NCBI RefSeq assembly: GCF_001507545.1
Contig: NZ_LQBP01000002.1
Location: 186,001 to 250,000, forward strand
Length of the DNA stretch: 64,000 nucleotides
Direction: 5' to 3'
Source: Ruegeria profundi
GTDB lineage: Bacteria; Pseudomonadota; Alphaproteobacteria; Rhodobacterales; Rhodobacteraceae
Positions 1 through 64,000 of this stretch are shown one piece after another. The first letter of the stretch is position 1; every line of letters starts with the position of its first letter. A program made the translations under genes and the position numbers. Below the pieces are notes generated by a model that saw nothing but the letters and a program-made list of their open reading frames with translations, ran no database searches and had not been told where the DNA came from.

Positions 1-2
1 AG

Positions 3-989
3 GCCGCGCAAAAGCTGAATGTGCGCTATGTCGCTCGTGGCAGCGTGCGCCGTTCGGCCAGTCGCATCCGAATCACCGCAGAACTGGTCGATGCCAGCAC
101 TGAGCGGACGATCTGGGGCGAACGGTTTGACCGCAAAATTGACGATATTTTTGATATTTTGGACGAGGTGACGGAATGCATAGTTGCCGCAACTGCAGTG
201 ATGATCGAGTCACATGAAAAGCAACGGATGATCCAGTCGGCTCCATCCGACCTTGAGGCATATGGCTCTGTCCTTCAGGGTCAACACCACATTTTCAAAT
301 ACACAAGAAACGATAACCGAAAGGCGCAGGATTTCTACAAAAACGCGCTTGAACGAGATGAAGGTTATGCGCGCGCTGCAGCCGCTCTGTCACGCACGCT
401 GAACATCGATTGGCGCTATTCCTGGACCGAGGACCCCTCGGACGCCCTCAACCAAGCCTTGACCTTTGCACAACGTGCGATCGAACTCGATCCGACCGAT
501 GCACGTGGTTTTGGAGAGTTGGGCTATGTGCACCTTTACCGCAAGGAACATGACGCCGCGATTCAATCGTACCAGCGGGCTTTGGCGTTGAACCCGAATG
601 ACGCGGACATGCATTCGGACTTTGCTGATGCTTTGGCGCATTCCGGAGACAACGAAACGGCGATCACGCATATCCAGCAGGCGATGCGCCTGAACCCGTA
701 TTTCCCTGACCAGTACCTGTGGCATCTGGGCGGTGCGTATTACAATTTGCGCCGGTACGAAGACGTGATTGAAACCGTCAACAAAATGAACAACCCGACC
801 GAAGGTCAGCGGATGTTGGCTGCCAGTTACGCGCAGCTTGGTCAAACAGAGCTGGCCCGGCAGATCGCAGAGAAACACCGGGCTGTGCACCCCAATTTCT
901 CGCTCAAACGGTGGGGTTCGGTTCTGCCCGACCGGCTCGAGGAAGACACCCAGCACTTTGTCGAAGGTTTGAAAAAGGCCGGATTCTGA
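3..989 (+). CDS. C-terminal part of adenylate/guanylate cyclase-type TPR protein (5' partial)
   Basis: The frame is open from the first bases of the window, so the true start lies upstream and only about 328 C-terminal residues are visible. The first 55 or so carry the block RYVARGSVRR, RITAELVDAST, IWGERFDR, DDIFDILDEV. In alphaproteobacteria this block follows the catalytic domain of class III cyclases or the DNA-binding domain of related HTH-TPR regulators. Roughly residues 105-270 hold tetratricopeptide units, clearest at AIELDP, ALALNP and AMRLNP, which normally mediate protein contacts. The catalytic or DNA-binding domain is outside the window, so cyclase identity is a family inference. 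The gene converges on the minus-strand operon ending at 1050, and a bidirectional terminator lies between them. Confidence 0.8.
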   Translation, partial: AAQKLNVRYVARGSVRRSASRIRITAELVDASTERTIWGERFDRKIDDIFDILDEVTECIVAATAVMIESHEKQRMIQSAPSDLEAYGSVLQGQHHIFKYTRNDNRKAQDFYKNALERDEGYARAAAALSRTLNIDWRYSWTEDPSDALNQALTFAQRAIELDPTDARGFGELGYVHLYRKEHDAAIQSYQRALALNPNDADMHSDFADALAHSGDNETAITHIQQAMRLNPYFPDQYLWHLGGAYYNLRRYEDVIETVNKMNNPTEGQRMLAASYAQLGQTELARQIAEKHRAVHPNFSLKRWGSVLPDRLEEDTQHFVEGLKKAGF

Positions 990-997
990 CAACCCAC

Positions 998-1033
998 AAA
1001 AAAAGGCGCGTCAATCGCGCGCCCGTTTCTTTT
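998..1033. terminator. bidirectional rho-independent terminator
   Basis: GGCGCG (1005-1010) pairs with CGCGCC (1018-1023) around a short loop. A run of seven A (998-1004) lies on the left and a T-rich stretch (1026-1033) on the right, so a U-tract follows the stem on either strand. It sits between the convergent ends of the TPR protein gene (989) and the SGAKV-repeat gene (1050). Confidence 0.7.
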
Positions 1034-1049
1034 GCTGCGAAGGCCGGGT

Positions 1050-1661
1050 TCAATCGCCACCGCGCGCCTTGGCACCGCTGACTTTTGCGCCGCTTACCTT
1101 AGCGCCACTGACTTTTGCACCGGAAACTTTTGCTCCGCTCACCTTGGCGCCCGAAACCTTGGCTCCGCTGATCGCCGGGCTATCGAAACCGAAATAGATA
1201 TCCAGCAAGACTTGCTCGAACTGACCGGTCATAACGTCCATACGCATTGTCTGGTCGGCTTTGTCATACCGCCATACCCTGATGTCGTCGGCCATTTGAT
1301 AATCCGCTGCTGCCACGCCGCCCAAGCCGGGCTCTTGCGGCGCTCGGGAGGCGTGATTGGGCGGTTCATTCGTTTTGGCGACTTCTTCTCCGATGCCATG
1401 CACCATAAAAATCACGGGCTCAGGCAAATCGTAGTAAGTGCCCTCAAACGCGAATCCGTAAATCTTTGCAAATCGAGGCTTATCATTACCCTGAACCGCA
1501 AACTGCTTATCCAAATGTTTGTTATCGCCCTTACCGCCTTTTGGAACGCGGTTGTAAGTCAAGTCTGATAGCTCACGTCCGTAAATCAGCACTTCAGAAA
1601 AACTGAGTAATGTCTCTGCCATAAACTCATCTCCCATCTGCGGGTTCAGCAGTTTGGTCAC
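1050..1661 (-). CDS. hypothetical protein with seven C-terminal SGAK(V) repeats; last gene of the ycaO-tfuA operon
   Basis: I do not recognise the first 160 or so of its 203 residues: a soluble-looking domain (for example FSEVLIYGRELSDL near the N-terminus, VIFMVHGIG in the middle) with no signal peptide or membrane segment. Residues 165-198 are seven perfect SGAK units, six followed by V, ending ARGGD. The register resembles pentapeptide repeats of the A(N/D)LSG type with K and V at the usual N and L positions. The GTG start at 1661 is chosen because a G-rich Shine-Dalgarno (GAGGGGGG) lies four bases upstream and the protease gene starts in nearly the same context; ATG at 1622 is the main alternative. 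It lies on the ycaO strand, about 107 bases after the protease gene. It could be the substrate of YcaO-TfuA, with the repeats as modified core, or a pentapeptide-repeat accessory protein. Both are inference. Confidence 0.75.
   Translation of the reverse strand: MTKLLNPQMGDEFMAETLLSFSEVLIYGRELSDLTYNRVPKGGKGDNKHLDKQFAVQGNDKPRFAKIYGFAFEGTYYDLPEPVIFMVHGIGEEVAKTNEPPNHASRAPQEPGLGGVAAADYQMADDIRVWRYDKADQTMRMDVMTGQFEQVLLDIYFGFDSPAISGAKVSGAKVSGAKVSGAKVSGAKVSGAKVSGAKARGGD
1068..1169 (-). repeat. seven tandem 15-base units encoding SGAK(V)
   Basis: Seven consecutive 15-base units encode S-G-A-K, followed by V in six and A in the last. The DNA units differ synonymously: valine uses GTT, GTG, GTC and GTA, and serine uses AGC, AGT, TCG and TCC. 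Perfect peptide identity with scrambled codons indicates selection on the peptide rather than recent slippage. Confidence 0.9.
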
Positions 1662-1768
1662 TGAACCCCCCCTCAATAAGACCCAGCTGTAAACCGGATC
1701 AGAAAATCCAAAAAATCATCCCGTTACTAGATGCCATGAAACCGCTTAAAAATAAAGATTTTTCCGTT

Positions 1769-3064
1769 TCAGTCGGGCACTTGCGTTCGGACCGAATTCG
1801 AATGGCTGTCCTCATTGGGGTCGGGCAGGCGCGGACCTGCCGTTGTCAGGCCGATATCGCGCATACGGAAGTTACCTTCGATAATGCGGCGAAAAGCGCC
1901 TCCTGTGACCTCCTGATCCACGGCAAGCAAAGCCTTTTCAACCCCGAAATAGCTGAGCATATCCGCGTCCAGCATTTCCCACGCATCTGCCAGATACGAC
2001 CCAAGGAAATCGCGCGCTTCAAGCAGCGCAATGCGGAATCCTTCAGGATTTTCGGCATAACGCTTGTCAAAAATGCCCTGCATGACGCGGCTGTAATCAG
2101 GCGAGCCTTCAAGCTGATCCGACAGGTCTTCTTCCTCGGCGGTGATCAGACCGTGCACCAGTAGCCGTTCGTGATAAATGTCGACAAACACATCGAACAT
2201 CGCGCCGGTCAAGGGCTCAGAGAGGTCATGCTCGCTGGACCATCCGGCGGCAAAATCCGAAAGTGGGCGATCATTGGCCGCAATGCGTATTTGGGCATTG
2301 TCTGAAAGCTCGGCAAATCGGCTAAGGCGATTGAACGTGTAGAGGTTCCCTCGCGTGTTTTCCAGCAGGGCGTCAATCACCGATCCGAAATGCAAAGACG
2401 CAAGCAGCGCCACCAGATCTGCTGCGGATTCATGAAACCCATAATATTCGCCCCCGGCATCTCCGTCTGTTGGCATCCCGATCACGCTGTAAACTATGGC
2501 GTGGCCGATCTCATGCGCGACGACATCGAAGTTCAGGCTATACGGTCGGTATTCGTTGCCGTGCTCATGTGTTCCCCCGGTTTCCAAAAACCCCCAACCG
2601 ATATGAGCGTTGTCGAGGCTGGGCAGAAGCGACAGTTCAAGACGGTCGAAGTCACGGGCGAAATGCCATGGGATCGGGCGGTCAAAATATCCCTGCCAGA
2701 CATCCATCGTGAAATGCGCAGAGCCAAACAGATGCGCGGCCTCAAAGGCGGGGTCTGTCGGGTCGATATGGATAAAATTACCGAACTCATCCGGCATGGC
2801 GGGGGGCTGGATATAGCCATCCCAAGGCGGCAGATACATTCCCGGGCCACCCGGTCCCGGCACGATCGCGCCATAGGGTGTCGATTTGCCAACGGGGTTG
2901 ACCGTGTACATTCGCGGCCCCGATGGCCCCGGCCCGATACTGCCCTGTGGTGCCGAGATTTCGACCAATTCCAACGGGGCATCCGGTTCCAAAAAGGGCG
3001 ATTGCGGGTAAAGCAAGAACCGGGTTCCGGGTTCTTCCTGTTCGATTTGTTCGGGGTTAGTCAC
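1769..3064 (-). CDS. HEXXH zinc metalloprotease-like protein (gluzincin type) in the ycaO-tfuA operon
   Basis: A 431-residue protein with a zincin site: VVAHEIGHAIV places HEIGH at residues 184-188, and GFHESAADL supplies a likely third ligand at E212, the gluzincin arrangement seen in thermolysin-like (M4) peptidases. No signal peptide or thermolysin propeptide is visible, so it may act in the cytoplasm. The N-terminal region is rich in Gly and Pro and contains a 13-residue motif twice (residues 41-53 and 65-77, pattern G-x-I-x-PGP-x-GP-x-MY). The GTG start at 3064 is preceded by GGGAGGG and gives MTNPEQ. It begins 41 bases after tfuA and precedes the SGAKV-repeat gene on the same strand. 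In a RiPP-like system it could cleave a leader; alternatively it may itself be the modified protein. Its substrate is unknown. Confidence 0.85.
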   Translation of the reverse strand: MTNPEQIEQEEPGTRFLLYPQSPFLEPDAPLELVEISAPQGSIGPGPSGPRMYTVNPVGKSTPYGAIVPGPGGPGMYLPPWDGYIQPPAMPDEFGNFIHIDPTDPAFEAAHLFGSAHFTMDVWQGYFDRPIPWHFARDFDRLELSLLPSLDNAHIGWGFLETGGTHEHGNEYRPYSLNFDVVAHEIGHAIVYSVIGMPTDGDAGGEYYGFHESAADLVALLASLHFGSVIDALLENTRGNLYTFNRLSRFAELSDNAQIRIAANDRPLSDFAAGWSSEHDLSEPLTGAMFDVFVDIYHERLLVHGLITAEEEDLSDQLEGSPDYSRVMQGIFDKRYAENPEGFRIALLEARDFLGSYLADAWEMLDADMLSYFGVEKALLAVDQEVTGGAFRRIIEGNFRMRDIGLTTAGPRLPDPNEDSHSNSVRTQVPD

Positions 3065-3105
3065 TGAACACCCTCCCGTTGCGTGCCCGTTAAAATCCCT
3101 TGCCC

Positions 3106-4416
3106 TTATTCTGCGGCTCCGGCATCGACACCTTTGTTAGAATACAAAAACTCTGCTTCTATCAGTTCAAACAAGGCGTCGCGCCCAGCCAAACCGAGCG
3201 CTTGCGCGTATGCGTCCAAATCATCGGGCACTTCTTGGTCAAGACGATATTCAAAGTACCACATCAGCGCACGAAGACGATCCACCCCCGGCGACCCAAT
3301 CGGACGTACTGAGCCTTGCTTGCTGGCGGCACGATCCCGCAAGTTTGAGTATTGGCCTGTCCGGCGTAACTCTGACAAGAGTTGCTTCTCGAGTTGACCC
3401 GTTCGCGACGCGACAGCGGCCTCGACCCGCGCGGTGTCGGCAAGCATCTCCTCATAGCTTTCGGGGTTCAGGTCGTTTGCCTTGATCCAGCCCATCAGAT
3501 CTGATCGCCGCGACAGACCTGTATCCGCTCTGTGATCGGTCATCAACCGGACCAAATCGTCGCGCGTCGGAGTATATTGGCACCTAGCCGCATCCTCGCG
3601 CGCAAGCACAGCCAGGGCCGCGCGATCCCGGTATCGGGCGTACAGCTCGGGGTTTAGTCGCAACTCGTCAATTACCGATTGGTCAGAGTCCGGCTCACCG
3701 GCATCCACCCGTGCACGCAACTCTTTCCACATCAGTGTTGGTTCGGTGCGCGTTGGTTTTGGAAGGGGCAGGGGGGAGGTACTCAGATGGTCGGCCATTC
3801 GCGTCAACATTGCACGGGCATCCTCGGCCTTGGCGTCGATACGACCAGTAGGCAACCAATCACGGAATTCCGCCACGCCCGGCAAGTCCTTTACCATTGC
3901 GATAATCTCGGCCCAGATACGCTGGCGGTACTGTATCGTTTTGGCTGTGCGCAATATCTCTGCGGCCGTATTAGCTGGCAATAGCCCCGACACTTGCGCC
4001 TGTGCCACCGTCGCACGGATCGATACCATCGGTTCGCTAAGCGGCTGGAATCCCAGCTCGGCGGGGCTGTGCAATACCGCGACCTCGTCATCATCCTGTA
4101 GAACGCCGGTGTGGTAATCTTCGAAGATGCGCCCAACTCCGATCATCCCGAAATCGGCCAGTTCAGCGGCGCGCAGGGCACCCATGCTGGCGCTGCCAAA
4201 AACAGGTATTTCTTGCTCTATGGCCCATAGAATTTCCTTGTGCCAAACCGATGGGACGCCTTCGAAATACCCGTCTATGATCCCAATGGCGGACGGGTTT
4301 TGCTGAGCTATGCGGTACACATCACCCTGCCGGACGGGTGGCAGAATAGTCGCGTCCAGATGGCCTGCTACAGTTTCGGGCGAAAGTGTTGGGCCCACGA
4401 AAACCACAGCAGTCAT
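3106..4416 (-). CDS. tfuA: TfuA domain protein, YcaO partner
   Basis: A TfuA-family protein of 436 residues. The N-terminal third has the family pattern: VVFVGPTLS at the start, PPVRQGDVY near residues 26-34, GIIDGYFEGVPSVWHKEI near 45-62 and PVFGSASMGALRAAEL near 71-86. The remaining 250 or so residues are a helical extension, as in the long proteobacterial TfuA proteins. TfuA was first named from trifolitoxin production in Rhizobium. In archaea TfuA works with YcaO to install thioglycine in methyl-coenzyme M reductase, probably supplying sulfur, and in other bacteria YcaO-TfuA pairs make thioamidated peptides. Its ATG overlaps the ycaO stop by four bases (ATGA), so the two are translationally coupled. 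The target here is not known. Confidence 0.93.
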   Translation of the reverse strand: MTAVVFVGPTLSPETVAGHLDATILPPVRQGDVYRIAQQNPSAIGIIDGYFEGVPSVWHKEILWAIEQEIPVFGSASMGALRAAELADFGMIGVGRIFEDYHTGVLQDDDEVAVLHSPAELGFQPLSEPMVSIRATVAQAQVSGLLPANTAAEILRTAKTIQYRQRIWAEIIAMVKDLPGVAEFRDWLPTGRIDAKAEDARAMLTRMADHLSTSPLPLPKPTRTEPTLMWKELRARVDAGEPDSDQSVIDELRLNPELYARYRDRAALAVLAREDAARCQYTPTRDDLVRLMTDHRADTGLSRRSDLMGWIKANDLNPESYEEMLADTARVEAAVASRTGQLEKQLLSELRRTGQYSNLRDRAASKQGSVRPIGSPGVDRLRALMWYFEYRLDQEVPDDLDAYAQALGLAGRDALFELIEAEFLYSNKGVDAGAAE

Positions 4417-5618
4417 GCCAGACCTTCCAGAATACGCAGCGCCCGCGGGCCGGGGACATAGTCCGGATCATCATGCGGTGCCTCAAGCCCGGGAATAACG
4501 GCCCGGACCACGGCGACGTCGTATTCCGGGCGCGATAGATCAACTGTCACAACTTGCGAAAGATTCGCTGAGGAAAGGCGCTCCAGTATCAGACCCAGGT
4601 CACTTTCAAAGGTCTCGGTCACGTGCGATGGGCAATCGCGAAAGTTTTGATCAGCTTGGGTGCTTTCAATCAGATCACGGACATAACGGCCCCGTTCCAT
4701 TTTGGCCTGATCAGTGAATTCTTTGGGGTCGAGATCGTCCCGCGCGCCCGAGATATAGGTGAGCCGCGTCTGCGCTGCCTCCGTCAAGGCCCGTAGCAAG
4801 GCGATGGCCCGATCCGGGTGGCAACCATCCCCGATGCCAATATGGCCGAATTGTCCACCGCCCTCGCAAATCACGCAGCGAAAGCTGGCGATGCTGATAT
4901 CCGATGTCGTGTTCCAAAGCCCAATCTCCAACCCGGCTGCGGCCATCATTTCCATGGCCTTTTGGCAACGCGGATCATCAACGCTCGCCGGATCAAGACG
5001 CGATTGTTCCGCGCGATGATGCCAGAGCGTTGTCGCATCCCGTTCGATCAGTTCACAGATGGCATGGCAGCTAGCCTCAGTCAGGTTGTTCCCCGAGGCC
5101 AATCCGTTGGTCGTGCGGGGGAAGGCCGACTGACCGCCAACCGGAGCGCTGGTATAGTCGGTATCGACCATTTCAAGCGGAACCCAGCACGCCGACCCTG
5201 CGCACAGATCGTGCCCCTGTACCCACAACATATTGGCATGCGGATCAAACTGCCGACCTGTCACACGCGGCAGTCCTGCTACGTCAACTACGGTCGTATC
5301 CTCGGAAAGCTCGGCATATCTGGCGAGGCGCTGCGGTAGCCGTACGCGTTCTGCATGCCACGACTCGATTGCCTCCATCACGCCCGAGGCTTCAGCGGCG
5401 CGCAGGGACAGGCCCTTACCCAAAGAAACCGCAACCGACCGGGAATTGGGTCGGGCGACCATCACCGTCGGTAATCCGATCCGATCCAGACCGGTCAGAT
5501 TGGCAATACGTGTGATGCCCATTTCCTTCAGAAACGGTTTTACGATTTCCAATGTCTGCTCGGGATCGCGCAACCGATGCGTGTCCAGCACGTATTGCTT
5601 TTGCGATCCATCGGGCAT
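4413..5618 (-). CDS. ycaO: YcaO domain ATP-dependent cyclodehydratase/thioamidation enzyme
   Basis: A 401-residue stand-alone YcaO protein. It has the ATP- and Mg-binding signatures: S78-GVM-E82-AI-E85 with E90 downstream, NGLASGNNLTEA followed by ICELIERD (residues 171-194), and GDGCHPDRAIALLRAL with EAAQTR (263-285). YcaO enzymes phosphorylate a backbone amide to let a nucleophile attack: Cys, Ser or Thr side chains give azolines, and sulfide gives thioamides. The adjacent TfuA and the absence of an E1-like or ocin-ThiF partner point to thioamide formation. The C-terminus lacks the PxPxP tail of azoline-forming YcaOs. The start at 5618 has only a modest ribosome site (AAGG). It is the first gene of the operon, so its promoter should lie in 5619-6106. 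Confidence 0.93.
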   Translation of the reverse strand: MPDGSQKQYVLDTHRLRDPEQTLEIVKPFLKEMGITRIANLTGLDRIGLPTVMVARPNSRSVAVSLGKGLSLRAAEASGVMEAIESWHAERVRLPQRLARYAELSEDTTVVDVAGLPRVTGRQFDPHANMLWVQGHDLCAGSACWVPLEMVDTDYTSAPVGGQSAFPRTTNGLASGNNLTEASCHAICELIERDATTLWHHRAEQSRLDPASVDDPRCQKAMEMMAAAGLEIGLWNTTSDISIASFRCVICEGGGQFGHIGIGDGCHPDRAIALLRALTEAAQTRLTYISGARDDLDPKEFTDQAKMERGRYVRDLIESTQADQNFRDCPSHVTETFESDLGLILERLSSANLSQVVTVDLSRPEYDVAVVRAVIPGLEAPHDDPDYVPGPRALRILEGLA

Positions 5619-6106
5619 GCTACGGGCCTTGTGAATTAATAATTGATCCCGACGTGAAAATACTATCGCCGGTTCAGTCTGTTAGCGTTCAAGATGATGG
5701 AACATACCCGTTTGGTCAACTGTTGCGGTATTCAGCTTGGCGACCTCTGGACGTTCTGCGCGTCGCAACAAGACCGTTTCTTTTTCAGATTGGGCGAAGG
5801 TCTACTGTCCGATTTCGACTTCTGCGTGCTGCTGATTAGCATGTTCCACACATATTAAAGAGATACGCCTTCAAAAAATTAACATAATCTTCCTTATGAG
5901 CAAAAATTTGAAGCAGCAATTCCAAAATCTCAGCCATGAACAATACAGCAGTGTCACTCTGGTCTGTAATTGTAACATGCAGAGAAATCGAGCGTGGGAT
6001 GGGCGATCGCCTAAAGGTAAACGTCGAAATACATTCCAGAGCCAGCGAAATACCCTTGTTGATTGCTCCGGTTTGGCTGGATCAGCCAGTCAGACGTCAG
6101 TCACAT
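5619..6106. other. intergenic region between arcC and ycaO
   Basis: 488 bases that should hold the promoter of the ycaO operon and the end of the arc transcript. The 5820-5900 part is AT-rich. I see no convincing -35/-10 pair, strong hairpin or coding sequence. Plus-strand reading frames from ATG at 5896 and 5936 lack Shine-Dalgarno sites and run into the end of arcC. A minus-strand frame of 36 codons from near 5842 is also unconvincing, so no short precursor-peptide gene can be supported here. Confidence 0.5.
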
Positions 6107-7045
6107 CTAATGAAACTGAGTATCTCCTGCATTGTTGGACACAGTCGTCCCTTTTTCTCCATTCACCGCCGCGGGCACATCGGCCAACGAACAGATGATG
6201 GCGCGGCCTCCGGTAGCCCTTGCAAAATCTTGTGCCGCCTGAACCTTTGGACCCATGGAACCTGCCGGGAAATCAAATGCGTCAAGTGCATCAGGCGTGA
6301 TGGATTTGATGCCTTTTTGATCAGGTGTCCCCCAATCCAGATAAACCGCGTCAGTATCTGTGGCGATGACAAAAAAGTCGGCTTTGAGGTTTTGGGCAAG
6401 CAGGCAAGATGCAAAATCCTTGTCTATAACGGCTTCGACACCCACCAGTTTTCGTTCACCACCTTTTTCGTACATCGTCGGAATCCCACCACCACCGGCG
6501 GCAATCACCGTCGCACCTTTTTCCAGGATCCAGCGGATCGGTTCGATTTGAAAAATGCGTTTCGGTTTTGGTGAAGGCACCACACGGCGCCAGTAGTCTC
6601 CGTCCGGCTTTACGGTCCAGCCTTTTTCGGCTGCTTCTTTCTTGGCTTCGGCTTCGGAATAAACCTGGCCAATAAACTTGGTCGGGTTGTCAAAGGCAGG
6701 ATCGTCCGGGTCGACCTCGATCATTGTCAGCAAAGTGGCAATATGATGCTCGAATGGCAGGATGTTGCCCAGTTCCTGTTCGACCATGTAACCGATCATA
6801 CCCATCGTTTCACCGACAAGCACGTCAAGCGGGTATTCCTTGATATCAGTATACATGATTTCCTGAAGGGCCAGCATCCCGACCTGCGGCCCGTTCCCGT
6901 GGGTGATGACGGTCTCATGCGCTTCGCATAGGGGGGCAAGGGCCTGGGCGGCAATCCTAGCGTTCTTGCGCTGATTGTCCGCTGTCATTTCCTCACCCCG
7001 CTTGAGAAGCGCGTTGCCGCCCAGTGCTACAACAACGCGTCCCAT
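6107..7045 (-). CDS. arcC: carbamate kinase
   Basis: A cytoplasmic amino-acid-kinase-fold enzyme that makes ATP from carbamoyl phosphate and ADP, the energy-yielding last step of the arginine deiminase pathway. The 312-residue length is normal for the family. Family motifs are [10 protein letters not shown] at the start, [11 protein letters not shown] near residue 49 and [11 protein letters not shown] near 180. It is the last gene of the arc operon, three bases after arcB, with ATG at 7045. Context (arcA, arcB and two carriers upstream) makes the catabolic role firm. Confidence 0.97.
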
Positions 7046-7048
7046 GGA

Positions 7049-8047
7049 TCAGGCTCCAAGTGTGGCGACAAGGATCGCCTTGATGGTATGCATCCGATTT
7101 TCAGCTTGTTCAAAGGCTATGTTCATGTCGCTTTCAAAAACCTCCTCGGTCACTTCCATTTCCGAGATGCCGAATTGCTCATGGATGTCCTGACCCACCT
7201 TCGTCTCAAGGTTATGGAATGCAGGCAGGCAATGCATGAACTTGACGTTGGGGTTGCCGGACTTTTTCATCAGATCCATATTGACCTGATACGGGCTCAG
7301 CAATTTGATGCGCTCGGCCCAGACTTCTTTAGCTTCACCCATCGACACCCAGACATCAGTGTGGATGAAATCCGCGCCCTCAACCGCCGACGTGTCGTCG
7401 GTGATGGTTACGCGTGCTCCGGATTTTTCGGCTCTCTTCATCGCCAGTTCACGCACATCATCATGGGGCTGTGTTTCCTTCGGCGAAATCATGCGAACAT
7501 CACACCCCATCAACGCGCCCAGCATCAGCAACGAGTTGCCCATGTTAGAGCGGCAATCACCGGAATAGGCGTAGACGATATCCTTGCGTGGTTTATCCGC
7601 GTGCTCGATCATGGTCAGCATGTCGGCCAGCATCTGCGTCGGATGCCAATCATCGGTCAAGCCATTATACACGGGTACGCCAGAGTATTCAGAAAGCTCC
7701 TCGACCATTTTCTGTCCAGCACCGCGGAACTCGATCCCGTCGAACATGCGTCCAAGCACACGGGCTGTATCCTTCATGGATTCCTTGTGGCCGATCTGCG
7801 ACCCCGACGGATCAAGATATGTAATGTTCGCGCCTTGGTCATAGGCAGCTACCTCGAAAGCACACCGGGTACGGGTCGAGGTTTTCTCGAATATCAGGCA
7901 GATGTTCTTACCGTTCAACGACGGCTGTTCGGCTCGGGCGTATTTCGCGCGTTTCAGGTCGCGGGCCAAATCCAGAAGGTACAACATTTCACGTTGGCTG
8001 AAGTCCGCGATTTTCAAATAGCTGCGGCCCTTTAGATTGAATGCCAT
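7049..8047 (-). CDS. arcB: ornithine carbamoyltransferase (catabolic)
   Basis: Splits citrulline with phosphate into ornithine and carbamoyl phosphate in the arginine deiminase pathway. Signature motifs are [15 protein letters not shown] (carbamoyl phosphate binding), [12 protein letters not shown] and FMHCLPAFH (catalytic Cys and ornithine site). The frame stays open to 8140, but ATG at 8047 ([10 protein letters not shown]) is preceded by AGGGAG and gives 332 residues, the family length. The same chemistry run backwards is anabolic ArgF; the position between arcA and arcC argues for the catabolic enzyme. Confidence 0.95.
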
Positions 8048-8100
8048 TTTATTTCTCCCTATCGAAAAAGGTGACGCACAAACTGGCGCCGAATTGAAAT

Positions 8101-9327
8101 TCAATACGCCGGGTCGCGGTCGATCGGGCAGGTCATGCAATGCCCCCCACCCCGGCCACGGCCCAATTCTTGACCCGAGATCTCGATCACCTCGATACCC
8201 GCATCCCGCATCTTGCCGTTCGTAAACGTGTTGCGCGCATAGCCCACGACAACGCCGGGTGACAAAGCAACGACATTATTGCCATCGTCCCACTGTTCGC
8301 GTTCGGCCTGAAACTCGTTGCCGCCGGTTGAAATCACTTCGAGCGAATTCAGGCCCAGAGCCTCTTTGTAAACGTCGAACAAATGACCCTTTTCGACACG
8401 GATATCCAAGTCTCCACGCTCTCCGGGCCGGATCGAAATGCAGGTGATCTGATCCGCAACTTCCGAAAATGCAGTTACCTTGTCGTGGTCCAAGCAGGTA
8501 AATACCGTGTCCAGATGCATGGCGGCCCGGCTTTTTGGCATGGCACATGCAACAACACGCTGTGCCCCGCCTTTTTCGAACAGAGATTTGGAAACCTGAG
8601 CAACCGCCTGCCGGGTCGTGCGTTCCCCCATGCCGATGAACACGGTGCCATTACCAACGGGCTGAACATCGCCGCCTTCGACCGAGGCATGGGCAAAATC
8701 TTCGTCGCTGTCGCCCCACCAGATTTCAAAGTCGGCTTCCTTGAACATCGGGTGGAACTTGTAAACCGCGCGCATGATCAGCGTTTCCGGCTTGCGAGCT
8801 GGCCAGAACATCGGGTTCGTGGTCACGCCGTTGAATATCCAGCAGGACGGGTCACGCTGGAACTGCGCATTCGGGATCGCAGGCAGGATGAAATCGCCTA
8901 GCGAGATAAGGTCTTTGAATTGCTCGTCAATCATGCCCTGCGGTAGGTCCGCGAAGATGATGCCGCCCAGCATATGCCTGGCCAGCAGCTTGGCATCCAT
9001 CTCGTTTAGCCAGGCACGCATCTCGGTAGAAAAGCCCAATCCTACCATGTTGGGGGTAACCAAACGATCCAAAAGAAAAGCGCGTGCGGCTGGATCTTTC
9101 GCGATGGCCTGAGCCAACAGATCCTGAATGTCGTAAACTTCGACCCCGCGTTCGCGCATCAACGAGCAGAACTCGGCATGGTCCTTTCGGGCCTGTTCGA
9201 CCCAGATGACGTCATCGAACAACAGCTCTTCGCAGTTGCGTGGTGTCAGGCGGTCATGCGCAAGGGATGGGCGTGAAACGATCACCTTGTTGAGCTTTCC
9301 GATCTCGGAATGAACGCCGAGTTTCAT
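8101..9327 (-). CDS. arcA: arginine deiminase
   Basis: Hydrolyses arginine to citrulline and ammonia, the first step of the pathway. The 408-residue protein shows the guanidino-modifying-enzyme active site: EGGDV with its acidic residues, the catalytic histidine in MHLDTVFT, and the nucleophilic cysteine in [13 protein letters not shown] close to the C-terminus. The start [12 protein letters not shown] is typical. It begins two bases after the APC transporter gene (stop at 9330) and is separated from arcB by 53 bases, so the order is yfcC-like, APC antiporter, arcA, arcB, arcC. All active-site residues I can see are intact. Confidence 0.97.
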
Positions 9328-9329
9328 GG

Positions 9330-10703
9330 CTACTCTCCTTTTGAAACTGAATTTTTCTGCATGTCTTCCAAACTTTTGGCATGGCTCCAGCGAACCCAGA
9401 CGTGGATAGGGACGCCCGCAAGAAGAAGGACCGAGCCCAGTAAAACAGTTTCAGCACCGGACCCGATGAACGCCCAAACCGAGTAGATGAACCCAAGCCC
9501 GCCCAGTACGACGACTTTTGCCAACTCCGGGCCGCGCAGAAGTTCCCCGCCATTGAGACGGATCATGATTTCGGCAACCGCGCAAATGGCATAGGGAAGA
9601 AGGCTGGCAACTACGGCCAGCAAGATGACAAAGTTGAAAGCCGCGACCAGACCCTGCGCAAAGTTCAGGATAATCAGTATGGATGCCAGCACATTCGACA
9701 GGATCAATGCGTTGGCCGGGGTGCCGAATTTGGATTTTTGACCCAAGGCAGCAGGAAAAACACGATCCAATGCCGCGCCATATGGGACCTGCCCGCTGAG
9801 AAGTGTAAAGCCGTTAAGGGTGCCAAAGGTCGAAATCACTGCGCCACAGGCTACGAGGATGCCGCCGAGCGTTCCAAACATCACCTCGCCGACCGCAGCC
9901 AGCGGTGCTGCCGAAACGCCCAGGGTTTCCGCTGGAAGGACCCCCATCGAAACGGCCGTAACGGATATATACACACATGCGGCAATGATGACGCCGATGA
10001 CGGTGGCGCGTGGAATGGTTTTTTCGGGCTCAATCACATCGCCGGACGGTACGGTCGCGGACTCGAGCCCCAGATATGCCCAGAGAGTTAACGCCGCAGC
10101 TGCCGATATCGCAGAAACTGCAGTTGTCCCGCTCTGGTTGACCGGCAAGTAGTTTTCGGGATTGATCCAAAAGATGCCCAGCGTACCAATCAGGATAAGC
10201 GGTACAAGCTTGAGCACGGTGGTTACAATCTGAACCAGGCCGGCCTCCTCGACCCCACGAATGTTGATCAAAGTCAGTGACCAGATAGCGACCAATGCCG
10301 TTGCGAGTCCGTACATCGGAACTTCGGCGATGATCGGAAACAAGAACCCTAGGTATCCCACCAAAGCCACTGCGACAGCGGCATTTCCGGTCCATAGCGC
10401 GATCCAATATCCCCACGCGATGATGAAGCCCGCAAAGTCGCCAAAGGCTTCCTGAGAGTATGCGTAGGGACCGCCCGGTTTGGAGACGACACGCGACAAT
10501 CGGCCAAAGATGATTGCCAGAACCAGTGCCCCTGCCGAGGTCAGAATCCACCCGCCTATCGCAATTGGACCAAAAGGCGCGAGAGATGCCGGAAGCAGGA
10601 AAACTCCGGACCCGATCATGTTTCCCACCACCAGCGCGATGCAAGCCGTCAGCCCGAGTGCTCCGGAGGTTGAAGTCGTTTCTGGGAGGGGGCGATCGGT
10701 CAT
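9330..10703 (-). CDS. APC-family amino acid antiporter, probably arginine/ornithine exchange
   Basis: A 457-residue inner-membrane protein with about twelve hydrophobic helices. [17 protein letters not shown] near residue 26 is the substrate-binding unwound helix of AdiC/PotE-type basic amino acid antiporters, and [12 protein letters not shown] follows near residue 76. Position immediately before arcA suggests exchange of external arginine for internal ornithine, the job done by ArcD in other bacteria. Substrate is inferred from context; agmatine, putrescine or citrulline transport cannot be excluded. It starts ten bases after the yfcC-like gene ends. Confidence 0.9.
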
Positions 10704-10712
10704 GACGCCAGC

Positions 10713-12200
10713 TCAGTTCGCGATGGTTTCAGACGCCTCTGTCGGGGGTCCATCAATGCCCGGGTCAGCCAACGCTCCAACCGTGAGTGCGGCGCAGATG
10801 ATGACCGCAAGTATTACCAACAAGGGGAATACAAACCTTAGCCATCGATCATAGGAAACCCGCCCGATCGCTAACCCGCCCATGACCACGGCGAAGGTTG
10901 GGTTGAACAGGTTCACCCATCCGTTGGCCGATTGATAGGCAGTCACCACAAGGTCGCGTCCTACTCCGGCGAAGTCTGCAAGGGGCGCCATGATCGGCAT
11001 CGACAAGGTCGCAAGCCCCGACGACGAAGGAACAAGGAACGACATCAAAACCTGAATGCCGAACATGGCGTTGATAAAGGCAAACTCGCTTAGGCCAGTG
11101 ACAAAGCCTTCGGCCCCGGCAAGGATCGTGTCCGTGATCTTACCGGCGTCCATGACCACAACGACACCCCGCGCGACACCGATGATCAGGGCAACCCCAA
11201 GCAGGTCCCGAGCGCCATCCACGAATGTTTCCACAAACGTGGCCTCATCCATACGCGAGCCTTCGTCGAATTTTCCGACCCACCAGACAATGATCGACAT
11301 GACAAGAAACAGGCCGGACATTTCCCCCATCCACCACCCCAGGGCGACCACACCGTAAATCATGATGGCAAACGTCAAGCCAAACAGAGCCAGCAATACG
11401 GACCGCGTCGACGTCATTTCGGGGAAGGCATCATCGCCTTCAGATCCTTTCAGAAAATGCGTTTTGTTCTCTTCGGCCTGATCCGCGACCACCGAAGCAG
11501 ATGGATCAGCCTTCACCCGGGTCGCATAACGCATGACATATGCGATACCCGCGGCAAGGCACAGCACCAGGATGATGAACCGTAAAACGATCCCATCAGT
11601 AAACGGGATACCGGCGCCCTGAGAGGCCACGACAGTCGCGAACGCATTGAAGGTCGAGCCCAGCGTACCAATTCCTGCGCCCAGCAAGATCACAGCCACA
11701 CCCGTAAGCGAGTCGTAGCCCGCACGTATGAAGACCGGAATGATCAAGGCATAGAAAGCCAGCGATTCTTCCGCCATGCCATAGCTGGTACCGCCAAAGG
11801 CAAATGCGGCCATTAGGATCGGGATCATCAGGATTTCGCGACCAGCGAGTTTGTGCAGCAACCATCCGATACCAGCATCAATTGCACCGGTTTTGGTCAC
11901 GACCATCAGAAACCCGCCAATTATCAAAACAAAAAGTGCCACATCAATTGCGGCGCTAGACGAACTGCCAAGAATTCCTGGGTCGTACATACCCGCAATT
12001 GGAGCAAGAATAATCGATGTAATTCCTTGGGGGTTAGGCTCCACTTCGCGATAGGTGCCCGGCACGGGGGCTTCGCTGCCAAGTGCCTCGTTCATCTGAC
12101 GTTCGTATTCGCCTGCAGGTATAATCCATGTCAGAATTGCAACGACGGCTATCAACACAAACAAGATTGTAAACGCCGTTGGAAACTTGAACTTGGACAT
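10713..12200 (-). CDS. YfcC/DcuC-family carrier, first gene of the arc operon
   Basis: A 495-residue integral membrane protein with about a dozen hydrophobic segments. It matches the YfcC (C4-dicarboxylate anaerobic carrier-like) family: FPTAFTILFVLIAVVAILTWIIPAGEY split over the first helix, AFGGTSYGMAEESLAFYALI near residue 150, LLGAGIGTLGSTFNAFATVV near 185 and VPSSSGLATLSMPIMAPL near 400. In several bacteria YfcC-type carriers sit in arc operons and act as arginine/ornithine antiporters, which fits here. This operon therefore encodes two unrelated candidate exchangers. It is transcribed first, so its upstream region (12201-12687) should hold the operon promoter. Confidence 0.88.
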   Translation of the reverse strand: MSKFKFPTAFTILFVLIAVVAILTWIIPAGEYERQMNEALGSEAPVPGTYREVEPNPQGITSIILAPIAGMYDPGILGSSSSAAIDVALFVLIIGGFLMVVTKTGAIDAGIGWLLHKLAGREILMIPILMAAFAFGGTSYGMAEESLAFYALIIPVFIRAGYDSLTGVAVILLGAGIGTLGSTFNAFATVVASQGAGIPFTDGIVLRFIILVLCLAAGIAYVMRYATRVKADPSASVVADQAEENKTHFLKGSEGDDAFPEMTSTRSVLLALFGLTFAIMIYGVVALGWWMGEMSGLFLVMSIIVWWVGKFDEGSRMDEATFVETFVDGARDLLGVALIIGVARGVVVVMDAGKITDTILAGAEGFVTGLSEFAFINAMFGIQVLMSFLVPSSSGLATLSMPIMAPLADFAGVGRDLVVTAYQSANGWVNLFNPTFAVVMGGLAIGRVSYDRWLRFVFPLLVILAVIICAALTVGALADPGIDGPPTEASETIAN

Positions 12201-12687
12201 GACGACCTCGAACGGGGTTTTAAATTTGTCTAGTCATATTTCTTTGCATTTTTATAAAATGTTTTATCAATGTGAAAAGTTCCCGAGGATAAAGTCAACA
12301 TCTAACAAGATACTCAGAAGGTTGGTATTGCTGGCCTCGACCCTTGATCCTTGCGGGTGGTCTGCCCTACCCTGACGCCCGACGATCCTGCTATTTGTGA
12401 AAAGAAATGCCTTAATCGCTATCGGCAGGGTGTTGATGCCGGCTCGACAGTGCCGCCAAACACAATGCTGAACCTCTCTGCCCTTTCCCGGCTCAAGGGA
12501 TTGGTCGGTTGCCTTTGGTCGTCGGCTATTCGGATTGGGACGGGCCCGTGGGTTTTTGCGGTAAATCGAGCTCCAAACCGCCGCAATTCACGGTTGCAGC
12601 CACCAAGGCTGGATCAGAGGGTATTCACATCATTAGCGCCCAGTTGACGTGGACTTTGGCCGTTCAGGTCTTTGCCATAATCCCGCG
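12201..12687. other. intergenic region upstream of the arc operon
   Basis: 487 bases between the end of the CHASE2 cyclase gene and the first arc gene. The 12220-12310 part is AT-rich and likely contains the arc promoter. It includes a single ATCAA half-site at 12266-12270 within aaatgttttatcaa, which fits only one side of an FNR-type palindrome, so oxygen control is not shown. The remainder (12340-12687) has open frames without ribosome sites or recognisable products. Confidence 0.45.
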
Positions 12688-14535
12688 TCAATTTACCGGA
12701 GGAGGACACGTCCAAACGCCAATCGGCACGTGCCGTCCGCGTAGCATGTGTTCACCGGTGTTCCGCATCCCAGCATTGACAGCCCAAGACCGAGTTTCCG
12801 GATTGGCCTCAACAAGCGCATTGGAAAGTGCTATTGCCGCCTTTTGGGATTTTGCAAAGTCTTGCAGGCGGCTGGCTGTATTGACGACATCGCCGCTCAC
12901 GGTCACTTGCCTGTGACGTCTGCCACCGACAACCCCGGCTTTGACGGGTCCGCTATGTCCACCTACGCGCAACCCCAGTCCAGGCCACTTGGGGCTGGCA
13001 CGAACAGCGGCGTATAAGGCATCAATAAATCGCAACGCCTGTATCGCATCGTTTGGTTGGGGGTCTGGCAGCCCAAACACGACCATGGCTCCGTCGCCGG
13101 CAAAATACGCGATAATCCCGCCCAAAGAGTCTACGGCCTGTTCGACAAGTTCGTGAAAGACGCGCAAAAATTCAGCTGTTCCTTCTGGTCCGAGGCTTTC
13201 TGAATGCGCGGTAAAGCCCTCGACATCGACGAACAGGACAACAGCGGGTCGTGCCGTCGCCTCGAAACGGGGCTCGGACGTACTGGCAAGCCGTTCAACA
13301 ATCAAAGGCGATTGGTACAAAGCCAGATTGGCGGCCCGTCGCCGGTGCTGCAATAGCCGGAGCCCGCCACCGCAACCGACGCCAAGAAAAAGGGAAAGAA
13401 AAACCGTGGTCGCATCCAGCCACCACCCGGCATTGAATGCGGCTTGCAAGACGATCATGATCGCCAAGGCCAGGGAACCGGTTGCCACGACCACAAACCA
13501 CGGTCGGTCCATCCCTGCGGTAATGAAGCCAAGAACAGCTGCGGTAAGCGCCAAAGCGATATCCATCATCCACGAGGTAGCATCGCGGCGCAGAAAGCTT
13601 TGTTCGATAATATTTGCTGCCAGCGTCGCATGCAGCTCTGCTCCGGGAAAAGCTGAATCGAAGGGCGTCGCGTGCCTGTCCCCGAACCCGGTCGCTGATG
13701 CACCAAGAAACACCACCTTGCCGTCCAGCTCTGCCTCGTTGACAGCCGCGACTGAAAAGGTCGGTATCGTGCCTGCCTTGCCGTAATACACCAAGGGAAT
13801 TGCGCCTTGTCTGTCCAGTTGAACGAAAGTGTCACCGACAGACAAAAGCCCGCCAGTGCGGAACGTTCGCAGTTGCAAGCCCGATTGATCAGCCGCTTTT
13901 GCGACGGCTGCAACTGCAAGTGAAGGGTGCCAAGAAGTGCCCTTTTCAGTCAGAAATGGTGTTGCGGCGTCAATTCTGCGCACTGAGCCATCGGACTCAT
14001 GCTGTATGATCACGTGCCCCAGTGTTGTTTCGCTGCGCAAGGTCTCTGCCGGCACCAGCGCGGGTAATGGATTACGATAAGCCGAATTTACAAGTACACT
14101 GAAATCGCCACCATCGAGATCTTGCAAGGGCGTTCCCGAATTTGCTTCGGCAACAGCCAGTATCGTATCGGTTTCCGACAAAACTCTGGCAAGATCCTCG
14201 TCGCCCTCACGTGGTTCCACCAACAGGAAATCCAAGGCAATCACCTTCGCTCCGGCTTCGGATATATCTGAAATTGCCGCTGCCAGCGCTGTGCGCGTTG
14301 GTGGAAACTTGCCAAGTTGAGAAACCGCCAGGTCGTCAAACGTAACTATGGCGACAGTCGGCGGGGATTTCGTTTCCCCGCGCCAAATAAACCGAGCGTC
14401 GAGCAAGCGCCCTTCTATCCCCTGCCAGAACGCGTTCCGATCACCCGGATGCCAAAGGGCAAGGGCCAAGCTCAACAGCGTCACAAATGCGCCGACAATG
14501 CGCCTTTCGAACGAAAACTTGTCGCGCCCTACCAA
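12688..14535 (-). CDS. CHASE2 sensor adenylate/guanylate cyclase
   Basis: A 615-residue membrane-bound class III nucleotide cyclase. After one N-terminal helix comes an extracytoplasmic CHASE2 sensor (roughly residues 40-310; FDSAFPGAELHATLAANI is characteristic), then three membrane helices (about 320-400) and a cytoplasmic cyclase domain. The two metal-binding aspartates are in FVDVEGFTAHSES and YFAGDGAMVVFG, and VSGDVVNTASRLQ supplies the transition-state Asn and Arg. It makes cAMP, or less likely cGMP. Its start overlaps the end of the FecR-domain gene by seven bases, so the two are co-translated. The natural signal is unknown; the pairing suggests FecR and CHASE2 work together in the periplasm. 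Confidence 0.93.
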   Translation of the reverse strand: MVGRDKFSFERRIVGAFVTLLSLALALWHPGDRNAFWQGIEGRLLDARFIWRGETKSPPTVAIVTFDDLAVSQLGKFPPTRTALAAAISDISEAGAKVIALDFLLVEPREGDEDLARVLSETDTILAVAEANSGTPLQDLDGGDFSVLVNSAYRNPLPALVPAETLRSETTLGHVIIQHESDGSVRRIDAATPFLTEKGTSWHPSLAVAAVAKAADQSGLQLRTFRTGGLLSVGDTFVQLDRQGAIPLVYYGKAGTIPTFSVAAVNEAELDGKVVFLGASATGFGDRHATPFDSAFPGAELHATLAANIIEQSFLRRDATSWMMDIALALTAAVLGFITAGMDRPWFVVVATGSLALAIMIVLQAAFNAGWWLDATTVFLSLFLGVGCGGGLRLLQHRRRAANLALYQSPLIVERLASTSEPRFEATARPAVVLFVDVEGFTAHSESLGPEGTAEFLRVFHELVEQAVDSLGGIIAYFAGDGAMVVFGLPDPQPNDAIQALRFIDALYAAVRASPKWPGLGLRVGGHSGPVKAGVVGGRRHRQVTVSGDVVNTASRLQDFAKSQKAAIALSNALVEANPETRSWAVNAGMRNTGEHMLRGRHVPIGVWTCPPPVN

Positions 14536-15155
14536 TCCGAGCCAAGCAAAGCATCAAACTGATCGATGCGCGCCTGCCCCCAAGCTGTGACATTTCCCAT
14601 CGTACCAGACGGCGCCACATCTATCCCTTCGCCCGGGTCAAGTCGCTTGTTTTCCCCATTAGCGAAGACAAAGACGATACCTTCGCGCGCAAAAACTGCA
14701 CTCGCTCGGTCCTTCACCTGCATAGCCCACTCCGTAGAGCGCACGGCCGCGACTGCCGAGGGCGTGCGTACCTGCACTCCGTTTCCGGCATCGCTGGAGA
14801 ACAGAAAGCCAGCAATACCGTCGATTAAGCGTAGGCCAAATGGTCGCGATCCCCCCGATAAAAGGCCAAACACTTCTACTTCGCTATCAGGGCCCAAAAC
14901 AACCTTTAGACCGCCGGAACAGCTCATTGTTATACGCGCACCGGCCTCGGTGCGTAGTATTGCGTTTCGCCCCAATCCCAGCCCGACAGATGCAGGGCGC
15001 GCATTTGCACCTCGGTCCGATACCTCTGTTATGCCGTCGACATGCTGCACGACACAAACACGTGGGTCTGGCGCGACAGTCTGCGCAACGACAGGAACCG
15101 CGCTCCCAATCGAAACTGCCACAAGAATGGTGGACAACAGGCTACGAGTTTGCAT
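14529..15155 (-). CDS. periplasmic FecR domain protein
   Basis: A 208-residue exported protein. Residues 1-25 form a signal peptide ending near VVAQ. The rest fits a FecR domain: VCVVQHVDGITEVSD, NAILRTEAGARITM, GLKVVLGPDSEVEVF and VRTPSAVAAVRSTEWAM, the last being the usual core. Stand-alone FecR-domain proteins without the anti-sigma helix occur beside CHASE2 cyclases in many proteobacteria and probably act as the periplasmic half of the sensor. It is the first gene of a two-gene unit with the cyclase. There is no ECF sigma factor or TonB receptor nearby, so classic iron-citrate signalling is unlikely. Confidence 0.9.
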   Translation of the reverse strand: MQTRSLLSTILVAVSIGSAVPVVAQTVAPDPRVCVVQHVDGITEVSDRGANARPASVGLGLGRNAILRTEAGARITMSCSGGLKVVLGPDSEVEVFGLLSGGSRPFGLRLIDGIAGFLFSSDAGNGVQVRTPSAVAAVRSTEWAMQVKDRASAVFAREGIVFVFANGENKRLDPGEGIDVAPSGTMGNVTAWGQARIDQFDALLGSDW

Positions 15156-15688
15156 CTTGGCCCCTCAGTTACAGGCTTGTTGGAAAGATGAAGAGTGGTG
15201 GGCGCGAGGTCAACTGCCTGTGATCTTGAGATCGGCTGGCGCGGTCCTGTTTCATGTAGCCGCAATGGGGATAAACCCTGACCTAATGGCCGTTCCTTCA
15301 CGGTACGGGGATCATACTTACGCCTCTTAACACGCTACTCTAACAGACTTAGCCGACAAGCCCGATTTCGCGTTGTTGAGAACTGCTTGTCGGGCAATGT
15401 CGTTGGCAATTCGGTCGGCTGCAGTGCCGCTATACAGCATCAGCGCATGCACGTCGTGTCGGATCTGGCGTGGTCACTGGCTCGGACCTGCGTGACCTTT
15501 TTGAAACCCCAACCCCCGACGACCGCGCCGCTGGGACATTCGATGCTGAGGGTCGCGTAACTCCAGAATAGCTGGCCGAAATACCCCCCATCGGAATGGT
15601 CGGTTATTATCTTTTCATACCGAATGGATTTGCTTACATCCCGACCGGACTGTTTCATGGCCAAGCCATAGCGGTAAAAGCCGATGGC
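15156..15688. other. gene-poor gap between the fecR-like gene and the glutamate synthase-like gene
   Basis: 533 bases. The right end of the gap holds the weak 74-codon frame listed separately; the left end should carry the promoter of the FecR-cyclase pair, for which I see no clear elements. An imperfect inverted repeat (AAGCCAT at 15663-15669 with ATGGCTT at 15684-15690) overlaps the stop codon of the glutamate synthase-like gene and may be a weak terminator for it. Confidence 0.4.
15440..15664 (-). CDS. possible small hypothetical protein
   Basis: A 74-codon frame 25 bases downstream of the glutamate synthase-like gene on the same strand. The middle (YFGQLFWSYATLSIECPSG) reads like real protein and the end contains VVGGWGFKKV. 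However, the start is TTG or ATG (15658) without a Shine-Dalgarno site, and no family is recognised. It could be a short gene, a degraded remnant or chance. Confidence 0.2.
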   Translation of the reverse strand: MAMKQSGRDVSKSIRYEKIITDHSDGGYFGQLFWSYATLSIECPSGAVVGGWGFKKVTQVRASDHARSDTTCMR

Positions 15689-17269
15689 TTAAAAATGCTG
15701 CGCTGAAGCCGTTTTCCAATCTGCAGCAAACACGTCTGGGACTGGACCGTTCAGCAAGACGCCTTCGTCAACAAACGCATAAAGGTCGGCATAAGACCGT
15801 TCCGTTTCATCCGCCGTGCGACGGTGGATGTCGCCCGGATGAAGGTCCGCGACCTTTTCCTTGCCCATGGCCCCAAGGAGCTCACGAAAGCTCTTTAAGG
15901 TGGCGTCATGATACCGGTGCACCCGCTTACGCTTTTGCGGCACATTCACCGCCCGGCCCCGGATGGGGTCTTGCGTTGCCACACCCGACGGGCAGCGGTT
16001 CGTATTGCAATGCAGCGCCTGAATACAGCCCACAGCAAACATCATTGCACGTGCGGCATTGCACATATCGGCGCCAAGCGCGAATTTCTCAACCATATCA
16101 TAGCCGGTCGCCACTTTGCCGGAACAGATGATCCGGATCTTGTCACGCAGACCCACGCCGCGCAGGCAATTGTTGACGAAGATCAGCGCCTCGTTCAGCG
16201 GCATTCCAAGTCGGTTGGTGAACTCAACCGGTGCTGCCCCGGTCCCTCCTTCCGCACCATCAACAGTGATGAAATCGGGTAGGATTCCGGTTTCCAGCAT
16301 TGCCTTGCAGATCGCCATGAACTCAGAAGACCGGCCGATGCACAGTTTGAACCCGATGGGTTTCCCGCCTGACATTTCGCGTAAGTGCTGAACGAAGTGC
16401 ATCAGCCCCGTTGGACCTTCGAACGCCGAATGGGTGGGTGGCGAGATAACATCCTGGTTCACTGGCACACCGCGAATAACGGCGATTTCCTCATCAACCT
16501 TGGCCGCAGGCAGCACCCCGCCATGAGAGGGTTTCGCGCCTTGTGAAAGTTTGATCTCAATCGCTTTGACCACGTCCATTTGTGCTCTTTCAGCGAATTT
16601 GTCCTTGTCAAACCCGCCCTCTGGCGTGCGGCATCCAAAATAACCGGTGCCGATCTGCCAAATGATATCACCACCCTCGGCCAAATGATGCGGCGACAGA
16701 CCACCCTCTCCCGTATTATGGGCAAAACCGCCATCCTTGGCACCGCCGTTCAACGCACGGATCGCGTTCGCGCTGAGTGCGCCGAAACTCATGGCAGATA
16801 CGTTCAGGCGCGAGGCGTTGTAAGGCTTGGTGCATTGCGGCCCACCAAGTATGACACGTTCCTCACTTTCCGGCACGTCCTTGGGCGCGAGCGAGTGGTT
16901 CGCCCGGTGATAGCCCGCTGACAGGATATCGTACTGGGTGCCAAAGGCCTGCGTATCCATTTCCCCTTTGGCGCGGGAATACACAAGGCTACGGATGATC
17001 CGGTTGTAAGGGCGGCCATTTTCGTTGGTTTCCACGAAATACTGGCGGATTTCTGGGCTGACGAATTCCAGCATGTACCGGAAGTGGCCCAAAACAGGAT
17101 AATTGTTCAGTACATTGTGCTTGGTGGTCAGCATGTCGTACATGCCAACTACGGCGTAGGGGATGAGAACAACCAAAAGCCAGTAGGCGGGCGACCAGTA
17201 AAACCCCAGCAGCAAGGTCAGCGGCAGACAAACGAAACTTAGAAAGTAATAGAGTCTGCGTACAACCAT
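15689..17269 (-). CDS. FMN-binding glutamate synthase family protein
   Basis: A 526-residue protein with two N-terminal membrane helices (about residues 3-45) followed by the FMN- and iron-sulfur-binding synthase domain of glutamate synthase. Motifs are LNVSAMSFGALSANAI, HNTGEGGLSPHH, GAKPSHGGVLPAAKV, VDGAEGGTGAAP and the cysteine cluster ALHCNTNRCPSGVATQ. It lacks the amidotransferase domain and has no GltD partner nearby, so it is a stand-alone membrane-anchored relative, not assimilatory GOGAT. Its electron donor and true reaction are unknown; ammonia-dependent or oxidoreductase roles are possible. ATG at 17269 is preferred over the upstream TTG because GGGAG lies eight bases before it. 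Confidence 0.9.
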   Translation of the reverse strand: MVVRRLYYFLSFVCLPLTLLLGFYWSPAYWLLVVLIPYAVVGMYDMLTTKHNVLNNYPVLGHFRYMLEFVSPEIRQYFVETNENGRPYNRIIRSLVYSRAKGEMDTQAFGTQYDILSAGYHRANHSLAPKDVPESEERVILGGPQCTKPYNASRLNVSAMSFGALSANAIRALNGGAKDGGFAHNTGEGGLSPHHLAEGGDIIWQIGTGYFGCRTPEGGFDKDKFAERAQMDVVKAIEIKLSQGAKPSHGGVLPAAKVDEEIAVIRGVPVNQDVISPPTHSAFEGPTGLMHFVQHLREMSGGKPIGFKLCIGRSSEFMAICKAMLETGILPDFITVDGAEGGTGAAPVEFTNRLGMPLNEALIFVNNCLRGVGLRDKIRIICSGKVATGYDMVEKFALGADMCNAARAMMFAVGCIQALHCNTNRCPSGVATQDPIRGRAVNVPQKRKRVHRYHDATLKSFRELLGAMGKEKVADLHPGDIHRRTADETERSYADLYAFVDEGVLLNGPVPDVFAADWKTASAQHF

Positions 17270-17460
17270 GTTGTGCTCTCCCAAGGTGTTGCCGGATTGG
17301 CTTGTGACAAGCGTGGATCAAATCGGCGTTTGATTGCAAGCATTTGTGTCCGGCAATATGCGATTGGGCCGGTTTGCGATATGTCCACGGATATTGACCA
17401 CTGTTGATCCGCCGAGCGGCAGTATATATGCCAAAACAACGACGAATTTGGGCAGGATGA

Positions 17461-17874
17461 TTGACCGTGACACAGACCTCACCCACCGTCCGGACCACGG
17501 CTATCATGTTTGCCGCCGTCTTTGTGGGTGGCGCAATAGGATCGCTGCTGCGCGAAGCGTTCTCGGCACAGATTCCCGGCGCTCCGATCCTGACGGCGAC
17601 ATTTGGTATCAATGTTGTCGCCTGCTTCATCCTCGGATGGCTGTATGCGGTACGGCATCGCGTACACGCGCATGTCGTTCATCTTGGGGCGGTTGGTTTT
17701 TGCGGCGGGCTGTCCACGTTTTCGTCCTTTGTGGCTGAATTGGAACGCTTGGCCATTTCGAACCTTTGGGGTGCTGTGTCTGCTGCAGGGTTGGAGATTG
17801 CCATCGGCCTCGGCGCCGCGATGTTGGGTGAGGGTTTGGGGCGGCGGTTGCACGACCAGCAGGTGCCGGAATGA
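17461..17874 (+). CDS. crcB: fluoride channel CrcB/FluC, first of a tandem pair
   Basis: A 137-residue protein with four membrane helices. Family motifs are GGAIGSLLREAF, NVVACFILGWLY and GFCGGLSTFSSF; the last contains the Phe-box and the TFSSF segment that lines the fluoride path. FluC channels expel toxic fluoride through a dual-topology dimer. The stop overlaps the start of a second crcB gene (ATGA), so a heterodimer of two oppositely oriented subunits is likely, as known for some Gram-positive pairs. The start is TTG at 17461 or GTG at 17467, both near AGGATGA. No fluoride riboswitch core was found upstream. Confidence 0.92.
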   Translation: MTVTQTSPTVRTTAIMFAAVFVGGAIGSLLREAFSAQIPGAPILTATFGINVVACFILGWLYAVRHRVHAHVVHLGAVGFCGGLSTFSSFVAELERLAISNLWGAVSAAGLEIAIGLGAAMLGEGLGRRLHDQQVPE

Positions 17875-18233
17875 GCCAATTTTATCTTCATGCCATGTTC
17901 GGGCTGGGTGGTGGTCTTGGCGCAGTGCTGCGTCATTGGATTGCCTTGCGGGTCCGGCATGACCTGCCTTTTGCAACCTTGATCGTGAATGTTCTGGGAA
18001 GCCTTCTACTGGGACTTTGGGTCGGATATCTGGGCGGGCCAGTCGACATGGGCGAAGAAGAAAAGCGGCTGGTTTTTGGTTTTTGTGGCGGGTTCACAAC
18101 GTTCTCAAGCTTTGCATACCAGTCGCTTGAACTTAGGCGTCAGCGCACGATTATGCTGGCTGCCGGGAATATTCTGCTTAGCCTTGGTTTGTGTTGGTTT
18201 GCGTTTTGGCTAGGTCTCGTAATGATACGCTAG
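17871..18233 (+). CDS. crcB: fluoride channel CrcB/FluC, second of a tandem pair
   Basis: A 120-residue four-helix protein starting inside the stop of the first crcB. Motifs are GLGGGLGAVLRHW, LIVNVLGSLLLGLWVG and GFCGGFTTFSSFAYQ, closer to the family consensus than the first copy (N-x-x-G-S, TTFSSF). The two copies differ widely, so this is an old duplication and not a recent repeat. Coupled translation suggests equal amounts, as needed for a heterodimeric channel in the inner membrane. Confidence 0.93.
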   Translation: MSQFYLHAMFGLGGGLGAVLRHWIALRVRHDLPFATLIVNVLGSLLLGLWVGYLGGPVDMGEEEKRLVFGFCGGFTTFSSFAYQSLELRRQRTIMLAAGNILLSLGLCWFAFWLGLVMIR

Positions 18234-18334
18234 GGAGTAGACCAACCGTTTGCGCTTCGGTACGCGGCCATTTGCAGAGAGTTGGCGGAAGCCGCGTTTT
18301 GAAAGACAGCGAATGCCTGCTCTGACGCGTTTTG

Positions 18335-18661
18335 TTACATTGGGTAAGTATGCATACGTACTGCCAGATTTCCCATGATCCAGACAGTCCCGAGTATGAT
18401 GATTAGAAGGACCAGCACCGAGAACAGAATCAGGTCAAGGTCTTCACGGCTGCTGCGGCGACGGTCGATATGCAGGAAATAGACCAGTTGCACGACCAGT
18501 TGCGCCAACCCTAGCATCGCGATGGCAAGGTAGACGCCTTTGGTCTCAATCCCGAATACGTAGGCGATTGTAAAAACCGTTCCAGTCAGCAGAAGAGAGC
18601 CGCCATAACCGATCACATAGCGCCGTTGCTCGCGCCGATGCATCTCGCTGCGCTTATCCAT
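18335..18661 (-). CDS. cyoD: cytochrome o ubiquinol oxidase subunit IV
   Basis: The small subunit (108 residues, three membrane helices) of a bo3-type quinol oxidase. VYLAIAMLGLAQLVVQLVYF and HIDRRRSSREDLDL match the CyoD pattern of helix 2 followed by a charged turn. Family knowledge says it assists assembly of the copper site in subunit I. Its start lies eight bases inside the end of cyoC. It is the last gene of the operon, and no cyoE (haem O synthase) follows in the window. Confidence 0.93.
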   Translation of the reverse strand: MDKRSEMHRREQRRYVIGYGGSLLLTGTVFTIAYVFGIETKGVYLAIAMLGLAQLVVQLVYFLHIDRRRSSREDLDLILFSVLVLLIIILGTVWIMGNLAVRMHTYPM

Positions 18662-19286
18662 AGGTTAGACCTCCGAAGTAAACGATGGTGATGATGCCGA
18701 TCCAGATCAGGTCGAGGAAATGCCAGAACAGTGCAAGCCGCACGACGCGCGACATCACAAGGTCGGTCAGACCAAAAACCCGCAGCTGAATGCCAAGAAC
18801 GACAAGCCACAGGCACCCCGCAGCCACGTGCACCCCGTGCAACGGAACCAGACCATAAAACGCGGACAGAAACCCGCTGCGCTGAGGGATGCCTCCCTTT
18901 TCGGCCATGTCCATGAAATCGCGGATTTCCAGCACCAAAAAGCAAATTCCCAACACCAGAGTGACGCTGAACCAGAACACGATCCGCCACCGGGGCAGAT
19001 TGTATTTCAGTGCAAGCATCGCGAGGCCCACGGTCAGGCTGCTGGTCAGCAGGATCAGGGTTTGGGCAAATATGCTGGTCATGTTGAACAGATCATGTGG
19101 GCCGGGCCCGCCAGCCTGCGCGTCGATCATGGTGATGTAGATCGCGAACATCAGTCCGAAGTAGACCAGATCGCTCATTAGAAAGACCCAAAACCCGAAG
19201 GTGACGACTTCGCTAGCCTTGTCGGCACTGGCATGACGTCGCCCGAGGTTCAGGCCCGGGTAGCTATGGGTTGGTGCACGCTTCAT
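18654..19286 (-). CDS. cyoC: cytochrome o ubiquinol oxidase subunit III
   Basis: A 210-residue membrane protein with five helices, matching quinol oxidase subunit III: FGFWVFLMSDLVYFGLMFA near residue 30, GLVPLHGVHVAAGCLWLVV near 145 and FWHFLDLIWIGIITIVYF at the end. It stabilises the catalytic subunit. The start overlaps the cyoB stop (ATGA) and the end overlaps cyoD, so the four subunits are tightly coupled. Confidence 0.95.
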   Translation of the reverse strand: MKRAPTHSYPGLNLGRRHASADKASEVVTFGFWVFLMSDLVYFGLMFAIYITMIDAQAGGPGPHDLFNMTSIFAQTLILLTSSLTVGLAMLALKYNLPRWRIVFWFSVTLVLGICFLVLEIRDFMDMAEKGGIPQRSGFLSAFYGLVPLHGVHVAAGCLWLVVLGIQLRVFGLTDLVMSRVVRLALFWHFLDLIWIGIITIVYFGGLTYG

Positions 19287-21367
19287 GTCACCGCCTTCAG
19301 ATCAGGCCGGGCGAGACCGCGGTTTTCCGGGGCGGTTTCATGGTCGCGGTCTACCGGTTTGGCGCTGTTTACCAAATCCAGCCAGGCCTCATGCTGTTTG
19401 CGAACCTCTTCGGCGGGAATGACCTCTTCGGTATCCAGCCGGAAGGTCCAGAGGATGAAGGATAAAAGCATCAGCACCGTCACCAGCGCGGCCAGCCACC
19501 AAATCCACCAGACCAACGCGAACATCCAGATACCGCTGAGGACACATATAGCAAACCCAATCCCGGTGTTGCGTGGCATCGAAATGTCTTCGTACTGGTC
19601 GGGGCTCGGATAGGCTTCGCCCCGCTCTTTGGCGGCGGCGAAGTCGTCCCGGTCTGTGATCTGCGGAATAACAGCGAAATTATAGGGCGGCGGCGGTGCC
19701 GGAATTGACCATTCCAGCGTGCGCGCATCCCAGGGATCGCCAACGGGTACTTGGGTTTTCTCGCGGTCGCGGATGCTGACCCACAACTGAATGATCACTG
19801 AAAACAGGGCTGACAGGATCACGAACGCACCGATAAAGGCGACGATCATGAAAGGGTGGAAACTGGGGTCTTCCCAACTGTACGACCTGCGCGGCATACC
19901 CATGAGGCCAACAAAATAAAGTGGCAGGAAGGTCAGCATGAAACCGACCGTCCACAAAACGACCGAAATTCGGCCCCAAGCCTCGTTCAGACGAAAGCCG
20001 AAAGCCTTGGGAAACCAGTAGTTGTACCCGGCCAGTAACCCGAACAGCACGCCGGGCAGCAGAACGTTATGGAAATGGGCAACCAGGAACAGCGTGTTGT
20101 GCACCTGATAGTCAACCGTGGGGTTGGCAAGGATCACACCTGACAAACCGCCAATGACAAACAGCATCAGGAACGCCAAACCGTACAACATAGGAACCGA
20201 AAACCGGATACGACCACGGTACAGGGTCGCCATCCAGTCATAGACCTTAACGCCTGTGGGGATGGCGATCAGCATGGTGGCGATGCCAAACACTGCGTTG
20301 ATCAGAGCGCTTTGGCCCATGGTAAAGAAATGGTGCAGCCAGACGGTAAATGACAGAACGGCGATGCACATGGTGGCGATGACCAAAGAGTTGTAGCCGT
20401 ACAGTCGCTTGGCCGAAAACGTGGCAAAAACCTCGGAAAAAATACCATAGGCAGGCAGGACAAGCAGGTATACCTCGGGGTGGCCGAACAACCAGAACAG
20501 GTTGGCATAATTCATCATGTTACCGCCCAGGTCGTTGGTAAAGAAGTGAAAATCTAGGTACCTGTCCGCAGCCAGCATCAGCGCCGCCACACCAAGCGGT
20601 GGCATGGCAAAGACGATCAGGATCGAGCTGCTGATGATCGTCCAGCAATAGATCGGCAGCCGCATGAACGTCATTCCGGGTGCGCGTAGCTTATAAATCG
20701 TAACCGCAAAGTTGATCCCGGTCAGCGTGGTTCCGCTGCCGGAAACGACGATGGCCCAAATCCAATAGTCCGGACCCACTCCGGGGTTGAATACCGCGCC
20801 CGTGTAAGGCGGATAGGCCGTCCAGCCACCGGTCGAGAATTGCCCCACGACCAACGACACCATCAGCATCATGCCAGCCGATACCGTGAGGCCAAGACTG
20901 ATCTGGTTCATCACCGGAAAGGCTACATCCCGCGCACCAATCATCAGTGGTATCAGAAAATTCGCGATCCCAAAAACGAAGGGAACAGCGACAAAGAAAA
21001 TCATGATGGTGCCGTGCGTGCTGAACAACTCGGCGAAATGTTCTGCCTCAAGGAAACCCTCGCCCGGACCTGCCGCCTGTTGGGCACGCATGACAACGCC
21101 CTCCAGCACCCCGCGCGCCAGCATGACAATGGCGAAGACGATATACATGATCCCGATTTTCTTATGGTCTGCGCTGGTCAGCCAGTTGCGCCATAATGGC
21201 CCCCACAATCGGAACCAGGTCAGCAACCCTACGACTGCGATGACCCCAACAATCATAACGCCTGCGGCTGCGTTTGCCACGATCTCATTGGCATTGGGGT
21301 CTTTCATCAAACCAGCAATCGGGAAAGAGTCCCAGGTCAGGCGGCCAAAGAAACCGGTTTCGGTCAT
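19283..21367 (-). CDS. cyoB: cytochrome o ubiquinol oxidase subunit I
   Basis: The 694-residue catalytic haem-copper subunit of a proton-pumping quinol oxidase. The haem and CuB histidines are in FSTHGTIMIFF, FGHPEVYLLVLPAYG (with the cross-linked Tyr and preceding the proton-channel glutamate at GIFSE), WLHHFFTMG and VAHFHNVLLPG. The N-terminal extra helix and long C-terminal extension are typical of CyoB rather than cytochrome c oxidase. It transfers electrons from ubiquinol to oxygen in the inner membrane. The start overlaps the end of cyoA by four bases. Confidence 0.97.
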   Translation of the reverse strand: MTETGFFGRLTWDSFPIAGLMKDPNANEIVANAAAGVMIVGVIAVVGLLTWFRLWGPLWRNWLTSADHKKIGIMYIVFAIVMLARGVLEGVVMRAQQAAGPGEGFLEAEHFAELFSTHGTIMIFFVAVPFVFGIANFLIPLMIGARDVAFPVMNQISLGLTVSAGMMLMVSLVVGQFSTGGWTAYPPYTGAVFNPGVGPDYWIWAIVVSGSGTTLTGINFAVTIYKLRAPGMTFMRLPIYCWTIISSSILIVFAMPPLGVAALMLAADRYLDFHFFTNDLGGNMMNYANLFWLFGHPEVYLLVLPAYGIFSEVFATFSAKRLYGYNSLVIATMCIAVLSFTVWLHHFFTMGQSALINAVFGIATMLIAIPTGVKVYDWMATLYRGRIRFSVPMLYGLAFLMLFVIGGLSGVILANPTVDYQVHNTLFLVAHFHNVLLPGVLFGLLAGYNYWFPKAFGFRLNEAWGRISVVLWTVGFMLTFLPLYFVGLMGMPRRSYSWEDPSFHPFMIVAFIGAFVILSALFSVIIQLWVSIRDREKTQVPVGDPWDARTLEWSIPAPPPPYNFAVIPQITDRDDFAAAKERGEAYPSPDQYEDISMPRNTGIGFAICVLSGIWMFALVWWIWWLAALVTVLMLLSFILWTFRLDTEEVIPAEEVRKQHEAWLDLVNSAKPVDRDHETAPENRGLARPDLKAVT

Positions 21368-22326
21368 TGCGCGCCCTTCTTGCCGTACTGAGCGGTGCCC
21401 GGTTGCTGATCAGCCGGCAGCGGCTGCCCTCCGTGATAGCGGTGAAGGATGGACTGGAACAGATCACCATCTTCAAGCGTAAAGTATAACGCACGCTCTG
21501 GCATTTTTGCGGTCCCAAGCGCGGCTTGAACCTCATCCCGGTCGGTGCGCATGGCAAGGGTCCGATAGGTTTCGGCGGTAAGGGGAATACCATTGGCACG
21601 AACCCCTTCGACCCAGGCATCGAACTCATTGGGTTGCATCGCAAAGGTCTGAAACTTCTGCTTGGTAAATCCGCGCCCGCTATATTGCGTGTTTTCGCCC
21701 TGCATCGTCTTGGGTGTGTCCGCAACGAGATGCAGTTTGGTCGTCATTCCCGGCATGGCGTAGATCTGACCGGCCAAGGCGGGGATCATAAAGGACTGCA
21801 TCACCGTATCCGTGGTCAACGTCATCGCGACCTGTTGTTTGATTGGGATGCCCAACTCACCGACACTGGCAATGCCAAGATCCGGGTAGATGAACAGCCA
21901 TTTCCAATCCAGACCGACGACTTGAACATCCAAAGCCGGTGTATCACCAAAACCGCTTGAGTATGGGTCCAGGCGGTGCGTGGCCTTCCATAAGTAGAAC
22001 GACAAGAGCGCCACGATGACGACCGGTACACCCCACATTACAAATTCCAGCTTGGCCGAGAAGTCCCACTTGGGCCTGTACTGTGCAGACCCGCCCCGAC
22101 GCCGCCTGTATCGCATGGCAATCAGCGGCACCAGAACCAGTACCGGGATCACTGCAATCAGGATGAGGGCGGTCGCCCGCAGCAAATGCGTTTTCTGGGC
22201 CGCAGCAATCGGCCCTTGAGGGTCCAAGAAACTGTCACTGGCCCATGAGACCTGCCCGGAGACGACCACAAGCACAACCGCAGCCGATCCTGCCCATAGC
22301 CATGCTGAAGGTCTGAGTAAGGCCAC
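21364..22326 (-). CDS. cyoA: cytochrome o ubiquinol oxidase subunit II
   Basis: A 320-residue subunit II with a signal/anchor segment (about 9-30), a second membrane helix (about 50-68) and a periplasmic cupredoxin domain. The cysteines and methionine that bind CuA in cytochrome c oxidases are absent (GRGFTKQKFQTFAMQ stands where they would be), so this is a quinol oxidase. VGLDWKWLFIYPDLGIASVG is the usual CyoA strand. The GTG start at 22326 follows GAGGA. It is the first gene of cyoABCD and is divergent from the lytic transglycosylase gene; the promoter should be in 22327-22512. Confidence 0.95.
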   Translation of the reverse strand: MALLRPSAWLWAGSAAVVLVVVSGQVSWASDSFLDPQGPIAAAQKTHLLRATALILIAVIPVLVLVPLIAMRYRRRRGGSAQYRPKWDFSAKLEFVMWGVPVVIVALLSFYLWKATHRLDPYSSGFGDTPALDVQVVGLDWKWLFIYPDLGIASVGELGIPIKQQVAMTLTTDTVMQSFMIPALAGQIYAMPGMTTKLHLVADTPKTMQGENTQYSGRGFTKQKFQTFAMQPNEFDAWVEGVRANGIPLTAETYRTLAMRTDRDEVQAALGTAKMPERALYFTLEDGDLFQSILHRYHGGQPLPADQQPGTAQYGKKGAQ

Positions 22327-22512
22327 GCCAATTCATCCTCTGAAGCCTTCGTTTCTGCCAACTATCGGCAGGGACGCCAGTTTTCTCAAGGTTTTTCCTG
22401 ACGTCTCGGTTTTTCGCGCACGCTGTGGGGCAGCCCTTGAAGAAGCGAATACTTAAGAGCGTGCCAATGACGCGGTTGACACACCCTCATAGTCCAATGA
22501 CATATTCCAACA

Positions 22513-23748
22513 ATGCGTTGGATCGTTTTCGCCTTTTGCCTGACATGCCTTCTGACAGACGCGCGCGCACAGGATCGTTCTGCGGTTGAGGGTCAGTTCC
22601 AAATCTGGCTACAGGAAACGGTCTGGCCGCGGGCCAAGGCCAAGGGCGTTTCTCGGCTGACGATGCAGCGGGCCTTTGAGGGCGTGACGCTCAACTGGAA
22701 GTTGCCTGATCTTGTACCGCCGGGGTCAATTGCCAAAACGCCCCAACAGCAAAAACAGGCCGAGTTCGGAGCGCCTGGGCGATATTTCAATGCAAACTCG
22801 ATTCAAGGCGCTACTGCGGTTGGTCGGCAAATGGCCCGGCGTCACGCGAACTTCCTTGCGCAGGTCGAGGCGGAAACGGGTGTACCCGGAAGGATCATTC
22901 TTGCGATTTGGGGACGCGAGAGCGGCTATGGCCAAGTAGCCATTCGGCATGACGCCTTTCAGGTGTTGGGTACAAAGGGATTCATGAGCACCCGGTCGGC
23001 TTATTTCACCGAAGAATTGATCGCAGCACTGCAGATCGCGCAGGCCGGACACGCACCGCCGGGAAGACTCAAAAGCAGCTGGGCAGGCGCGTTGGGTCAA
23101 CCGCAATTCATGCCATCGAACGTTCTGACCTACGCAGTGGACGGGAACCGGGACGGGCGGCTCGATGTCTGGCGTTCGGCTGAGGATACAATTGCATCCA
23201 TCGGGAATTTTCTGTCGGCGTATGGTTGGGTTGCCGGAAGGGATTGGGGGTTTGAAGTATCGGTTCCTGCTCACGTTTCCTGCGCTTTAGAAGGACCGGA
23301 CCAAGGGCGGCCCATTCAGGACTGGGTCGACATGGGAGTAACCCGCGTCTCGGGTAAGCCGTTTCCAAAGCACGAATTACAAGGTGAGGGGTATCTGATG
23401 ATGCCCGCTGGACGCTATGGGCCAGCCTTTATCGTCACACCGAATTTCTATGTGCTGAAAGACTACAACAAAAGCGATCTTTATGCGTTGTTTGTGGGTC
23501 ATATCGGCGACCGCATTCAATTCGGCGTCCAGGACTTCAATACGGGCTGGCACAACATCGGCACCCTGTACCGATCTGACATCGCCGCTATGCAAAAGTC
23601 GCTTGAAAGCCGAGGGCATGATGTCGGCGGTGTAGATGGGTTGCCCGGGTACAAGACCCGACGCTCAATCGGGCGGTGGCAGGAGGGCAAAGGGCAACCG
23701 CCGACCTGCTTTCCAAAACAGGGTATGAAAGCCGCCCTCACACAATAG
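22513..23748 (+). CDS. MltB-type lytic murein transglycosylase with peptidoglycan-binding domain
   Basis: A 411-residue exported enzyme (signal peptide 1-19, cut near DARAQ). Residues 25-330 are the SLT-like domain of the MltB family: IILAIWGRESGYGQ carries the catalytic glutamate and GALGQPQFMPSNVLTYAVD is the family hallmark. The last 60 or so residues form a peptidoglycan-binding domain (LESRGHDVGGVDGLPGYKTR). It cleaves glycan strands to form 1,6-anhydromuramoyl ends in the periplasm. No lipobox is seen, so it is probably soluble, unlike E. coli MltB. It appears to be a single-gene unit. Confidence 0.94.
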   Translation: MRWIVFAFCLTCLLTDARAQDRSAVEGQFQIWLQETVWPRAKAKGVSRLTMQRAFEGVTLNWKLPDLVPPGSIAKTPQQQKQAEFGAPGRYFNANSIQGATAVGRQMARRHANFLAQVEAETGVPGRIILAIWGRESGYGQVAIRHDAFQVLGTKGFMSTRSAYFTEELIAALQIAQAGHAPPGRLKSSWAGALGQPQFMPSNVLTYAVDGNRDGRLDVWRSAEDTIASIGNFLSAYGWVAGRDWGFEVSVPAHVSCALEGPDQGRPIQDWVDMGVTRVSGKPFPKHELQGEGYLMMPAGRYGPAFIVTPNFYVLKDYNKSDLYALFVGHIGDRIQFGVQDFNTGWHNIGTLYRSDIAAMQKSLESRGHDVGGVDGLPGYKTRRSIGRWQEGKGQPPTCFPKQGMKAALTQ

Positions 23749-24145
23749 CGATTCGCCCGTTTCTCTTGTTTTTGCCGACCATCGCTGCATTTCCCTCGGG
23801 TCAAGTTTGAACATACGCCTTCACGAAAGTGTCACGATCAGGTCAAGTTTCCTTATTTAATTTCAGCACTAACGCCGGTTTCGCTCACTATCCACCTATA
23901 GTTGCTTTAATTGCAGGCAGCATCTTTATCCCGATTTGAAATAGTGTCACCTTCTGCGCCAGTGAGAGGCGACTTTCGCAAACACGTTCCTGACTGCAAA
24001 CCAAATGACTGTGATGCGGTGTTCAGTGCGATCTGAAAAAGCGAAATCTGAATCCGGGTCAGTCCTGTTCAAGGTCGGACAAACATGGTGGCAGCGGCCA
24101 TCCTGAATGGCGCGCGCTTTGCCACCTAAAAAATGGGAGACAAAA
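23749..24145. other. intergenic region upstream of oppA
   Basis: 397 bases without a supported gene. It should hold the promoter of the opp operon. The notable feature is an exact 10-base direct repeat 42 bases apart, listed separately. The stretch from 23840 to 23920 is AT-rich. Confidence 0.5.
23799..23850. promoter_or_regulatory. two direct GGTCAAGTTT repeats upstream of oppA
   Basis: GGTCAAGTTT occurs at 23799-23808 and again at 23841-23850. The 42-base spacing is about four helical turns, so both lie on the same DNA face. They lie about 300 bases before the oppA start. No known regulator motif is recognised; a role in transcription control is inference. Confidence 0.3.
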
Positions 24146-25774
24146 ATGAACAAGTACATTCGGACATCTCTGGCGGGGCTAATGACCTCGACCATGATCA
24201 CCGGTGCCGCCTTTGCCGCTGGCACTCACCCGGAAACCGGCGAAGCGCTGGCCGAAGACCAGACCTTTATCTATCGCCTTGGGGATGAGCACAGTTCGGT
24301 CGACCCGCAGGTTGTCGAAGATACCTACGGTGCCGAAATCACACGGGATTTGTTCGAAGGCCTGATGAATCAGGACGAAGACGGCAACCTGGTTCCGGGC
24401 GTTGCCACAGGCTATACAACCAATGACACCAAGGATGTGTACACCTTCACCCTGCGTGACAACGCCAAGTGGTCCAATGGCGACCCGGTGACCGCTGGTG
24501 ATTTTGTCTATGCATGGAAACGTGCCGTCGATCCCGAACTGTCGTCACCCTATGCCTGGTTCATGGAATTGATGTCGATTGAAAACGCCGCCGAAATTAT
24601 CGCTGGCGAAAAGCCGATTGACGAGCTGGGTGTCAAGGCAATCGACGATCACACACTGGAAGTCACGCTCAGCGCACCGCTGCCGTATTTCCCGCAAATG
24701 ACCACGCATTCTACCACTTTCCCGGCTCCGCAGAAAGTCATTGAGGAACATGGTGACGCCTGGACCCGCCCCGAAAATATCGTGTCGAATGGAGCCTACA
24801 TCCTGACCGAGCACGTGCCGCAGGAACGTTCGGTTCGTGAACGGAACGAAATGTACTGGGATAACGAGAACACAATTCTCGACAAGGTGGTCGCGCTGAT
24901 CATCAATGACGAAAACGTTGCCCTGACGCGTTATCTGGCTGGTGAATTGGACCGTACCGAAGTTCCAGCAGGCCAATTCCCCCGCCTTAGCCAAGAGCAT
25001 CCGGACGAAGCGATCAGCTTTCCACGCCTGTGCAACTATTATTATACCTTCAACCTGACGGAAGATGGCCCCGAGGCCTTCAAGGACCCGAACGTACGTC
25101 AGGCCCTGTCGCTGGCGGTGGATCGTGCAATCATCACTGAAAAAGTTATGGCCGGGGGTCAGCCGCAGGCCTATACATTCGCGCCCGAAGCAACAGCAGG
25201 GTTCACCGTTCCCGAGGTTGAGATGGCCTCAATGACCCAAGCTGAACGGGATGAGCTGGCCAAGGAATTGCTGGCCGGTGCCGGGTATGGCCCGGATAAT
25301 CCGCTGAGCTTTGAAATGGTCTACAACACCAACGAAGACCATAAAAAGGTCGCAGTTGCTGTTAGCCAGATGTGGAAGCAGAAGCTGGGTGTGAATGTCG
25401 AACTGGCCAATATGGAATGGAAAGTGTTCCTGGAAGAGCGCGGCAACCAGAACTTCGAACTGGCCCGTGGCGCATGGTGCGGCGACTATAACGAAGCTTC
25501 GACCTTCCTGGACCTGCTGCAGTCGGATTCCGGCTATAACGACGGCAAGTTCAGCAATGCCCGTGTTGACGAGCTTTTGGCACAGGCCAAAACTGCTGAC
25601 GATCCGGCGCCTCTGTACACCGAGGTTGAGCGCATCATCGCACAGGAAACTCCTGTGATCCCGATCTACCACTATGCAGGTGTTTACATGATGGACACCG
25701 ATGTCGGGAATTGGCCGATCAACAATGTCGAGCAAAACTGGTACTCGAAAAACCTCTACAAGCTCGCTGATTAA
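24146..25774 (+). CDS. oppA: oligopeptide ABC transporter substrate-binding protein
   Basis: A 542-residue periplasmic binding protein of the OppA type. Signal peptide 1-25 ends at AFAAG. Typical segments are SSVDPQVVEDTYGAEITRDL, FVYAWKRAVDPELSSPYAW, DPNVRQALSLAVDRAIITEK and ELARGAWCGDYNEASTFLDL. It captures short peptides and delivers them to OppBC. ATG at 24146 is preferred over the upstream in-frame ATG because GGGAGA stands nine bases before it and the signal peptide starts here. A hairpin follows before oppB, probably keeping this gene more highly expressed than the permeases. Confidence 0.95.
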   Translation: MNKYIRTSLAGLMTSTMITGAAFAAGTHPETGEALAEDQTFIYRLGDEHSSVDPQVVEDTYGAEITRDLFEGLMNQDEDGNLVPGVATGYTTNDTKDVYTFTLRDNAKWSNGDPVTAGDFVYAWKRAVDPELSSPYAWFMELMSIENAAEIIAGEKPIDELGVKAIDDHTLEVTLSAPLPYFPQMTTHSTTFPAPQKVIEEHGDAWTRPENIVSNGAYILTEHVPQERSVRERNEMYWDNENTILDKVVALIINDENVALTRYLAGELDRTEVPAGQFPRLSQEHPDEAISFPRLCNYYYTFNLTEDGPEAFKDPNVRQALSLAVDRAIITEKVMAGGQPQAYTFAPEATAGFTVPEVEMASMTQAERDELAKELLAGAGYGPDNPLSFEMVYNTNEDHKKVAVAVSQMWKQKLGVNVELANMEWKVFLEERGNQNFELARGAWCGDYNEASTFLDLLQSDSGYNDGKFSNARVDELLAQAKTADDPAPLYTEVERIIAQETPVIPIYHYAGVYMMDTDVGNWPINNVEQNWYSKNLYKLAD

Positions 25775-25790
25775 TCGTCTTTGAACCACG

Positions 25791-25818
25791 CCCTGTCCCG
25801 GAAGCATCCGGGGCAGGG
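25791..25818 (+). terminator. intercistronic hairpin between oppA and oppB
   Basis: CCCTGTCCCGG (25791-25801) and CCGGGGCAGGG (25808-25818) form an eleven-pair stem with one wobble pair around a six-base loop. No T-tract follows, so it is more likely a stabilising or attenuating structure than a full terminator. Confidence 0.6.
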
Positions 25819-25840
25819 CCAATAAAGATGGGGGCATGAA

Positions 25841-26764
25841 ATGCTTGCCTATAGTCTGCGGCGACTGCTGGTTGCCATTCCGACGATCCTGCTGCTGATC
25901 GTCGCCTGTTTCTTTCTGATGCACTTTGCGCCTGGTGGGCCATTCACGTCTGAGCGACCTCTGCCGCCGGCGGTTCTGGCGAATATCGAGGCGCGGTACG
26001 GGCTGGACCAACCACTGTGGAAGCAGTTGTGGGACTACCTCTACAATATCGTCGTGCATTTCGACTTTGGCCCGTCCTTCAAGTTCAAGGACCGGGACGT
26101 CAATGACATCATCGCCCAGGGCTTTCCGATCTCGCTGACTTACGGGTCGCTGTCGTTCCTCGTCGCGACGTCCGTTGGTGTCGGTCTAGGAATTGCCGCG
26201 GCGATCAAGCACAACAGTTGGATCGACTATTTCGCAGTGGGGCTGGGCATCGCGGCTCAAGCGCTGCCGAACTTCATCATGGGCCCGATCCTGATCCTGA
26301 CCTTTACCCTATGGCTGGGATGGCTGCCGGGCGGTGGATGGAACGGCGGGCAATGGCCGTACCTCATTATGCCCGTAATTGCGCTTGCGACGTCTTACAT
26401 GGGATCTATCGCACGGATAACGCGATCCTCAATGCTTGAGGTGCTGAACTCGAACTTCATCCGCACCGCGCGGGCCAAGGGTCTGCCAACCAGAACCGTG
26501 ATCTGGCGTCACGCGTTGAAACCAACGCTGTTGCCGGTCGTTTCATACCTTGGTCCGGTTTTTGTTTATGTGCTGACAGGTTCGGTTTTCGTCGACATCT
26601 ACTTTTCCACCGGCGGGCTGGGGCAAGCCTATGTCGGGTCAGCCCTGTCGCGCGACTATGCCGTACTGCTGGGGGTCACGATCCTTTATGGCGCGTTGAC
26701 TGTCGTCGTGAATCTGCTGACGGACCTGGCCTACGCCTGGTTCGATCCAAAAATTCGGTACTGA
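25841..26764 (+). CDS. oppB: oligopeptide ABC transporter permease
   Basis: A 307-residue inner-membrane permease with six helices. The N-terminus (YSLRRLLVAIPTILLLIVAC) and the EAA loop (ARAKGLPTRTVIWRHALKPT) match OppB/DppB. It pairs with OppC to form the channel for peptides delivered by OppA. ATG at 25841 lies after the oppA-oppB hairpin. The next gene starts eleven bases after the stop. Confidence 0.95.
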   Translation: MLAYSLRRLLVAIPTILLLIVACFFLMHFAPGGPFTSERPLPPAVLANIEARYGLDQPLWKQLWDYLYNIVVHFDFGPSFKFKDRDVNDIIAQGFPISLTYGSLSFLVATSVGVGLGIAAAIKHNSWIDYFAVGLGIAAQALPNFIMGPILILTFTLWLGWLPGGGWNGGQWPYLIMPVIALATSYMGSIARITRSSMLEVLNSNFIRTARAKGLPTRTVIWRHALKPTLLPVVSYLGPVFVYVLTGSVFVDIYFSTGGLGQAYVGSALSRDYAVLLGVTILYGALTVVVNLLTDLAYAWFDPKIRY

Positions 26765-26775
26765 GGGGCGAACCA

Positions 26776-27705
26776 ATGCTAGGAAAATCACAAAAAGCCG
26801 CCCATCTGGCCGAAAGTGTCACCGATTACACGGTTATTCAAGGGCGCTCGCTGTGGCAGGACGCTCGGATGCGGTTTGTTCGCAACAAGGCCGCAATGGC
26901 CAGCGTTTTTGTTCTAAGCCTGATTGTTCTGTTCACAATCATCGGACCGTACTTCGCCGTTTGGGACAATGAAGAAATCGACTGGAACGTCATTGGGGAC
27001 GTGCGCGGGATGGGGATGCCATCCCTCGAAACCGGGCATTTTTTCGGTGTCGATGATCTGGGGCGTGACCTTTACAGCCGCGTCATTCAGGCAACGACCA
27101 CATCGCTTTTGGTTGGCCTGATCGGGGCGGCCACGGCGCTGATCGTCGGCACCTGTTACGGCATCGCCGCCGGTTACATTGGTGGGCGTGTCGACAGTGT
27201 AATGATGCGCTTTGTCGATATTCTTCTGGCGATCCCGGCAACCTTGATCATCATCCTGCTGCTGGTCGTGGCGGGGCGGTCATTTTTCATGTTGTTTCTC
27301 GCTCTTGGCGCGGTCGGCTGGCTGACCATGTCACGGATCGTTCGAGGGCAAACTCTGACGCTGAAGAACCGCGAATTCATCGAAGCCGCACGCGCCGCCG
27401 GCGTCAGCGAATTCACGATTATGTATCGTCATATCCTACCCAATCTATTGGGGGTGGTGATCGTCTATGCCTCGCTTCTGGTGCCTGAGATGATCCTTAC
27501 CGAAAGCTTCATCTCGTTTCTGGGTCTGGGTATCTCAGAGCCCTACACGTCATTGGGTAGGCTGATCGCCGAAGGTGCCGGGACGATGGCCTATGGAACC
27601 TTGTGGCAGCTTATGTTCCCCCTGACATTCTATGTCGCAATCATCATCTCGATGTTCTTCATCGGCGATGGTCTGCGTGACGCACTGGACCCGAAGGATC
27701 GCTGA
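26776..27705 (+). CDS. oppC: oligopeptide ABC transporter permease
   Basis: A 309-residue permease of the OppC/DppC type with a long cytoplasmic N-terminus and six helices. Features are [33 protein letters not shown], the EAA loop [19 protein letters not shown] and the ending [13 protein letters not shown], which is the family signature. GGGGCG stands before the start. It ends one base before the fused ATPase gene. Confidence 0.95.
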
Positions 27706-27706
27706 T

Positions 27707-29512
27707 ATGAGCCTGTTTTCCATAAAAGACCTGAGCGTCCAGTTCGAAACTCCGGACGGCGTTGTCGAGGCTGTCAAAGGGATCAGCTTCGACATCAACC
27801 CGGGCGAATGCCTTGGCATCGTCGGCGAAAGCGGATCGGGCAAAAGCCAGACTTTCATGGCCGCGATGGGGCTGTTGCCGCCAGCGGGACGGGCCGAAGG
27901 CTCGGCCATGCTGAACGGGAAGGAGATCCTGAATCTGCCCGTTGGCAAGCTGAACAAGATCCGTGGTTCGGATGTGGGCATGATCTTTCAGGACCCGCTA
28001 ACCGCTTTGACCCCGCATCTGCGGATCGGTCAGCAAATGCGCGAAGTTCTGCAAGTGCATGAAGGGCTACAAGGCTCTGCCGCGCGACAGCGATGCCTTG
28101 AATGGCTTGACCGTGTGCGTATCCCCGAGGCAAAACGGCGTCTTGATCAATACCCGCATGAGCTTTCGGGCGGGATGCGCCAGCGCGTGATGATTGCCAT
28201 GTCCATGCTGTGCAATCCAAAACTGCTGATCGCGGACGAGCCAACCACTGCGCTCGATGTCACGGTTCAGGCCGACATTCTGGACTTGATGGTGCGGTTG
28301 CAGAAAGACGAAGGCACCGCGATTGCCCTGATTACACATGACATGGGCGTCGTCGCACGGATGTGTGACCGGATACAGGTCATGCGTCTGGGTCAGTTTG
28401 TCGAGGCCGGAGACGCGCGCGAAATCTTCCGCGCGCCTAAGCACGAATACACTCGAACTCTGCTTGAGGCGATGCCGCGCATTGATGCAGGCGATGCGCC
28501 CAAAGCGCTGGAGAAGACCGAAGAACCTCTGCTGAAGGTCGACGACGTCAAAGTCCATTTCCCGATTCATGTCTCGGGCGGGCTGTTCGGCCACAAGGTC
28601 CCGTTGAAGGCCGTGGATGGCGTGAGCTTTGACATCCGCAAGGGTGAAACGCTGGGCGTTGTGGGTGAATCCGGTTGCGGCAAATCCACCCTCGCCCGGG
28701 CCGTGCTGCAACTGATTGAACCCAGTGCGGGGAATGTCAGCTGGCTGGGACATCCTATCGTCGGGTTGAAACGAGCCGAACTGAACAAATACCGCAAGGA
28801 CCTTCAGATCGTGTTCCAGGACCCGCTGGCTAGCCTTGACCCGAGGATGACGATTTCCGCCTCGATCGCGGAACCTCTGAAAACCTATCGCCCTGACCTG
28901 ACGGATCGCGAACGCAAAGACATGGTCGCGCAGATGATGGAGCGGGTGGGCTTACAATCCAACATGATCAACCGATATCCGCATGAATTGTCCGGCGGGC
29001 AGAACCAAAGAGTCGGCATTGCCCGGGCAATGATCAACAAACCCAAATTGATTATCTGCGACGAAGCGGTTTCGGCGCTAGACGTGTCCATTCAGGCGCA
29101 AATCGTGGAATTGTTGCGAGAATTGCAACAAGAGTTCGGGCTGTCGATGATTTTTATCAGCCATGATCTTTCTGTGGTGCGGGCGGTCTCGAACCGGATC
29201 ATGGTCCTTTATCTTGGTCGGATTGTCGAACTTGGGGATGGCGAAGTAATTTGCTCTGATCCGATCCACCCCTACACCAAGTCCCTGATCTCGGCCGTTC
29301 CAATACCGGACCCCGACGTCGAACGCACGCGGCGACGGTTGAAGCTGCCTGGTGAGCTGCCCTCACCCATGGATCCCAGGGCTGCATTGCGGTTTCTGCC
29401 CAGTCGTTTAGCTGCGGGTCAGTCCGATTATGTCCCCCAATTGAGCGAGGTGAGACCGGATCACTTTGTGGCCGAACACGATCCGCTGGATGCCATTTTG
29501 AACGGTGTTTGA
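27707..29512 (+). CDS. fused OppD-OppF ABC transporter ATP-binding protein
   Basis: A 601-residue protein with two complete ABC ATPase domains, OppD-like (residues 1-265) and OppF-like (about 285-570). Walker A motifs are [10 protein letters not shown] and [13 protein letters not shown] signatures are LSGGMRQRV and LSGGQNQRV; Walker B regions are [13 protein letters not shown] and [13 protein letters not shown]. The fusion supplies both ATPase sites of the peptide importer from one chain, common in alphaproteobacteria. ATG at 27707 follows the oppC stop by one base; a longer in-frame start at 27632 would overlap oppC and is rejected. A strong hairpin closes the operon. Confidence 0.95.
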
Positions 29513-29520
29513 GCGCCCTG

Positions 29521-29549
29521 CCCCGAAGCTAATTTGCACAGCTTCGGGG
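29521..29549 (+). terminator. terminator of the opp operon
   Basis: CCCCGAAGCT (29521-29530) and AGCTTCGGGG (29540-29549) form a perfect ten-pair stem with a nine-base loop, eight bases after the oppDF stop. The following tract is only partly T-rich (CGTCTTCGG). Confidence 0.7.
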
Positions 29550-29819
29550 CGTCTTCGGTCCTGCTTATAGAACAGTAGTTAGTGGAACGGCCTCGGTCCG
29601 CCGGAACTTGATGCCTTCTTTTGCCGCATATCGCAGCAAAACACCGCTGGGTTTTCGTGGTCGAAACGTGATCGTTTTGACTTCTACCCCCTTGGGTGGC
29701 ACCATCTTTGGGAAATTTGCACGGGTTGATTGTGGGCGTTGATTGTTAGCAGTGCAGCCCCTAAGAGGTCCGCGTGGGACACTAACCAACGACACTGTTC
29801 TACTAGCTTGAGAGGTCAT
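29550..29819. other. intergenic region upstream of galU
   Basis: About 270 bases between the opp terminator and galU. A minus-strand frame runs through here and on through galU in antisense; it has no support as a gene. I see no clear promoter motif or RNA element. GAGAGG just before 29820 is the galU ribosome site. Confidence 0.4.
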
Positions 29820-30713
29820 ATGGTACGCAAGGTCACAAAGGCGATCTTTCCAGTCGCAGGGCTTGGCACCCGGTTCCTGCCCGCTACGAAGTCCGTTCCG
29901 AAAGAGATCATGACTTTGGTCGACCGCCCACTGGTGCAGTACGCTATCGACGAGGCTCGTGCCGCCGGCATCACCGAGTTCATTTTTGTTACGTCGCGCG
30001 GCAAATCCGCACTGGAAGACTATTTCGATCACAACCTGGTTCTTGAACAGGAGCTCAAAGCCAAAGGCAAAGATGACCTGCTGGAGACATTGAGCGCCAC
30101 CAATATGGAAAGCGGGGCAATTGCATATATCCGCCAGCACAAGGCACTGGGATTGGGCCATGCCGTTTGGTGTGCGCGCCGGCTGATCGGTGATGAACCC
30201 TTTGCCGTGATGCTGCCCGACGACGTGATTGCGGCTGAAAAACCATGTCTGCAACAGATGGTCGAAGCCTATGAGGAAACCGGCGGAAACATGGTCGCAG
30301 CTATGGAGGTCCCTTTGGAAAAAACCAGTGCATACGGTGTGCTGGATGTGGGTGAAAATATCGGCCCTGTCGTACGCGCGCGGGGCATGGTCGAAAAACC
30401 AAAACCGGAAGAGGCGCCCTCGAACCTTGCCGTTATCGGTCGCTATGTGCTTGGTCCGTCGGTTCTGTACAACCTGAACCAGATGAAAAAAGGCAGCGGC
30501 GGAGAGATACAGCTCACCGATGCCATCGCCGAAGACATCGGCAACGGCGTACCGGTCTTTGGATACAAATTCGATGGTCAGCGGTTCGATTGCGGCTCGA
30601 AATCCGGGTTCCTGCAAGCAACTGTTGCATTTGCTCTGGCCCGCAGTGACCTACGCGACGACCTGAGCCAATATCTGCATGATATTGTCGCCACAGGGCA
30701 AGCTGCTGAGTAA
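29820..30713 (+). CDS. galU: UTP-glucose-1-phosphate uridylyltransferase
   Basis: A 297-residue cytoplasmic nucleotidyltransferase making UDP-glucose from UTP and glucose 1-phosphate, feeding envelope polysaccharide synthesis. The signature FPVAGLGTRFLPATKSVPKE near residue 9, PLVQYAIDEA near 41, VMLPDDVI near 128 and GSGGEIQLTDAIAEDI near 224 are canonical GalU. ATG at 29820 is preceded by GAGAGG and starts at the conserved MVRKVTKAIFP; the longer in-frame start at 29730 is unlikely. GDP-fucose genes lie 1.3 kb downstream on the other strand. Confidence 0.96.
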   Translation: MVRKVTKAIFPVAGLGTRFLPATKSVPKEIMTLVDRPLVQYAIDEARAAGITEFIFVTSRGKSALEDYFDHNLVLEQELKAKGKDDLLETLSATNMESGAIAYIRQHKALGLGHAVWCARRLIGDEPFAVMLPDDVIAAEKPCLQQMVEAYEETGGNMVAAMEVPLEKTSAYGVLDVGENIGPVVRARGMVEKPKPEEAPSNLAVIGRYVLGPSVLYNLNQMKKGSGGEIQLTDAIAEDIGNGVPVFGYKFDGQRFDCGSKSGFLQATVAFALARSDLRDDLSQYLHDIVATGQAAE

Positions 30714-30926
30714 CACACGCATTCTCCACCGCAAACGCTTGTTTTCGGCGAATGTGGAAAAATTACCGATAGGCTAAGGCGTTCTGCGACTTGGCCTATT
30801 TTTTGACCTGCAAAAGAATAACAAAAGGTTCCAAAGGCGTGCGTTCCGGTCAGGCGGGATTCATCCATCGCCTGGCAATGTGGCGCGCAATTCAATTGTC
30901 GCACCAAAAGCCACTGGAGGACGCCT

Positions 30927-32003
30927 TTGTCACAGAACTCACCCCGATTGAACCTACCGTTTCTGCAACCATCGCAGGCACAGAAACACGTGACCCATAA
31001 CGAGGCATTGCGGCAGTTGGATCTTGTTACCCAACTTAGCCTGGCCTCGACAAACGCATCGACCCCGCCGGCCGTTCCTGATCAGGGTGAGGTTCACGCA
31101 CTCGGTTCTGCTCCGACCGGGGATTGGACTGGCCAGACCGGGATGCTTGCCGCGTGGCTGGACAACGCCTGGCATTTTGTCGCCCCCCGCATCGGCTGGC
31201 GCGCGTGGGATGAAACCAACGGGCAACTGACGGTCTGGGATGGCAGCGCATGGACTGAGCCTCCGGTTGCGACGCAGAATCTTGATGGCGTGGGTATTGC
31301 GGCCAGCTTTGACAGCACGAACCGTCTGTCCGTGAGGTCGCCAGCGACGTTGCTCAGCCATGAAGGCGGTGGGCATCAGTTAAAAATCAACAAGGCCAGC
31401 GCAGGCGAAACAGCGTCTTTGCTGTTTCAGTCCAACTGGATCGGTCACGCCGAGATGGGTTTGTCAGGCAATACCGGCTTTTCGATCAAGGTTTCGCCTG
31501 ACGGCGGCACGTGGACCGACGCGCTCAGCTTTGACCCGACCACGGGTGCCGCAAGTGGTGCCGCGGTTCAGAACAGCCCTGACGACACAACCGTTGGTCG
31601 CCTGATGCGGGCGGATTTCGGCTATGGTCCGGGTAACCTTGTCGGTCTCGTATCGGAAAGCGGCGGCGCGCCGACCGGTGCCGTGATTGAACACGGGTCG
31701 ACTGCTGATGGAGACTACGTACGCTTTGCAGATGGAACACAAATATGCACTGCAAAGCTGCCTGCAACGGGATGTGCAAATGCTGATGGGGCGTTGTTTA
31801 CAAGCGACGCCGCAGTCTGGGTTTTCCCGATTTCTTTCGCATCCGGCCCGGCAGTTTCGGTTAGCGGCGGAGGTGGGGCAAGCACCCGGTTTATCGGCTT
31901 TGATGCCCCGACCGAGACAGAGGTGGGCTTCAAGGTCATGGCAACCACACTTGATACAACAGCACTGGCCCCAACGGGCGTCGCAATAGGCCGCTGGTTC
32001 TGA
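30927..32003 (+). CDS. DUF2793 domain protein
   Basis: A 358-residue protein whose first 100 or so residues match DUF2793, a domain found in phage tail and gene-transfer-type proteins and in stand-alone proteins of Rhodobacterales: LNLPFLQPSQAQKHVTHNEA, then WRAWDETNGQLTVWDG. The rest is Gly/Ser/Thr-rich and beta-like, with no signal peptide or membrane helix. The TTG start at 30927 is supported by GGAGG about eight bases upstream. No other phage genes are nearby. Its place between galU and gmd/fcl hints at a surface-carbohydrate-binding role, but this is guesswork. Confidence 0.85.
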   Translation: MSQNSPRLNLPFLQPSQAQKHVTHNEALRQLDLVTQLSLASTNASTPPAVPDQGEVHALGSAPTGDWTGQTGMLAAWLDNAWHFVAPRIGWRAWDETNGQLTVWDGSAWTEPPVATQNLDGVGIAASFDSTNRLSVRSPATLLSHEGGGHQLKINKASAGETASLLFQSNWIGHAEMGLSGNTGFSIKVSPDGGTWTDALSFDPTTGAASGAAVQNSPDDTTVGRLMRADFGYGPGNLVGLVSESGGAPTGAVIEHGSTADGDYVRFADGTQICTAKLPATGCANADGALFTSDAAVWVFPISFASGPAVSVSGGGGASTRFIGFDAPTETEVGFKVMATTLDTTALAPTGVAIGRWF

Positions 32004-32036
32004 TCTCAAATTCTGCCCGGGCGCTTGTCCGGGCAG

Positions 32037-33014
32037 TTACTTGGCCCGCAGATCCGCATCTGCCTGATCAAGGAACCAGGCATAAGTTTCTCGAATACCG
32101 TCTTCCAACCCGATGCGCGCGCGCCAACCCATCTCGGCCAGACGGGACACGTCCATCAATTTGCGTAGGGTGCCATCTGGTTTGCTGACATCCTGCGTAA
32201 TGCGCCCGGTAAAGCCGATCGTTTTAGCCACCAAAGCCGCGAGTTCCGCAATAGAGATATCCTCACCACAGCCCACATTAATGTGGCTCAGCATCGGCTG
32301 GGTGTTTGCTTCGTAAACGTCGCGCGGAAGGTCGAGCACGAACAACGATGCCTCGGCCATGTCATCCACATGCAGGAATTCACGGCGGGGTTTGCCAGTA
32401 CCCCAGATCACCACCTCTGCCAGTCCGTCCCGCTGTGCCTCGTGAAAACGGCGGATCAGGGCGGGCAGGACGTGGCTGTTTTCAGGGTGGAAATTGTCGC
32501 CGGGACCATACAGGTTCGTCGGCATGACCGAGCGGTAGTCGACCCCATGCTGCCGGTTATAGCTTTCACACAGCTTGATCCCAGCAATCTTAGCCACTGC
32601 GTACGGCTCGTTTGTGGGCTCCAGAACGCCGGTCAGCAGAGCGTCTTCTCGCATCGGTTGCGTCGCAGCGCGCGGATAGATGCAAGAGCTGCCCAACTGC
32701 AGTAGGTTCTTTACCCCCGCCGCAAACGCCTGATGGATCACGTTACATTCAATCATCAGGTTGTCGTAGATGAAATCCGCCGGGTAGGTGTTGTTTGCGT
32801 GAATTCCACCAACCTTGGCGGCGGCAAGGATCACCACATCTGGACGCTCGGCCTGCATGAAGTCCCGCACGGCGGCCTGATCTGTCAGGTCCAATTCAGC
32901 ATGGGTGCGGGTTATCAGTTCAAGCGCGTCACCCGCAGACTGACGATCCTGCAAACGGCGCAGAATTGCACCGCCGACCATCCCGCGGTGGCCTGCTACA
33001 TAGATCTTGCGCAT
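32037..33014 (-). CDS. fcl: GDP-L-fucose synthase
   Basis: A 325-residue short-chain dehydrogenase-fold enzyme that epimerises and reduces GDP-4-keto-6-deoxymannose to GDP-L-fucose with NADPH. Motifs are [16 protein letters not shown] (nucleotide binding), LGSSCIYPR and the catalytic Tyr-Lys pair in [18 protein letters not shown] precedes the ATG at 33014. It follows gmd after ten bases, giving the complete two-step route from GDP-mannose. Confidence 0.96.
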
Positions 33015-33024
33015 GGCGATCTCC

Positions 33025-34149
33025 TCAACCGTTTTCCAGGCTTACCGGCAATTCATACCCATGCTCTTTCAACAGCGCATGGCGTTTGGCGGTTTTCAGA
33101 TCCTCGACGACCATCTCGGCGCACATTTCCTGCACCGTCAGCTCGGGCTCCCATCCCAACTTGGTTTTGGCGTTCGACGGGTCCCCCAGCAGCGTCTCAA
33201 CCTCGGCAGGGCGGAAATACTGCGGATCAATGCGCATGATCACATCCCCCGGTTTGAGCGCCGGAGCATTTTCACCCTGGATCGCCTTAACGGACGCAAT
33301 TTCATCGACGCCCTCGCCTGTGAATTCCAACGTGATACCAAGCTCGGCAGCCGACCATTCGATAAACTGCCGCACCGAATATTGCACTCCGGTCGCGATT
33401 ACGAAGTCTTCGGGATTTTCCTGCTGCAACATGAGCCACTGCATCCGTACATAGTCTTTTGCGTGGCCCCAGTCGCGCAGACTGTCGATATTGCCCATGT
33501 AAAGACAGTCTTCCAAACCCTGTGCAATGTTTGCCAATCCTCGGGTGATTTTCCGGGTTACAAAAGTCTCACCTCGGCGCGGGCTTTCGTGATTGAACAG
33601 AATACCGTTGCAGGCATACATGCCATACGCTTCGCGATAGTTCACGGTGATCCAGTAGGAATACAGCTTGGCAACCGCGTAAGGCGAACGTGGGTGGAAC
33701 GGCGTTGTTTCGCGCTGCGGAGTTTCCTGCACCAGACCGTAAAGTTCCGACGTCGAGGCCTGATAAAACCTTGTCTTTTTCTCCAGCCCAAGAAACCGGA
33801 TCGCTTCCAGCAAGCGCAATGTGCCAATTGCATCGACATCTGCCGTATATTCCGGAGACTCAAAACTGACTGCAACATGCGACTGCGCACCCAGATTGTA
33901 GACCTCGTCCGGTTGTACTTCTTGAATGATGCGCGTCAGGTTTGAGGTATCGCTCAGGTCCCCGTAATGCAGATGCAGTTTCGGGTTCGGAACATGCGGG
34001 TCCTGATAGATGTGGTCGATCCGCTGCGTATTGAATGAAGACGCCCGGCGTTTGATCCCGTGAACCTCGTAACCTTTCTCAAGCAAAAATTCTGCAAGAT
34101 AAGATCCGTCCTGCCCGGTAATGCCGGTAATCAACGCCTTTTTTGTCAT
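33025..34149 (-). CDS. gmd: GDP-mannose 4,6-dehydratase
   Basis: A 374-residue NADP-dependent enzyme converting GDP-D-mannose to GDP-4-keto-6-deoxy-D-mannose, the precursor of GDP-L-fucose. It has [20 protein letters not shown] at the N-terminus, the family-specific [17 protein letters not shown], the catalytic Thr-Ser-Glu segment STSELYG and [10 protein letters not shown]. Full family length. It is first in the gmd-fcl unit, which supplies fucose for capsule, lipopolysaccharide or exopolysaccharide; no glycosyltransferases are in the window. Confidence 0.97.
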
Positions 34150-34318
34150 CTTCTTTTCCCGCGGAATCCATTTTGAAGCATTGCCATCTCAAAAACAGCA
34201 AGACGTCCCAGAATGCAACCCAAGGCTATGAACACCACGAGTGTCAGCGGCTGTTTCCTGCCTGTAAACCCATCAAGAAATTTGACCTATAAGATGGCTT
34301 TCACAAGACATGAAAGGA

Positions 34319-34335
34319 CAGGCCGGTTCGGCCTG
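34319..34335 (-). terminator. hairpin downstream of the phytanoyl-CoA dioxygenase-like gene
   Basis: CAGGCCG (34319-34325) and CGGCCTG (34329-34335) form a perfect seven-pair stem with a three-base loop. On the minus strand it is followed by TCCTTTC, a modest U-tract, 20 bases beyond the stop at 34355. Confidence 0.55.
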
Positions 34336-34354
34336 CACGGTCGCTCAGGGCGTG

Positions 34355-35236
34355 TCAGGTCCCTCCGTATAACGGGACAGCGTTTTTTGCACCATCGGCC
34401 AACGCTTTGCTCTGATCGCGGCGCACCTGTTCATACAAGGCCAGTGACTGCTCTGAAAACAGTTCTTGCGGAGGGTCAACCGCCACAAAGTTCGACTGCC
34501 CGTCCCGACCACGTGCCAGCATCGCATAGTCGCGATCGGCAACCAATTGCCTCGCATTCGGGTTGAGATACCGGATTGCCAAACCAATGCGGCGGTCATC
34601 GGACCGGTTGGGCCCCGACCCATGGATGGTCAACCCGTGATGCAGCGACATTTGACCAGGTGCCAATTCAATATGGGTTTTTTCCTCTTCTGCGACCTCA
34701 ACAGCAATTTCCTGCCCCCGCGATAACAGGTTTGTGTCAGAATACGTGTCGGTGTGCGGAAGGATCGGGTTCTTGTGGCTGCCCTGAACGAAATCCATGC
34801 ATCCGCTTGCGACCGTGGCGGGCGACAGCGCGATCCAGGCTGTCACCTGATCCGGAGTTTCGCCCATGCCCCAATAGGTCAGATCCTGATGCATGCCCAC
34901 CGTGTGTTCGGTATTGGCTTCTTTGACAAAAAACTCGGCGGACCAAACCATGATGTCAGGTCCCAAAATGTGCTCAACCACGTCCAGAACCCTTTTATCC
35001 AAGGCGATCTGTGCGGCCAACGGTATCACAAGATGAGCATTGACGCGTTTGTACGTGTTCAGCGGCAGCGGCAGATTGGCAGACAGCCAGTCACGCTCAA
35101 GCTGTTCGAATTCTGCACGAATCTCAGCCGCTTCTGCATCCGAGAAAACCGTCAAGGGAAATAGATAACCGTATTCCCAGTACTGCGCGGTTTGGTCGGC
35201 TGTCAGGGCGTGTGAAGATTGAGCAGTTTGCAGCAT
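34355..35236 (-). CDS. phytanoyl-CoA dioxygenase family protein
   Basis: A non-haem Fe(II)/2-oxoglutarate oxygenase of about 293 residues. The metal triad is visible: HQD in GMHQDLTYWG and the distal histidine in GLTIHGSGPNRSDD, followed by the 2-oxoglutarate-binding arginine in RRIGLAIRYL. Members hydroxylate varied small molecules; the substrate here is unknown. Start choice is uncertain: ATG at 35236 (MLQTAQSS) has AGG six bases upstream, while ATG at 35248 and 35269 are in frame. It is divergent from a LysR regulator starting at 35340, which probably controls it. Confidence 0.9.
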   Translation of the reverse strand: MLQTAQSSHALTADQTAQYWEYGYLFPLTVFSDAEAAEIRAEFEQLERDWLSANLPLPLNTYKRVNAHLVIPLAAQIALDKRVLDVVEHILGPDIMVWSAEFFVKEANTEHTVGMHQDLTYWGMGETPDQVTAWIALSPATVASGCMDFVQGSHKNPILPHTDTYSDTNLLSRGQEIAVEVAEEEKTHIELAPGQMSLHHGLTIHGSGPNRSDDRRIGLAIRYLNPNARQLVADRDYAMLARGRDGQSNFVAVDPPQELFSEQSLALYEQVRRDQSKALADGAKNAVPLYGGT

Positions 35237-35339
35237 GGTGAACCTCATGAAATCTGGTCCACCCAGCATAAACCGAGATAATTACAAAGCAGCGTGGCAC
35301 CTCTTGCCGGTAAGGCTAAGTTCAGCTTAGCCTGCCTGC

Positions 35340-36230
35340 ATGTCGTCCCGTATCCCTTCCCTCAACTGGCTCCGCGTATTCGAGGCTGCCGCGCGGACCG
35401 AAAGCTTTGCCCGAGCCGCCACGCAGTTGAACATGTCTGCCGCAGCTGTCAGCCAGCAGGTCAAAGCGCTGGAATCCCGGCTGGGAACGCCGCTGTTTCA
35501 CCGTCACGCACATGCGGTAACCCTGACCGAGGCTGGCAGGGCTTATCTGCCGTCCGTTCAACAATCCCTGCTCATGCTGGAAACCGCCACCACAGGCCTT
35601 TTCGGGGAAACCCGCGAGCAGCGGCTTTTCGTGCAATCCGTTCTGCTTTATGCGCATGGGGTTCTTGCCAATGGCCTGCCCGATTTCCGCGCAGCACATC
35701 CGCAGATCGGTTTGTCTCTGACCACTGGTAACCTGGTATCGGATTTCGCCAACCAATTCACCGATTTGCAGATCGTGTTCGGGAACCCGACCCTATTTGG
35801 TGCAGAAAGCGATCCATTGATGCACGAGCGCTTGTATCCTGTTGCTAAACCAGATGTCGCCGCGCAGATACGTCAGCCCCAAGACCTGTTCCAATTCCCT
35901 TTGATCGAGGTTTCGACGCATCGTGCAAGTTGGCCGCATCTGTTCGAAACTCTGCGTATGCCCACCGGTCAGGCGCGGTATTTTTTCGCCGACAATTCGA
36001 TCATGGCCACCGAGCTATCAGCCAGCGGAGGAGGCATCGCCCTGGCCCGCGCGCCTGCATCGGATCGGATCATGCACCTGTCCGGCCTTGTTCCCTGCCT
36101 GCCCGACATTCACGTTGCAGGGCAAGAGGCGTATCACTTGGTCTACCCATCCCGCACAGCCTTGCGACCACCCGCGCGCGCCTTTCGCGACTGGTTGCTG
36201 GATCACAGCGCGGCGGTCCAAACCCGGTAA
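35340..36230 (+). CDS. LysR-family transcriptional regulator (GcvA-like)
   Basis: A 296-residue regulator with an N-terminal winged helix-turn-helix (SLNWLRVFEAAARTESFARA, ATQLNMSAAAVSQQVKALES) and a C-terminal effector-binding domain. The opening IPSLNWLRVFEAA is typical of the GcvA-like branch. It is divergent from the dioxygenase gene with about 100 bases between starts, the usual layout for autoregulated LysR pairs. Its last 28 bases overlap the convergent DUF1612 gene. The inducer is unknown. Confidence 0.93.
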   Translation: MSSRIPSLNWLRVFEAAARTESFARAATQLNMSAAAVSQQVKALESRLGTPLFHRHAHAVTLTEAGRAYLPSVQQSLLMLETATTGLFGETREQRLFVQSVLLYAHGVLANGLPDFRAAHPQIGLSLTTGNLVSDFANQFTDLQIVFGNPTLFGAESDPLMHERLYPVAKPDVAAQIRQPQDLFQFPLIEVSTHRASWPHLFETLRMPTGQARYFFADNSIMATELSASGGGIALARAPASDRIMHLSGLVPCLPDIHVAGQEAYHLVYPSRTALRPPARAFRDWLLDHSAAVQTR

Positions 36231-37282
36231 CGTCCCTGCCCCGTCACCTCACGGATCAGGCCGCGTCGGGTGAAACGGTCAATGTTGCGTTGCACTGCTG
36301 CACGCGACGCCTTTGTCAATTCTTCGGCCAACGGTGCGGACACCATCGGCCACGCCGTTAGGACGTCGATCAACAAGGGCGGTGTCTTGCCGCTAAGTCC
36401 AGCGGTTGCCGCGCGGGCGCGCTGTTCCCATGCGCTGACACGATCCAGGTGCATCAATGCCGCCAAAGCTGCCTGCCCCGCCCCGCGAATCCACGCAGCA
36501 AGCTTTTCGTTAACCTCGCCCACTCCGCGCAAAGCGCCCGGGCCAGACAGCGCCAAGGGCATGAATTTTGCCCCGCCCCGCCCCATGGAGGCCGCGTGAC
36601 GCGCCGCAATAATCGCCGCCTCAGTATCCTGTCCAATCCCCGGGGACAGGGCACGCCAGGCGTGAAACCCGATCGCCGCCTGCGTGACCGGGTGCAACCC
36701 TTCGGCATTTCGCATCACCTCGGCCAGATCGGCCACGGCTTCGGGGATATCGTCGATACCTTGCGCGAGGCGATCCAGAAAGGCAGTAAGCCCCGAGTCC
36801 CATCCCCCGTCCGAAGGGCCAGGACCGGATGTCAGCCGACGCACCGCCCATCCCGCCCGGAATAAAGCCTGAACGTCGTCTCCGGTTGCACCGATCCGCA
36901 AACCGGTCCACAGGGCAAGACGGTCCACGCTGATCCGGTCGCCCGTCCACCAGCCCAGATCGGATACGTCCATAAGGGCCAGTCGATGGGTCCATCCATC
37001 TGGCCCGGCCCTTAGCCGTTCATCCAAAGCGCCAAAGATCGCCGCCAGATCCGCCAGTTCGAAAGACAGTTCCGCCTGCGCTGCGCGCCAGTCTCGGGGA
37101 TCGAATAGCAAACGCCGATCAGCCATCGGACCGGGAGGTTGAAAATCCTCGATCCGCTCTTCATCCTCGGGCGGCAGAAACCATAGATCGTCGTCTTCTG
37201 GCGGATCCACATCATAAATACTGCGAGGGCCGATGTTATCGACCTCTTCGTCCGGATCAGGTGTGACGGGCTTGATAGTCAT
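36203..37282 (-). CDS. RHE_PE00001/DUF1612-type helix-turn-helix protein
   Basis: A roughly 359-residue cytoplasmic protein. The N-terminal 50 residues are acidic and low complexity (DPDEEVDN, PPEDDDLWFLPPEDEERIED). The central part (DWRAAQAELSFELADLAAIF, DRLALWTGLRIG) and the C-terminal HTH (APLAEELTKASRAAVQRNID) match the DUF1612/HTH_13 family first described on rhizobial plasmids. Family function is unknown; DNA binding is inferred from the HTH. ATG at 37282 is chosen over GTG at 37315; neither has a strong ribosome site. It converges with the LysR gene and overlaps its 3' end by 28 bases. Confidence 0.8.
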   Translation of the reverse strand: MTIKPVTPDPDEEVDNIGPRSIYDVDPPEDDDLWFLPPEDEERIEDFQPPGPMADRRLLFDPRDWRAAQAELSFELADLAAIFGALDERLRAGPDGWTHRLALMDVSDLGWWTGDRISVDRLALWTGLRIGATGDDVQALFRAGWAVRRLTSGPGPSDGGWDSGLTAFLDRLAQGIDDIPEAVADLAEVMRNAEGLHPVTQAAIGFHAWRALSPGIGQDTEAAIIAARHAASMGRGGAKFMPLALSGPGALRGVGEVNEKLAAWIRGAGQAALAALMHLDRVSAWEQRARAATAGLSGKTPPLLIDVLTAWPMVSAPLAEELTKASRAAVQRNIDRFTRRGLIREVTGQGRYRVWTAAL

Positions 37283-37531
37283 GGCCCTATATTTCGGGGA
37301 TTTAGGCTGGTTCACAAGGCGTTTTTGCCGACCATTAGGAAAGGGATTGTGTCAAAAATTCCCGCTGACAACATGCCGTGTGTCGTTCGGATGACCCGCA
37401 CATCGCCTGTCCGGTCAGTCAATATCAGGCGAAGTCTCAGGAATGATCACGTATCTTATGGAAATCTTGTTCCCTTTTCCCGTCCCGCCGCGTTATCCGT
37501 TGTCGCGCGCACGGCAGAGGAGGTGTAGAGC

Positions 37532-38563
37532 ATGAGCGAGACTGTCAAACTGACATTGGATGAAGTTCGGGCGCTCAGCCTGTCGATCCTGACCAAGTCC
37601 GGGTTTGGGCCCGAGCATGCCGCAGCTATCGCCGATACGTTGACCACCTGCCAGACCGACGATTGTCAGTCTCACGGTCTGTTCCGTCTGTTCATGTGTC
37701 ATGACACCATGAAGTCAGGCAAGGTCGACGGTCACGCTGCCCCGGTCCTGAAGCCGTCGAACAATGCCATTGTTCGGGTTGACGCAAATGCGGGGATGTC
37801 TTTGTTGGCGTTTGAAAAGGCGCTGCCGCTCTTGATTGAAAAGACCCGCGCCAATGGTATTGCCGCCATGGCGATCAACCGTTGCTTTCACTTCTCGGCC
37901 CTTTGGCCCGAGGTGGAACGCCTGTCCTCGGTCGGCCTTGCAGCGATGGCGATGGTCCCCAGCCATTCCTGGGTTGCCCCTGCAGGTGGCACGCGCGGTA
38001 GCCTTGGCACCAACCCGCTGGCCTTTAGCTGGCCGCGCAGTGGCAAAGATCCGTTCACCTTTGATTTTGCCACCAGCGCCTTTGCCCGCGGTGAAATCGA
38101 ACTCTACCGCCGTGCTGGAAAGCCCCTGCCAGAGGGTGTCGCCATTGACAAATACGGCAATCCCACCACCGACCCAAAAGCGGCAATGGATGGCGCGATG
38201 CTGACGTTTGGCAGCTATAAGGGTTCGGCCTTGTCGATTATGATCGAGTTGCTGGCCGGCCCGTTGATCGACGATCTGACCAGCCTTGAAAGCATGGAGT
38301 TTGCCCAAGGTGCAGGCGGCGCACCCTATCACGGCGAAATCATCCTTGCGTTTGACCCTGCGCAATTCAGCGGTGGCCGGGTGTCCGACAACGATGCCCG
38401 CGCCGAACGTTTGTTTGCCGACATTACCGATCAGGGGGCCCGCTTGCCCTCGCAACGGCGGTTCGCTGCGCGGGCGCGGAATACCGAACGCGGATATGTC
38501 GAAATCGCCAAAACCCTGCATGACGATCTGCGAGCATTGGCCGAAGACGTCCGGGCAGTGTAA
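37532..38563 (+). CDS. Ldh/malate dehydrogenase-2 family oxidoreductase (probable cyclic imine reductase)
   Basis: A 343-residue NAD(P)-dependent enzyme of the family that includes ureidoglycolate, sulfolactate and malate/lactate dehydrogenases and delta-1-piperideine/pyrroline-2-carboxylate reductase (DpkA). CQTDDCQSHGLFRLFMC holds the catalytic Ser-His region; AINRCFHFSALWPEVERL, PAGGTRGSLGTNPLAF and GSYKGSALSIMIELLAG follow. The SHGLFRL form resembles DpkA-type reductases acting on imines from D-lysine, D-proline or hydroxyproline. The exact substrate cannot be set from sequence. It stands alone, upstream of tex. Confidence 0.88.
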   Translation: MSETVKLTLDEVRALSLSILTKSGFGPEHAAAIADTLTTCQTDDCQSHGLFRLFMCHDTMKSGKVDGHAAPVLKPSNNAIVRVDANAGMSLLAFEKALPLLIEKTRANGIAAMAINRCFHFSALWPEVERLSSVGLAAMAMVPSHSWVAPAGGTRGSLGTNPLAFSWPRSGKDPFTFDFATSAFARGEIELYRRAGKPLPEGVAIDKYGNPTTDPKAAMDGAMLTFGSYKGSALSIMIELLAGPLIDDLTSLESMEFAQGAGGAPYHGEIILAFDPAQFSGGRVSDNDARAERLFADITDQGARLPSQRRFAARARNTERGYVEIAKTLHDDLRALAEDVRAV

Positions 38564-38628
38564 AACCCTCTTTCCCTTGGTGATGCGGCTGGCTAAGAAG
38601 TGCCTCCAGTCATTTGCAGGAGGCCCCC

Positions 38629-40935
38629 TTGGACCGCATCGCCCGCACCATCGCCACCGAGATCAACGCCCGCCCGGAACAGGTCGGTGCCGCGGTGAAA
38701 CTGCTGGACGATGGGGCCACCGTGCCTTTTGTCGCCCGCTACCGCAAAGAGGTGACAGGTGGCCTCGACGACACGCAACTGCGGACGCTGTCTGATCGCC
38801 TGACCTATCTACGGGAATTGGACGCGCGGCGCGAAACCATCCTTGGCTCGATTAAAGATCAGGGCAAGTTGACCGACGAGTTGGCCCGGTCCATCGCGCA
38901 GGCTGAAACCAAGGCGCAGTTGGAAGACATCTACCTGCCCTACAAACCCAAGCGGCGGACCAAGGCGATGATCGCGCGGGAAAACGGGCTGGAGCCGCTG
39001 GCCGATTCCATTCTGGCCGATCGCTCAGCCGACCCCGAAGTGTTGGCGCAGCGATATGTTACCGAGTCTGTGCCAACAACCAAAGACGCACTGAACGGTG
39101 CACGGGACATCATCACGGAACGTCTGACCGAGAACGCCGCGCTTTTAGGAGAGCTGCGCAGTTTCATGCAGCGTGAAGCTTTGCTGACATCCAAGGTGAT
39201 CGACGGCAAGGAACAGGAAGGCGCGAAGTTCAGCGACTATTTTGCCCACTCAGAGCTTTGGACCAAGACCCCCTCCCATCGTGCGCTGGCGATGCTGCGT
39301 GCGTCGAAAGAAGGAATAGTCACGCTCGATATCGCGCCAGAGCCTGAGACTGGAGCCGCCCGGGCCGAGGCCATCGTTGCGGCCCATCTGCAAACGCGTG
39401 GTGACGGGCCTGGCGATGTCTGGCTGCGCAAAGTGGCTGGGTGGACCTGGCGGGTAAAGCTGTCTCTGTCCATGATGGTTGAACTTATGGCCGATCTGCG
39501 CAGCCGTGCGCAGGAAGAGGCCATTCAGGTTTTCTCGCGCAACTTAAAAGATTTGTTGTTTGCCGCGCCGGCGGGGGCACGGGCGACATTGGGTTTGGAC
39601 CCCGGCATTCGAACGGGTGTCAAAGCCGCGGTTGTCGATGCCACGGGCAAGGTTGTTGCGACGGATACGCTTTATCCCTTCCAGCCCAAGAATGACCTTC
39701 GCGGTGCACAGGCGACCATTCTGAACCTGATTGCCGCACATAAGATCGAGTTGATCGCAATCGGCAACGGCACGGCCAGCCGCGAAACCGAGAAGATGGT
39801 GGCTGACACACTGAAACTGTTGCCCAAGGCCGTGACCGCACCGACCAAGGTTGTCGTGTCCGAGGCCGGTGCATCGGTGTATTCTGCCTCGGAACTGGCA
39901 GCGCGCGAGTTTCCCGATCTCGACGTGTCATTGCGCGGGGCGGTTTCGATCGCGCGCCGGTTGCAGGATCCGCTGGCCGAGCTGGTTAAGATCGAACCTA
40001 AATCCATCGGGGTCGGCCAGTATCAACATGACGTGGATCAGCACAGGCTTTCGCAATCTCTTGCCTCTGTGATCGAAGACGTGGTGAACGCGGTGGGTGT
40101 CGATCTGAATACGGCGTCTGCGCCCCTGCTCTCGCATGTCTCGGGCCTTGGGCCGGGGCTGGCCGAGGCCATCGTGATGCACCGCGATACGAACGGTGCT
40201 TTTCAATCGCGCAAAGAACTGCTCAAGGTGGCGCGCCTTGGCCCGCGCGCCTTTCAGCAATGCGCAGGTTTCTTGCGCATTCGTGATGGGCAAGAGCCGC
40301 TGGACGCATCGTCGGTTCACCCTGAGGCTTATGACGTCGCGCGTCGGGTTGTTTCTGCATGCGGCCGCGATATCCGTCAAATCATGGGCCACGAGGGTGC
40401 ATTGAAAGGCTTGCGCGCTGAGCAGTTTGTTAACGACACCTTTGGCCTGCCAACTGTTCAGGACATTTTCGCAGAATTGGAAAAGCCGGGCCGTGATCCG
40501 CGCCCCGGTTTTGTCACCGCGTCTTTCACCGATGGCGTCGAGAACATTACCGATCTCAAACCCGGGATGGTGCTTGAGGGCACTGTGACAAATGTCGCGG
40601 CCTTCGGTGCGTTTGTCGATATCGGGGTGCATCAAGACGGGTTGGTACATGTAAGTCAACTCGCGGACCGGTTCGTCAAGGACCCGCACGAGGTAGTAAA
40701 AACCGGCCAAGTGGTGAAGGTAACCGTTGTCGAGGTGGATGTGGCCCGCAAACGGATTGGCCTGACAATGCGCAAGGACGGAGGGAGGTCCGCGCGCGAA
40801 GACCGGGCAAGCCGGGGCGCAAAAAAGAATGTCTCGCAGTCAAAACCCAACAGGCCACGGCACGCAAAATCTGAAAACACGGCGCAAAACAATGCAATTG
40901 CCGATGCGTTGAAGTCAGCACTGAAGAACCAATGA
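38629..40935 (+). CDS. tex: Tex family RNA-binding transcription accessory protein
   Basis: A 768-residue protein with the Tex domain order: helical N-domain (1-190), YqgF/RNase H-like fold (about 315-450; [17 protein letters not shown]), helix-hairpin-helix units (about 480-560; [20 protein letters not shown]) and an S1 RNA-binding domain (about 640-710; [20 protein letters not shown]), then a basic tail. It binds nucleic acids and affects transcription; its precise job is unsettled. TTG at 38629 is the best start because AGGAGG lies six bases upstream; the in-frame TTG at 38614 has none. Confidence 0.95.
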
Positions 40936-40999
40936 TCTGTTGCAAAGTTTTACCAAGAACCGTCTAAGCTTACACGGGAAATCCGCGCGTTCCGTCAAC

Positions 41000-41043
41000 T
41001 GGGGGGACGCGATCTTAGCCCTCCCCCATCCGTGCTTTTTTTA
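41000..41043 (+). terminator. probable terminator of tex
   Basis: TGGGGG (41000-41005) can pair with CCCCCA (41023-41028); seven T follow within 41036-41043. The loop is long (17 bases), so strength is uncertain. It lies between the convergent tex and tautomerase genes. Confidence 0.4.
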
Positions 41044-41089
41044 CCGTCGCGGCGCAGAGCGCAGGACGCAGCAAGACGGCTGACACTGA

Positions 41090-41491
41090 TCAAAGGTTTT
41101 GGGCCTTGTGGTTCGCATATTGCGCAATTCCATTGCCCAACGACCAGTTTTCTTTTACCCCCTCCACGATGTTGATGAAAACATCCTCGGCGCGCATACC
41201 GGGGTTTTGGCAAAGCAGTTCAACCGTCCTCGCGTACAAAGCCTTTTTCTGCTCGGGGGTCCTACTGTTCATTGCACTGATCTGGATAAAGATGACATCA
41301 TCACTTCGAGCGATGTTCAGGTAACTCGCGCCGTAGCGAAAGTTTGATGGACCGTGCTCTGTGATCGTCATGAACTGATCATCTTCCGGCACGCTGAACG
41401 TGTCTCGCATCGCTTGGTAAACGCCATCGAAAATAGCTTGGCGGTAATGATCGGACTTCCCTTTGCGAAGCGAAATGTGAACTAGCGGCAT
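41090..41491 (-). CDS. tautomerase family protein
   Basis: A 133-residue enzyme of the tautomerase superfamily (long, Tautomerase_2-like form). The catalytic amino-terminal proline follows the start Met (MPLVHISLRKGKS), and the second beta-alpha-beta unit begins near EDVFINIVEGVKENW. Relatives tautomerise or dehalogenate small unsaturated acids; the substrate here is unknown. ATG at 41491 has AAAGGAA upstream and gives the required Pro2; the longer frame to 41623 would bury the proline and is rejected. It is divergent from a LysR regulator (41758), which probably controls it. Confidence 0.92.
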   Translation of the reverse strand: MPLVHISLRKGKSDHYRQAIFDGVYQAMRDTFSVPEDDQFMTITEHGPSNFRYGASYLNIARSDDVIFIQISAMNSRTPEQKKALYARTVELLCQNPGMRAEDVFINIVEGVKENWSLGNGIAQYANHKAQNL

Positions 41492-41757
41492 ATCTGTTCC
41501 TTTCTGCGTGCAGTTTGTTGTTTCGGCTTGGGAGATTTTCACGCGGCGATGATCAGAGTTCGATCGTTGTGACATCAATTGGATGGGACTTGATTTTCGC
41601 AATTGCAGGGTATGAAGCACCAATCATGTTTCAGGTCACTTTTGTCTCGCGCATCTTGTTGGGGCACTCATCGTCTCGATAATCTCTGGCCCATAGGATC
41701 AAGAGCTTATACATTAAGAAACGCGATCCATAATAATAACAAAGATAAGTGTAGGAA

Positions 41758-42615
41758 ATGATAGAACGCCGCCTTGATCTCGATGCTGTGCAGGCATTTG
41801 TGTACATAGCCGAGCTGGATAGTTTCACGCGCGCAGCCGACGCTTTGAGCACGACGCAATCAGCAGTAAGTTTGAAGCTTAAGCGCCTGGAAGAAAGACT
41901 TGGCTGTCGATTGATCGAAAGATCCCCCCGTCACGTGCAATTGTCACCGAAGGGAGAGGCATTCCTTTTTCATGCCCGCGAGCTTTTGGCGGCCCACGAC
42001 CGCGCCTGCGCAGCCTTTGCCGAGGCCAGACAACGGATCGTCATTGGAATAAGCGATCACGTTGCAGGTCCGGAACTTCCGACATTGATTGCAAGAATGA
42101 ACGCACAAGACCCTCGGCTTTTGATCGAAGTACGGATCGGGTCTTCAGGCGATCTGCTACAGAGTTATGACCGCCGCGAACTTGATGCGGCGATTTTGCG
42201 CCTGCATGTCGGACGAAGCGACGGTCAGGTTATTGCCCAAGAAAAATTCGGCTGGTATGCGGCACCAACTTGGAAGCGCCGCGCGGGAGAGCCGCTGCCC
42301 CTTGCAACGCTGGCGGAACCTTGTGGCGTCAGGGTCTTGGCAGGACAGCTTTTGGATGATGCAGGCGTTCCCTGGACCGAGGTTTTTGTTGGGGGCGGCG
42401 TAGCTGCCGTTTCAGCCGCCGTGACAGCCGGGCTGGGTGTTTCAGCGTTGGCGAAAAGGATGTTGCCGTTGGGCGCAAAAGATGTCGGAAGAGAACTGGG
42501 GCTTCCGGAACTGCCGCGCTTGCCCGTCCTGCTTCACTCCAGACTCAAAGATGGCAAGCCCAAAGAAGCGATCGCGGCGCTTGCTGCAGCTTTTCGAAGC
42601 GTGGTGCGTGATTAG
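41758..42615 (+). CDS. LysR-family transcriptional regulator
   Basis: A 285-residue LysR regulator. The HTH is clear (LDAVQAFVYIAELDSFTRA, ALSTTQSAVSLKLKRLEERL), followed by an effector domain beginning near IVIGISDHVAGPELPTLI. It is divergent from the tautomerase gene across 266 bases, suggesting local control. A ribosome site (TAGGAA) lies directly before the ATG. No clear T-N11-A palindrome stood out in the AT-rich 41690-41757 stretch. Confidence 0.92.
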   Translation: MIERRLDLDAVQAFVYIAELDSFTRAADALSTTQSAVSLKLKRLEERLGCRLIERSPRHVQLSPKGEAFLFHARELLAAHDRACAAFAEARQRIVIGISDHVAGPELPTLIARMNAQDPRLLIEVRIGSSGDLLQSYDRRELDAAILRLHVGRSDGQVIAQEKFGWYAAPTWKRRAGEPLPLATLAEPCGVRVLAGQLLDDAGVPWTEVFVGGGVAAVSAAVTAGLGVSALAKRMLPLGAKDVGRELGLPELPRLPVLLHSRLKDGKPKEAIAALAAAFRSVVRD

Positions 42616-42742
42616 CGCATTGCGGCATCCTGTGTGTCGCGTTAAGGCCTTGGGGGGCTAGCCAGAGGTGGGTTCTACTGGCCTGAGAACAAAAAGATGG
42701 GCGAAGGCGGGAACCGCCTTCACCCTGTGTCAAAGCATTTGC

Positions 42743-43201
42743 TTATTTAGGGACCAGAACCGAGTCCACAACGTGAATGACGCCGTTGGACTGGTTAACA
42801 TCTGCAATTGTGATCTTTCCGGCGTTGCCGCTTTCATCGTACACAAACAGAGTGTTTCCCCGCACCTGCGCTGACAAAGCATCACCTGAGAGGGTGTCCA
42901 GATGCACAAAGCCGTCTTGGCTTCGCTTGGCCATTTTCATCAGATCAGCGCCCGACAATTTGCCCGCAACAACATGGGCGGTCAGTACTTTAGTCAGGGT
43001 GTCTTTGTTTTCGGGCTTCAACAGCGTTTCGACCGTACCATCGGGCAACGCATCAAAAGCGGCATTGACTGGGGCAAATACGGTGAACGGACCTTCACCC
43101 ATCAGAGCGTCGACAAGACCTGCTGCCTTCACGGCAGCCACAAGCGTGGTGTGATCGGCGGAATTAACCGCGTTTTCGATGATGTTCTTGTCTGCAAACA
43201 T
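42743..43201 (-). CDS. fasciclin (FAS1) domain protein lacking a signal peptide
   Basis: A 152-residue single FAS1 domain: NIIENAVNSADHTTLVAAVK, GPFTVFAPVNAAFDALPDGT and NGVIHVVDSVLVPK are family-typical. Such proteins are normally exported and act in adhesion. Here the codons just upstream still read GNPNVGGAT in frame, matching the usual start of the mature secreted form, but a TGA in frame about 57 bases before the ATG leaves no room for a signal peptide. The apparent Shine-Dalgarno GGAGG is part of those codons. So the gene looks 5'-truncated or frameshifted in its export signal; it may be cytoplasmic or a decaying copy. ATG at 43201 is the only good start. Confidence 0.85.
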   Translation of the reverse strand: MFADKNIIENAVNSADHTTLVAAVKAAGLVDALMGEGPFTVFAPVNAAFDALPDGTVETLLKPENKDTLTKVLTAHVVAGKLSGADLMKMAKRSQDGFVHLDTLSGDALSAQVRGNTLFVYDESGNAGKITIADVNQSNGVIHVVDSVLVPK

Positions 43202-43304
43202 GGTTGCGCCTCCAACGTTTGGATTGCCGTAAGCATTGAGCCGCAGGGCGGTTCACCCACCGGAGCACCAACCGGCGCCGTCATCGCAGTAGGAGCGTTG
43301 CAGG

Positions 43305-44063
43305 ATGTATAATCTAGTCTCAGCCATTCTTTGGGTTTGCATAGGTGCTTTGCCGGTTACGTCCCATGAAATGTGGATCGAGGCCCCCGCCAAGACTTCG
43401 CCTGAAGGCCAATATACAACACCCGTTGTCTTCATTGGTGAAGAACTGGAAGGGAAACGCTATGTCTTTGATCCGGTCAAGTTTGAACAGGCCATCTGGG
43501 CCGGACCAGAGACAACAAGTGATTTACGTTTAAACACGCGATCACAGGGGGACGTGCGACTTGATGCATTTGGGTATGGGCTGCACATCCTCGCATTGCA
43601 AAGCTATCCGGGGAAACACTTGTATCCGACCGAGAGTGCGTTTTTGAAGTTTGTCCGATCTGTCGGGCTTGAAGGCCGTGTGAACACAGCCCAACCAAGC
43701 GTCACAGAGGACGGGTACGTTCACGAAACTTACCAGCGCTATGCAAAGACGCTCGTACGTTTCGATGGCAAGAACCAGTCTGACAAACGCGTAGGGCTGG
43801 AAAAGGAGTGGGTGCGCGAGCAAGTCGGGTTCCGGCTCTACTCTGGGCGAAAGACTGTCGAAAACCAGCCTGCTTGGCTGTATTGCCGCCCGTCAGACGG
43901 CGGAGAGGTGAAAACAGCCCTGCTGGAAACTGACGATACTGGCCTCGTACATGCTGAGCTTCCTGCGCAGTCTCAGTGTTTGTTGAATGCGGTCATTCTC
44001 CGCCAACAAGCCGATGGCAGTTGGTTCAGCGAATGGGTTTCGACCTTCTTTGATACCAAATAA
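43305..44063 (+). CDS. exported DUF4198-type protein
   Basis: A 252-residue periplasmic protein. Signal peptide 1-20 is cut just before HEMWIEAP, the family's characteristic mature start (AHEFWIEP-like). DUF4198 proteins are often found with metal transport; the N-terminal histidine may bind metal. RVNTAQPSVTEDGYVHETYQ and FRLYSGRKTVENQPAWLY fit the beta-rich domain. There is no obvious transporter next to it, so its role is open. It is divergent from the fasciclin gene with about 100 bases between starts. Confidence 0.8.
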   Translation: MYNLVSAILWVCIGALPVTSHEMWIEAPAKTSPEGQYTTPVVFIGEELEGKRYVFDPVKFEQAIWAGPETTSDLRLNTRSQGDVRLDAFGYGLHILALQSYPGKHLYPTESAFLKFVRSVGLEGRVNTAQPSVTEDGYVHETYQRYAKTLVRFDGKNQSDKRVGLEKEWVREQVGFRLYSGRKTVENQPAWLYCRPSDGGEVKTALLETDDTGLVHAELPAQSQCLLNAVILRQQADGSWFSEWVSTFFDTK

Positions 44064-44596
44064 CGGATTGTGCAACCTGCATCAGGACCGCTGGCGCGTT
44101 GTATGACGACGCACCCGCCACATAGGGCGGGCAGAAGATGGGAAACGGCCGCAGAAGTGATCCTACTGGGCTTTGGCCCGTCACGAAGTCCATACCGAAC
44201 AAGAAACTCAGAAGCCAGTTGCGCGATATTCGAAATTCAAATTTCTGAAATTGGAAGGACCCATTTCTAAAATTCCGACGGCGACCTTACCTATGGTGTG
44301 ACGCATTCGAGGTCAAACCGCTGCACAGGGGTTTGTGACCTCGCCCGCGATGCGACTGTAAAAGAACCCCATCTTGAGGGAGTAATGCACCTTTTGAATT
44401 GGTCGAAGATTGTGTCAGTTTGCGCTGCCTACGCAGAGGGTCGCGGAACCAACTTTGAATCTTGTACCGGCGCTAGATTATTTTGCATTCTATGGCTTGC
44501 AACTGACAAAGCCTTTCTGTCCGTAGCCTTGAACGCCGGTAGTGGCAACAGATACGCAGCTGGACCGATGCGTCCCTTTGGGCAGTGTTGCGCTTG
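44064..44596. other. gene-poor gap upstream of the EamA exporter gene
   Basis: 533 bases with no supported gene. Reading frames here lack ribosome sites and recognisable motifs. The one visible structure is a set of alternating GAAATT/AATTTC elements near 44232-44252, listed separately. The region may include remnants of lost genes, but none can be named. Confidence 0.45.
44232..44252. promoter_or_regulatory. overlapping AT-rich palindromes (GAAATT/AATTTC/GAAATT)
   Basis: GAAATT (44232-44237), AATTTC (44240-44245) and GAAATT (44247-44252) alternate, making two overlapping inverted repeats with centres of two and one bases. A fourth related ATTTC lies at 44263-44267. It could be an operator about 345 bases upstream of the EamA gene; no regulator is assigned. 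Confidence 0.3.
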
Positions 44597-45535
44597 ATGG
44601 TATCAGAACCTCAACCTTCTACAGGCTTTTCACGATCAGGGTCGTACATCCGAGCAGCGATCTGGACATTGCTGGGCGCGCTATTCTTTGCCTTGATGAA
44701 TGCGGCAGCCAAACATCTTGGCGTTTCAGGTCAGCAATCTGCATCAGAGGTCAAAGACACGATGCAGACGATACCCGTTTTCCAGATCACCTTTGCACGC
44801 TATGCCGTCGCGGCCTTGGTCATGCTGCCGTTGATGTTTTTTCGGCCAACGCGGTTCCGTATCGTGTCACCATCGCGGTATCTTGTCCGGACTATCGCGG
44901 GATTTGGGGGGATCGCACTCATGTTTGCAGCGATTCAAACAATCCCGCTCGCGTCTGCGACTGCGATTGGTTTCACCAGCCCGATCTTTGCGATGGTGTT
45001 TTCCGCTCTTTTCTTACAAGAACGTGTACCGAAACTCAGGTGGTGGGCAGCAGCTATCGGGCTTGTTGGCGCATTGATCATCGCGTCGCCGGCTTCCGGT
45101 GTCGCAATCGGTGGGGCAATCATCGCGCTTGCTGCGGCGGCATTTATGGGCGCCGAAATCGTCAGCGTGAAATGGTTGGCTCAAACGACGGACGGGCCGG
45201 TTACCATATTGTTTTTCAGCAATCTAACAGGCGTCTTAGTTTCGGCGGTGTTCATGCTTTCGGACTTTGTTTGGCCCGCGCTGGATCAAGCTATTGTTCT
45301 GGTGCTGCTTGGTTCAGTCGCGATCCTTGGCCAGGCCTGCTTTATCCGCGCGGCAAAGCTTGAGGACGCAAACTTCCTGGCCCCGTTCTTCTACGTCTCT
45401 CTGTTCTACGCGGCAGTCATCGGATACGTCGTATTCAACGAAACACTGTCGTGGCCCGTTGTCAGCGGGTGTCTGATCATACTGGCAAGCGCCGCTGTCA
45501 TGCTGATGGCCGGGAAGAAAACTCTATCCAGATAA
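44597..45535 (+). CDS. DMT-superfamily (EamA) exporter
   Basis: A roughly 312-residue inner-membrane protein with ten helices in two EamA repeats. GALFFALMNAAAKHLG opens the first repeat, IPLASATAIGFTSPIFAMVF and LRWWAAAIGLVGALI are typical of helices 3-6, and the second repeat ends with SWPVVSGCLIILASAAVMLM. Substrates of this family include amino acids, nucleotides and drugs and cannot be predicted. The start is uncertain: ATG at 44597 or GTG at 44585; no strong ribosome site is visible. Confidence 0.88.
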   Translation: MVSEPQPSTGFSRSGSYIRAAIWTLLGALFFALMNAAAKHLGVSGQQSASEVKDTMQTIPVFQITFARYAVAALVMLPLMFFRPTRFRIVSPSRYLVRTIAGFGGIALMFAAIQTIPLASATAIGFTSPIFAMVFSALFLQERVPKLRWWAAAIGLVGALIIASPASGVAIGGAIIALAAAAFMGAEIVSVKWLAQTTDGPVTILFFSNLTGVLVSAVFMLSDFVWPALDQAIVLVLLGSVAILGQACFIRAAKLEDANFLAPFFYVSLFYAAVIGYVVFNETLSWPVVSGCLIILASAAVMLMAGKKTLSR

Positions 45536-45601
45536 ACAAGTTTGCTATCACCCCCTCAAGCCTCTGAGATTTCATGGGCCTCTGCAGCATCCGCACGAAT
45601 T

Positions 45602-46624
45602 TCACATCACCCAGCCGAACACATACCCCGCCAGAAGTGATCCCAGAACCGCGAGCAGAAGGTAAAGCAAGAACGGTTTAGGCTTGAGAATAGGCGCAAT
45701 CGCCAGTGCCCCCCAAATACTGACAACACCGCCCGAGATCAGGAAGGCCATGGCGGCACCGGGTGACATTCCGTTGTCAAGCAATCCACGCGTCAACGGT
45801 AACGCCGCGTACCCATCCACATAGGCCGGGGCACCGATGAAAACTGCAACCGGTATCGACCACCACTGATCCTCACCCACATAATCAGCAAGCGACCCCG
45901 GGGTCAGCGCCGCGTTCAAAGCATACTCAGCCGCGAACGCGGGGATCAGACAGATCAGGATGAGCCGCGTCGTCGCCCGGATTTGAACAAAAAAGGACCG
46001 TTGGCGCGTCTCTCTTCGCCAAACCCACGGATCAAAGGTTTCTTCGCCGCCACAGCGCGCAGCGCTGAGTTGTCGCGCCAGACCGTTGTCGCGCAGCGCG
46101 TTCAGCGCCCACGGCGATCCGGCAAACAGTCCTGTTATTGCGCCGCCGAACAAGCCCAACCCTACCGCCGCAAGGGATTTGCCAATTGCAAAGCTCAGGC
46201 CAAGGGTCGCAGCCGTTGTTGCAAGCATTGCTGGGTCTGTTATCGGAGAGGACAACCAAAACGCCATAATCGGGGCAAGCGGTACACCTGCGGCCAACAA
46301 CCCTGCCATCAAGGGCAATACAGTCACACCGCAGACGGGTGTAATGGCACCAATAATGGATGCGGCCACCACGGTTCGAAACGTCTTTCCCTCAAACGCT
46401 TTGGATATGTGTGCATCGGCTCCGCTGGCGATGATCCATGCTGCGACAAGAATTCCCGGAATGACGATCGGGGCGACGACAACAAGGCTCCAGAAAACGA
46501 ATCTTGCAACGCTCCCGATGTGGTTCGGCCAAGTAAGGCCAAGCGCCGCTAAAAGTACAATTGACAGGCCCCAAAGGACATATTTCCTTGGCGATTTCTT
46601 GAAATCAGCAGTGATGTCGGTCAT
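45602..46624 (-). CDS. YraQ/ArsP-type predicted permease
   Basis: A 340-residue membrane protein of the PF03773 permease family with two related halves. IIGAITPVCGVTVLPLMAGL and SSPITDPAMLATTAATLGLS form the conserved first-half signature with its cysteine; IGAPAYVDGYAALPLTRGLL and GGVVSIWGALAI are the second half. Some relatives (ArsP) export trivalent organoarsenicals; others are uncharacterised. ATG at 46624 follows AAGGGGAAG. It is divergent from a LysR regulator starting at 46710, which probably controls it. No ArsR or arsenic genes are nearby. Confidence 0.88.
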   Translation of the reverse strand: MTDITADFKKSPRKYVLWGLSIVLLAALGLTWPNHIGSVARFVFWSLVVVAPIVIPGILVAAWIIASGADAHISKAFEGKTFRTVVAASIIGAITPVCGVTVLPLMAGLLAAGVPLAPIMAFWLSSPITDPAMLATTAATLGLSFAIGKSLAAVGLGLFGGAITGLFAGSPWALNALRDNGLARQLSAARCGGEETFDPWVWRRETRQRSFFVQIRATTRLILICLIPAFAAEYALNAALTPGSLADYVGEDQWWSIPVAVFIGAPAYVDGYAALPLTRGLLDNGMSPGAAMAFLISGGVVSIWGALAIAPILKPKPFLLYLLLAVLGSLLAGYVFGWVM

Positions 46625-46709
46625 TGGCTTCCCCTTCGGCATTGAAAAGTAGTAACGAGACTGCCATTTGAGAAACGCATAATTCTAATTTCGGCTATCG
46701 AGAAAATGA

Positions 46710-47567
46710 ATGGAGCATCTGGACAGCGATTTATTGCGAACCTTTGTCGCCGTGGCGGAAGCCGGCAGTGTTACCGACGGTGCCAGCCGTATTTTTCGAT
46801 CTCAATCCGCCACCAGCCTTCAGATAAAGCGTCTTGAGGCCATTCTCGGGCAACCGGTCTTTGAACGACACGGGCGTGGAGTTTCTCTGAGCGATACTGG
46901 CCGTCAATTGTTGCCGGTCGCGCGGGATGTGACAGAACGCCTTGACACGCTGCTGCAAGAAATCTCGCTCAATGCGGTAACCGGTAAACTGCACCTTGGC
47001 ATACCGGACGATCACGGCAAGGCGAAGCTGACCGAAATCATAGCCGCATTCACCCGGCAGCATCCGAAAGTGGAATTAGAAGTAACTTGCGCATCAAGCA
47101 CCGGATTTCCGGACGCGCTGGCGAAAAGATCGCTGGACCTTGCAATTTATGAAGTGGAAAATCCGGCACAGAATGAAGAGGTTCTATTCGAAGACCCGAC
47201 GTCCTGGGTATCATCTGTGCATAGGGACTTTACCACAGAGTGCGTCCTGCCGGTGGCCTTGTTCGACCACGCCTGCTGGTGGCGTGACGTGGCGGTAAAG
47301 TCCTTGAATGAAAGGAAAAAACCATATCGGGTGGTGTATTCAAGCCCAAGCGTCCATGGCGTCATGGCCGCGGTTGAAGCGGGGATTGCGGTCAGTCTGA
47401 TGGGCCGATCCGCGCTTCATCCTGGTCTTTCCACTGTAAGCAATTCGCTGGGCTTCGGTCAGGTGCCGACATCGAAACTTGTCATGGCGGCAAGCAACTC
47501 GCAGGATACCGGGCCTCGGGACGCCATGAAAGCAGCTATTCGCAACACATTCATGGCTGCCACTTAA
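46710..47567 (+). CDS. LysR-family transcriptional regulator
   Basis: A 285-residue LysR regulator with HTH LLRTFVAVAEAGSVTDGASR and FRSQSATSLQIKRLEAILGQ, followed by an effector domain. The start (MEHLDSDLLRTFV) is 85 bases from the divergent permease gene, so the shared region likely contains its operator. The effector is unknown. The spacing leaves little room for separate promoters. Confidence 0.92.
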   Translation: MEHLDSDLLRTFVAVAEAGSVTDGASRIFRSQSATSLQIKRLEAILGQPVFERHGRGVSLSDTGRQLLPVARDVTERLDTLLQEISLNAVTGKLHLGIPDDHGKAKLTEIIAAFTRQHPKVELEVTCASSTGFPDALAKRSLDLAIYEVENPAQNEEVLFEDPTSWVSSVHRDFTTECVLPVALFDHACWWRDVAVKSLNERKKPYRVVYSSPSVHGVMAAVEAGIAVSLMGRSALHPGLSTVSNSLGFGQVPTSKLVMAASNSQDTGPRDAMKAAIRNTFMAAT

Positions 47568-47984
47568 AAAGTAGTCGCGGCGAAGACTCCGGTATCACTT
47601 TGTTTGGAGCTCCACCGAGTGATCCATTTGAAATGAATGCGATAACGCGAACAAGGTCATGGGCCAACCGACCCCGTCGCACGGCCTTACATAACCTGCC
47701 GCAGGTCGTATTCTTTTGAACAAGGTTGTCTCTCTACGTGTTTTAGTCGTCGATAATTCATCTTTGATTGGCTTTGCACCTATTGAATGCCGGGATACAG
47801 CGGTCCTCGATTTCTTGACAGGAATAGTCAAGTTGACTATCGCAACGCCTGCAAACAAAGCCAGTCCAGTATTTAGGCAAGCAGGACTTGCAGGGCCCAC
47901 CGCACATTTGGCAACAACGGTGATGTGGTCGATGGCGCGAATACATTCAGCACATCTGAGGTGAAAAGAGGGGCACGGCAAGTT
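47568..47984. other. intergenic region upstream of the exbB-exbD-tonB operon
   Basis: 417 bases. It should hold the operon promoter. A plus-strand frame of 82 codons (47716-47964) and a minus-strand frame across most of the region have no ribosome site or family match. I found no convincing Fur- or RirA-type operator by eye. Confidence 0.4.
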
Positions 47985-48878
47985 ATGATAGTCACAACAT
48001 GGGCGCGCTCAATGGTTGCAATCGCGGTTCTGTGCACGGGCGCTGCGCATGCCCAGGAAACTTCTGTCTTGCCCACGGAACAACAAGTACCACCTGAGGT
48101 GTCCCTAACAGAGCAGCCCAAAGCTGTAAATCCTGCGGAAATTTTGATTAATCTGGGTGAGGATGCGACAGGGGAAACTCTGACACAAGACAATCAACAG
48201 CAAGTTCCGAGTGAACCTGTTTTCCAAGCTGAACAAGCCGTAAAGCGGATGATGGACTTCCTTCGAAACGGTGGCCCGGCGATTTGGGCCATTTCCGCCC
48301 TTTCGGTTGTTACGCTTGCGCTTATCCTTTGGAAAACCTGGCGATTGGCGCTTGTCGGCGCATGGTCGCACGGCAAGGCGATCGATGCGGTCGAAGCCTT
48401 TGAGCGGGGGGACAAAGCACAAGCGCTAGGGTTTGTAGAAGGACGCCGCGGAATTCGGTCGCGGGTTGTGGAAACGACACTCAAGAGTTTCGAAGGCCTG
48501 CCCGAAGACAGCGTAAGAGAAGAAACCGCACGTGTTGCCAAGCGAGAACTGGCATCCGCGAGGGTCGGCTTGGGTGCACTGGAACTGATTTCGACAATTG
48601 CACCGCTATTGGGCCTTCTGGGCACAGTGCTTGGCATGATTGCTGCGTTTCAGGCGCTGCAGGCAGCAGGGTCGCAAGCTGACCCGGCATTGCTGGCCGG
48701 TGGCATCTGGGAGGCGTTGCTGACCACCGCCGCTGGCATGGCTGTGGCGATACCCGCATCTGCGTCGCTGACATGGTTTGAGGCAGTCATCGAACGTATG
48801 CGAAGAGATGTGGAAGACAATGCAACGCGCATTTTTATTGCGGCCCGCCCAGACAAAATAAGTATAGCGGCAGCGTGA
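47985..48878 (+). CDS. exbB: MotA/TolQ/ExbB proton channel protein with signal peptide
   Basis: A roughly 297-residue inner-membrane proton-channel subunit. It begins with a cleavable signal peptide (cut near AAHAQ, residue 21) and a 60-residue periplasmic segment, as in the long ExbB form, then three helices: AIWAISALSVVTLALILWK, ISTIAPLLGLLGTVLGMIAA and LTTAAGMAVAIPASASLTWF. With ExbD it converts the proton gradient into TonB motion. ATG at 47985 places the signal peptide at the start; an upstream in-frame ATG (47925) would bury it. It leads a four-gene operon. Confidence 0.92.
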   Translation: MIVTTWARSMVAIAVLCTGAAHAQETSVLPTEQQVPPEVSLTEQPKAVNPAEILINLGEDATGETLTQDNQQQVPSEPVFQAEQAVKRMMDFLRNGGPAIWAISALSVVTLALILWKTWRLALVGAWSHGKAIDAVEAFERGDKAQALGFVEGRRGIRSRVVETTLKSFEGLPEDSVREETARVAKRELASARVGLGALELISTIAPLLGLLGTVLGMIAAFQALQAAGSQADPALLAGGIWEALLTTAAGMAVAIPASASLTWFEAVIERMRRDVEDNATRIFIAARPDKISIAAA

Positions 48879-48881
48879 GTC

Positions 48882-49256
48882 ATGAATCTTACCGAACCCG
48901 CTCGTCCCCGGCGCAAACCCAGCCTGACCCCCATGATCGACGTGGTCTTTTTGCTGTTGGTGTTTTTCATGTTGGCATCCCGTTTTGGCGTTGAAGCGAT
49001 GTTGCCGCTGCCCTTGGCCTCGTCCGGAGGGGCAAGTTACAACGGTCCGCCCCGCCTTGTGGATATTTTGCCGGATGGTGTGATGTTGAATGGGCAGCCG
49101 GTTGCTAACCTGCCTGAGGCACTTAAGCCTTTGACTACGCAGCCCACGGACCTGATCATCCTACGCGGAAAGGACGATGCGACCCTGCAGCGTGTGGTTA
49201 CAGTCACCGAACAGCTGCGTGCGGCGGGGTTCACATCGCTGGTATTGGTGGAATAA
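48882..49256 (+). CDS. exbD: ExbD biopolymer transport protein, first copy
   Basis: A 124-residue subunit with one membrane helix near the N-terminus (PSLTPMIDVVFLLLVFFMLA). The aspartate in this helix is the proton-carrying residue of ExbD. The rest is the periplasmic domain (LIILRGKDDATLQRVVTVTE). It starts three bases after exbB and is followed by a second, divergent exbD gene. Confidence 0.93.
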   Translation: MNLTEPARPRRKPSLTPMIDVVFLLLVFFMLASRFGVEAMLPLPLASSGGASYNGPPRLVDILPDGVMLNGQPVANLPEALKPLTTQPTDLIILRGKDDATLQRVVTVTEQLRAAGFTSLVLVE

Positions 49257-49261
49257 GCGGG

Positions 49262-49645
49262 ATGGATCTGAACGAACCACCAAAGAAGCGACGTGCCGAA
49301 TCCATCGTGCCGATGATTAACGTGGTTTTTCTGCTGTTGATTTTCTTTTTGATGACATCACAGCTGTTGCGCCCCGAACCATTCGACGTCACCCCGCCAG
49401 AGGCTGCCACCCAGGCCGAGGTGAAAGCCCATCCGATTTTGTTTGTCACCTCTGAGGGGCGGCTGTCTTTTGACGGCGCCGAGGGCGAGGATGCAATTGC
49501 CGCCATCGCCGCGCAAAGCCGTGCATCGGATGTCATCCAGATTCGTGCTGATGCAAATCTAAAAGCCGCTGCGTTTGCGCGAATTCTACAAAACCTTGCT
49601 GCTGTCGGGCTGTCCCGCGTTGAACTCGTGGTGTCAAAGAAATGA
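49262..49645 (+). CDS. exbD: ExbD-type protein, second copy
   Basis: A 127-residue ExbD relative. The helix SIVPMINVVFLLLIFFLMTS has Asn where the first copy has the proton-carrying Asp (PMINVVF versus PMIDVVF). This suggests it does not conduct protons in the usual way. The periplasmic part (VIQIRADANLKAAAFARILQ) is normal. With the first copy it may form an asymmetric ExbD dimer inside the ExbB pentamer. It ends four bases inside the tonB start. Confidence 0.92.
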   Translation: MDLNEPPKKRRAESIVPMINVVFLLLIFFLMTSQLLRPEPFDVTPPEAATQAEVKAHPILFVTSEGRLSFDGAEGEDAIAAIAAQSRASDVIQIRADANLKAAAFARILQNLAAVGLSRVELVVSKK

Positions 49646-50571
49646 GCCGGGGGATCGAAATTGCCGTTTTTGTCGCCCTTGCGCTGTCCATCCACGTCAT
49701 GTTGTTCGGCCTGAGGCCCACAGGCGGAGTTGAGGCCGGTGGCGTCGATGGTGATGCTACTATCTCGATCGAAGGGGCTACATCCGCCATAACAGAGATG
49801 GTCGAACAGTGGGAACGCCCTGTTCCCCAAATTCCACAGCCGACCAATGCACCTTTTTTACCTGACCCTTTGGAGTCCCTCCAGCCTCCCAATCTTGAGC
49901 TTCCCGAAGCTCCGCGCGCTGATCTGAAAATTGCTGCATTGCCTACGCTTGAACCGGATGAGTTGAGTCTTGATATTCCGCAACCACCTCCACCGCCGAC
50001 CGAACCCCAATTCGAAGTTGAAGAAGCCGCAACACAACAGCCTGACCCACTTTCGCCCCCACCCAAGCGTGGACTATCGGAGCTTGCTCCTGAGTCGTCT
50101 CCGAGGCCGTCCGAGCGGCCCGAACGGCGGGTAAAAAAGGAACCTGAACCGCAACCTGAAGCGGCAGAGAAAGCCGATCAACCCAGTGCGGGACGCGCAG
50201 CCCAAAAAGCCGCCGGGACAGGAGGTGGCGCCCAAGCCGGCAATTCCGGCTCGGCGCAGACAACAACTGCATCAACTGGAAAGCAGAAAGAGCTTGAGGC
50301 AATCTGGGGGGCTAAAATTCGATCACGGATTGAGCGGGCCAAGCGCTATCCACGCGGCGCGCGCGAGCCAGGCCAAGTCAGTTTGACAATATCCATAGGC
50401 AGCGATGGTCGTCTTTTGGCTGTCAACGTTGTCCGGTCGTCAGGAAACTTAGAACTTGATCAAGCCGCCGTGGCCGCAGTTCGGCGCGCTAGCAGATTCC
50501 CAGCTGCACCAAGGGGACTGGCGGGCGACTCGTTTACATTCAGTTTGAGTGTCATGCTCCAGAGGAATTAG
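49642..50571 (+). CDS. tonB: TonB family energy transducer
   Basis: A 309-residue TonB: one N-terminal membrane anchor (about residues 5-22), a long Pro/Glu/Lys-rich periplasmic spacer (about 60-205; PQPPPPPTEPQFEVEE, PSPRPSERPERRVKK-like stretches) and a C-terminal TonB domain (KIRSRIERAKRYPRGA, VNVVRSSGNLELDQAAVAAV). It links the ExbBD motor to outer-membrane receptors. The start overlaps the second exbD stop by four bases (ATGA). No TonB-dependent receptor lies in the window, so the substrate served is unknown. Confidence 0.93.
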   Translation: MSRGIEIAVFVALALSIHVMLFGLRPTGGVEAGGVDGDATISIEGATSAITEMVEQWERPVPQIPQPTNAPFLPDPLESLQPPNLELPEAPRADLKIAALPTLEPDELSLDIPQPPPPPTEPQFEVEEAATQQPDPLSPPPKRGLSELAPESSPRPSERPERRVKKEPEPQPEAAEKADQPSAGRAAQKAAGTGGGAQAGNSGSAQTTTASTGKQKELEAIWGAKIRSRIERAKRYPRGAREPGQVSLTISIGSDGRLLAVNVVRSSGNLELDQAAVAAVRRASRFPAAPRGLAGDSFTFSLSVMLQRN

Positions 50572-50874
50572 GTCTGGCAAAAAGGTAACCTGACCGACCG
50601 AGTAATTTCCGACTCAACGATGGAAGGTGAACCGATAGCGGCCGAAGACTTTAGAAGCCAAAGCATTGGTGAACCACCGTTCCGTGACAGCCTAACCATC
50701 GCAACCTTCTGATTTAAATATAATAACGTTGCTGGGATTGCAGGACCATTCCCCTCAACTCACCATTGGTCAAACTGTTTTAGGGCCTGTGATTGACAAC
50801 ATTAATCGTTTAAGTTAATTCACCAAAACTTTCCCGGCGCAGGTCGCCTATGATGAAGGCAAACAGTTTAACCG
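50572..50874. other. intergenic region upstream of the LacI-type regulator
   Basis: 303 bases between tonB and the LacI-family gene. It contains the palindrome TTAATCGTTTAA at 50802-50813, listed separately, and AT-rich sequence at 50710-50730. No other structure is seen. Confidence 0.5.
50802..50813. promoter_or_regulatory. LacI-family-type operator palindrome
   Basis: TTAATCGTTTAA is an inverted repeat around a central CG with one mismatched pair and fits the AAnCGnTT core of LacI-family operators. It lies 61 bases before the LacI-type regulator start, suggesting autoregulation. No second copy is obvious before the TRAP genes. Confidence 0.45.
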
Positions 50875-51933
50875 ATGAAGTCCACCTCAGACCCTGCCCG
50901 ACGGATAAAGCTTGGCGACATCGCTCAGCGCCTCGGCATATCGACTGCTGCGGTCTCGATGGCGTTACGTGGCGGCTCGGGCGTCTCTCAGGCGACAAAA
51001 CAGCGGGTCGAAGCGGTAGCGCAGGAACTGGGCTATGTCTACGACAGGGGCGCAGCGCGTCTGCGCACTGGTCAATCAAATACCGTTGGGGTCGTGATTG
51101 GGACGTTGTCCAACAGCTTCTTCGGTGAGCTCGTTTGTGGTGTCGACGAGATAATCGGCGAAGCGCGTAAAATCTCGTTTCTTCTGAACACCCGCGAAGA
51201 CGCAGAGCGTCAAAAAGAATTACTTGTCAGGATGCGTGAGCAATCGGTTGATGGGCTGATCCTGTGTCCGGCCCCGGGAACACGCAGCGACCTTCTTGAA
51301 ACGATGCACGACTGGGGCATACCTGTCATTCAGATGCTGCGTTCTGTTTCTGACACCAAGGGTGACTTCGTCAGCGCGGACTACCAAACCGGCATCGAGA
51401 CATTGTGCGCTCACCTGATCCGACTTGGCCACAAGCGTATCGCATTCCTTGGCGGAAACCTTGATCACTCGGCCACGCGCCAGCGCATCAAAGGCTTCAA
51501 GGCCGCGCTCGACCGTGCTCAACTGCCTTCGGATCTGATCGTGAAAACGGCAAGCGACAGTAGCGGAGGGCGCGACGGCGCGGCCAAGTTGTTGAGTTCC
51601 GAGAACCCACCCACGGCCATCGCATGTTTCAACGACCGTGTCGCACTTGGCGCAATGGCTGCTGTGCGTGCAGCGGGCCTTGTACCCGGGCGCGACATTG
51701 CAGTGACAGGCTTTGACAACATTAATGCCGGTGCCGAAGCATACCCCGCCCTCACGACTGTCGAAACACATGCGCGTGATATCGGGCGTGAGGCCGGGCG
51801 GCTTCTGTTGCGTCGCATCGAAGGCCCCACAATGTCGAATGAAAGGATCATCGTGCCCACACGGCTGATCATCCGAGAGTCCTGCGGCGCGACGCTTGCC
51901 TCCAGAGACATTGAGGGAACAGGCGAGACCTGA
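50875..51933 (+). CDS. LacI-family transcriptional regulator
   Basis: A 352-residue regulator with the LacI helix-turn-helix and hinge (KLGDIAQRLGISTAAVSMAL, ATKQRVEAVAQELGYVYDRG) and a sugar-binding-type core (VGVVIGTLSNSFFGEL, HKRIAFLGGNLDHSATRQRI, AVTGFDNINAGAEAYPALTT). It precedes TRAP transporter and sugar-acid metabolism genes on the same strand and most likely represses them until the substrate or a phosphorylated derivative binds. The start lacks a strong ribosome site. Confidence 0.94.
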   Translation: MKSTSDPARRIKLGDIAQRLGISTAAVSMALRGGSGVSQATKQRVEAVAQELGYVYDRGAARLRTGQSNTVGVVIGTLSNSFFGELVCGVDEIIGEARKISFLLNTREDAERQKELLVRMREQSVDGLILCPAPGTRSDLLETMHDWGIPVIQMLRSVSDTKGDFVSADYQTGIETLCAHLIRLGHKRIAFLGGNLDHSATRQRIKGFKAALDRAQLPSDLIVKTASDSSGGRDGAAKLLSSENPPTAIACFNDRVALGAMAAVRAAGLVPGRDIAVTGFDNINAGAEAYPALTTVETHARDIGREAGRLLLRRIEGPTMSNERIIVPTRLIIRESCGATLASRDIEGTGET

Positions 51934-51999
51934 TCCAGACCGACACACCGCACTTTCGCTTAGGCAATAACGCCAATCCACAAGTAGGGAGGACCCACT

Positions 52000-53004
52000 G
52001 TGAAATTATCCAAGAAACTCTCAATGCTCGTTGCGAGCGCGACACTGGCCTTTGCCGCTGGCAGCGCCAGCGCGGCCGACCTCACGCTGCGATTTGGCCA
52101 TCTTGGTGCCGAAGACACGGCATACCAGGCCGGTGCGCTGGAGTTTAAGCGGCTGGCCGAAGAGTATTCGGATGGCGCCATCGAGGTCCAGATCTTCCCA
52201 AACGGCGTTCTGGGTGGTGAAAGCCAGATGTTTGAACAACAAATGGCAGGTGCGCTTGATGTCTCGGTCATCAACCCAGGAAACATAACGGATTTCGCAC
52301 CAACAGCGAATATCTTTACGTTTCCGTTCCTTTACAAGGACGAAGCCCATTGGCAATCCGTTCTTTCGGGTGAAGTTGGCCGCGACATTGCCGACATTTT
52401 GAAAGAGGAAAGCAGCGTTCAGGTCATCGGGTATTTCGGTGGCGGTAAGCGGCAGGTCGTGTCCAACCGTCCGCTCGAGTCGCTTGAAGACCTGGCTGAT
52501 ATGAAACTGCGGACCAACCCGACCGACCCGCTAATTGCGTCCTGGAGTGCTTTGGGCACCCGTCCGACCAACTTTGCCTGGAAAGAAATCTACACAGGTC
52601 TTCAACTGGGCTCGATCGACGGGCTGTTGAACGAAGCCGAGTGGATTCACCGGATGCGGTTCCACGAAGTTGCACCGCATATCGGGTTGTCCGAACATGA
52701 CATCACTGTGCGCCTGGTTACATTCTCGGGTGCAACCTGGGACCGTATGACCGATGAACAGCGCGACGTCGTCCTGCGTGCAGGTGCCGAAGCGTCCGCC
52801 CTCGCCCGCGAGGTTCAGCTTCGCCAGGATGCCGAAGCCATGGAGCTTTTGAAAGCCGAAGGCGCAATCCTGTACAAAATGGATCGCGAAAAAATGCAGG
52901 AGATGGTTCGCCCCGCAGTGCTCGACGTAGCCGGACGCATGGGGCTGGCGGAACTTTATGATCGGATTCAGGCAAGCGCGGCTGACGACGCAAGCGGCAG
53001 CTAA
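52000..53004 (+). CDS. TRAP transporter substrate-binding protein (DctP family)
   Basis: A 334-residue periplasmic binding protein. Signal peptide 1-26 ends at ASAAD. Family features are LRFGHLGAEDTAYQAGALEF, VQIFPNGVLGGESQMFEQQM, the carboxylate-binding arginine in DMKLRTNPTDP and EIYTGLQLGSIDGLLNEAEW. TRAP binding proteins usually take acidic sugars, keto acids or other carboxylates. GTG at 52000 follows GGGAGGAC. Neighbouring kinase and dehydrogenases suggest a sugar acid. A hairpin separates it from the permease genes. Confidence 0.94.
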   Translation: MKLSKKLSMLVASATLAFAAGSASAADLTLRFGHLGAEDTAYQAGALEFKRLAEEYSDGAIEVQIFPNGVLGGESQMFEQQMAGALDVSVINPGNITDFAPTANIFTFPFLYKDEAHWQSVLSGEVGRDIADILKEESSVQVIGYFGGGKRQVVSNRPLESLEDLADMKLRTNPTDPLIASWSALGTRPTNFAWKEIYTGLQLGSIDGLLNEAEWIHRMRFHEVAPHIGLSEHDITVRLVTFSGATWDRMTDEQRDVVLRAGAEASALAREVQLRQDAEAMELLKAEGAILYKMDREKMQEMVRPAVLDVAGRMGLAELYDRIQASAADDASGS

Positions 53005-53020
53005 GTCGCCCTGATCTTTC

Positions 53021-53047
53021 GGGCCAGCCCCAGATGTGGGTTGGCCC
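53021..53047 (+). terminator. hairpin after the TRAP binding-protein gene
   Basis: GGGCCAGCCC (53021-53030) pairs with GGGTTGGCCC (53038-53047) with one wobble pair around a seven-base loop, followed by ACTTTTC. It likely reduces read-through into the permease genes, giving excess binding protein. Confidence 0.65.
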
Positions 53048-53109
53048 ACTTTTCACAACATCGAAACTTCGCGGACGTCTGCACATGCAGATGACAAGGA
53101 GGGTGCGTC

Positions 53110-53691
53110 ATGCTTCGTGGTCTCGACGCCTTTAACAAACGGCTGGAAAAAGTCTTGGAGTGGGTTCTGCTCGGCCTGCTGGGACTGTTTCTAAGCCTCA
53201 TTCTCTATCAAGTCGTCAGTCGCAACCTGCCAGTCCTGCCTACGATCTATTGGACCGAAGAGTTTTCGCGCTTTTCTTTCCAATGGGCGATCATGTTGGG
53301 CACGGCGCTTGGTGTTTATCACTTCGACCACTTTGTGCTGGATGCTTTCCCAAAGAATTCGCGGATTGACAGGTTCACGCGGTATTCACGTGAAGTCGTA
53401 CTTGTCATCATTGCGGTCTTTTTCATCTGGTCCGGCTGGGAATTCGCCGAAACCGGCTGGCGGCGTCGGTCTACTGCGGCACAGCTTCCGATGTTTTGGG
53501 TCTATGTCTGCTTTTTCGCATCCGGCGTTCTTATGGCTTTGTTCTCGCTTCAAAGACTACTGACGCTTGTGACCAAAGGATTGGACGCGATGGAGCATGA
53601 GCTGAACGCGTCGCCAACAGAAGAAGTGGCGTTACAGGAAAGCGATACAGTCCCCAGCATTGCCGTTGACACTCAATCAGAGGATCGCTGA
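53110..53691 (+). CDS. TRAP transporter small permease (DctQ family)
   Basis: A 193-residue membrane protein with four helices. WVLLGLLGLFLSLILYQVVS opens helix 1, and TIYWTEEFSRFSFQWAIMLG is the DctQ signature between helices 1 and 2. The C-terminal 40 residues are cytoplasmic and acidic. GACAAGGAGGG precedes the start. It ends one base before the large permease gene. Confidence 0.92.
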   Translation: MLRGLDAFNKRLEKVLEWVLLGLLGLFLSLILYQVVSRNLPVLPTIYWTEEFSRFSFQWAIMLGTALGVYHFDHFVLDAFPKNSRIDRFTRYSREVVLVIIAVFFIWSGWEFAETGWRRRSTAAQLPMFWVYVCFFASGVLMALFSLQRLLTLVTKGLDAMEHELNASPTEEVALQESDTVPSIAVDTQSEDR

Positions 53692-53692
53692 G

Positions 53693-55009
53693 ATGTTGGG
53701 TCCTGACTTCTACTTCATCTTTCCATGGCTGCTTTTTGGCCTGCTGTTTCTATACATCACGCTTGGTATTCCGATTGCCTTCAGCCTTGTGCTTGCCGCG
53801 ATGTCCATGGTGTTCCTGGATGATCGCGTCACCGCCTGGGTCGTGTTTCAACGGATGTACAACGGCATGGACAGCTTTGTCCTTCTGGCCGTTCCAATTT
53901 TTCTTTTGGCCGGAAACCTGATCAACAAGGCCGAAGTTACCGACAAGCTCATCCGCTTTGCCCTGAACATTTTTGGCAGGTTCAAGGGTGCGCTTGCGAA
54001 TGTGAATGTCGCTGTTTCGATCATGTTTGCGGGGGTCTCGGGCTCGTCCACCGCGGACAGTGCCGGGGTTGGCGCGATCCTTATTCCGTCGATGAAACGC
54101 GAAGGATACCCCACCCCATTTGCCGTTGCGGTAACGGCCGCTTCTTCGGTGATCGGAATTATCATACCGCCCTCAATCAACATGATCGTCTGGGGCGCGT
54201 TGACCAACACGTCGATCGGCGGGTTGTTCCTGGCTGGAATTGTGCCCGGTCTCTTGCTTGGGCTATCGCAATTTGCCGTGAATTACTGGTTTGTCGGCAA
54301 ATACGACGTCCCGGTTCACGAACCAGCACCCATGCGCGAGGTTCTGTCGTCGGCGCGCGATGGCCTGCTTGCTGCGGCTATCCCGGTTATCATCATCGGA
54401 GGTATCCGGATCGGTATATTCACCCCGACCGAGGCTGCCGTCATCGCGGTTCTCTATGCGTTGTTCCTGGGCTTTGTCGTGTACCGCACCTTAAACGGGC
54501 GTAAGGTTTTGGAAGCATCCAGTGCAACGGTACGGCTGGCGTCGCTCTCGCTTTTCAGCTTGGTCGGAGCGTCGGTCTTCGGCTACCTGATTTCCTTCTA
54601 TCAAATCCCCCCGATGCTGATGGGTGGCATTGAGATCGGCAACCCAACGGTTCTTTTGATCGTCATGGCGCTTGTCATGTTGCTGATTGGAACCTTCATG
54701 GACAGCTTGCCTGCCATGGCAATCTTGGCACCGCTGTTTCTACCACTTGCCCTGTCTGCCGGGATTCACCCGGTCCATTTTGGCATCGTTGGTGTCATGG
54801 CTCTGGGCTTCGGGCTGATTACGCCACCGTACGGCCTGTGCCTGATGATCGCTTCCAAGATCGGGGGTATCGCCCTGCTTAAATCAATGGGGCCGACATT
54901 GGTGTACCTGACCGGCATGCTGGTTGTTTTACTTGCGATCATCGTTTTCCCCGAGATCACGCTGGGCCTTCCCCGTTGGATTGCACCTGAAATGATTGGA
55001 CTGCGCTAA
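53693..55009 (+). CDS. TRAP transporter large permease (DctM family)
   Basis: A 438-residue membrane protein with about twelve helices, the ion-coupled transport subunit. FVLLAVPIFLLAGNLINKAE, VAVSIMFAGVSGSSTADSAG and LGFGLITPPYGLCLMIASKI are the hallmark motifs. ATG at 53693 starts one base after the small permease stop; a longer in-frame start would overlap that gene. Its stop overlaps the next gene's start (TAATG). Confidence 0.95.
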   Translation: MLGPDFYFIFPWLLFGLLFLYITLGIPIAFSLVLAAMSMVFLDDRVTAWVVFQRMYNGMDSFVLLAVPIFLLAGNLINKAEVTDKLIRFALNIFGRFKGALANVNVAVSIMFAGVSGSSTADSAGVGAILIPSMKREGYPTPFAVAVTAASSVIGIIIPPSINMIVWGALTNTSIGGLFLAGIVPGLLLGLSQFAVNYWFVGKYDVPVHEPAPMREVLSSARDGLLAAAIPVIIIGGIRIGIFTPTEAAVIAVLYALFLGFVVYRTLNGRKVLEASSATVRLASLSLFSLVGASVFGYLISFYQIPPMLMGGIEIGNPTVLLIVMALVMLLIGTFMDSLPAMAILAPLFLPLALSAGIHPVHFGIVGVMALGFGLITPPYGLCLMIASKIGGIALLKSMGPTLVYLTGMLVVLLAIIVFPEITLGLPRWIAPEMIGLR

Positions 55010-55929
55010 TGTTAATGCTCCGCTCACCATTGCAGCCGCCTCAGATCACGGATGAAATCCGCGCGCGCTTTGATACGCGTGACGAGGCCGAGGCCTTGGC
55101 AATGCCCGAAAAAATCACCGCAGTTGCAACCAAAGGTGACATCGGGTTGCCGGGCGAGGTTATGGCGCAATTCCCCTCGCTGCGCATGATTGCGGTTTAT
55201 GGAGTAGGTGTGGACAAGATTGACCTTGCCCAGGCACGGGATCGGGGTATCGCAATAACCACGACACCCGGTGTGCTGACCGACGCCGTGGCCGAGCAGG
55301 CGATTGCGCTGATCCTTGCTGCAACCCGGCGCATCGCGGAAGGCGACCGCCATGTCCGGACAGGGGCCTGGGCCAAGGGGAAACTGGGTCTTGGCTACAG
55401 CATCCGTGGGCGCACCTTGGGTGTGCTGGGCTATGGCCGTATCGGTCGGCGCATCGCTGAACTGGCACGGGCCATAGGGATGGACATTTTGTACACCGAT
55501 CTTCAGGCGGTTGAGGGGGAAGAGGATGCCTTTCGATCCAGCCCTGCCGCGCTGGCGCAAGATAGCGATATATTGGTGATTGCCGCAGCTGGCGGTTCCG
55601 GAACGGACGGGCTTGTCGACCAAAAGGTTCTGGCGGCACTGGGTCCAAACGGCCTTCTGGTTAATGTCGCGCGCGGCAGTGTCGTGAACGAAGAAGATCT
55701 GATCGCCGCGCTGAACACTGGTGGCATTGCTGGCGCTGCGCTTGATGTGTTCCAGAATGAACCAAACCCGCGCCCCGACCTTTTGAAAATGCCAAATGTT
55801 GTTCTAACGCCGCATCTGGCATCTGCGACCATTGACGCGCGGCTTGCAATGGGACGGCTGGTTATTGACAATCTGGCGGCGTTTTTCCACGACCGGCCGC
55901 TTGTTACGCCTCTTGAGGTGCTGTCATGA
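55009..55929 (+). CDS. D-isomer-specific 2-hydroxyacid dehydrogenase
   Basis: A 306-residue NAD(P)-dependent reductase. The nucleotide-binding fold is TLGVLGYGRIGRRIAELA; catalytic residues are the arginine in NVARGSVVNEEDL, the glutamate in DVFQNEPNPRPDL and the histidine in LTPHLASATIDAR. Relatives reduce glyoxylate, hydroxypyruvate or 2-ketogluconate. The context of a sugar-acid transporter and kinase suggests reduction of a 2-keto sugar acid or its phosphate, like KguD. The start overlaps the permease stop by one base; ATG at 55015 is an alternative. Confidence 0.93.
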   Translation: MLMLRSPLQPPQITDEIRARFDTRDEAEALAMPEKITAVATKGDIGLPGEVMAQFPSLRMIAVYGVGVDKIDLAQARDRGIAITTTPGVLTDAVAEQAIALILAATRRIAEGDRHVRTGAWAKGKLGLGYSIRGRTLGVLGYGRIGRRIAELARAIGMDILYTDLQAVEGEEDAFRSSPAALAQDSDILVIAAAGGSGTDGLVDQKVLAALGPNGLLVNVARGSVVNEEDLIAALNTGGIAGAALDVFQNEPNPRPDLLKMPNVVLTPHLASATIDARLAMGRLVIDNLAAFFHDRPLVTPLEVLS

Positions 55930-56864
55930 AGACAGTGATCGCCATTGGGGAACCCCTCATCGAATTCACCCAGTCTGACGCAGACGCAGATATTTATCGC
56001 CGAGGCTTGGGCGGGGATACTTTGAACACCGCCGTCTATCTCGCGCGGCTGATTGGGCCCGGTGCTGTCTCGTACATGACACGGCTCGGCAAAGACACGC
56101 AGTCCCGTTGGATTATTGAGACGCTGTCCCAAAATGGCGTCGGTTGCGGCTTGCTTCGTCAGTCAGAGACCGGCGCGCCAGGTATTAGCATGATAGAATG
56201 CGACGCGACCGGAGAGCGTTCGTTCACCTATTGGCGCAGCCAAAGCCCGGCCAGACAGATGTTCGCCCTTGATGATGGAGAGGACCTTGCACTGGACAAG
56301 GCTGAAGGGCTTTTTGTGTCTGCTGTGACGCTTGCCATAATCGAACCGGCAGGTCGCGAGCGGCTGTATAACGCCATGAAACGGGCCCGTGCACGCGGCG
56401 CGGACATTTGGTTGGATCTCAACTATAGACCGCAGCTTTGGAACTCCGCCAGTGTCGCGCGCGAGACTATTGCGCGTTTCATTAAGCTTGCCTCGACGGT
56501 TCTTCCTTCTTTCGACGATGTTGCAGCGCTTTGGGGCGCAGATACACCAGAGGCGGGTTTGGAAGTACTTTCGTCCCTCGGTGCAACAGAAATTCTTCTG
56601 AAAACCGGCGGTGGTCCTGTCTATCACCGTGACCCTGACGGCACCCTGAAAGTTCCCATGCTGCGCAATGAGAGACCCGTCGACACTACCGGCGCAGGTG
56701 ACAGCTTTAACGCAGGCTATATCGCCGCAAGACTTACCGGCAAACCCGTTTCCGAAGCGATTGAGCTGGGGCATGAGTTGGCTTCGGTCGTTATTTTGCA
56801 CAAGGGGGCAATCATCCCGCGTGCCGCCATGCCCGCAATGTCAGAAGAAAGTGAGGCTGTGTGA
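55926..56864 (+). CDS. PfkB-family sugar kinase (2-keto sugar acid kinase-like)
   Basis: A 312-residue ribokinase-fold enzyme. GEPLIEFTQSDADADIYRRG and GGDTLNTAVYLARL form the substrate side as in 2-keto-3-deoxygluconate kinases; the ATP/catalytic motif is DTTGAGDSFNAGYIAARL, with the base Asp. It phosphorylates a sugar or keto sugar acid with ATP in the cytoplasm. 2-Keto-3-deoxygluconate or 2-ketogluconate are the best guesses. The start overlaps the dehydrogenase stop by four bases, so translation is coupled. Confidence 0.92.
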   Translation: MKTVIAIGEPLIEFTQSDADADIYRRGLGGDTLNTAVYLARLIGPGAVSYMTRLGKDTQSRWIIETLSQNGVGCGLLRQSETGAPGISMIECDATGERSFTYWRSQSPARQMFALDDGEDLALDKAEGLFVSAVTLAIIEPAGRERLYNAMKRARARGADIWLDLNYRPQLWNSASVARETIARFIKLASTVLPSFDDVAALWGADTPEAGLEVLSSLGATEILLKTGGGPVYHRDPDGTLKVPMLRNERPVDTTGAGDSFNAGYIAARLTGKPVSEAIELGHELASVVILHKGAIIPRAAMPAMSEESEAV

Positions 56865-57829
56865 TGGATCGTATCAGATGGGGCATCATTGGATGCGGAG
56901 ACGTAACCGAGGTTAAAAGCGGCCCGGGATTTCAAAAGGCCTCAAATACGGCGCTCACGGTGGTTATGCGGCGCAATCGCGATCTTGCGGCGGACTACGC
57001 AAACCGTCACGGGGTTCCCGAGTGGACGGGCGATGCCGAGACGCTTGCATTCTCACCCAATGTGGATGCAATTTACATCGCAACTCCGCCAGACACGCAC
57101 CTTGCGCTCACGGAACTTGCAGCACAGGCAGGTAAGCCGATCCTCGTTGAAAAGCCGCTTGCCAACCGCCTTGCCGATGCCGAGCGCATGGGAGAGTACT
57201 GCGCCGAACGCAGAGTACGCCTGTTTTGCGCATTCTACCGACGGGCGCTGCCAAGATTTCTGAAGATCAAGGACTTGCTTGATACAGGGGCCATCGGACA
57301 ACCCAAGTCCTTCAAAATCATGCATGCAAAAGCCCCGCCGAGCGAAGAAGAAGTCGGGTGGCGTCATGCACCGGGCGCAGGTGACGGTGGAATATTCATG
57401 GACATGGGGAGCCATGCGATTGACCTTACCCAGTTTTTGCTGGGGCATCTTACCGAATGCAGAGGTATCGCGAAAAACATCTCAGGGCAGTTTGATGTAC
57501 CCGACGAAGTGACAGCCTCATTTCAGACAGAAACGGGTGTGACAGGCACCGGTGAATGGGTATACCACAAACACGCCCACGCTGACCGCATCCATATAGA
57601 AGGCGAGGCCGGATCACTTGCGTTTTCGGTGTTCGACTCCGAACCGGTTCTGTTGACTTCAGCGGACGGTACGCGCCGGATCGAGGCGGATCTGCCGCCG
57701 CATGTGCACCAACCGATGATCCAAGCGGTCACGAACGCCATCGCAACTGGCGCTTCCAGTCCAAACGATTTCTCGGAATCTATACGCACGTCGCGTTGTC
57801 TGGATACGATCCTTTGTGGGTGCCGCTGA
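56864..57829 (+). CDS. Gfo/Idh/MocA family oxidoreductase
   Basis: A roughly 321-residue NAD(P)-dependent sugar oxidoreductase. WGIIGCGDVTEVKSGPGFQK is the nucleotide-binding start, ILVEKPLANRLADAERM contains the family EKP motif, and GAGDGGIFMDMGSHAIDLTQ carries the active-site Asp-His region. It probably oxidises or reduces a hydroxyl of the transported sugar acid or a related inositol-like compound. ATG at 56864 shares one base with the kinase stop (TGATG). It is the last gene of the LacI-TRAP operon. Confidence 0.92.
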   Translation: MDRIRWGIIGCGDVTEVKSGPGFQKASNTALTVVMRRNRDLAADYANRHGVPEWTGDAETLAFSPNVDAIYIATPPDTHLALTELAAQAGKPILVEKPLANRLADAERMGEYCAERRVRLFCAFYRRALPRFLKIKDLLDTGAIGQPKSFKIMHAKAPPSEEEVGWRHAPGAGDGGIFMDMGSHAIDLTQFLLGHLTECRGIAKNISGQFDVPDEVTASFQTETGVTGTGEWVYHKHAHADRIHIEGEAGSLAFSVFDSEPVLLTSADGTRRIEADLPPHVHQPMIQAVTNAIATGASSPNDFSESIRTSRCLDTILCGCR

Positions 57830-58037
57830 TCCTGAAACCCAATCGGTAGGGAAGAGGAAATGACTGAAGTGAGGTTCGGGCAAGACGACCCCGAACCCCG
57901 CTGGCGGTGTTTTCGCAACCCTCAGACATATCGCCGAAGCTACGTAACGGAACGGTGGTATGCCAACGGTTCCTGTATTTTAGATAGTCTCAAAGTTAAA
58001 GCCGGGGCTGGGCCGGTGCGATCGGCCGGGGGACGTT

Positions 58038-59378
58038 ATGTTTGGAAAAGCGATAGGGATTTTCAGTGGCGGTTTTGTGGGTATCGCCGTGGTTTTGGCG
58101 GGCTACCTGCTGCTTTTTCCGCCGGATCTTTTGCGGGTTGGAACGAACTATTCGGCAAAGATTGTTTGTTCCAACGTATTCATCGCCGGACGCGAACCGG
58201 ATGAGGTGCTATCCGTTGACGTTCAGGCACCGGGGCACCCCTTGCTGAAACAGATTTCTATCGACGTTGACCGTGAGGCGCAAATCGTTGAAGCACGGTT
58301 ATTCAAGATCTTTGCACCTGCCATTTCGCAATACCGCGAAGGTCTTGGGTGCACGAACGTGCATTCAGCCGGGCTAAGCAATCAAACGCTGGCCGCCTCA
58401 CCTGATTTGCCAGACGGGATTTGGCCCCTGGGCAATGATGTCGAACTGTTCGAAAACCCACGGATTGCCGAAGCACTTTCAGATGAAGCCCTTTTAGGAG
58501 AAGGCTACCGCGCGATTGTCGTTGTGCGAAACGGCCGGATTGTCGGGGAACGCTATGCACAGGGCTTTGATGAGACGACACCTTTGCTTGGATGGTCGAT
58601 GACAAAAACAGTGACCGCCAGTTTGATCGGGACGCTGGTTCAGTCGGGTGAAATGAGCCTGGGCGAAAGCCTGGTCGAAAGCTTTCCGGATTGGGCACAA
58701 GACGGGCGCGGCGACATCACCGTCGCAGATATGTTGGCGATGTCGAGCGGGCTGGAGTGGAACGAAGACTATGGCGATGTCTCGGACGTTACGAGGATGC
58801 TCTACTTAAAAGACGATCAGGCGGGTTTTGCGTCGGAGCGTCCGGCGGAAAGCGAAACCGGACGTGTTTTCAACTATTCGTCTGGCACATCAACAATTCT
58901 GTCGCGTGTCTGGCAGGACAAGTTGAACGATGGCGGTTTGAGCTATCCAAAAGAGGCGCTATTCGAGCCTTTGGGCATGACATCGGTTGTGTTGGAGACG
59001 GACGCCACCGATATCTTCGTTGGCTCAAGCTATATGTATGCTGCCGCACGGGATTGGGCGCGTTTCGGTCAGTTTTTATTGCAGCAGGGCGTTTGGCAGG
59101 GTCAGCAAATCTTGCCCAAAGGTTTTACGAACTGGATGTTTGAACCTGTGGCCGAGTCAGACGGAAAGTACGGCAAGGGGCATCTTTGGATCGAAGCTCC
59201 CGGTGATCTGCCACCATTTGAGGACGCTGTCTGGCTACAAGGTCATGACGGACAATCAATCGGGATTTTCCCCTCGTACGACATGGTGGTTGTCAGGCTT
59301 GGATTGACGCCGTCGAAGCTAGGCTACTCTCCGCTCCCGTTGGCGAAGGAACTGATCGCGGCGTTTGAAAGCCAATAG
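58038..59378 (+). CDS. serine hydrolase of the beta-lactamase/class C family
   Basis: A 446-residue protein with one N-terminal membrane or signal segment (about 5-30), an unassigned 130-residue region and a class C-type penicillin-recognising fold. The SxxK nucleophile is S187-M-T-K190, the second motif is Y-S-S in FNYSSGTSTIL, and the third is H-D-G in GHDGQSIG. Such proteins include esterases, D-amino-peptidases and carboxypeptidases; beta-lactam hydrolysis is not implied. It probably acts in the periplasm. It stands about 200 bases after the sugar operon and seems independent. Confidence 0.9.
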   Translation: MFGKAIGIFSGGFVGIAVVLAGYLLLFPPDLLRVGTNYSAKIVCSNVFIAGREPDEVLSVDVQAPGHPLLKQISIDVDREAQIVEARLFKIFAPAISQYREGLGCTNVHSAGLSNQTLAASPDLPDGIWPLGNDVELFENPRIAEALSDEALLGEGYRAIVVVRNGRIVGERYAQGFDETTPLLGWSMTKTVTASLIGTLVQSGEMSLGESLVESFPDWAQDGRGDITVADMLAMSSGLEWNEDYGDVSDVTRMLYLKDDQAGFASERPAESETGRVFNYSSGTSTILSRVWQDKLNDGGLSYPKEALFEPLGMTSVVLETDATDIFVGSSYMYAAARDWARFGQFLLQQGVWQGQQILPKGFTNWMFEPVAESDGKYGKGHLWIEAPGDLPPFEDAVWLQGHDGQSIGIFPSYDMVVVRLGLTPSKLGYSPLPLAKELIAAFESQ

Positions 59379-59421
59379 TCGCGGCGTTTGCCCGAGCGTT
59401 GAGTGATTTTAAACACTCGGG

Positions 59422-60081
59422 CTAAGTTAAACTGCTTACGACCCCAGCCTCGCAAAAGCGTAAAAGGTTTTGGATCAAGCCATCAGCGTCGGGCTGGTTA
59501 TCGGACCCACCAAGCACCGAAATCCGCCAGTCCGACGTACACAGCGCCAGCATCGAAGACACGGCGAAGACCAACGCCCCGGCAACCCGTACCGGATCAG
59601 CCTCTGGGTGCTTCTCACACAGTTTTTGCACAACCAGCGTGGCGACGGGGTCGAAATGCGCCGCGGCCAATGAACGACAACGCGTGTCAGCCGAGATGAT
59701 TGCCACGATACGCGCATAGGCCAGCCATTGGGGGTCTTTGCCAAAAGCGCGCGTTACGAGCGGCAGCATGAAAGCGGACAAGAGATCACCAACGCTCCAC
59801 TCGCCCTGCGCTTCCAAAAGCCTGATTGCGTCAATACGTTCCTGCGCCAACACCGAAGCGCGTCGCGCAACGATGCGTTCGAACAATTCCTCTTTTGGCC
59901 CGCCGTGAAAATTCACGTTGGCCTTCTGAACCCTTGCCCGTTCGGCGATGTCCCGGATTGAGGCGCCGTCGAATCCCCGCTCGGCAAAAACCTGTTCTGC
60001 GGCGTCAAGGATTCGCTCTCGCGCAGCGATGGATCGCTGCGACGGTGCTCTTTTTCGTTCTGTTACAGCATGTTGAGCCAT
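59422..60081 (-). CDS. TetR-family transcriptional regulator
   Basis: A 219-residue repressor. The N-terminal HTH is typical (ARERILDAAEQVFAERGFDG, ASIRDIAERARVQKANVNFH), and the C-terminal part resembles the CerR/YbiH-like ligand domain (DPVATLVVQKLCEKHPEADP). It is divergent from the monooxygenase operon with 68 bases between starts; a palindrome in between is a likely operator. The effector is probably the operon's substrate. Confidence 0.93.
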   Translation of the reverse strand: MAQHAVTERKRAPSQRSIAARERILDAAEQVFAERGFDGASIRDIAERARVQKANVNFHGGPKEELFERIVARRASVLAQERIDAIRLLEAQGEWSVGDLLSAFMLPLVTRAFGKDPQWLAYARIVAIISADTRCRSLAAAHFDPVATLVVQKLCEKHPEADPVRVAGALVFAVSSMLALCTSDWRISVLGGSDNQPDADGLIQNLLRFCEAGVVSSLT

Positions 60082-60105
60082 TTCAACAACTAGATTGCCT
60101 TATTT

Positions 60106-60115
60106 CGAACGTTCG
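60106..60115. promoter_or_regulatory. TetR-type operator palindrome
   Basis: CGAACGTTCG is a perfect ten-base inverted repeat inside ATTTCGAACGTTCGTTCAA. It lies midway between the divergent TetR gene (start 60081) and the FMO gene (start 60150). This is the expected position for one site that controls both. Confidence 0.5.
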
Positions 60116-60149
60116 TTCAAGATAAACAGTGCCGCAGGAGGAGAGACGT

Positions 60150-61505
60150 ATGGAGCAGGGGCAGGTAGGAGCGGGCCAACCGATCACGGTGAAGGCCCGC
60201 CCACAAGAGTGTTTTGCACTGATAGGTGCCGGGCCTATGGGTCTGGCCATGGCAAAAACACTGATCGAACAGGGCGTGCCATTTCAAGGGTTTGAATTGG
60301 CGGATGATGTGGGGGGGCTGTGGAACATCGACGCGCCGCGGTCCACGATGTACGAGACCGCCCATCTCATTTCCTCGAAGCGGATGACCGAGTTTGCAGA
60401 CTTCCCGATGCGGGACGAGACGGCGGAATATCCCTCACACCGAGAAATGAAGTCATACTTTCAAGACTTTGCCAACGCGTTCGACTTGTATCGGCATTTT
60501 CTCTTTGGTGCCGAAGTTCTGAACACCAAGCCGCTACAAGACGGTGGCTGGGAGATAACCTGGCGCGACAAGACAGGTGCGCAGCACACCCAAACATTTG
60601 CAGGACTTCTGATCGCAAACGGCACCTTGTCAGAGCCGAACATGCCAGCGTTCGAAGGCCAATTTTCAGGTGAGCTTATCCACGCGTCGGAATATCGGTA
60701 TCCGACCCAGTTCACAGGCAAGCGTGTGCTTGTCATCGGTGCGGGAAATTCCGGGTGTGACATCGCCGTGGATGCAATCCATCACGGGGTGTCGTGCGAC
60801 CTGTCTATGCGACGGGGCTATTACTTCGTGCCAAAATATGTGTTTGGTGTTCCCGCCGACACGATGGGCGGGAAAATCCGCCTGCCGATGTGGCTGAAAC
60901 GAAAGATCGACGGGCTAATCCTCAAATGGTTCGTAGGCGATCCGCAGAAATACGGTTTTCCGAAACCGGACTATGCGCTCTATGAGTCGCACCCTGTGGT
61001 CAATTCGCTGATCCTGTTTCATGCCGGGCACGGAGACCTGCAAGTACGCCCGGACGTTGCGCGACTAGACGGGAACACTGTTCACTTCCAAGATGGCAGC
61101 TTGGCCGACTATGACATGATCCTAGCCGCCACAGGATACAAGCTGCACTACCCTTTCATTGACAAAGAGCTGCTGAATTGGAAGGGCGACGCACCGCATC
61201 TTTACCTCAACTGCATGCACCCTGACCGAGATGATCTGTTTGTGCTTGGCATGATCGAGGCTACGGGTCTGGGGTGGCAGGGCCGCCATGAACAGGCCGA
61301 AATGGTCGCCCGATACATAGCCGGATTACGTACTGGCAATGCGGCGGCCAATTCAATCCGTGACGCTAAGTCGAAAGGCTACAAGAGAGCGACTGGCGGC
61401 ATGCACTACATCGATCTTCCCCGCATGGCGTATTACGTCGACAAGGCGACGTACAGGAAGCAAGTCACTGACCAGATCGCTGCTTTGAAGGCAGCCAAAG
61501 GATGA
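60150..61505 (+). CDS. flavin-containing monooxygenase (FMO/BVMO type)
   Basis: A 451-residue FAD- and NADPH-dependent enzyme. The FAD motif is LIGAGPMGLAMAKTL, the NADPH motif is VLVIGAGNSGCDIAVDAI, and between them FSGELIHASEYRYP fits FxGxxxHxxxY, the fingerprint of FMOs. It inserts one oxygen atom into a nitrogen, sulfur or ketone substrate. ATG at 60150 is preceded by AGGAGGAG; an in-frame ATG at 60129 lies upstream of that site and is rejected. It is the first gene of a four-gene operon with a carrier, epimerase and dehydrogenase. The substrate is unknown. Confidence 0.93.
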   Translation: MEQGQVGAGQPITVKARPQECFALIGAGPMGLAMAKTLIEQGVPFQGFELADDVGGLWNIDAPRSTMYETAHLISSKRMTEFADFPMRDETAEYPSHREMKSYFQDFANAFDLYRHFLFGAEVLNTKPLQDGGWEITWRDKTGAQHTQTFAGLLIANGTLSEPNMPAFEGQFSGELIHASEYRYPTQFTGKRVLVIGAGNSGCDIAVDAIHHGVSCDLSMRRGYYFVPKYVFGVPADTMGGKIRLPMWLKRKIDGLILKWFVGDPQKYGFPKPDYALYESHPVVNSLILFHAGHGDLQVRPDVARLDGNTVHFQDGSLADYDMILAATGYKLHYPFIDKELLNWKGDAPHLYLNCMHPDRDDLFVLGMIEATGLGWQGRHEQAEMVARYIAGLRTGNAAANSIRDAKSKGYKRATGGMHYIDLPRMAYYVDKATYRKQVTDQIAALKAAKG

Positions 61506-62404
61506 GCGGGATTGATGAAGTCGCGCTGAACTTCGACGCCGGAAACCTCAGAGTGTTAAATGCCATCCTTGCAATCGTCATGTTTTCGATTGCCTTGGAT
61601 CTGCGCATTGACGATTTCCGGCGTGTCTTGCGCGGGCCCAAACCTTTAATCGTTGGGCTTTTGTCCCAATTTCTGGTTCTTCCTGCGCTGACGTTTGCAA
61701 TGATTGTTGCGCTCAAGCCCATACCCTCGGTTGCGATGGGCCTTATTCTCGTAGCAGCATGCCCTGGTGGGAACATTTCAAACTTCATGACGCACCGCGC
61801 AAAGGGCAACGTCGCCCTGTCAGTTTCGATGACAGCTTGTGCCACGGTTGCCGCCATTATCGTCACACCGGCAAATATTGCCTTTTGGGGCAATCTTTAC
61901 GGCCCCACGCGGGACATCCTTCGGCGAACAGAAATCGACCCGGTCGCAGTGGCGATTACGGTCGGGTTCATGCTGATCTTGCCGCTGATTGTAGGAATGG
62001 TCGTAAATGCACGCTACACGCCTTTTGCTGATCGCATTCGCAGACCTATGCAATGGCTTTCGATGGGCATATTCGTCGCGTTCATCGTGCTCGCGCTGGC
62101 TGCGAATTGGGGCAACTTTCTTCAGTTTGCCGGGGCCATTATCGGATTGGTCGTTCTTCACAACGCGCTCGCATTTCTTGGCGGGTACGTGACCGCAACT
62201 CTGGCCGGTCTGCCCGATCGGGATCGCCGGTCCGTCACAATGGAAACGGGGATACAAAACTCGGGCCTTGGGCTGATCCTGATCTTTGCCTTCTTCGGCG
62301 GGTTGGGCCGAATGGCCGTCGCGGCGGCGTTATGGGGCATCTGGCACGCCATTTCGGGCATTGCGCTGGCAAGTTTCTTTGCACGTCGGGAAATACAAGA
62401 ATGA
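61502..62404 (+). CDS. bile acid:sodium symporter (BASS) family carrier
   Basis: A 300-residue membrane protein with about nine helices. AMGLILVAACPGGNISNFMT near residue 80 and ETGIQNSGLGLILIFAFFGG near 245 are the two crossed-helix signatures of the family. Members import bile acids, pantoate, pyruvate or other organic anions with sodium. It overlaps the FMO stop by four bases and probably carries the operon's substrate or product. Nothing in the sequence fixes the substrate. Confidence 0.9.
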   Translation: MSGIDEVALNFDAGNLRVLNAILAIVMFSIALDLRIDDFRRVLRGPKPLIVGLLSQFLVLPALTFAMIVALKPIPSVAMGLILVAACPGGNISNFMTHRAKGNVALSVSMTACATVAAIIVTPANIAFWGNLYGPTRDILRRTEIDPVAVAITVGFMLILPLIVGMVVNARYTPFADRIRRPMQWLSMGIFVAFIVLALAANWGNFLQFAGAIIGLVVLHNALAFLGGYVTATLAGLPDRDRRSVTMETGIQNSGLGLILIFAFFGGLGRMAVAAALWGIWHAISGIALASFFARREIQE

Positions 62405-63339
62405 CCAGAATACTGATCACAGGCGCAGCCGGAGCCGTGGGAACGGCGCTTCTTCAACTTTTGGGCCAGCGCACCGACCTTGAGGTGATCGCAACAGATA
62501 TCCGCGAACCTTCAAATCTGCCGTCAAACACGCGCTTTGCGAAACTGGACGTGACCAGCGACGACCCACAGAGCGTGATCTTGGCAGAGCGCCCCGATAC
62601 AGTCGTGCATCTGGCTTCGATCGTAACACCCGGCCCCATCTCAACGCGGGATTTGGAGTATCTAGTTGACGTAGAGGGTACGCGCAATGTCCTTGGCGCT
62701 GCGATTGCAGGCGGAGTACAGCGATTTGTCGTAACGTCGTCTGGCGCGGCATATGGCTATCACCCCGATAATCCGGTTCCTTTGTCCGAGACCGACGCCC
62801 TGCGGGGCAATAAGGAGTTTGCCTATTCATGGCACAAGCGATTGGTCGAGGAGATGTTGGCAGAGGCCAGGGAAACCGCCCCGGACTTGGAACAAGTTGT
62901 TCTACGCGTGGGCACAGTGCTTGGTGAGAAGATCGAGAACCAGATCACGGCCCTGTTCCACAAACCAAGACTGCTTGGCCTGATGGGTTCAGACAGCCCT
63001 TTTGTGTTCATCTGGGATCAAGACCTTGCACAGATACTGGTTCGCGCTGCTATTGACGGACCGGCAGGTATTTACAACGTCTCAGGTGACGGCGCGCTGA
63101 CTGTATCACAGATCGCAGCTGCGATGGGCAAACGCGTTCGATGGCTGCCGCCTGGATTGGTCAAAATTGCCCTGAAGCTCGCCCGACCCTTGGGTCTGAC
63201 GCGATACGGCCCAGAACAGGTGCGCTTTTTGCTGTATCGGCCAGTGCTGGACAACACCGCCCTTAAATCCCGCTTCGGCTATCACCCCAAGCTTTCAAGC
63301 TCCGAGGCATTCCAACGTTGGTGGGAGCACGCACAATGA
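62401..63339 (+). CDS. NAD-dependent epimerase/dehydratase family protein
   Basis: A 312-residue extended short-chain dehydrogenase. RILITGAAGAVGTALLQLLG binds the cofactor; VVTSSGAAYG gives the catalytic serine region and YSWHKRLVEE the Tyr-Lys pair. Relatives act on nucleotide sugars, but also on sterols and other alcohols, so the neighbours (FMO, carrier, SDR) suggest a small lipid-like or ketone substrate. ATG at 62401 overlaps the carrier stop by four bases. A much longer in-frame extension upstream lies inside the carrier gene and is rejected. Confidence 0.9.
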   Translation: MTRILITGAAGAVGTALLQLLGQRTDLEVIATDIREPSNLPSNTRFAKLDVTSDDPQSVILAERPDTVVHLASIVTPGPISTRDLEYLVDVEGTRNVLGAAIAGGVQRFVVTSSGAAYGYHPDNPVPLSETDALRGNKEFAYSWHKRLVEEMLAEARETAPDLEQVVLRVGTVLGEKIENQITALFHKPRLLGLMGSDSPFVFIWDQDLAQILVRAAIDGPAGIYNVSGDGALTVSQIAAAMGKRVRWLPPGLVKIALKLARPLGLTRYGPEQVRFLLYRPVLDNTALKSRFGYHPKLSSSEAFQRWWEHAQ

Positions 63340-64000
63340 AAAAGACAGCAGTCATAACCGGGGGTGCTGGCGGATTGGGGCAGGCGCTATCGGCCGCGCT
63401 GTGTGAGCAAGGATGGCACACTGTGCTGATCGACCTCGCCGGGCCCGAGCTCGATAAGTTGGCCAACGGGAAAAATACCAGCGTTTATGCCTGCGATCTG
63501 ACCCAGCCGGATCAATGTGCTGCGACATGCGAGGACATAGTACGCAACAGACCATCTATTGATCTGGTCATTTACAATGCCGGTGTTTCACATATTTCGG
63601 CCTTCGCTGACAGTGACATGAAAACGCATCGTGACCTGTTCGAAATCAATTACTTTGCGGCAGTAGAATGCGCAAAACACTTTCTACTTCCGATCCGGTT
63701 GTCGAAAGGCACGCATTTGGCAGTGTCTTCTGTCGCTGGGTTTGCCCCTTTGCTCCATCGAACGGCCTATGCTGCCAGCAAACACGCGCTTGAGGGGTTT
63801 TTCAAATCCCTCCGGGCAGAGGAAATGGCCCACGGTGTTCATGTGACCATTGCAGCCCCTTCTTTTGTTGCGACCAATATTGGTCGGCCTCAAGCGGCTG
63901 AAAAAGGCTTTGTTCGACCGGGATCCGCGACCGACGGCGTTGACTATATGGAACCAAAGGATGCGGCACGCATTATTCTTGACGGCATTCGAAAGCAACG
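63336..64000 (+). CDS. short-chain dehydrogenase/reductase (3' end beyond the window)
   Basis: The first 221 residues of a classical SDR. TAVITGGAGGLGQALSAAL binds NAD(P), NAGVSH and SSVAG follow, and YAASKHALEGFFKSLRAEEM holds the catalytic Tyr-Lys. It probably interconverts an alcohol and a ketone in the same pathway as the upstream FMO. The start overlaps the epimerase stop by four bases. The frame is still open at 64000, so the gene and perhaps the operon continue outside. Confidence 0.9.
   Translation, partial: MKKTAVITGGAGGLGQALSAALCEQGWHTVLIDLAGPELDKLANGKNTSVYACDLTQPDQCAATCEDIVRNRPSIDLVIYNAGVSHISAFADSDMKTHRDLFEINYFAAVECAKHFLLPIRLSKGTHLAVSSVAGFAPLLHRTAYAASKHALEGFFKSLRAEEMAHGVHVTIAAPSFVATNIGRPQAAEKGFVRPGSATDGVDYMEPKDAARIILDGIRKQ

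Follow-up and report, generated by a model that had tools for sequence, protein, structure and literature searches.

Among described pathways, thiovarsolin biosynthesis in Streptomyces varsoviensis (varA, varY, varT) is the closest known system to the locus analysed here. The sections of the report on which we draw describe a YcaO protein and a TfuA protein that act on a precursor of repeated cores, and state that the repeating precursor, YcaO and TfuA suffice for formation of a thioamidated tripeptide (PMC6511847). As of 2021, according to the portion of a second source used here, all known TfuA-YcaO thioamidated RiPPs came from Actinobacteria, and over a thousand proteobacterial TfuA-YcaO clusters had no known product (PMC8120280). 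The same portion describes precursor searches in TfuA clusters with RiPPER and reports Nif11-like precursors in the clusters of several genera, Ruegeria included (PMC8120280). The default RiPPER precursor window, as given in the thiovarsolin sections, is 20–120 residues (PMC6511847); such a window would miss the array-bearing proteins described below, which are about 159–313 residues long (chosen starts; partly masked L056 left out). YcaO substrates need not be small peptides, since E. coli YcaO, in the part of the source drawn on here, thioamidates a ribosomal protein (PMC13063428).

The locus described here lies in a 64,000-nucleotide stretch of Ruegeria profundi DNA (hereafter the window). 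Like the thiovarsolin pathway, as described in these sections, it combines YcaO, TfuA and a repeated-core precursor whose copy number varies between relatives (PMC6511847). The core of thiovarsolin is APR or GPR in the same sections (PMC6511847), whereas the units here are Gly-centred; the window array is built of SGAKV, and neither APR nor GPR occurs in it. Moreover, the thiovarsolin cluster, as far as these sections go, has seven genes, no named protease and a precursor found with the 20–120-residue window (PMC6511847). The system in the window differs in its putative folded leader of ~140 residues, thermolysin-fold protease, cyclase, frequent GNAT acetyltransferase and lineage-specific unit lengths.

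The closest solved relatives of both enzymes belong to the McrA glycine-thioamidation pair of methanogens (MJ1094/TfuA), and the target here may likewise be Gly. The best structure match of the window YcaO is MJ1094 (6pe3, E 3e–38), which we take to be a YcaO of the thioglycine-making kind; the alignment runs through motifs that presumably form the MJ1094 nucleotide site. TfuA matches 6xp8 best (E 4e–31). However, the substrate of the McrA pair is one Gly of an enzyme, and the window proteins, whose best NCBIfam matches are the glycine-thioamidation models TIGR03266 (227.4 bits versus 365) and NF033432 (198.3 versus 235.2), fall below both equivalog cut-offs. A class III cyclase beside a peptide-modification system recalls TOMM and other peptide-modification clusters, but the cyclase scores far below the TOMM models (50–52 bits versus 400 for TIGR04510 and, in L019 only, 44 versus 706 for TIGR03903).

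The repeat array and its operon

Seven tandem pentapeptide units, six SGAKV and a final SGAKA, are encoded on the minus strand at 1065–1169 of the window. They form the C-terminal end of a 190-residue protein, with RGGD after the last unit. The features of the locus are as follows (window coordinates).

1155–1169, 1140–1154, 1125–1139, 1110–1124, 1095–1109 and 1080–1094, minus strand: SGAKV units (sequence reading)
1065–1079, minus strand: seventh unit, SGAKA (sequence reading)
1050–1622, minus strand: repeat protein, putative precursor, 190 aa (stop codon 1050–1052; homologues known)
1203–1622, minus strand: N-terminal domain, residues 1–140, putative leader or scaffold (no Pfam family or PDB fold match found)
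1769–3064, minus strand: thermolysin/fungalysin-fold metallopeptidase-like protein (HEIGH, with His184, and E212SAAD216 motif intact)
3106–4416, minus strand: TfuA protein, PF07812, 155 bits (C-terminal extension of about 220 aa)
4413–5618, minus strand: YcaO protein, PF02624, 265 bits (closest solved relative MJ1094)
3–989, plus strand: C-terminal (TPR) part of a class III cyclase-TPR protein (whole gene L023:7140–8990, its start preceding the window)

An earlier note on this DNA had read seven perfect SGAK(V) units at 1068–1169. Six of them are indeed SGAKV, but the seventh is SGAK plus Ala, and the claimed span stops at its Lys. The scrambled codons that the note described were confirmed by codon reading: array Ser is encoded by AGC (four times), AGT, TCG and TCC, and Val by all four of GTT, GTG, GTC and GTA. 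Consistently with this scrambling, Tandem Repeats Finder detects the array at the DNA level with only 69–74% matches. Two tandem copies of any pentapeptide appeared in none of 3000 shuffles of the repeat protein. The start of the repeat protein was read as the ATG at 1622; GGGAGATG lies a short way upstream.

Transcription on the minus strand runs from YcaO through TfuA and the protease to the repeat gene, which closes the operon. The adjacent YcaO and TfuA reading frames overlap (4413–4416), and both proteins clear the Pfam curated cut-offs (265.1 bits versus 25.7 and 155 versus 30, respectively). The third operon protein is predicted to have a thermolysin/fungalysin fold: its model aligns with the M36 structure 7z6t (Z 26.3, rmsd 3.0 over 303 residues) and with M4 proteins (Z 21), and Foldseek matches this fold with E 1.4e–6. 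The sequence scores below the Pfam M4 cut-off (14.7 versus 22.4 bits), but the HExxH...ExxxD zinc motif is complete, with H184, E185, H188, E212 and D216 invariant in 32 sequences. The C-terminus of the protease (1769–1830) is a conserved low-confidence tail resembling SHAxSxRTxVP(I)D, which is kept in Rhizobium homologues (L020, L030). No dehydrogenase was found among the operon genes with Pfam.

On the other side of the array, the cyclase-TPR gene is transcribed towards it; the full-length protein matches cyclase and TPR-type Pfam families and no kinase. Ahead of the cyclase in the same genome, before the window, lies a GNAT acetyltransferase gene (L023:6306–7100); of 102 loci, a total that counts two duplicates, 69 contain a relative of it. 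GNAT is also the recurrent real gene among the listed matches of ORFs common to 15 diverse loci; most of the others are antisense shadows of core genes, and no exporter was seen among these matches.

Relatives of the locus and gene linkage

Searching 394 genomes of the family with the repeat protein gave 12 matches. On inspection, five hold a precursor with an array (the window's own included), one (G007) has the domain without repeats, and six cover the C-terminal stretch only. At class level, 5 of 385 genomes contain the N-terminal domain, and at phylum level 2 of 299, both of the latter already in the set; three narrower groups contained it in 1 of 39, 4 of 31 and 3 of 17 genomes (centre genome counted each time). 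TfuA and YcaO are present in all nine whole genomes with the domain that were tested, and five further genomes have both beside it. In G624, TfuA is adjacent to the N-domain gene and the only YcaO found sits on another contig.

A scan of genome contigs by protease alignment confirmed 231 places, the best 80 of which were kept as the locus set; these include Ruegeria, Leisingera, Roseovarius, Roseobacter, Labrenzia/Roseibium, Hoeflea, Nitratireductor, Afifella, Aurantimonas and others. Within these best 80 of 231, YcaO and TfuA occur in every locus (YcaO being cut by the contig end in some), which substantiates the suggested link of such arrays to YcaO genes. The cyclase is present in 70 of the 80, the N-domain gene stands beside YcaO/TfuA in 76, and 75 have an array of at least three pentads. 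Where the N-domain gene is not beside the enzymes, it lies elsewhere in three genomes and the contig ends in one. Two of the five loci without an array (L080, L083) are on contigs that end early. The other three (L073, L075, L078) belong to Leisingera-type genomes in which YcaO, TfuA and protease are separate from an intact precursor with seven SGAKV units.

Among plasmids, 51 records contain the N-terminal domain, 49 of them from Rhizobium. We examined seven Rhizobium records and one from Paracoccus. Six of these eight, all Rhizobium, carry the N-domain, a protease homologue, a cyclase and a seven-residue array, with neither TfuA nor YcaO on the plasmid; in these bacteria YcaO/TfuA are either located elsewhere or that branch does something else. 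Two of the six have broken frames, in the protease (L026:6617–7968) and in the precursor (L031:7761–8568). In Paracoccus denitrificans (L025) no protease homologue was found within the 16 kb fetched.

Many Ruegeria and Leisingera precursors contain an extra insert of ~90 residues near the N-terminus (L076:10453–11331, L045:10449–11336, L032:10448–11329), which the window precursor lacks. In L076 and L045 the insert matches the phage head-decoration family phrog_2647 (E 2e–7 and 6e–5), and in L032 it matches nothing. Its presence differs even in close relatives, such as L048 (191 aa) and L049 (281 aa), with proteases that are 98.6% identical.

Unit wording and peptide-level selection

Before counting, we dropped L018 and L019 (which duplicate the contigs of L076 and L093), L031 (broken frame), L083 (contig end) and the masked half of L056; the unlinked precursors L135–L137 stayed outside the tail counts. 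Comparison of 94 tails with shuffles yielded 90 arrays, with a period of five residues in 79 (two scored as 10), seven in 6, six in 3 and four in 2. Degenerate or missing repeats in homologues, which the earlier note had named as speaking against its reading, do occur, but in four of the 94 tails only (L022, L115, L128, L129), all with YcaO and TfuA adjacent. L128 is significant at period 2 owing to an Arg run and was excluded as an array. L022 (9478–10113) and L129 (1414–2115) represent a divergent repeat-less branch, with a common tail bearing HRGGxL and a divergent YcaO (31–34% identity).

The wording of the units was counted in 78 pentad arrays, with the window left out, by a pattern that presupposes Gly. 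Position 4 is K only in 43 arrays, R only in 28, both in 4 and neither in 3. Copy number ranges from 3 to 10, most commonly 7, so the expectation that it would vary while the unit is kept holds across these arrays. V predominates at position 5, where A, I, L, M, F and Y also occur, and the residues at position 3 are A, S, M and T. Individual lineages have units of their own: RGASV in Afifella, with S and R swapped (L086, L089), AGAMV/SGARF in Aurantimonas and xGMSV in P. denitrificans; the AGAKV, AGARV and AGAMV units lack Ser. Distant relatives have units of other periods, namely GMNV and GQNV (four residues), GAGQMV, DM(S/A)ARG and DLVGRS (six) and SRSGGxx (seven). Because the pentad pattern presupposes Gly, the prominence of this residue is judged from a separate count that presupposes none, which shows an invariant Gly column in 89 of 90 arrays and a Gly in 565 of 566 units. 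Ser and Ala come next, invariant in 78 and 76 of the 90 arrays, respectively. Ala closes the last full unit of 37 out of 79 arrays and is never the final residue of an inner unit.

The strong constraint on the peptide proposed in the earlier note is borne out by the codon changes. We counted 512 synonymous versus 52 non-synonymous changes in 25 disjoint nearest pairs; three pairs in which a K-type array faces an R-type one account for 25 of the 52. The low protease identity of some pairs in this comparison results from equal-length stretches being compared ungapped. Pairwise counts among Ruegeria-range loci are 585 versus 0 for 8 SGARV arrays and 3357 versus 169 for 19 SGAKV arrays. Codon identity within arrays is close to that of a random draw from the codons of the family (0.36 versus 0.33, average over 79 arrays, mean z 0.5), which argues against recent DNA-level duplication of units as the general cause of the repeats. 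Some local unit duplication occurs, with six arrays reaching z of at least 3.0 (L070, L082, L074, L086, L094, L077). Between orthologues, the values for array versus protease codons are 0.828 versus 0.780 in the closest pairs and 0.402 versus 0.443 at 91–94% protease identity. Array codons hence diverge roughly as fast as protease codons, so each unit has kept its place in descent, under selection at the peptide level.

Close Ruegeria can differ in K or R over the whole array: L034 is all R and L038 all K, with no mixed arrays in the clade. In a quick protease tree, K/R changes at least seven times, and the window K array is placed among R arrays in a clade of 24 without any mixed array. Recombination with another array would be our guess for a route by which all seven units switch together.

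Possible roles of the array

The reading that we favour, with somewhat better than even confidence, is that the repeat protein is a multi-unit RiPP-type precursor: YcaO/TfuA would thioamidate the Gly in every unit, and the protease might release the units. The YcaO-TfuA pair would thus have its substrate encoded in the same operon. The N-terminal ~140 residues would fold and serve as a leader or scaffold, and a disordered C-terminal array would present the same core unit over and over. With TfuA assisting in sulphur delivery, YcaO would swap the backbone oxygen for sulphur at a single Gly per unit, giving thioglycine and a poly-thioamide tail; the near-invariance of Gly, together with the likeness of the enzymes to MJ1094, 6xp8 and the NCBIfam models, suggests this site. 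The protease might then cut in front of the hydrophobic residue in the units, to yield several short thioamidated peptides (roughly V-S-thioG-A-K in the window), or else trim the tail. Thermolysin prefers a hydrophobic residue after the cut, and most units offer one, which makes release of one peptide per unit plausible. The cyclase-TPR protein probably controls production, the GNAT acetyltransferase found beside the cyclase in many relatives may cap the peptides, and the product is perhaps a signal or an antagonist. Several observations count against this explanation: the Ala at the end of the last unit in many arrays, the absence of an exporter from the matches listed, a weak AlphaFold2 model of the precursor (mean pLDDT 62), the four array-less tails, the YcaO of G624 on a separate contig, P. 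denitrificans without the protease within the fetched region, the Rhizobium plasmids, the likeness of the tail profile to designed pentapeptide-repeat proteins (see below) and the Nif11-like precursors reported from TfuA clusters (PMC8120280).

One could instead take the tail for a short right-handed beta-helix coil of the pentapeptide-repeat type, with A/V pointing inward and K/S outward and YcaO/TfuA acting on something else. The consensus of such proteins is A(D/N)LxG, for instance A-N-L-S-G, and the window register A-K-V-S-G (A-x-V-S-G, as in PF00805 proteins) fits it; a tail profile also matches designed pentapeptide-repeat proteins (E 4e–12). The residues found at positions 5 and 3, and the exchange of S and R in RGASV, likewise speak for a coil. 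Nevertheless, the array scores below the gathering cut-off of Pfam Pentapeptide (PF00805, 14.1 versus 20.2 bits), N/D is absent, and seven units are fewer than two coils of 20 residues. In the AlphaFold2 model, residues 147–190 have no structure and no strands, mostly at pLDDT < 50, which as a low-confidence model is not proof of disorder; the N-terminal domain is mostly at 65–85, with a weak stretch at 81–110. No known fold was matched to this domain (lowest Foldseek E 0.14; highest Z 3.5, with GroES-like proteins), which does not show that its fold is novel. Periods of four, six and seven residues in homologous tails would also not be expected of a pentapeptide coil. We therefore reject the coil as a general account and give it little credence as a rival. 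Between the two meanings considered in the earlier note, multi-core precursor and pentapeptide-repeat coil, the evidence backs the former, and the repeats are probably the chemically modified part.

A tail that remains unmodified and serves as a multivalent binding or anchoring arm, with one positive charge per unit in many lineages and another protein as the substrate of YcaO/TfuA, is rather unlikely. It would account for the six Rhizobium plasmids that keep the N-domain, protease homologue and repeat tail without the enzymes, for the K or R in most pentad units and for the lack of an exporter among the matches listed. However, uncharged units exist (GMNV, GQNV, GAGQMV), the near-invariant residue is Gly and not a charged one, and co-occurrence with YcaO/TfuA is complete in the best 80 of 231 loci and in the 14 whole genomes checked. 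Alternatively, YcaO might modify the array by azoline formation or another cyclodehydration at Ser, or by forming an amidine. Activation proceeds in the same way in the YcaO enzymes that make azole and amidine RiPPs, and Ser is invariant in most arrays, yet several units (GMNV, GQNV, GAGQMV, AGAKV, AGARV, AGAMV) have no Ser, no dehydrogenase was found in the operon with Pfam, and thioamide formation is what the partnership with TfuA and the nearest solved YcaO structure suggest. We consider such chemistry very unlikely.

A Nif11 precursor was also sought as the substrate; among ten Ruegeria-range genomes with the locus, a match was found in one (contig C32, 1743–1886) and none in the window's own genome.

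More tentatively than thioamidation of the units itself, we raise the possibility that these loci form a new RiPP-type class of Alphaproteobacteria, with a folded scaffold, an exchangeable lineage-specific array (unit length 4–7), thioamidated Gly, release by a thermolysin-fold protease and cyclic-nucleotide control. If so, whole-array K-to-R exchanges between close Ruegeria would be changes of signal or antagonist type, like pherotypes. Among the matches listed in open-licence PubMed Central we found no description of the repeat-protein family and no occurrence of the strings SGAKVSGAKV and SGARVSGARV. Members of the family are candidates for what orphan YcaO/TfuA pairs act on in marine and plant-associated Alphaproteobacteria, and the natural series of unit lengths in the family is useful for asking what YcaO/TfuA recognise.

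A role of the locus as a defence system was considered and set aside: of six proteins run through PADLOC, the cyclase alone gave a match, a weak one to Pycsar cyclase models. Beside the operon, at 6107–10703, lie frames that by resemblance we take to be carbamate kinase, ornithine carbamoyltransferase, arginine deiminase and an amino-acid antiporter. A second protein that is presumably class III cyclase-like is encoded at 12688–15155; its N-terminal region is large, and it adjoins a FecR-like protein.
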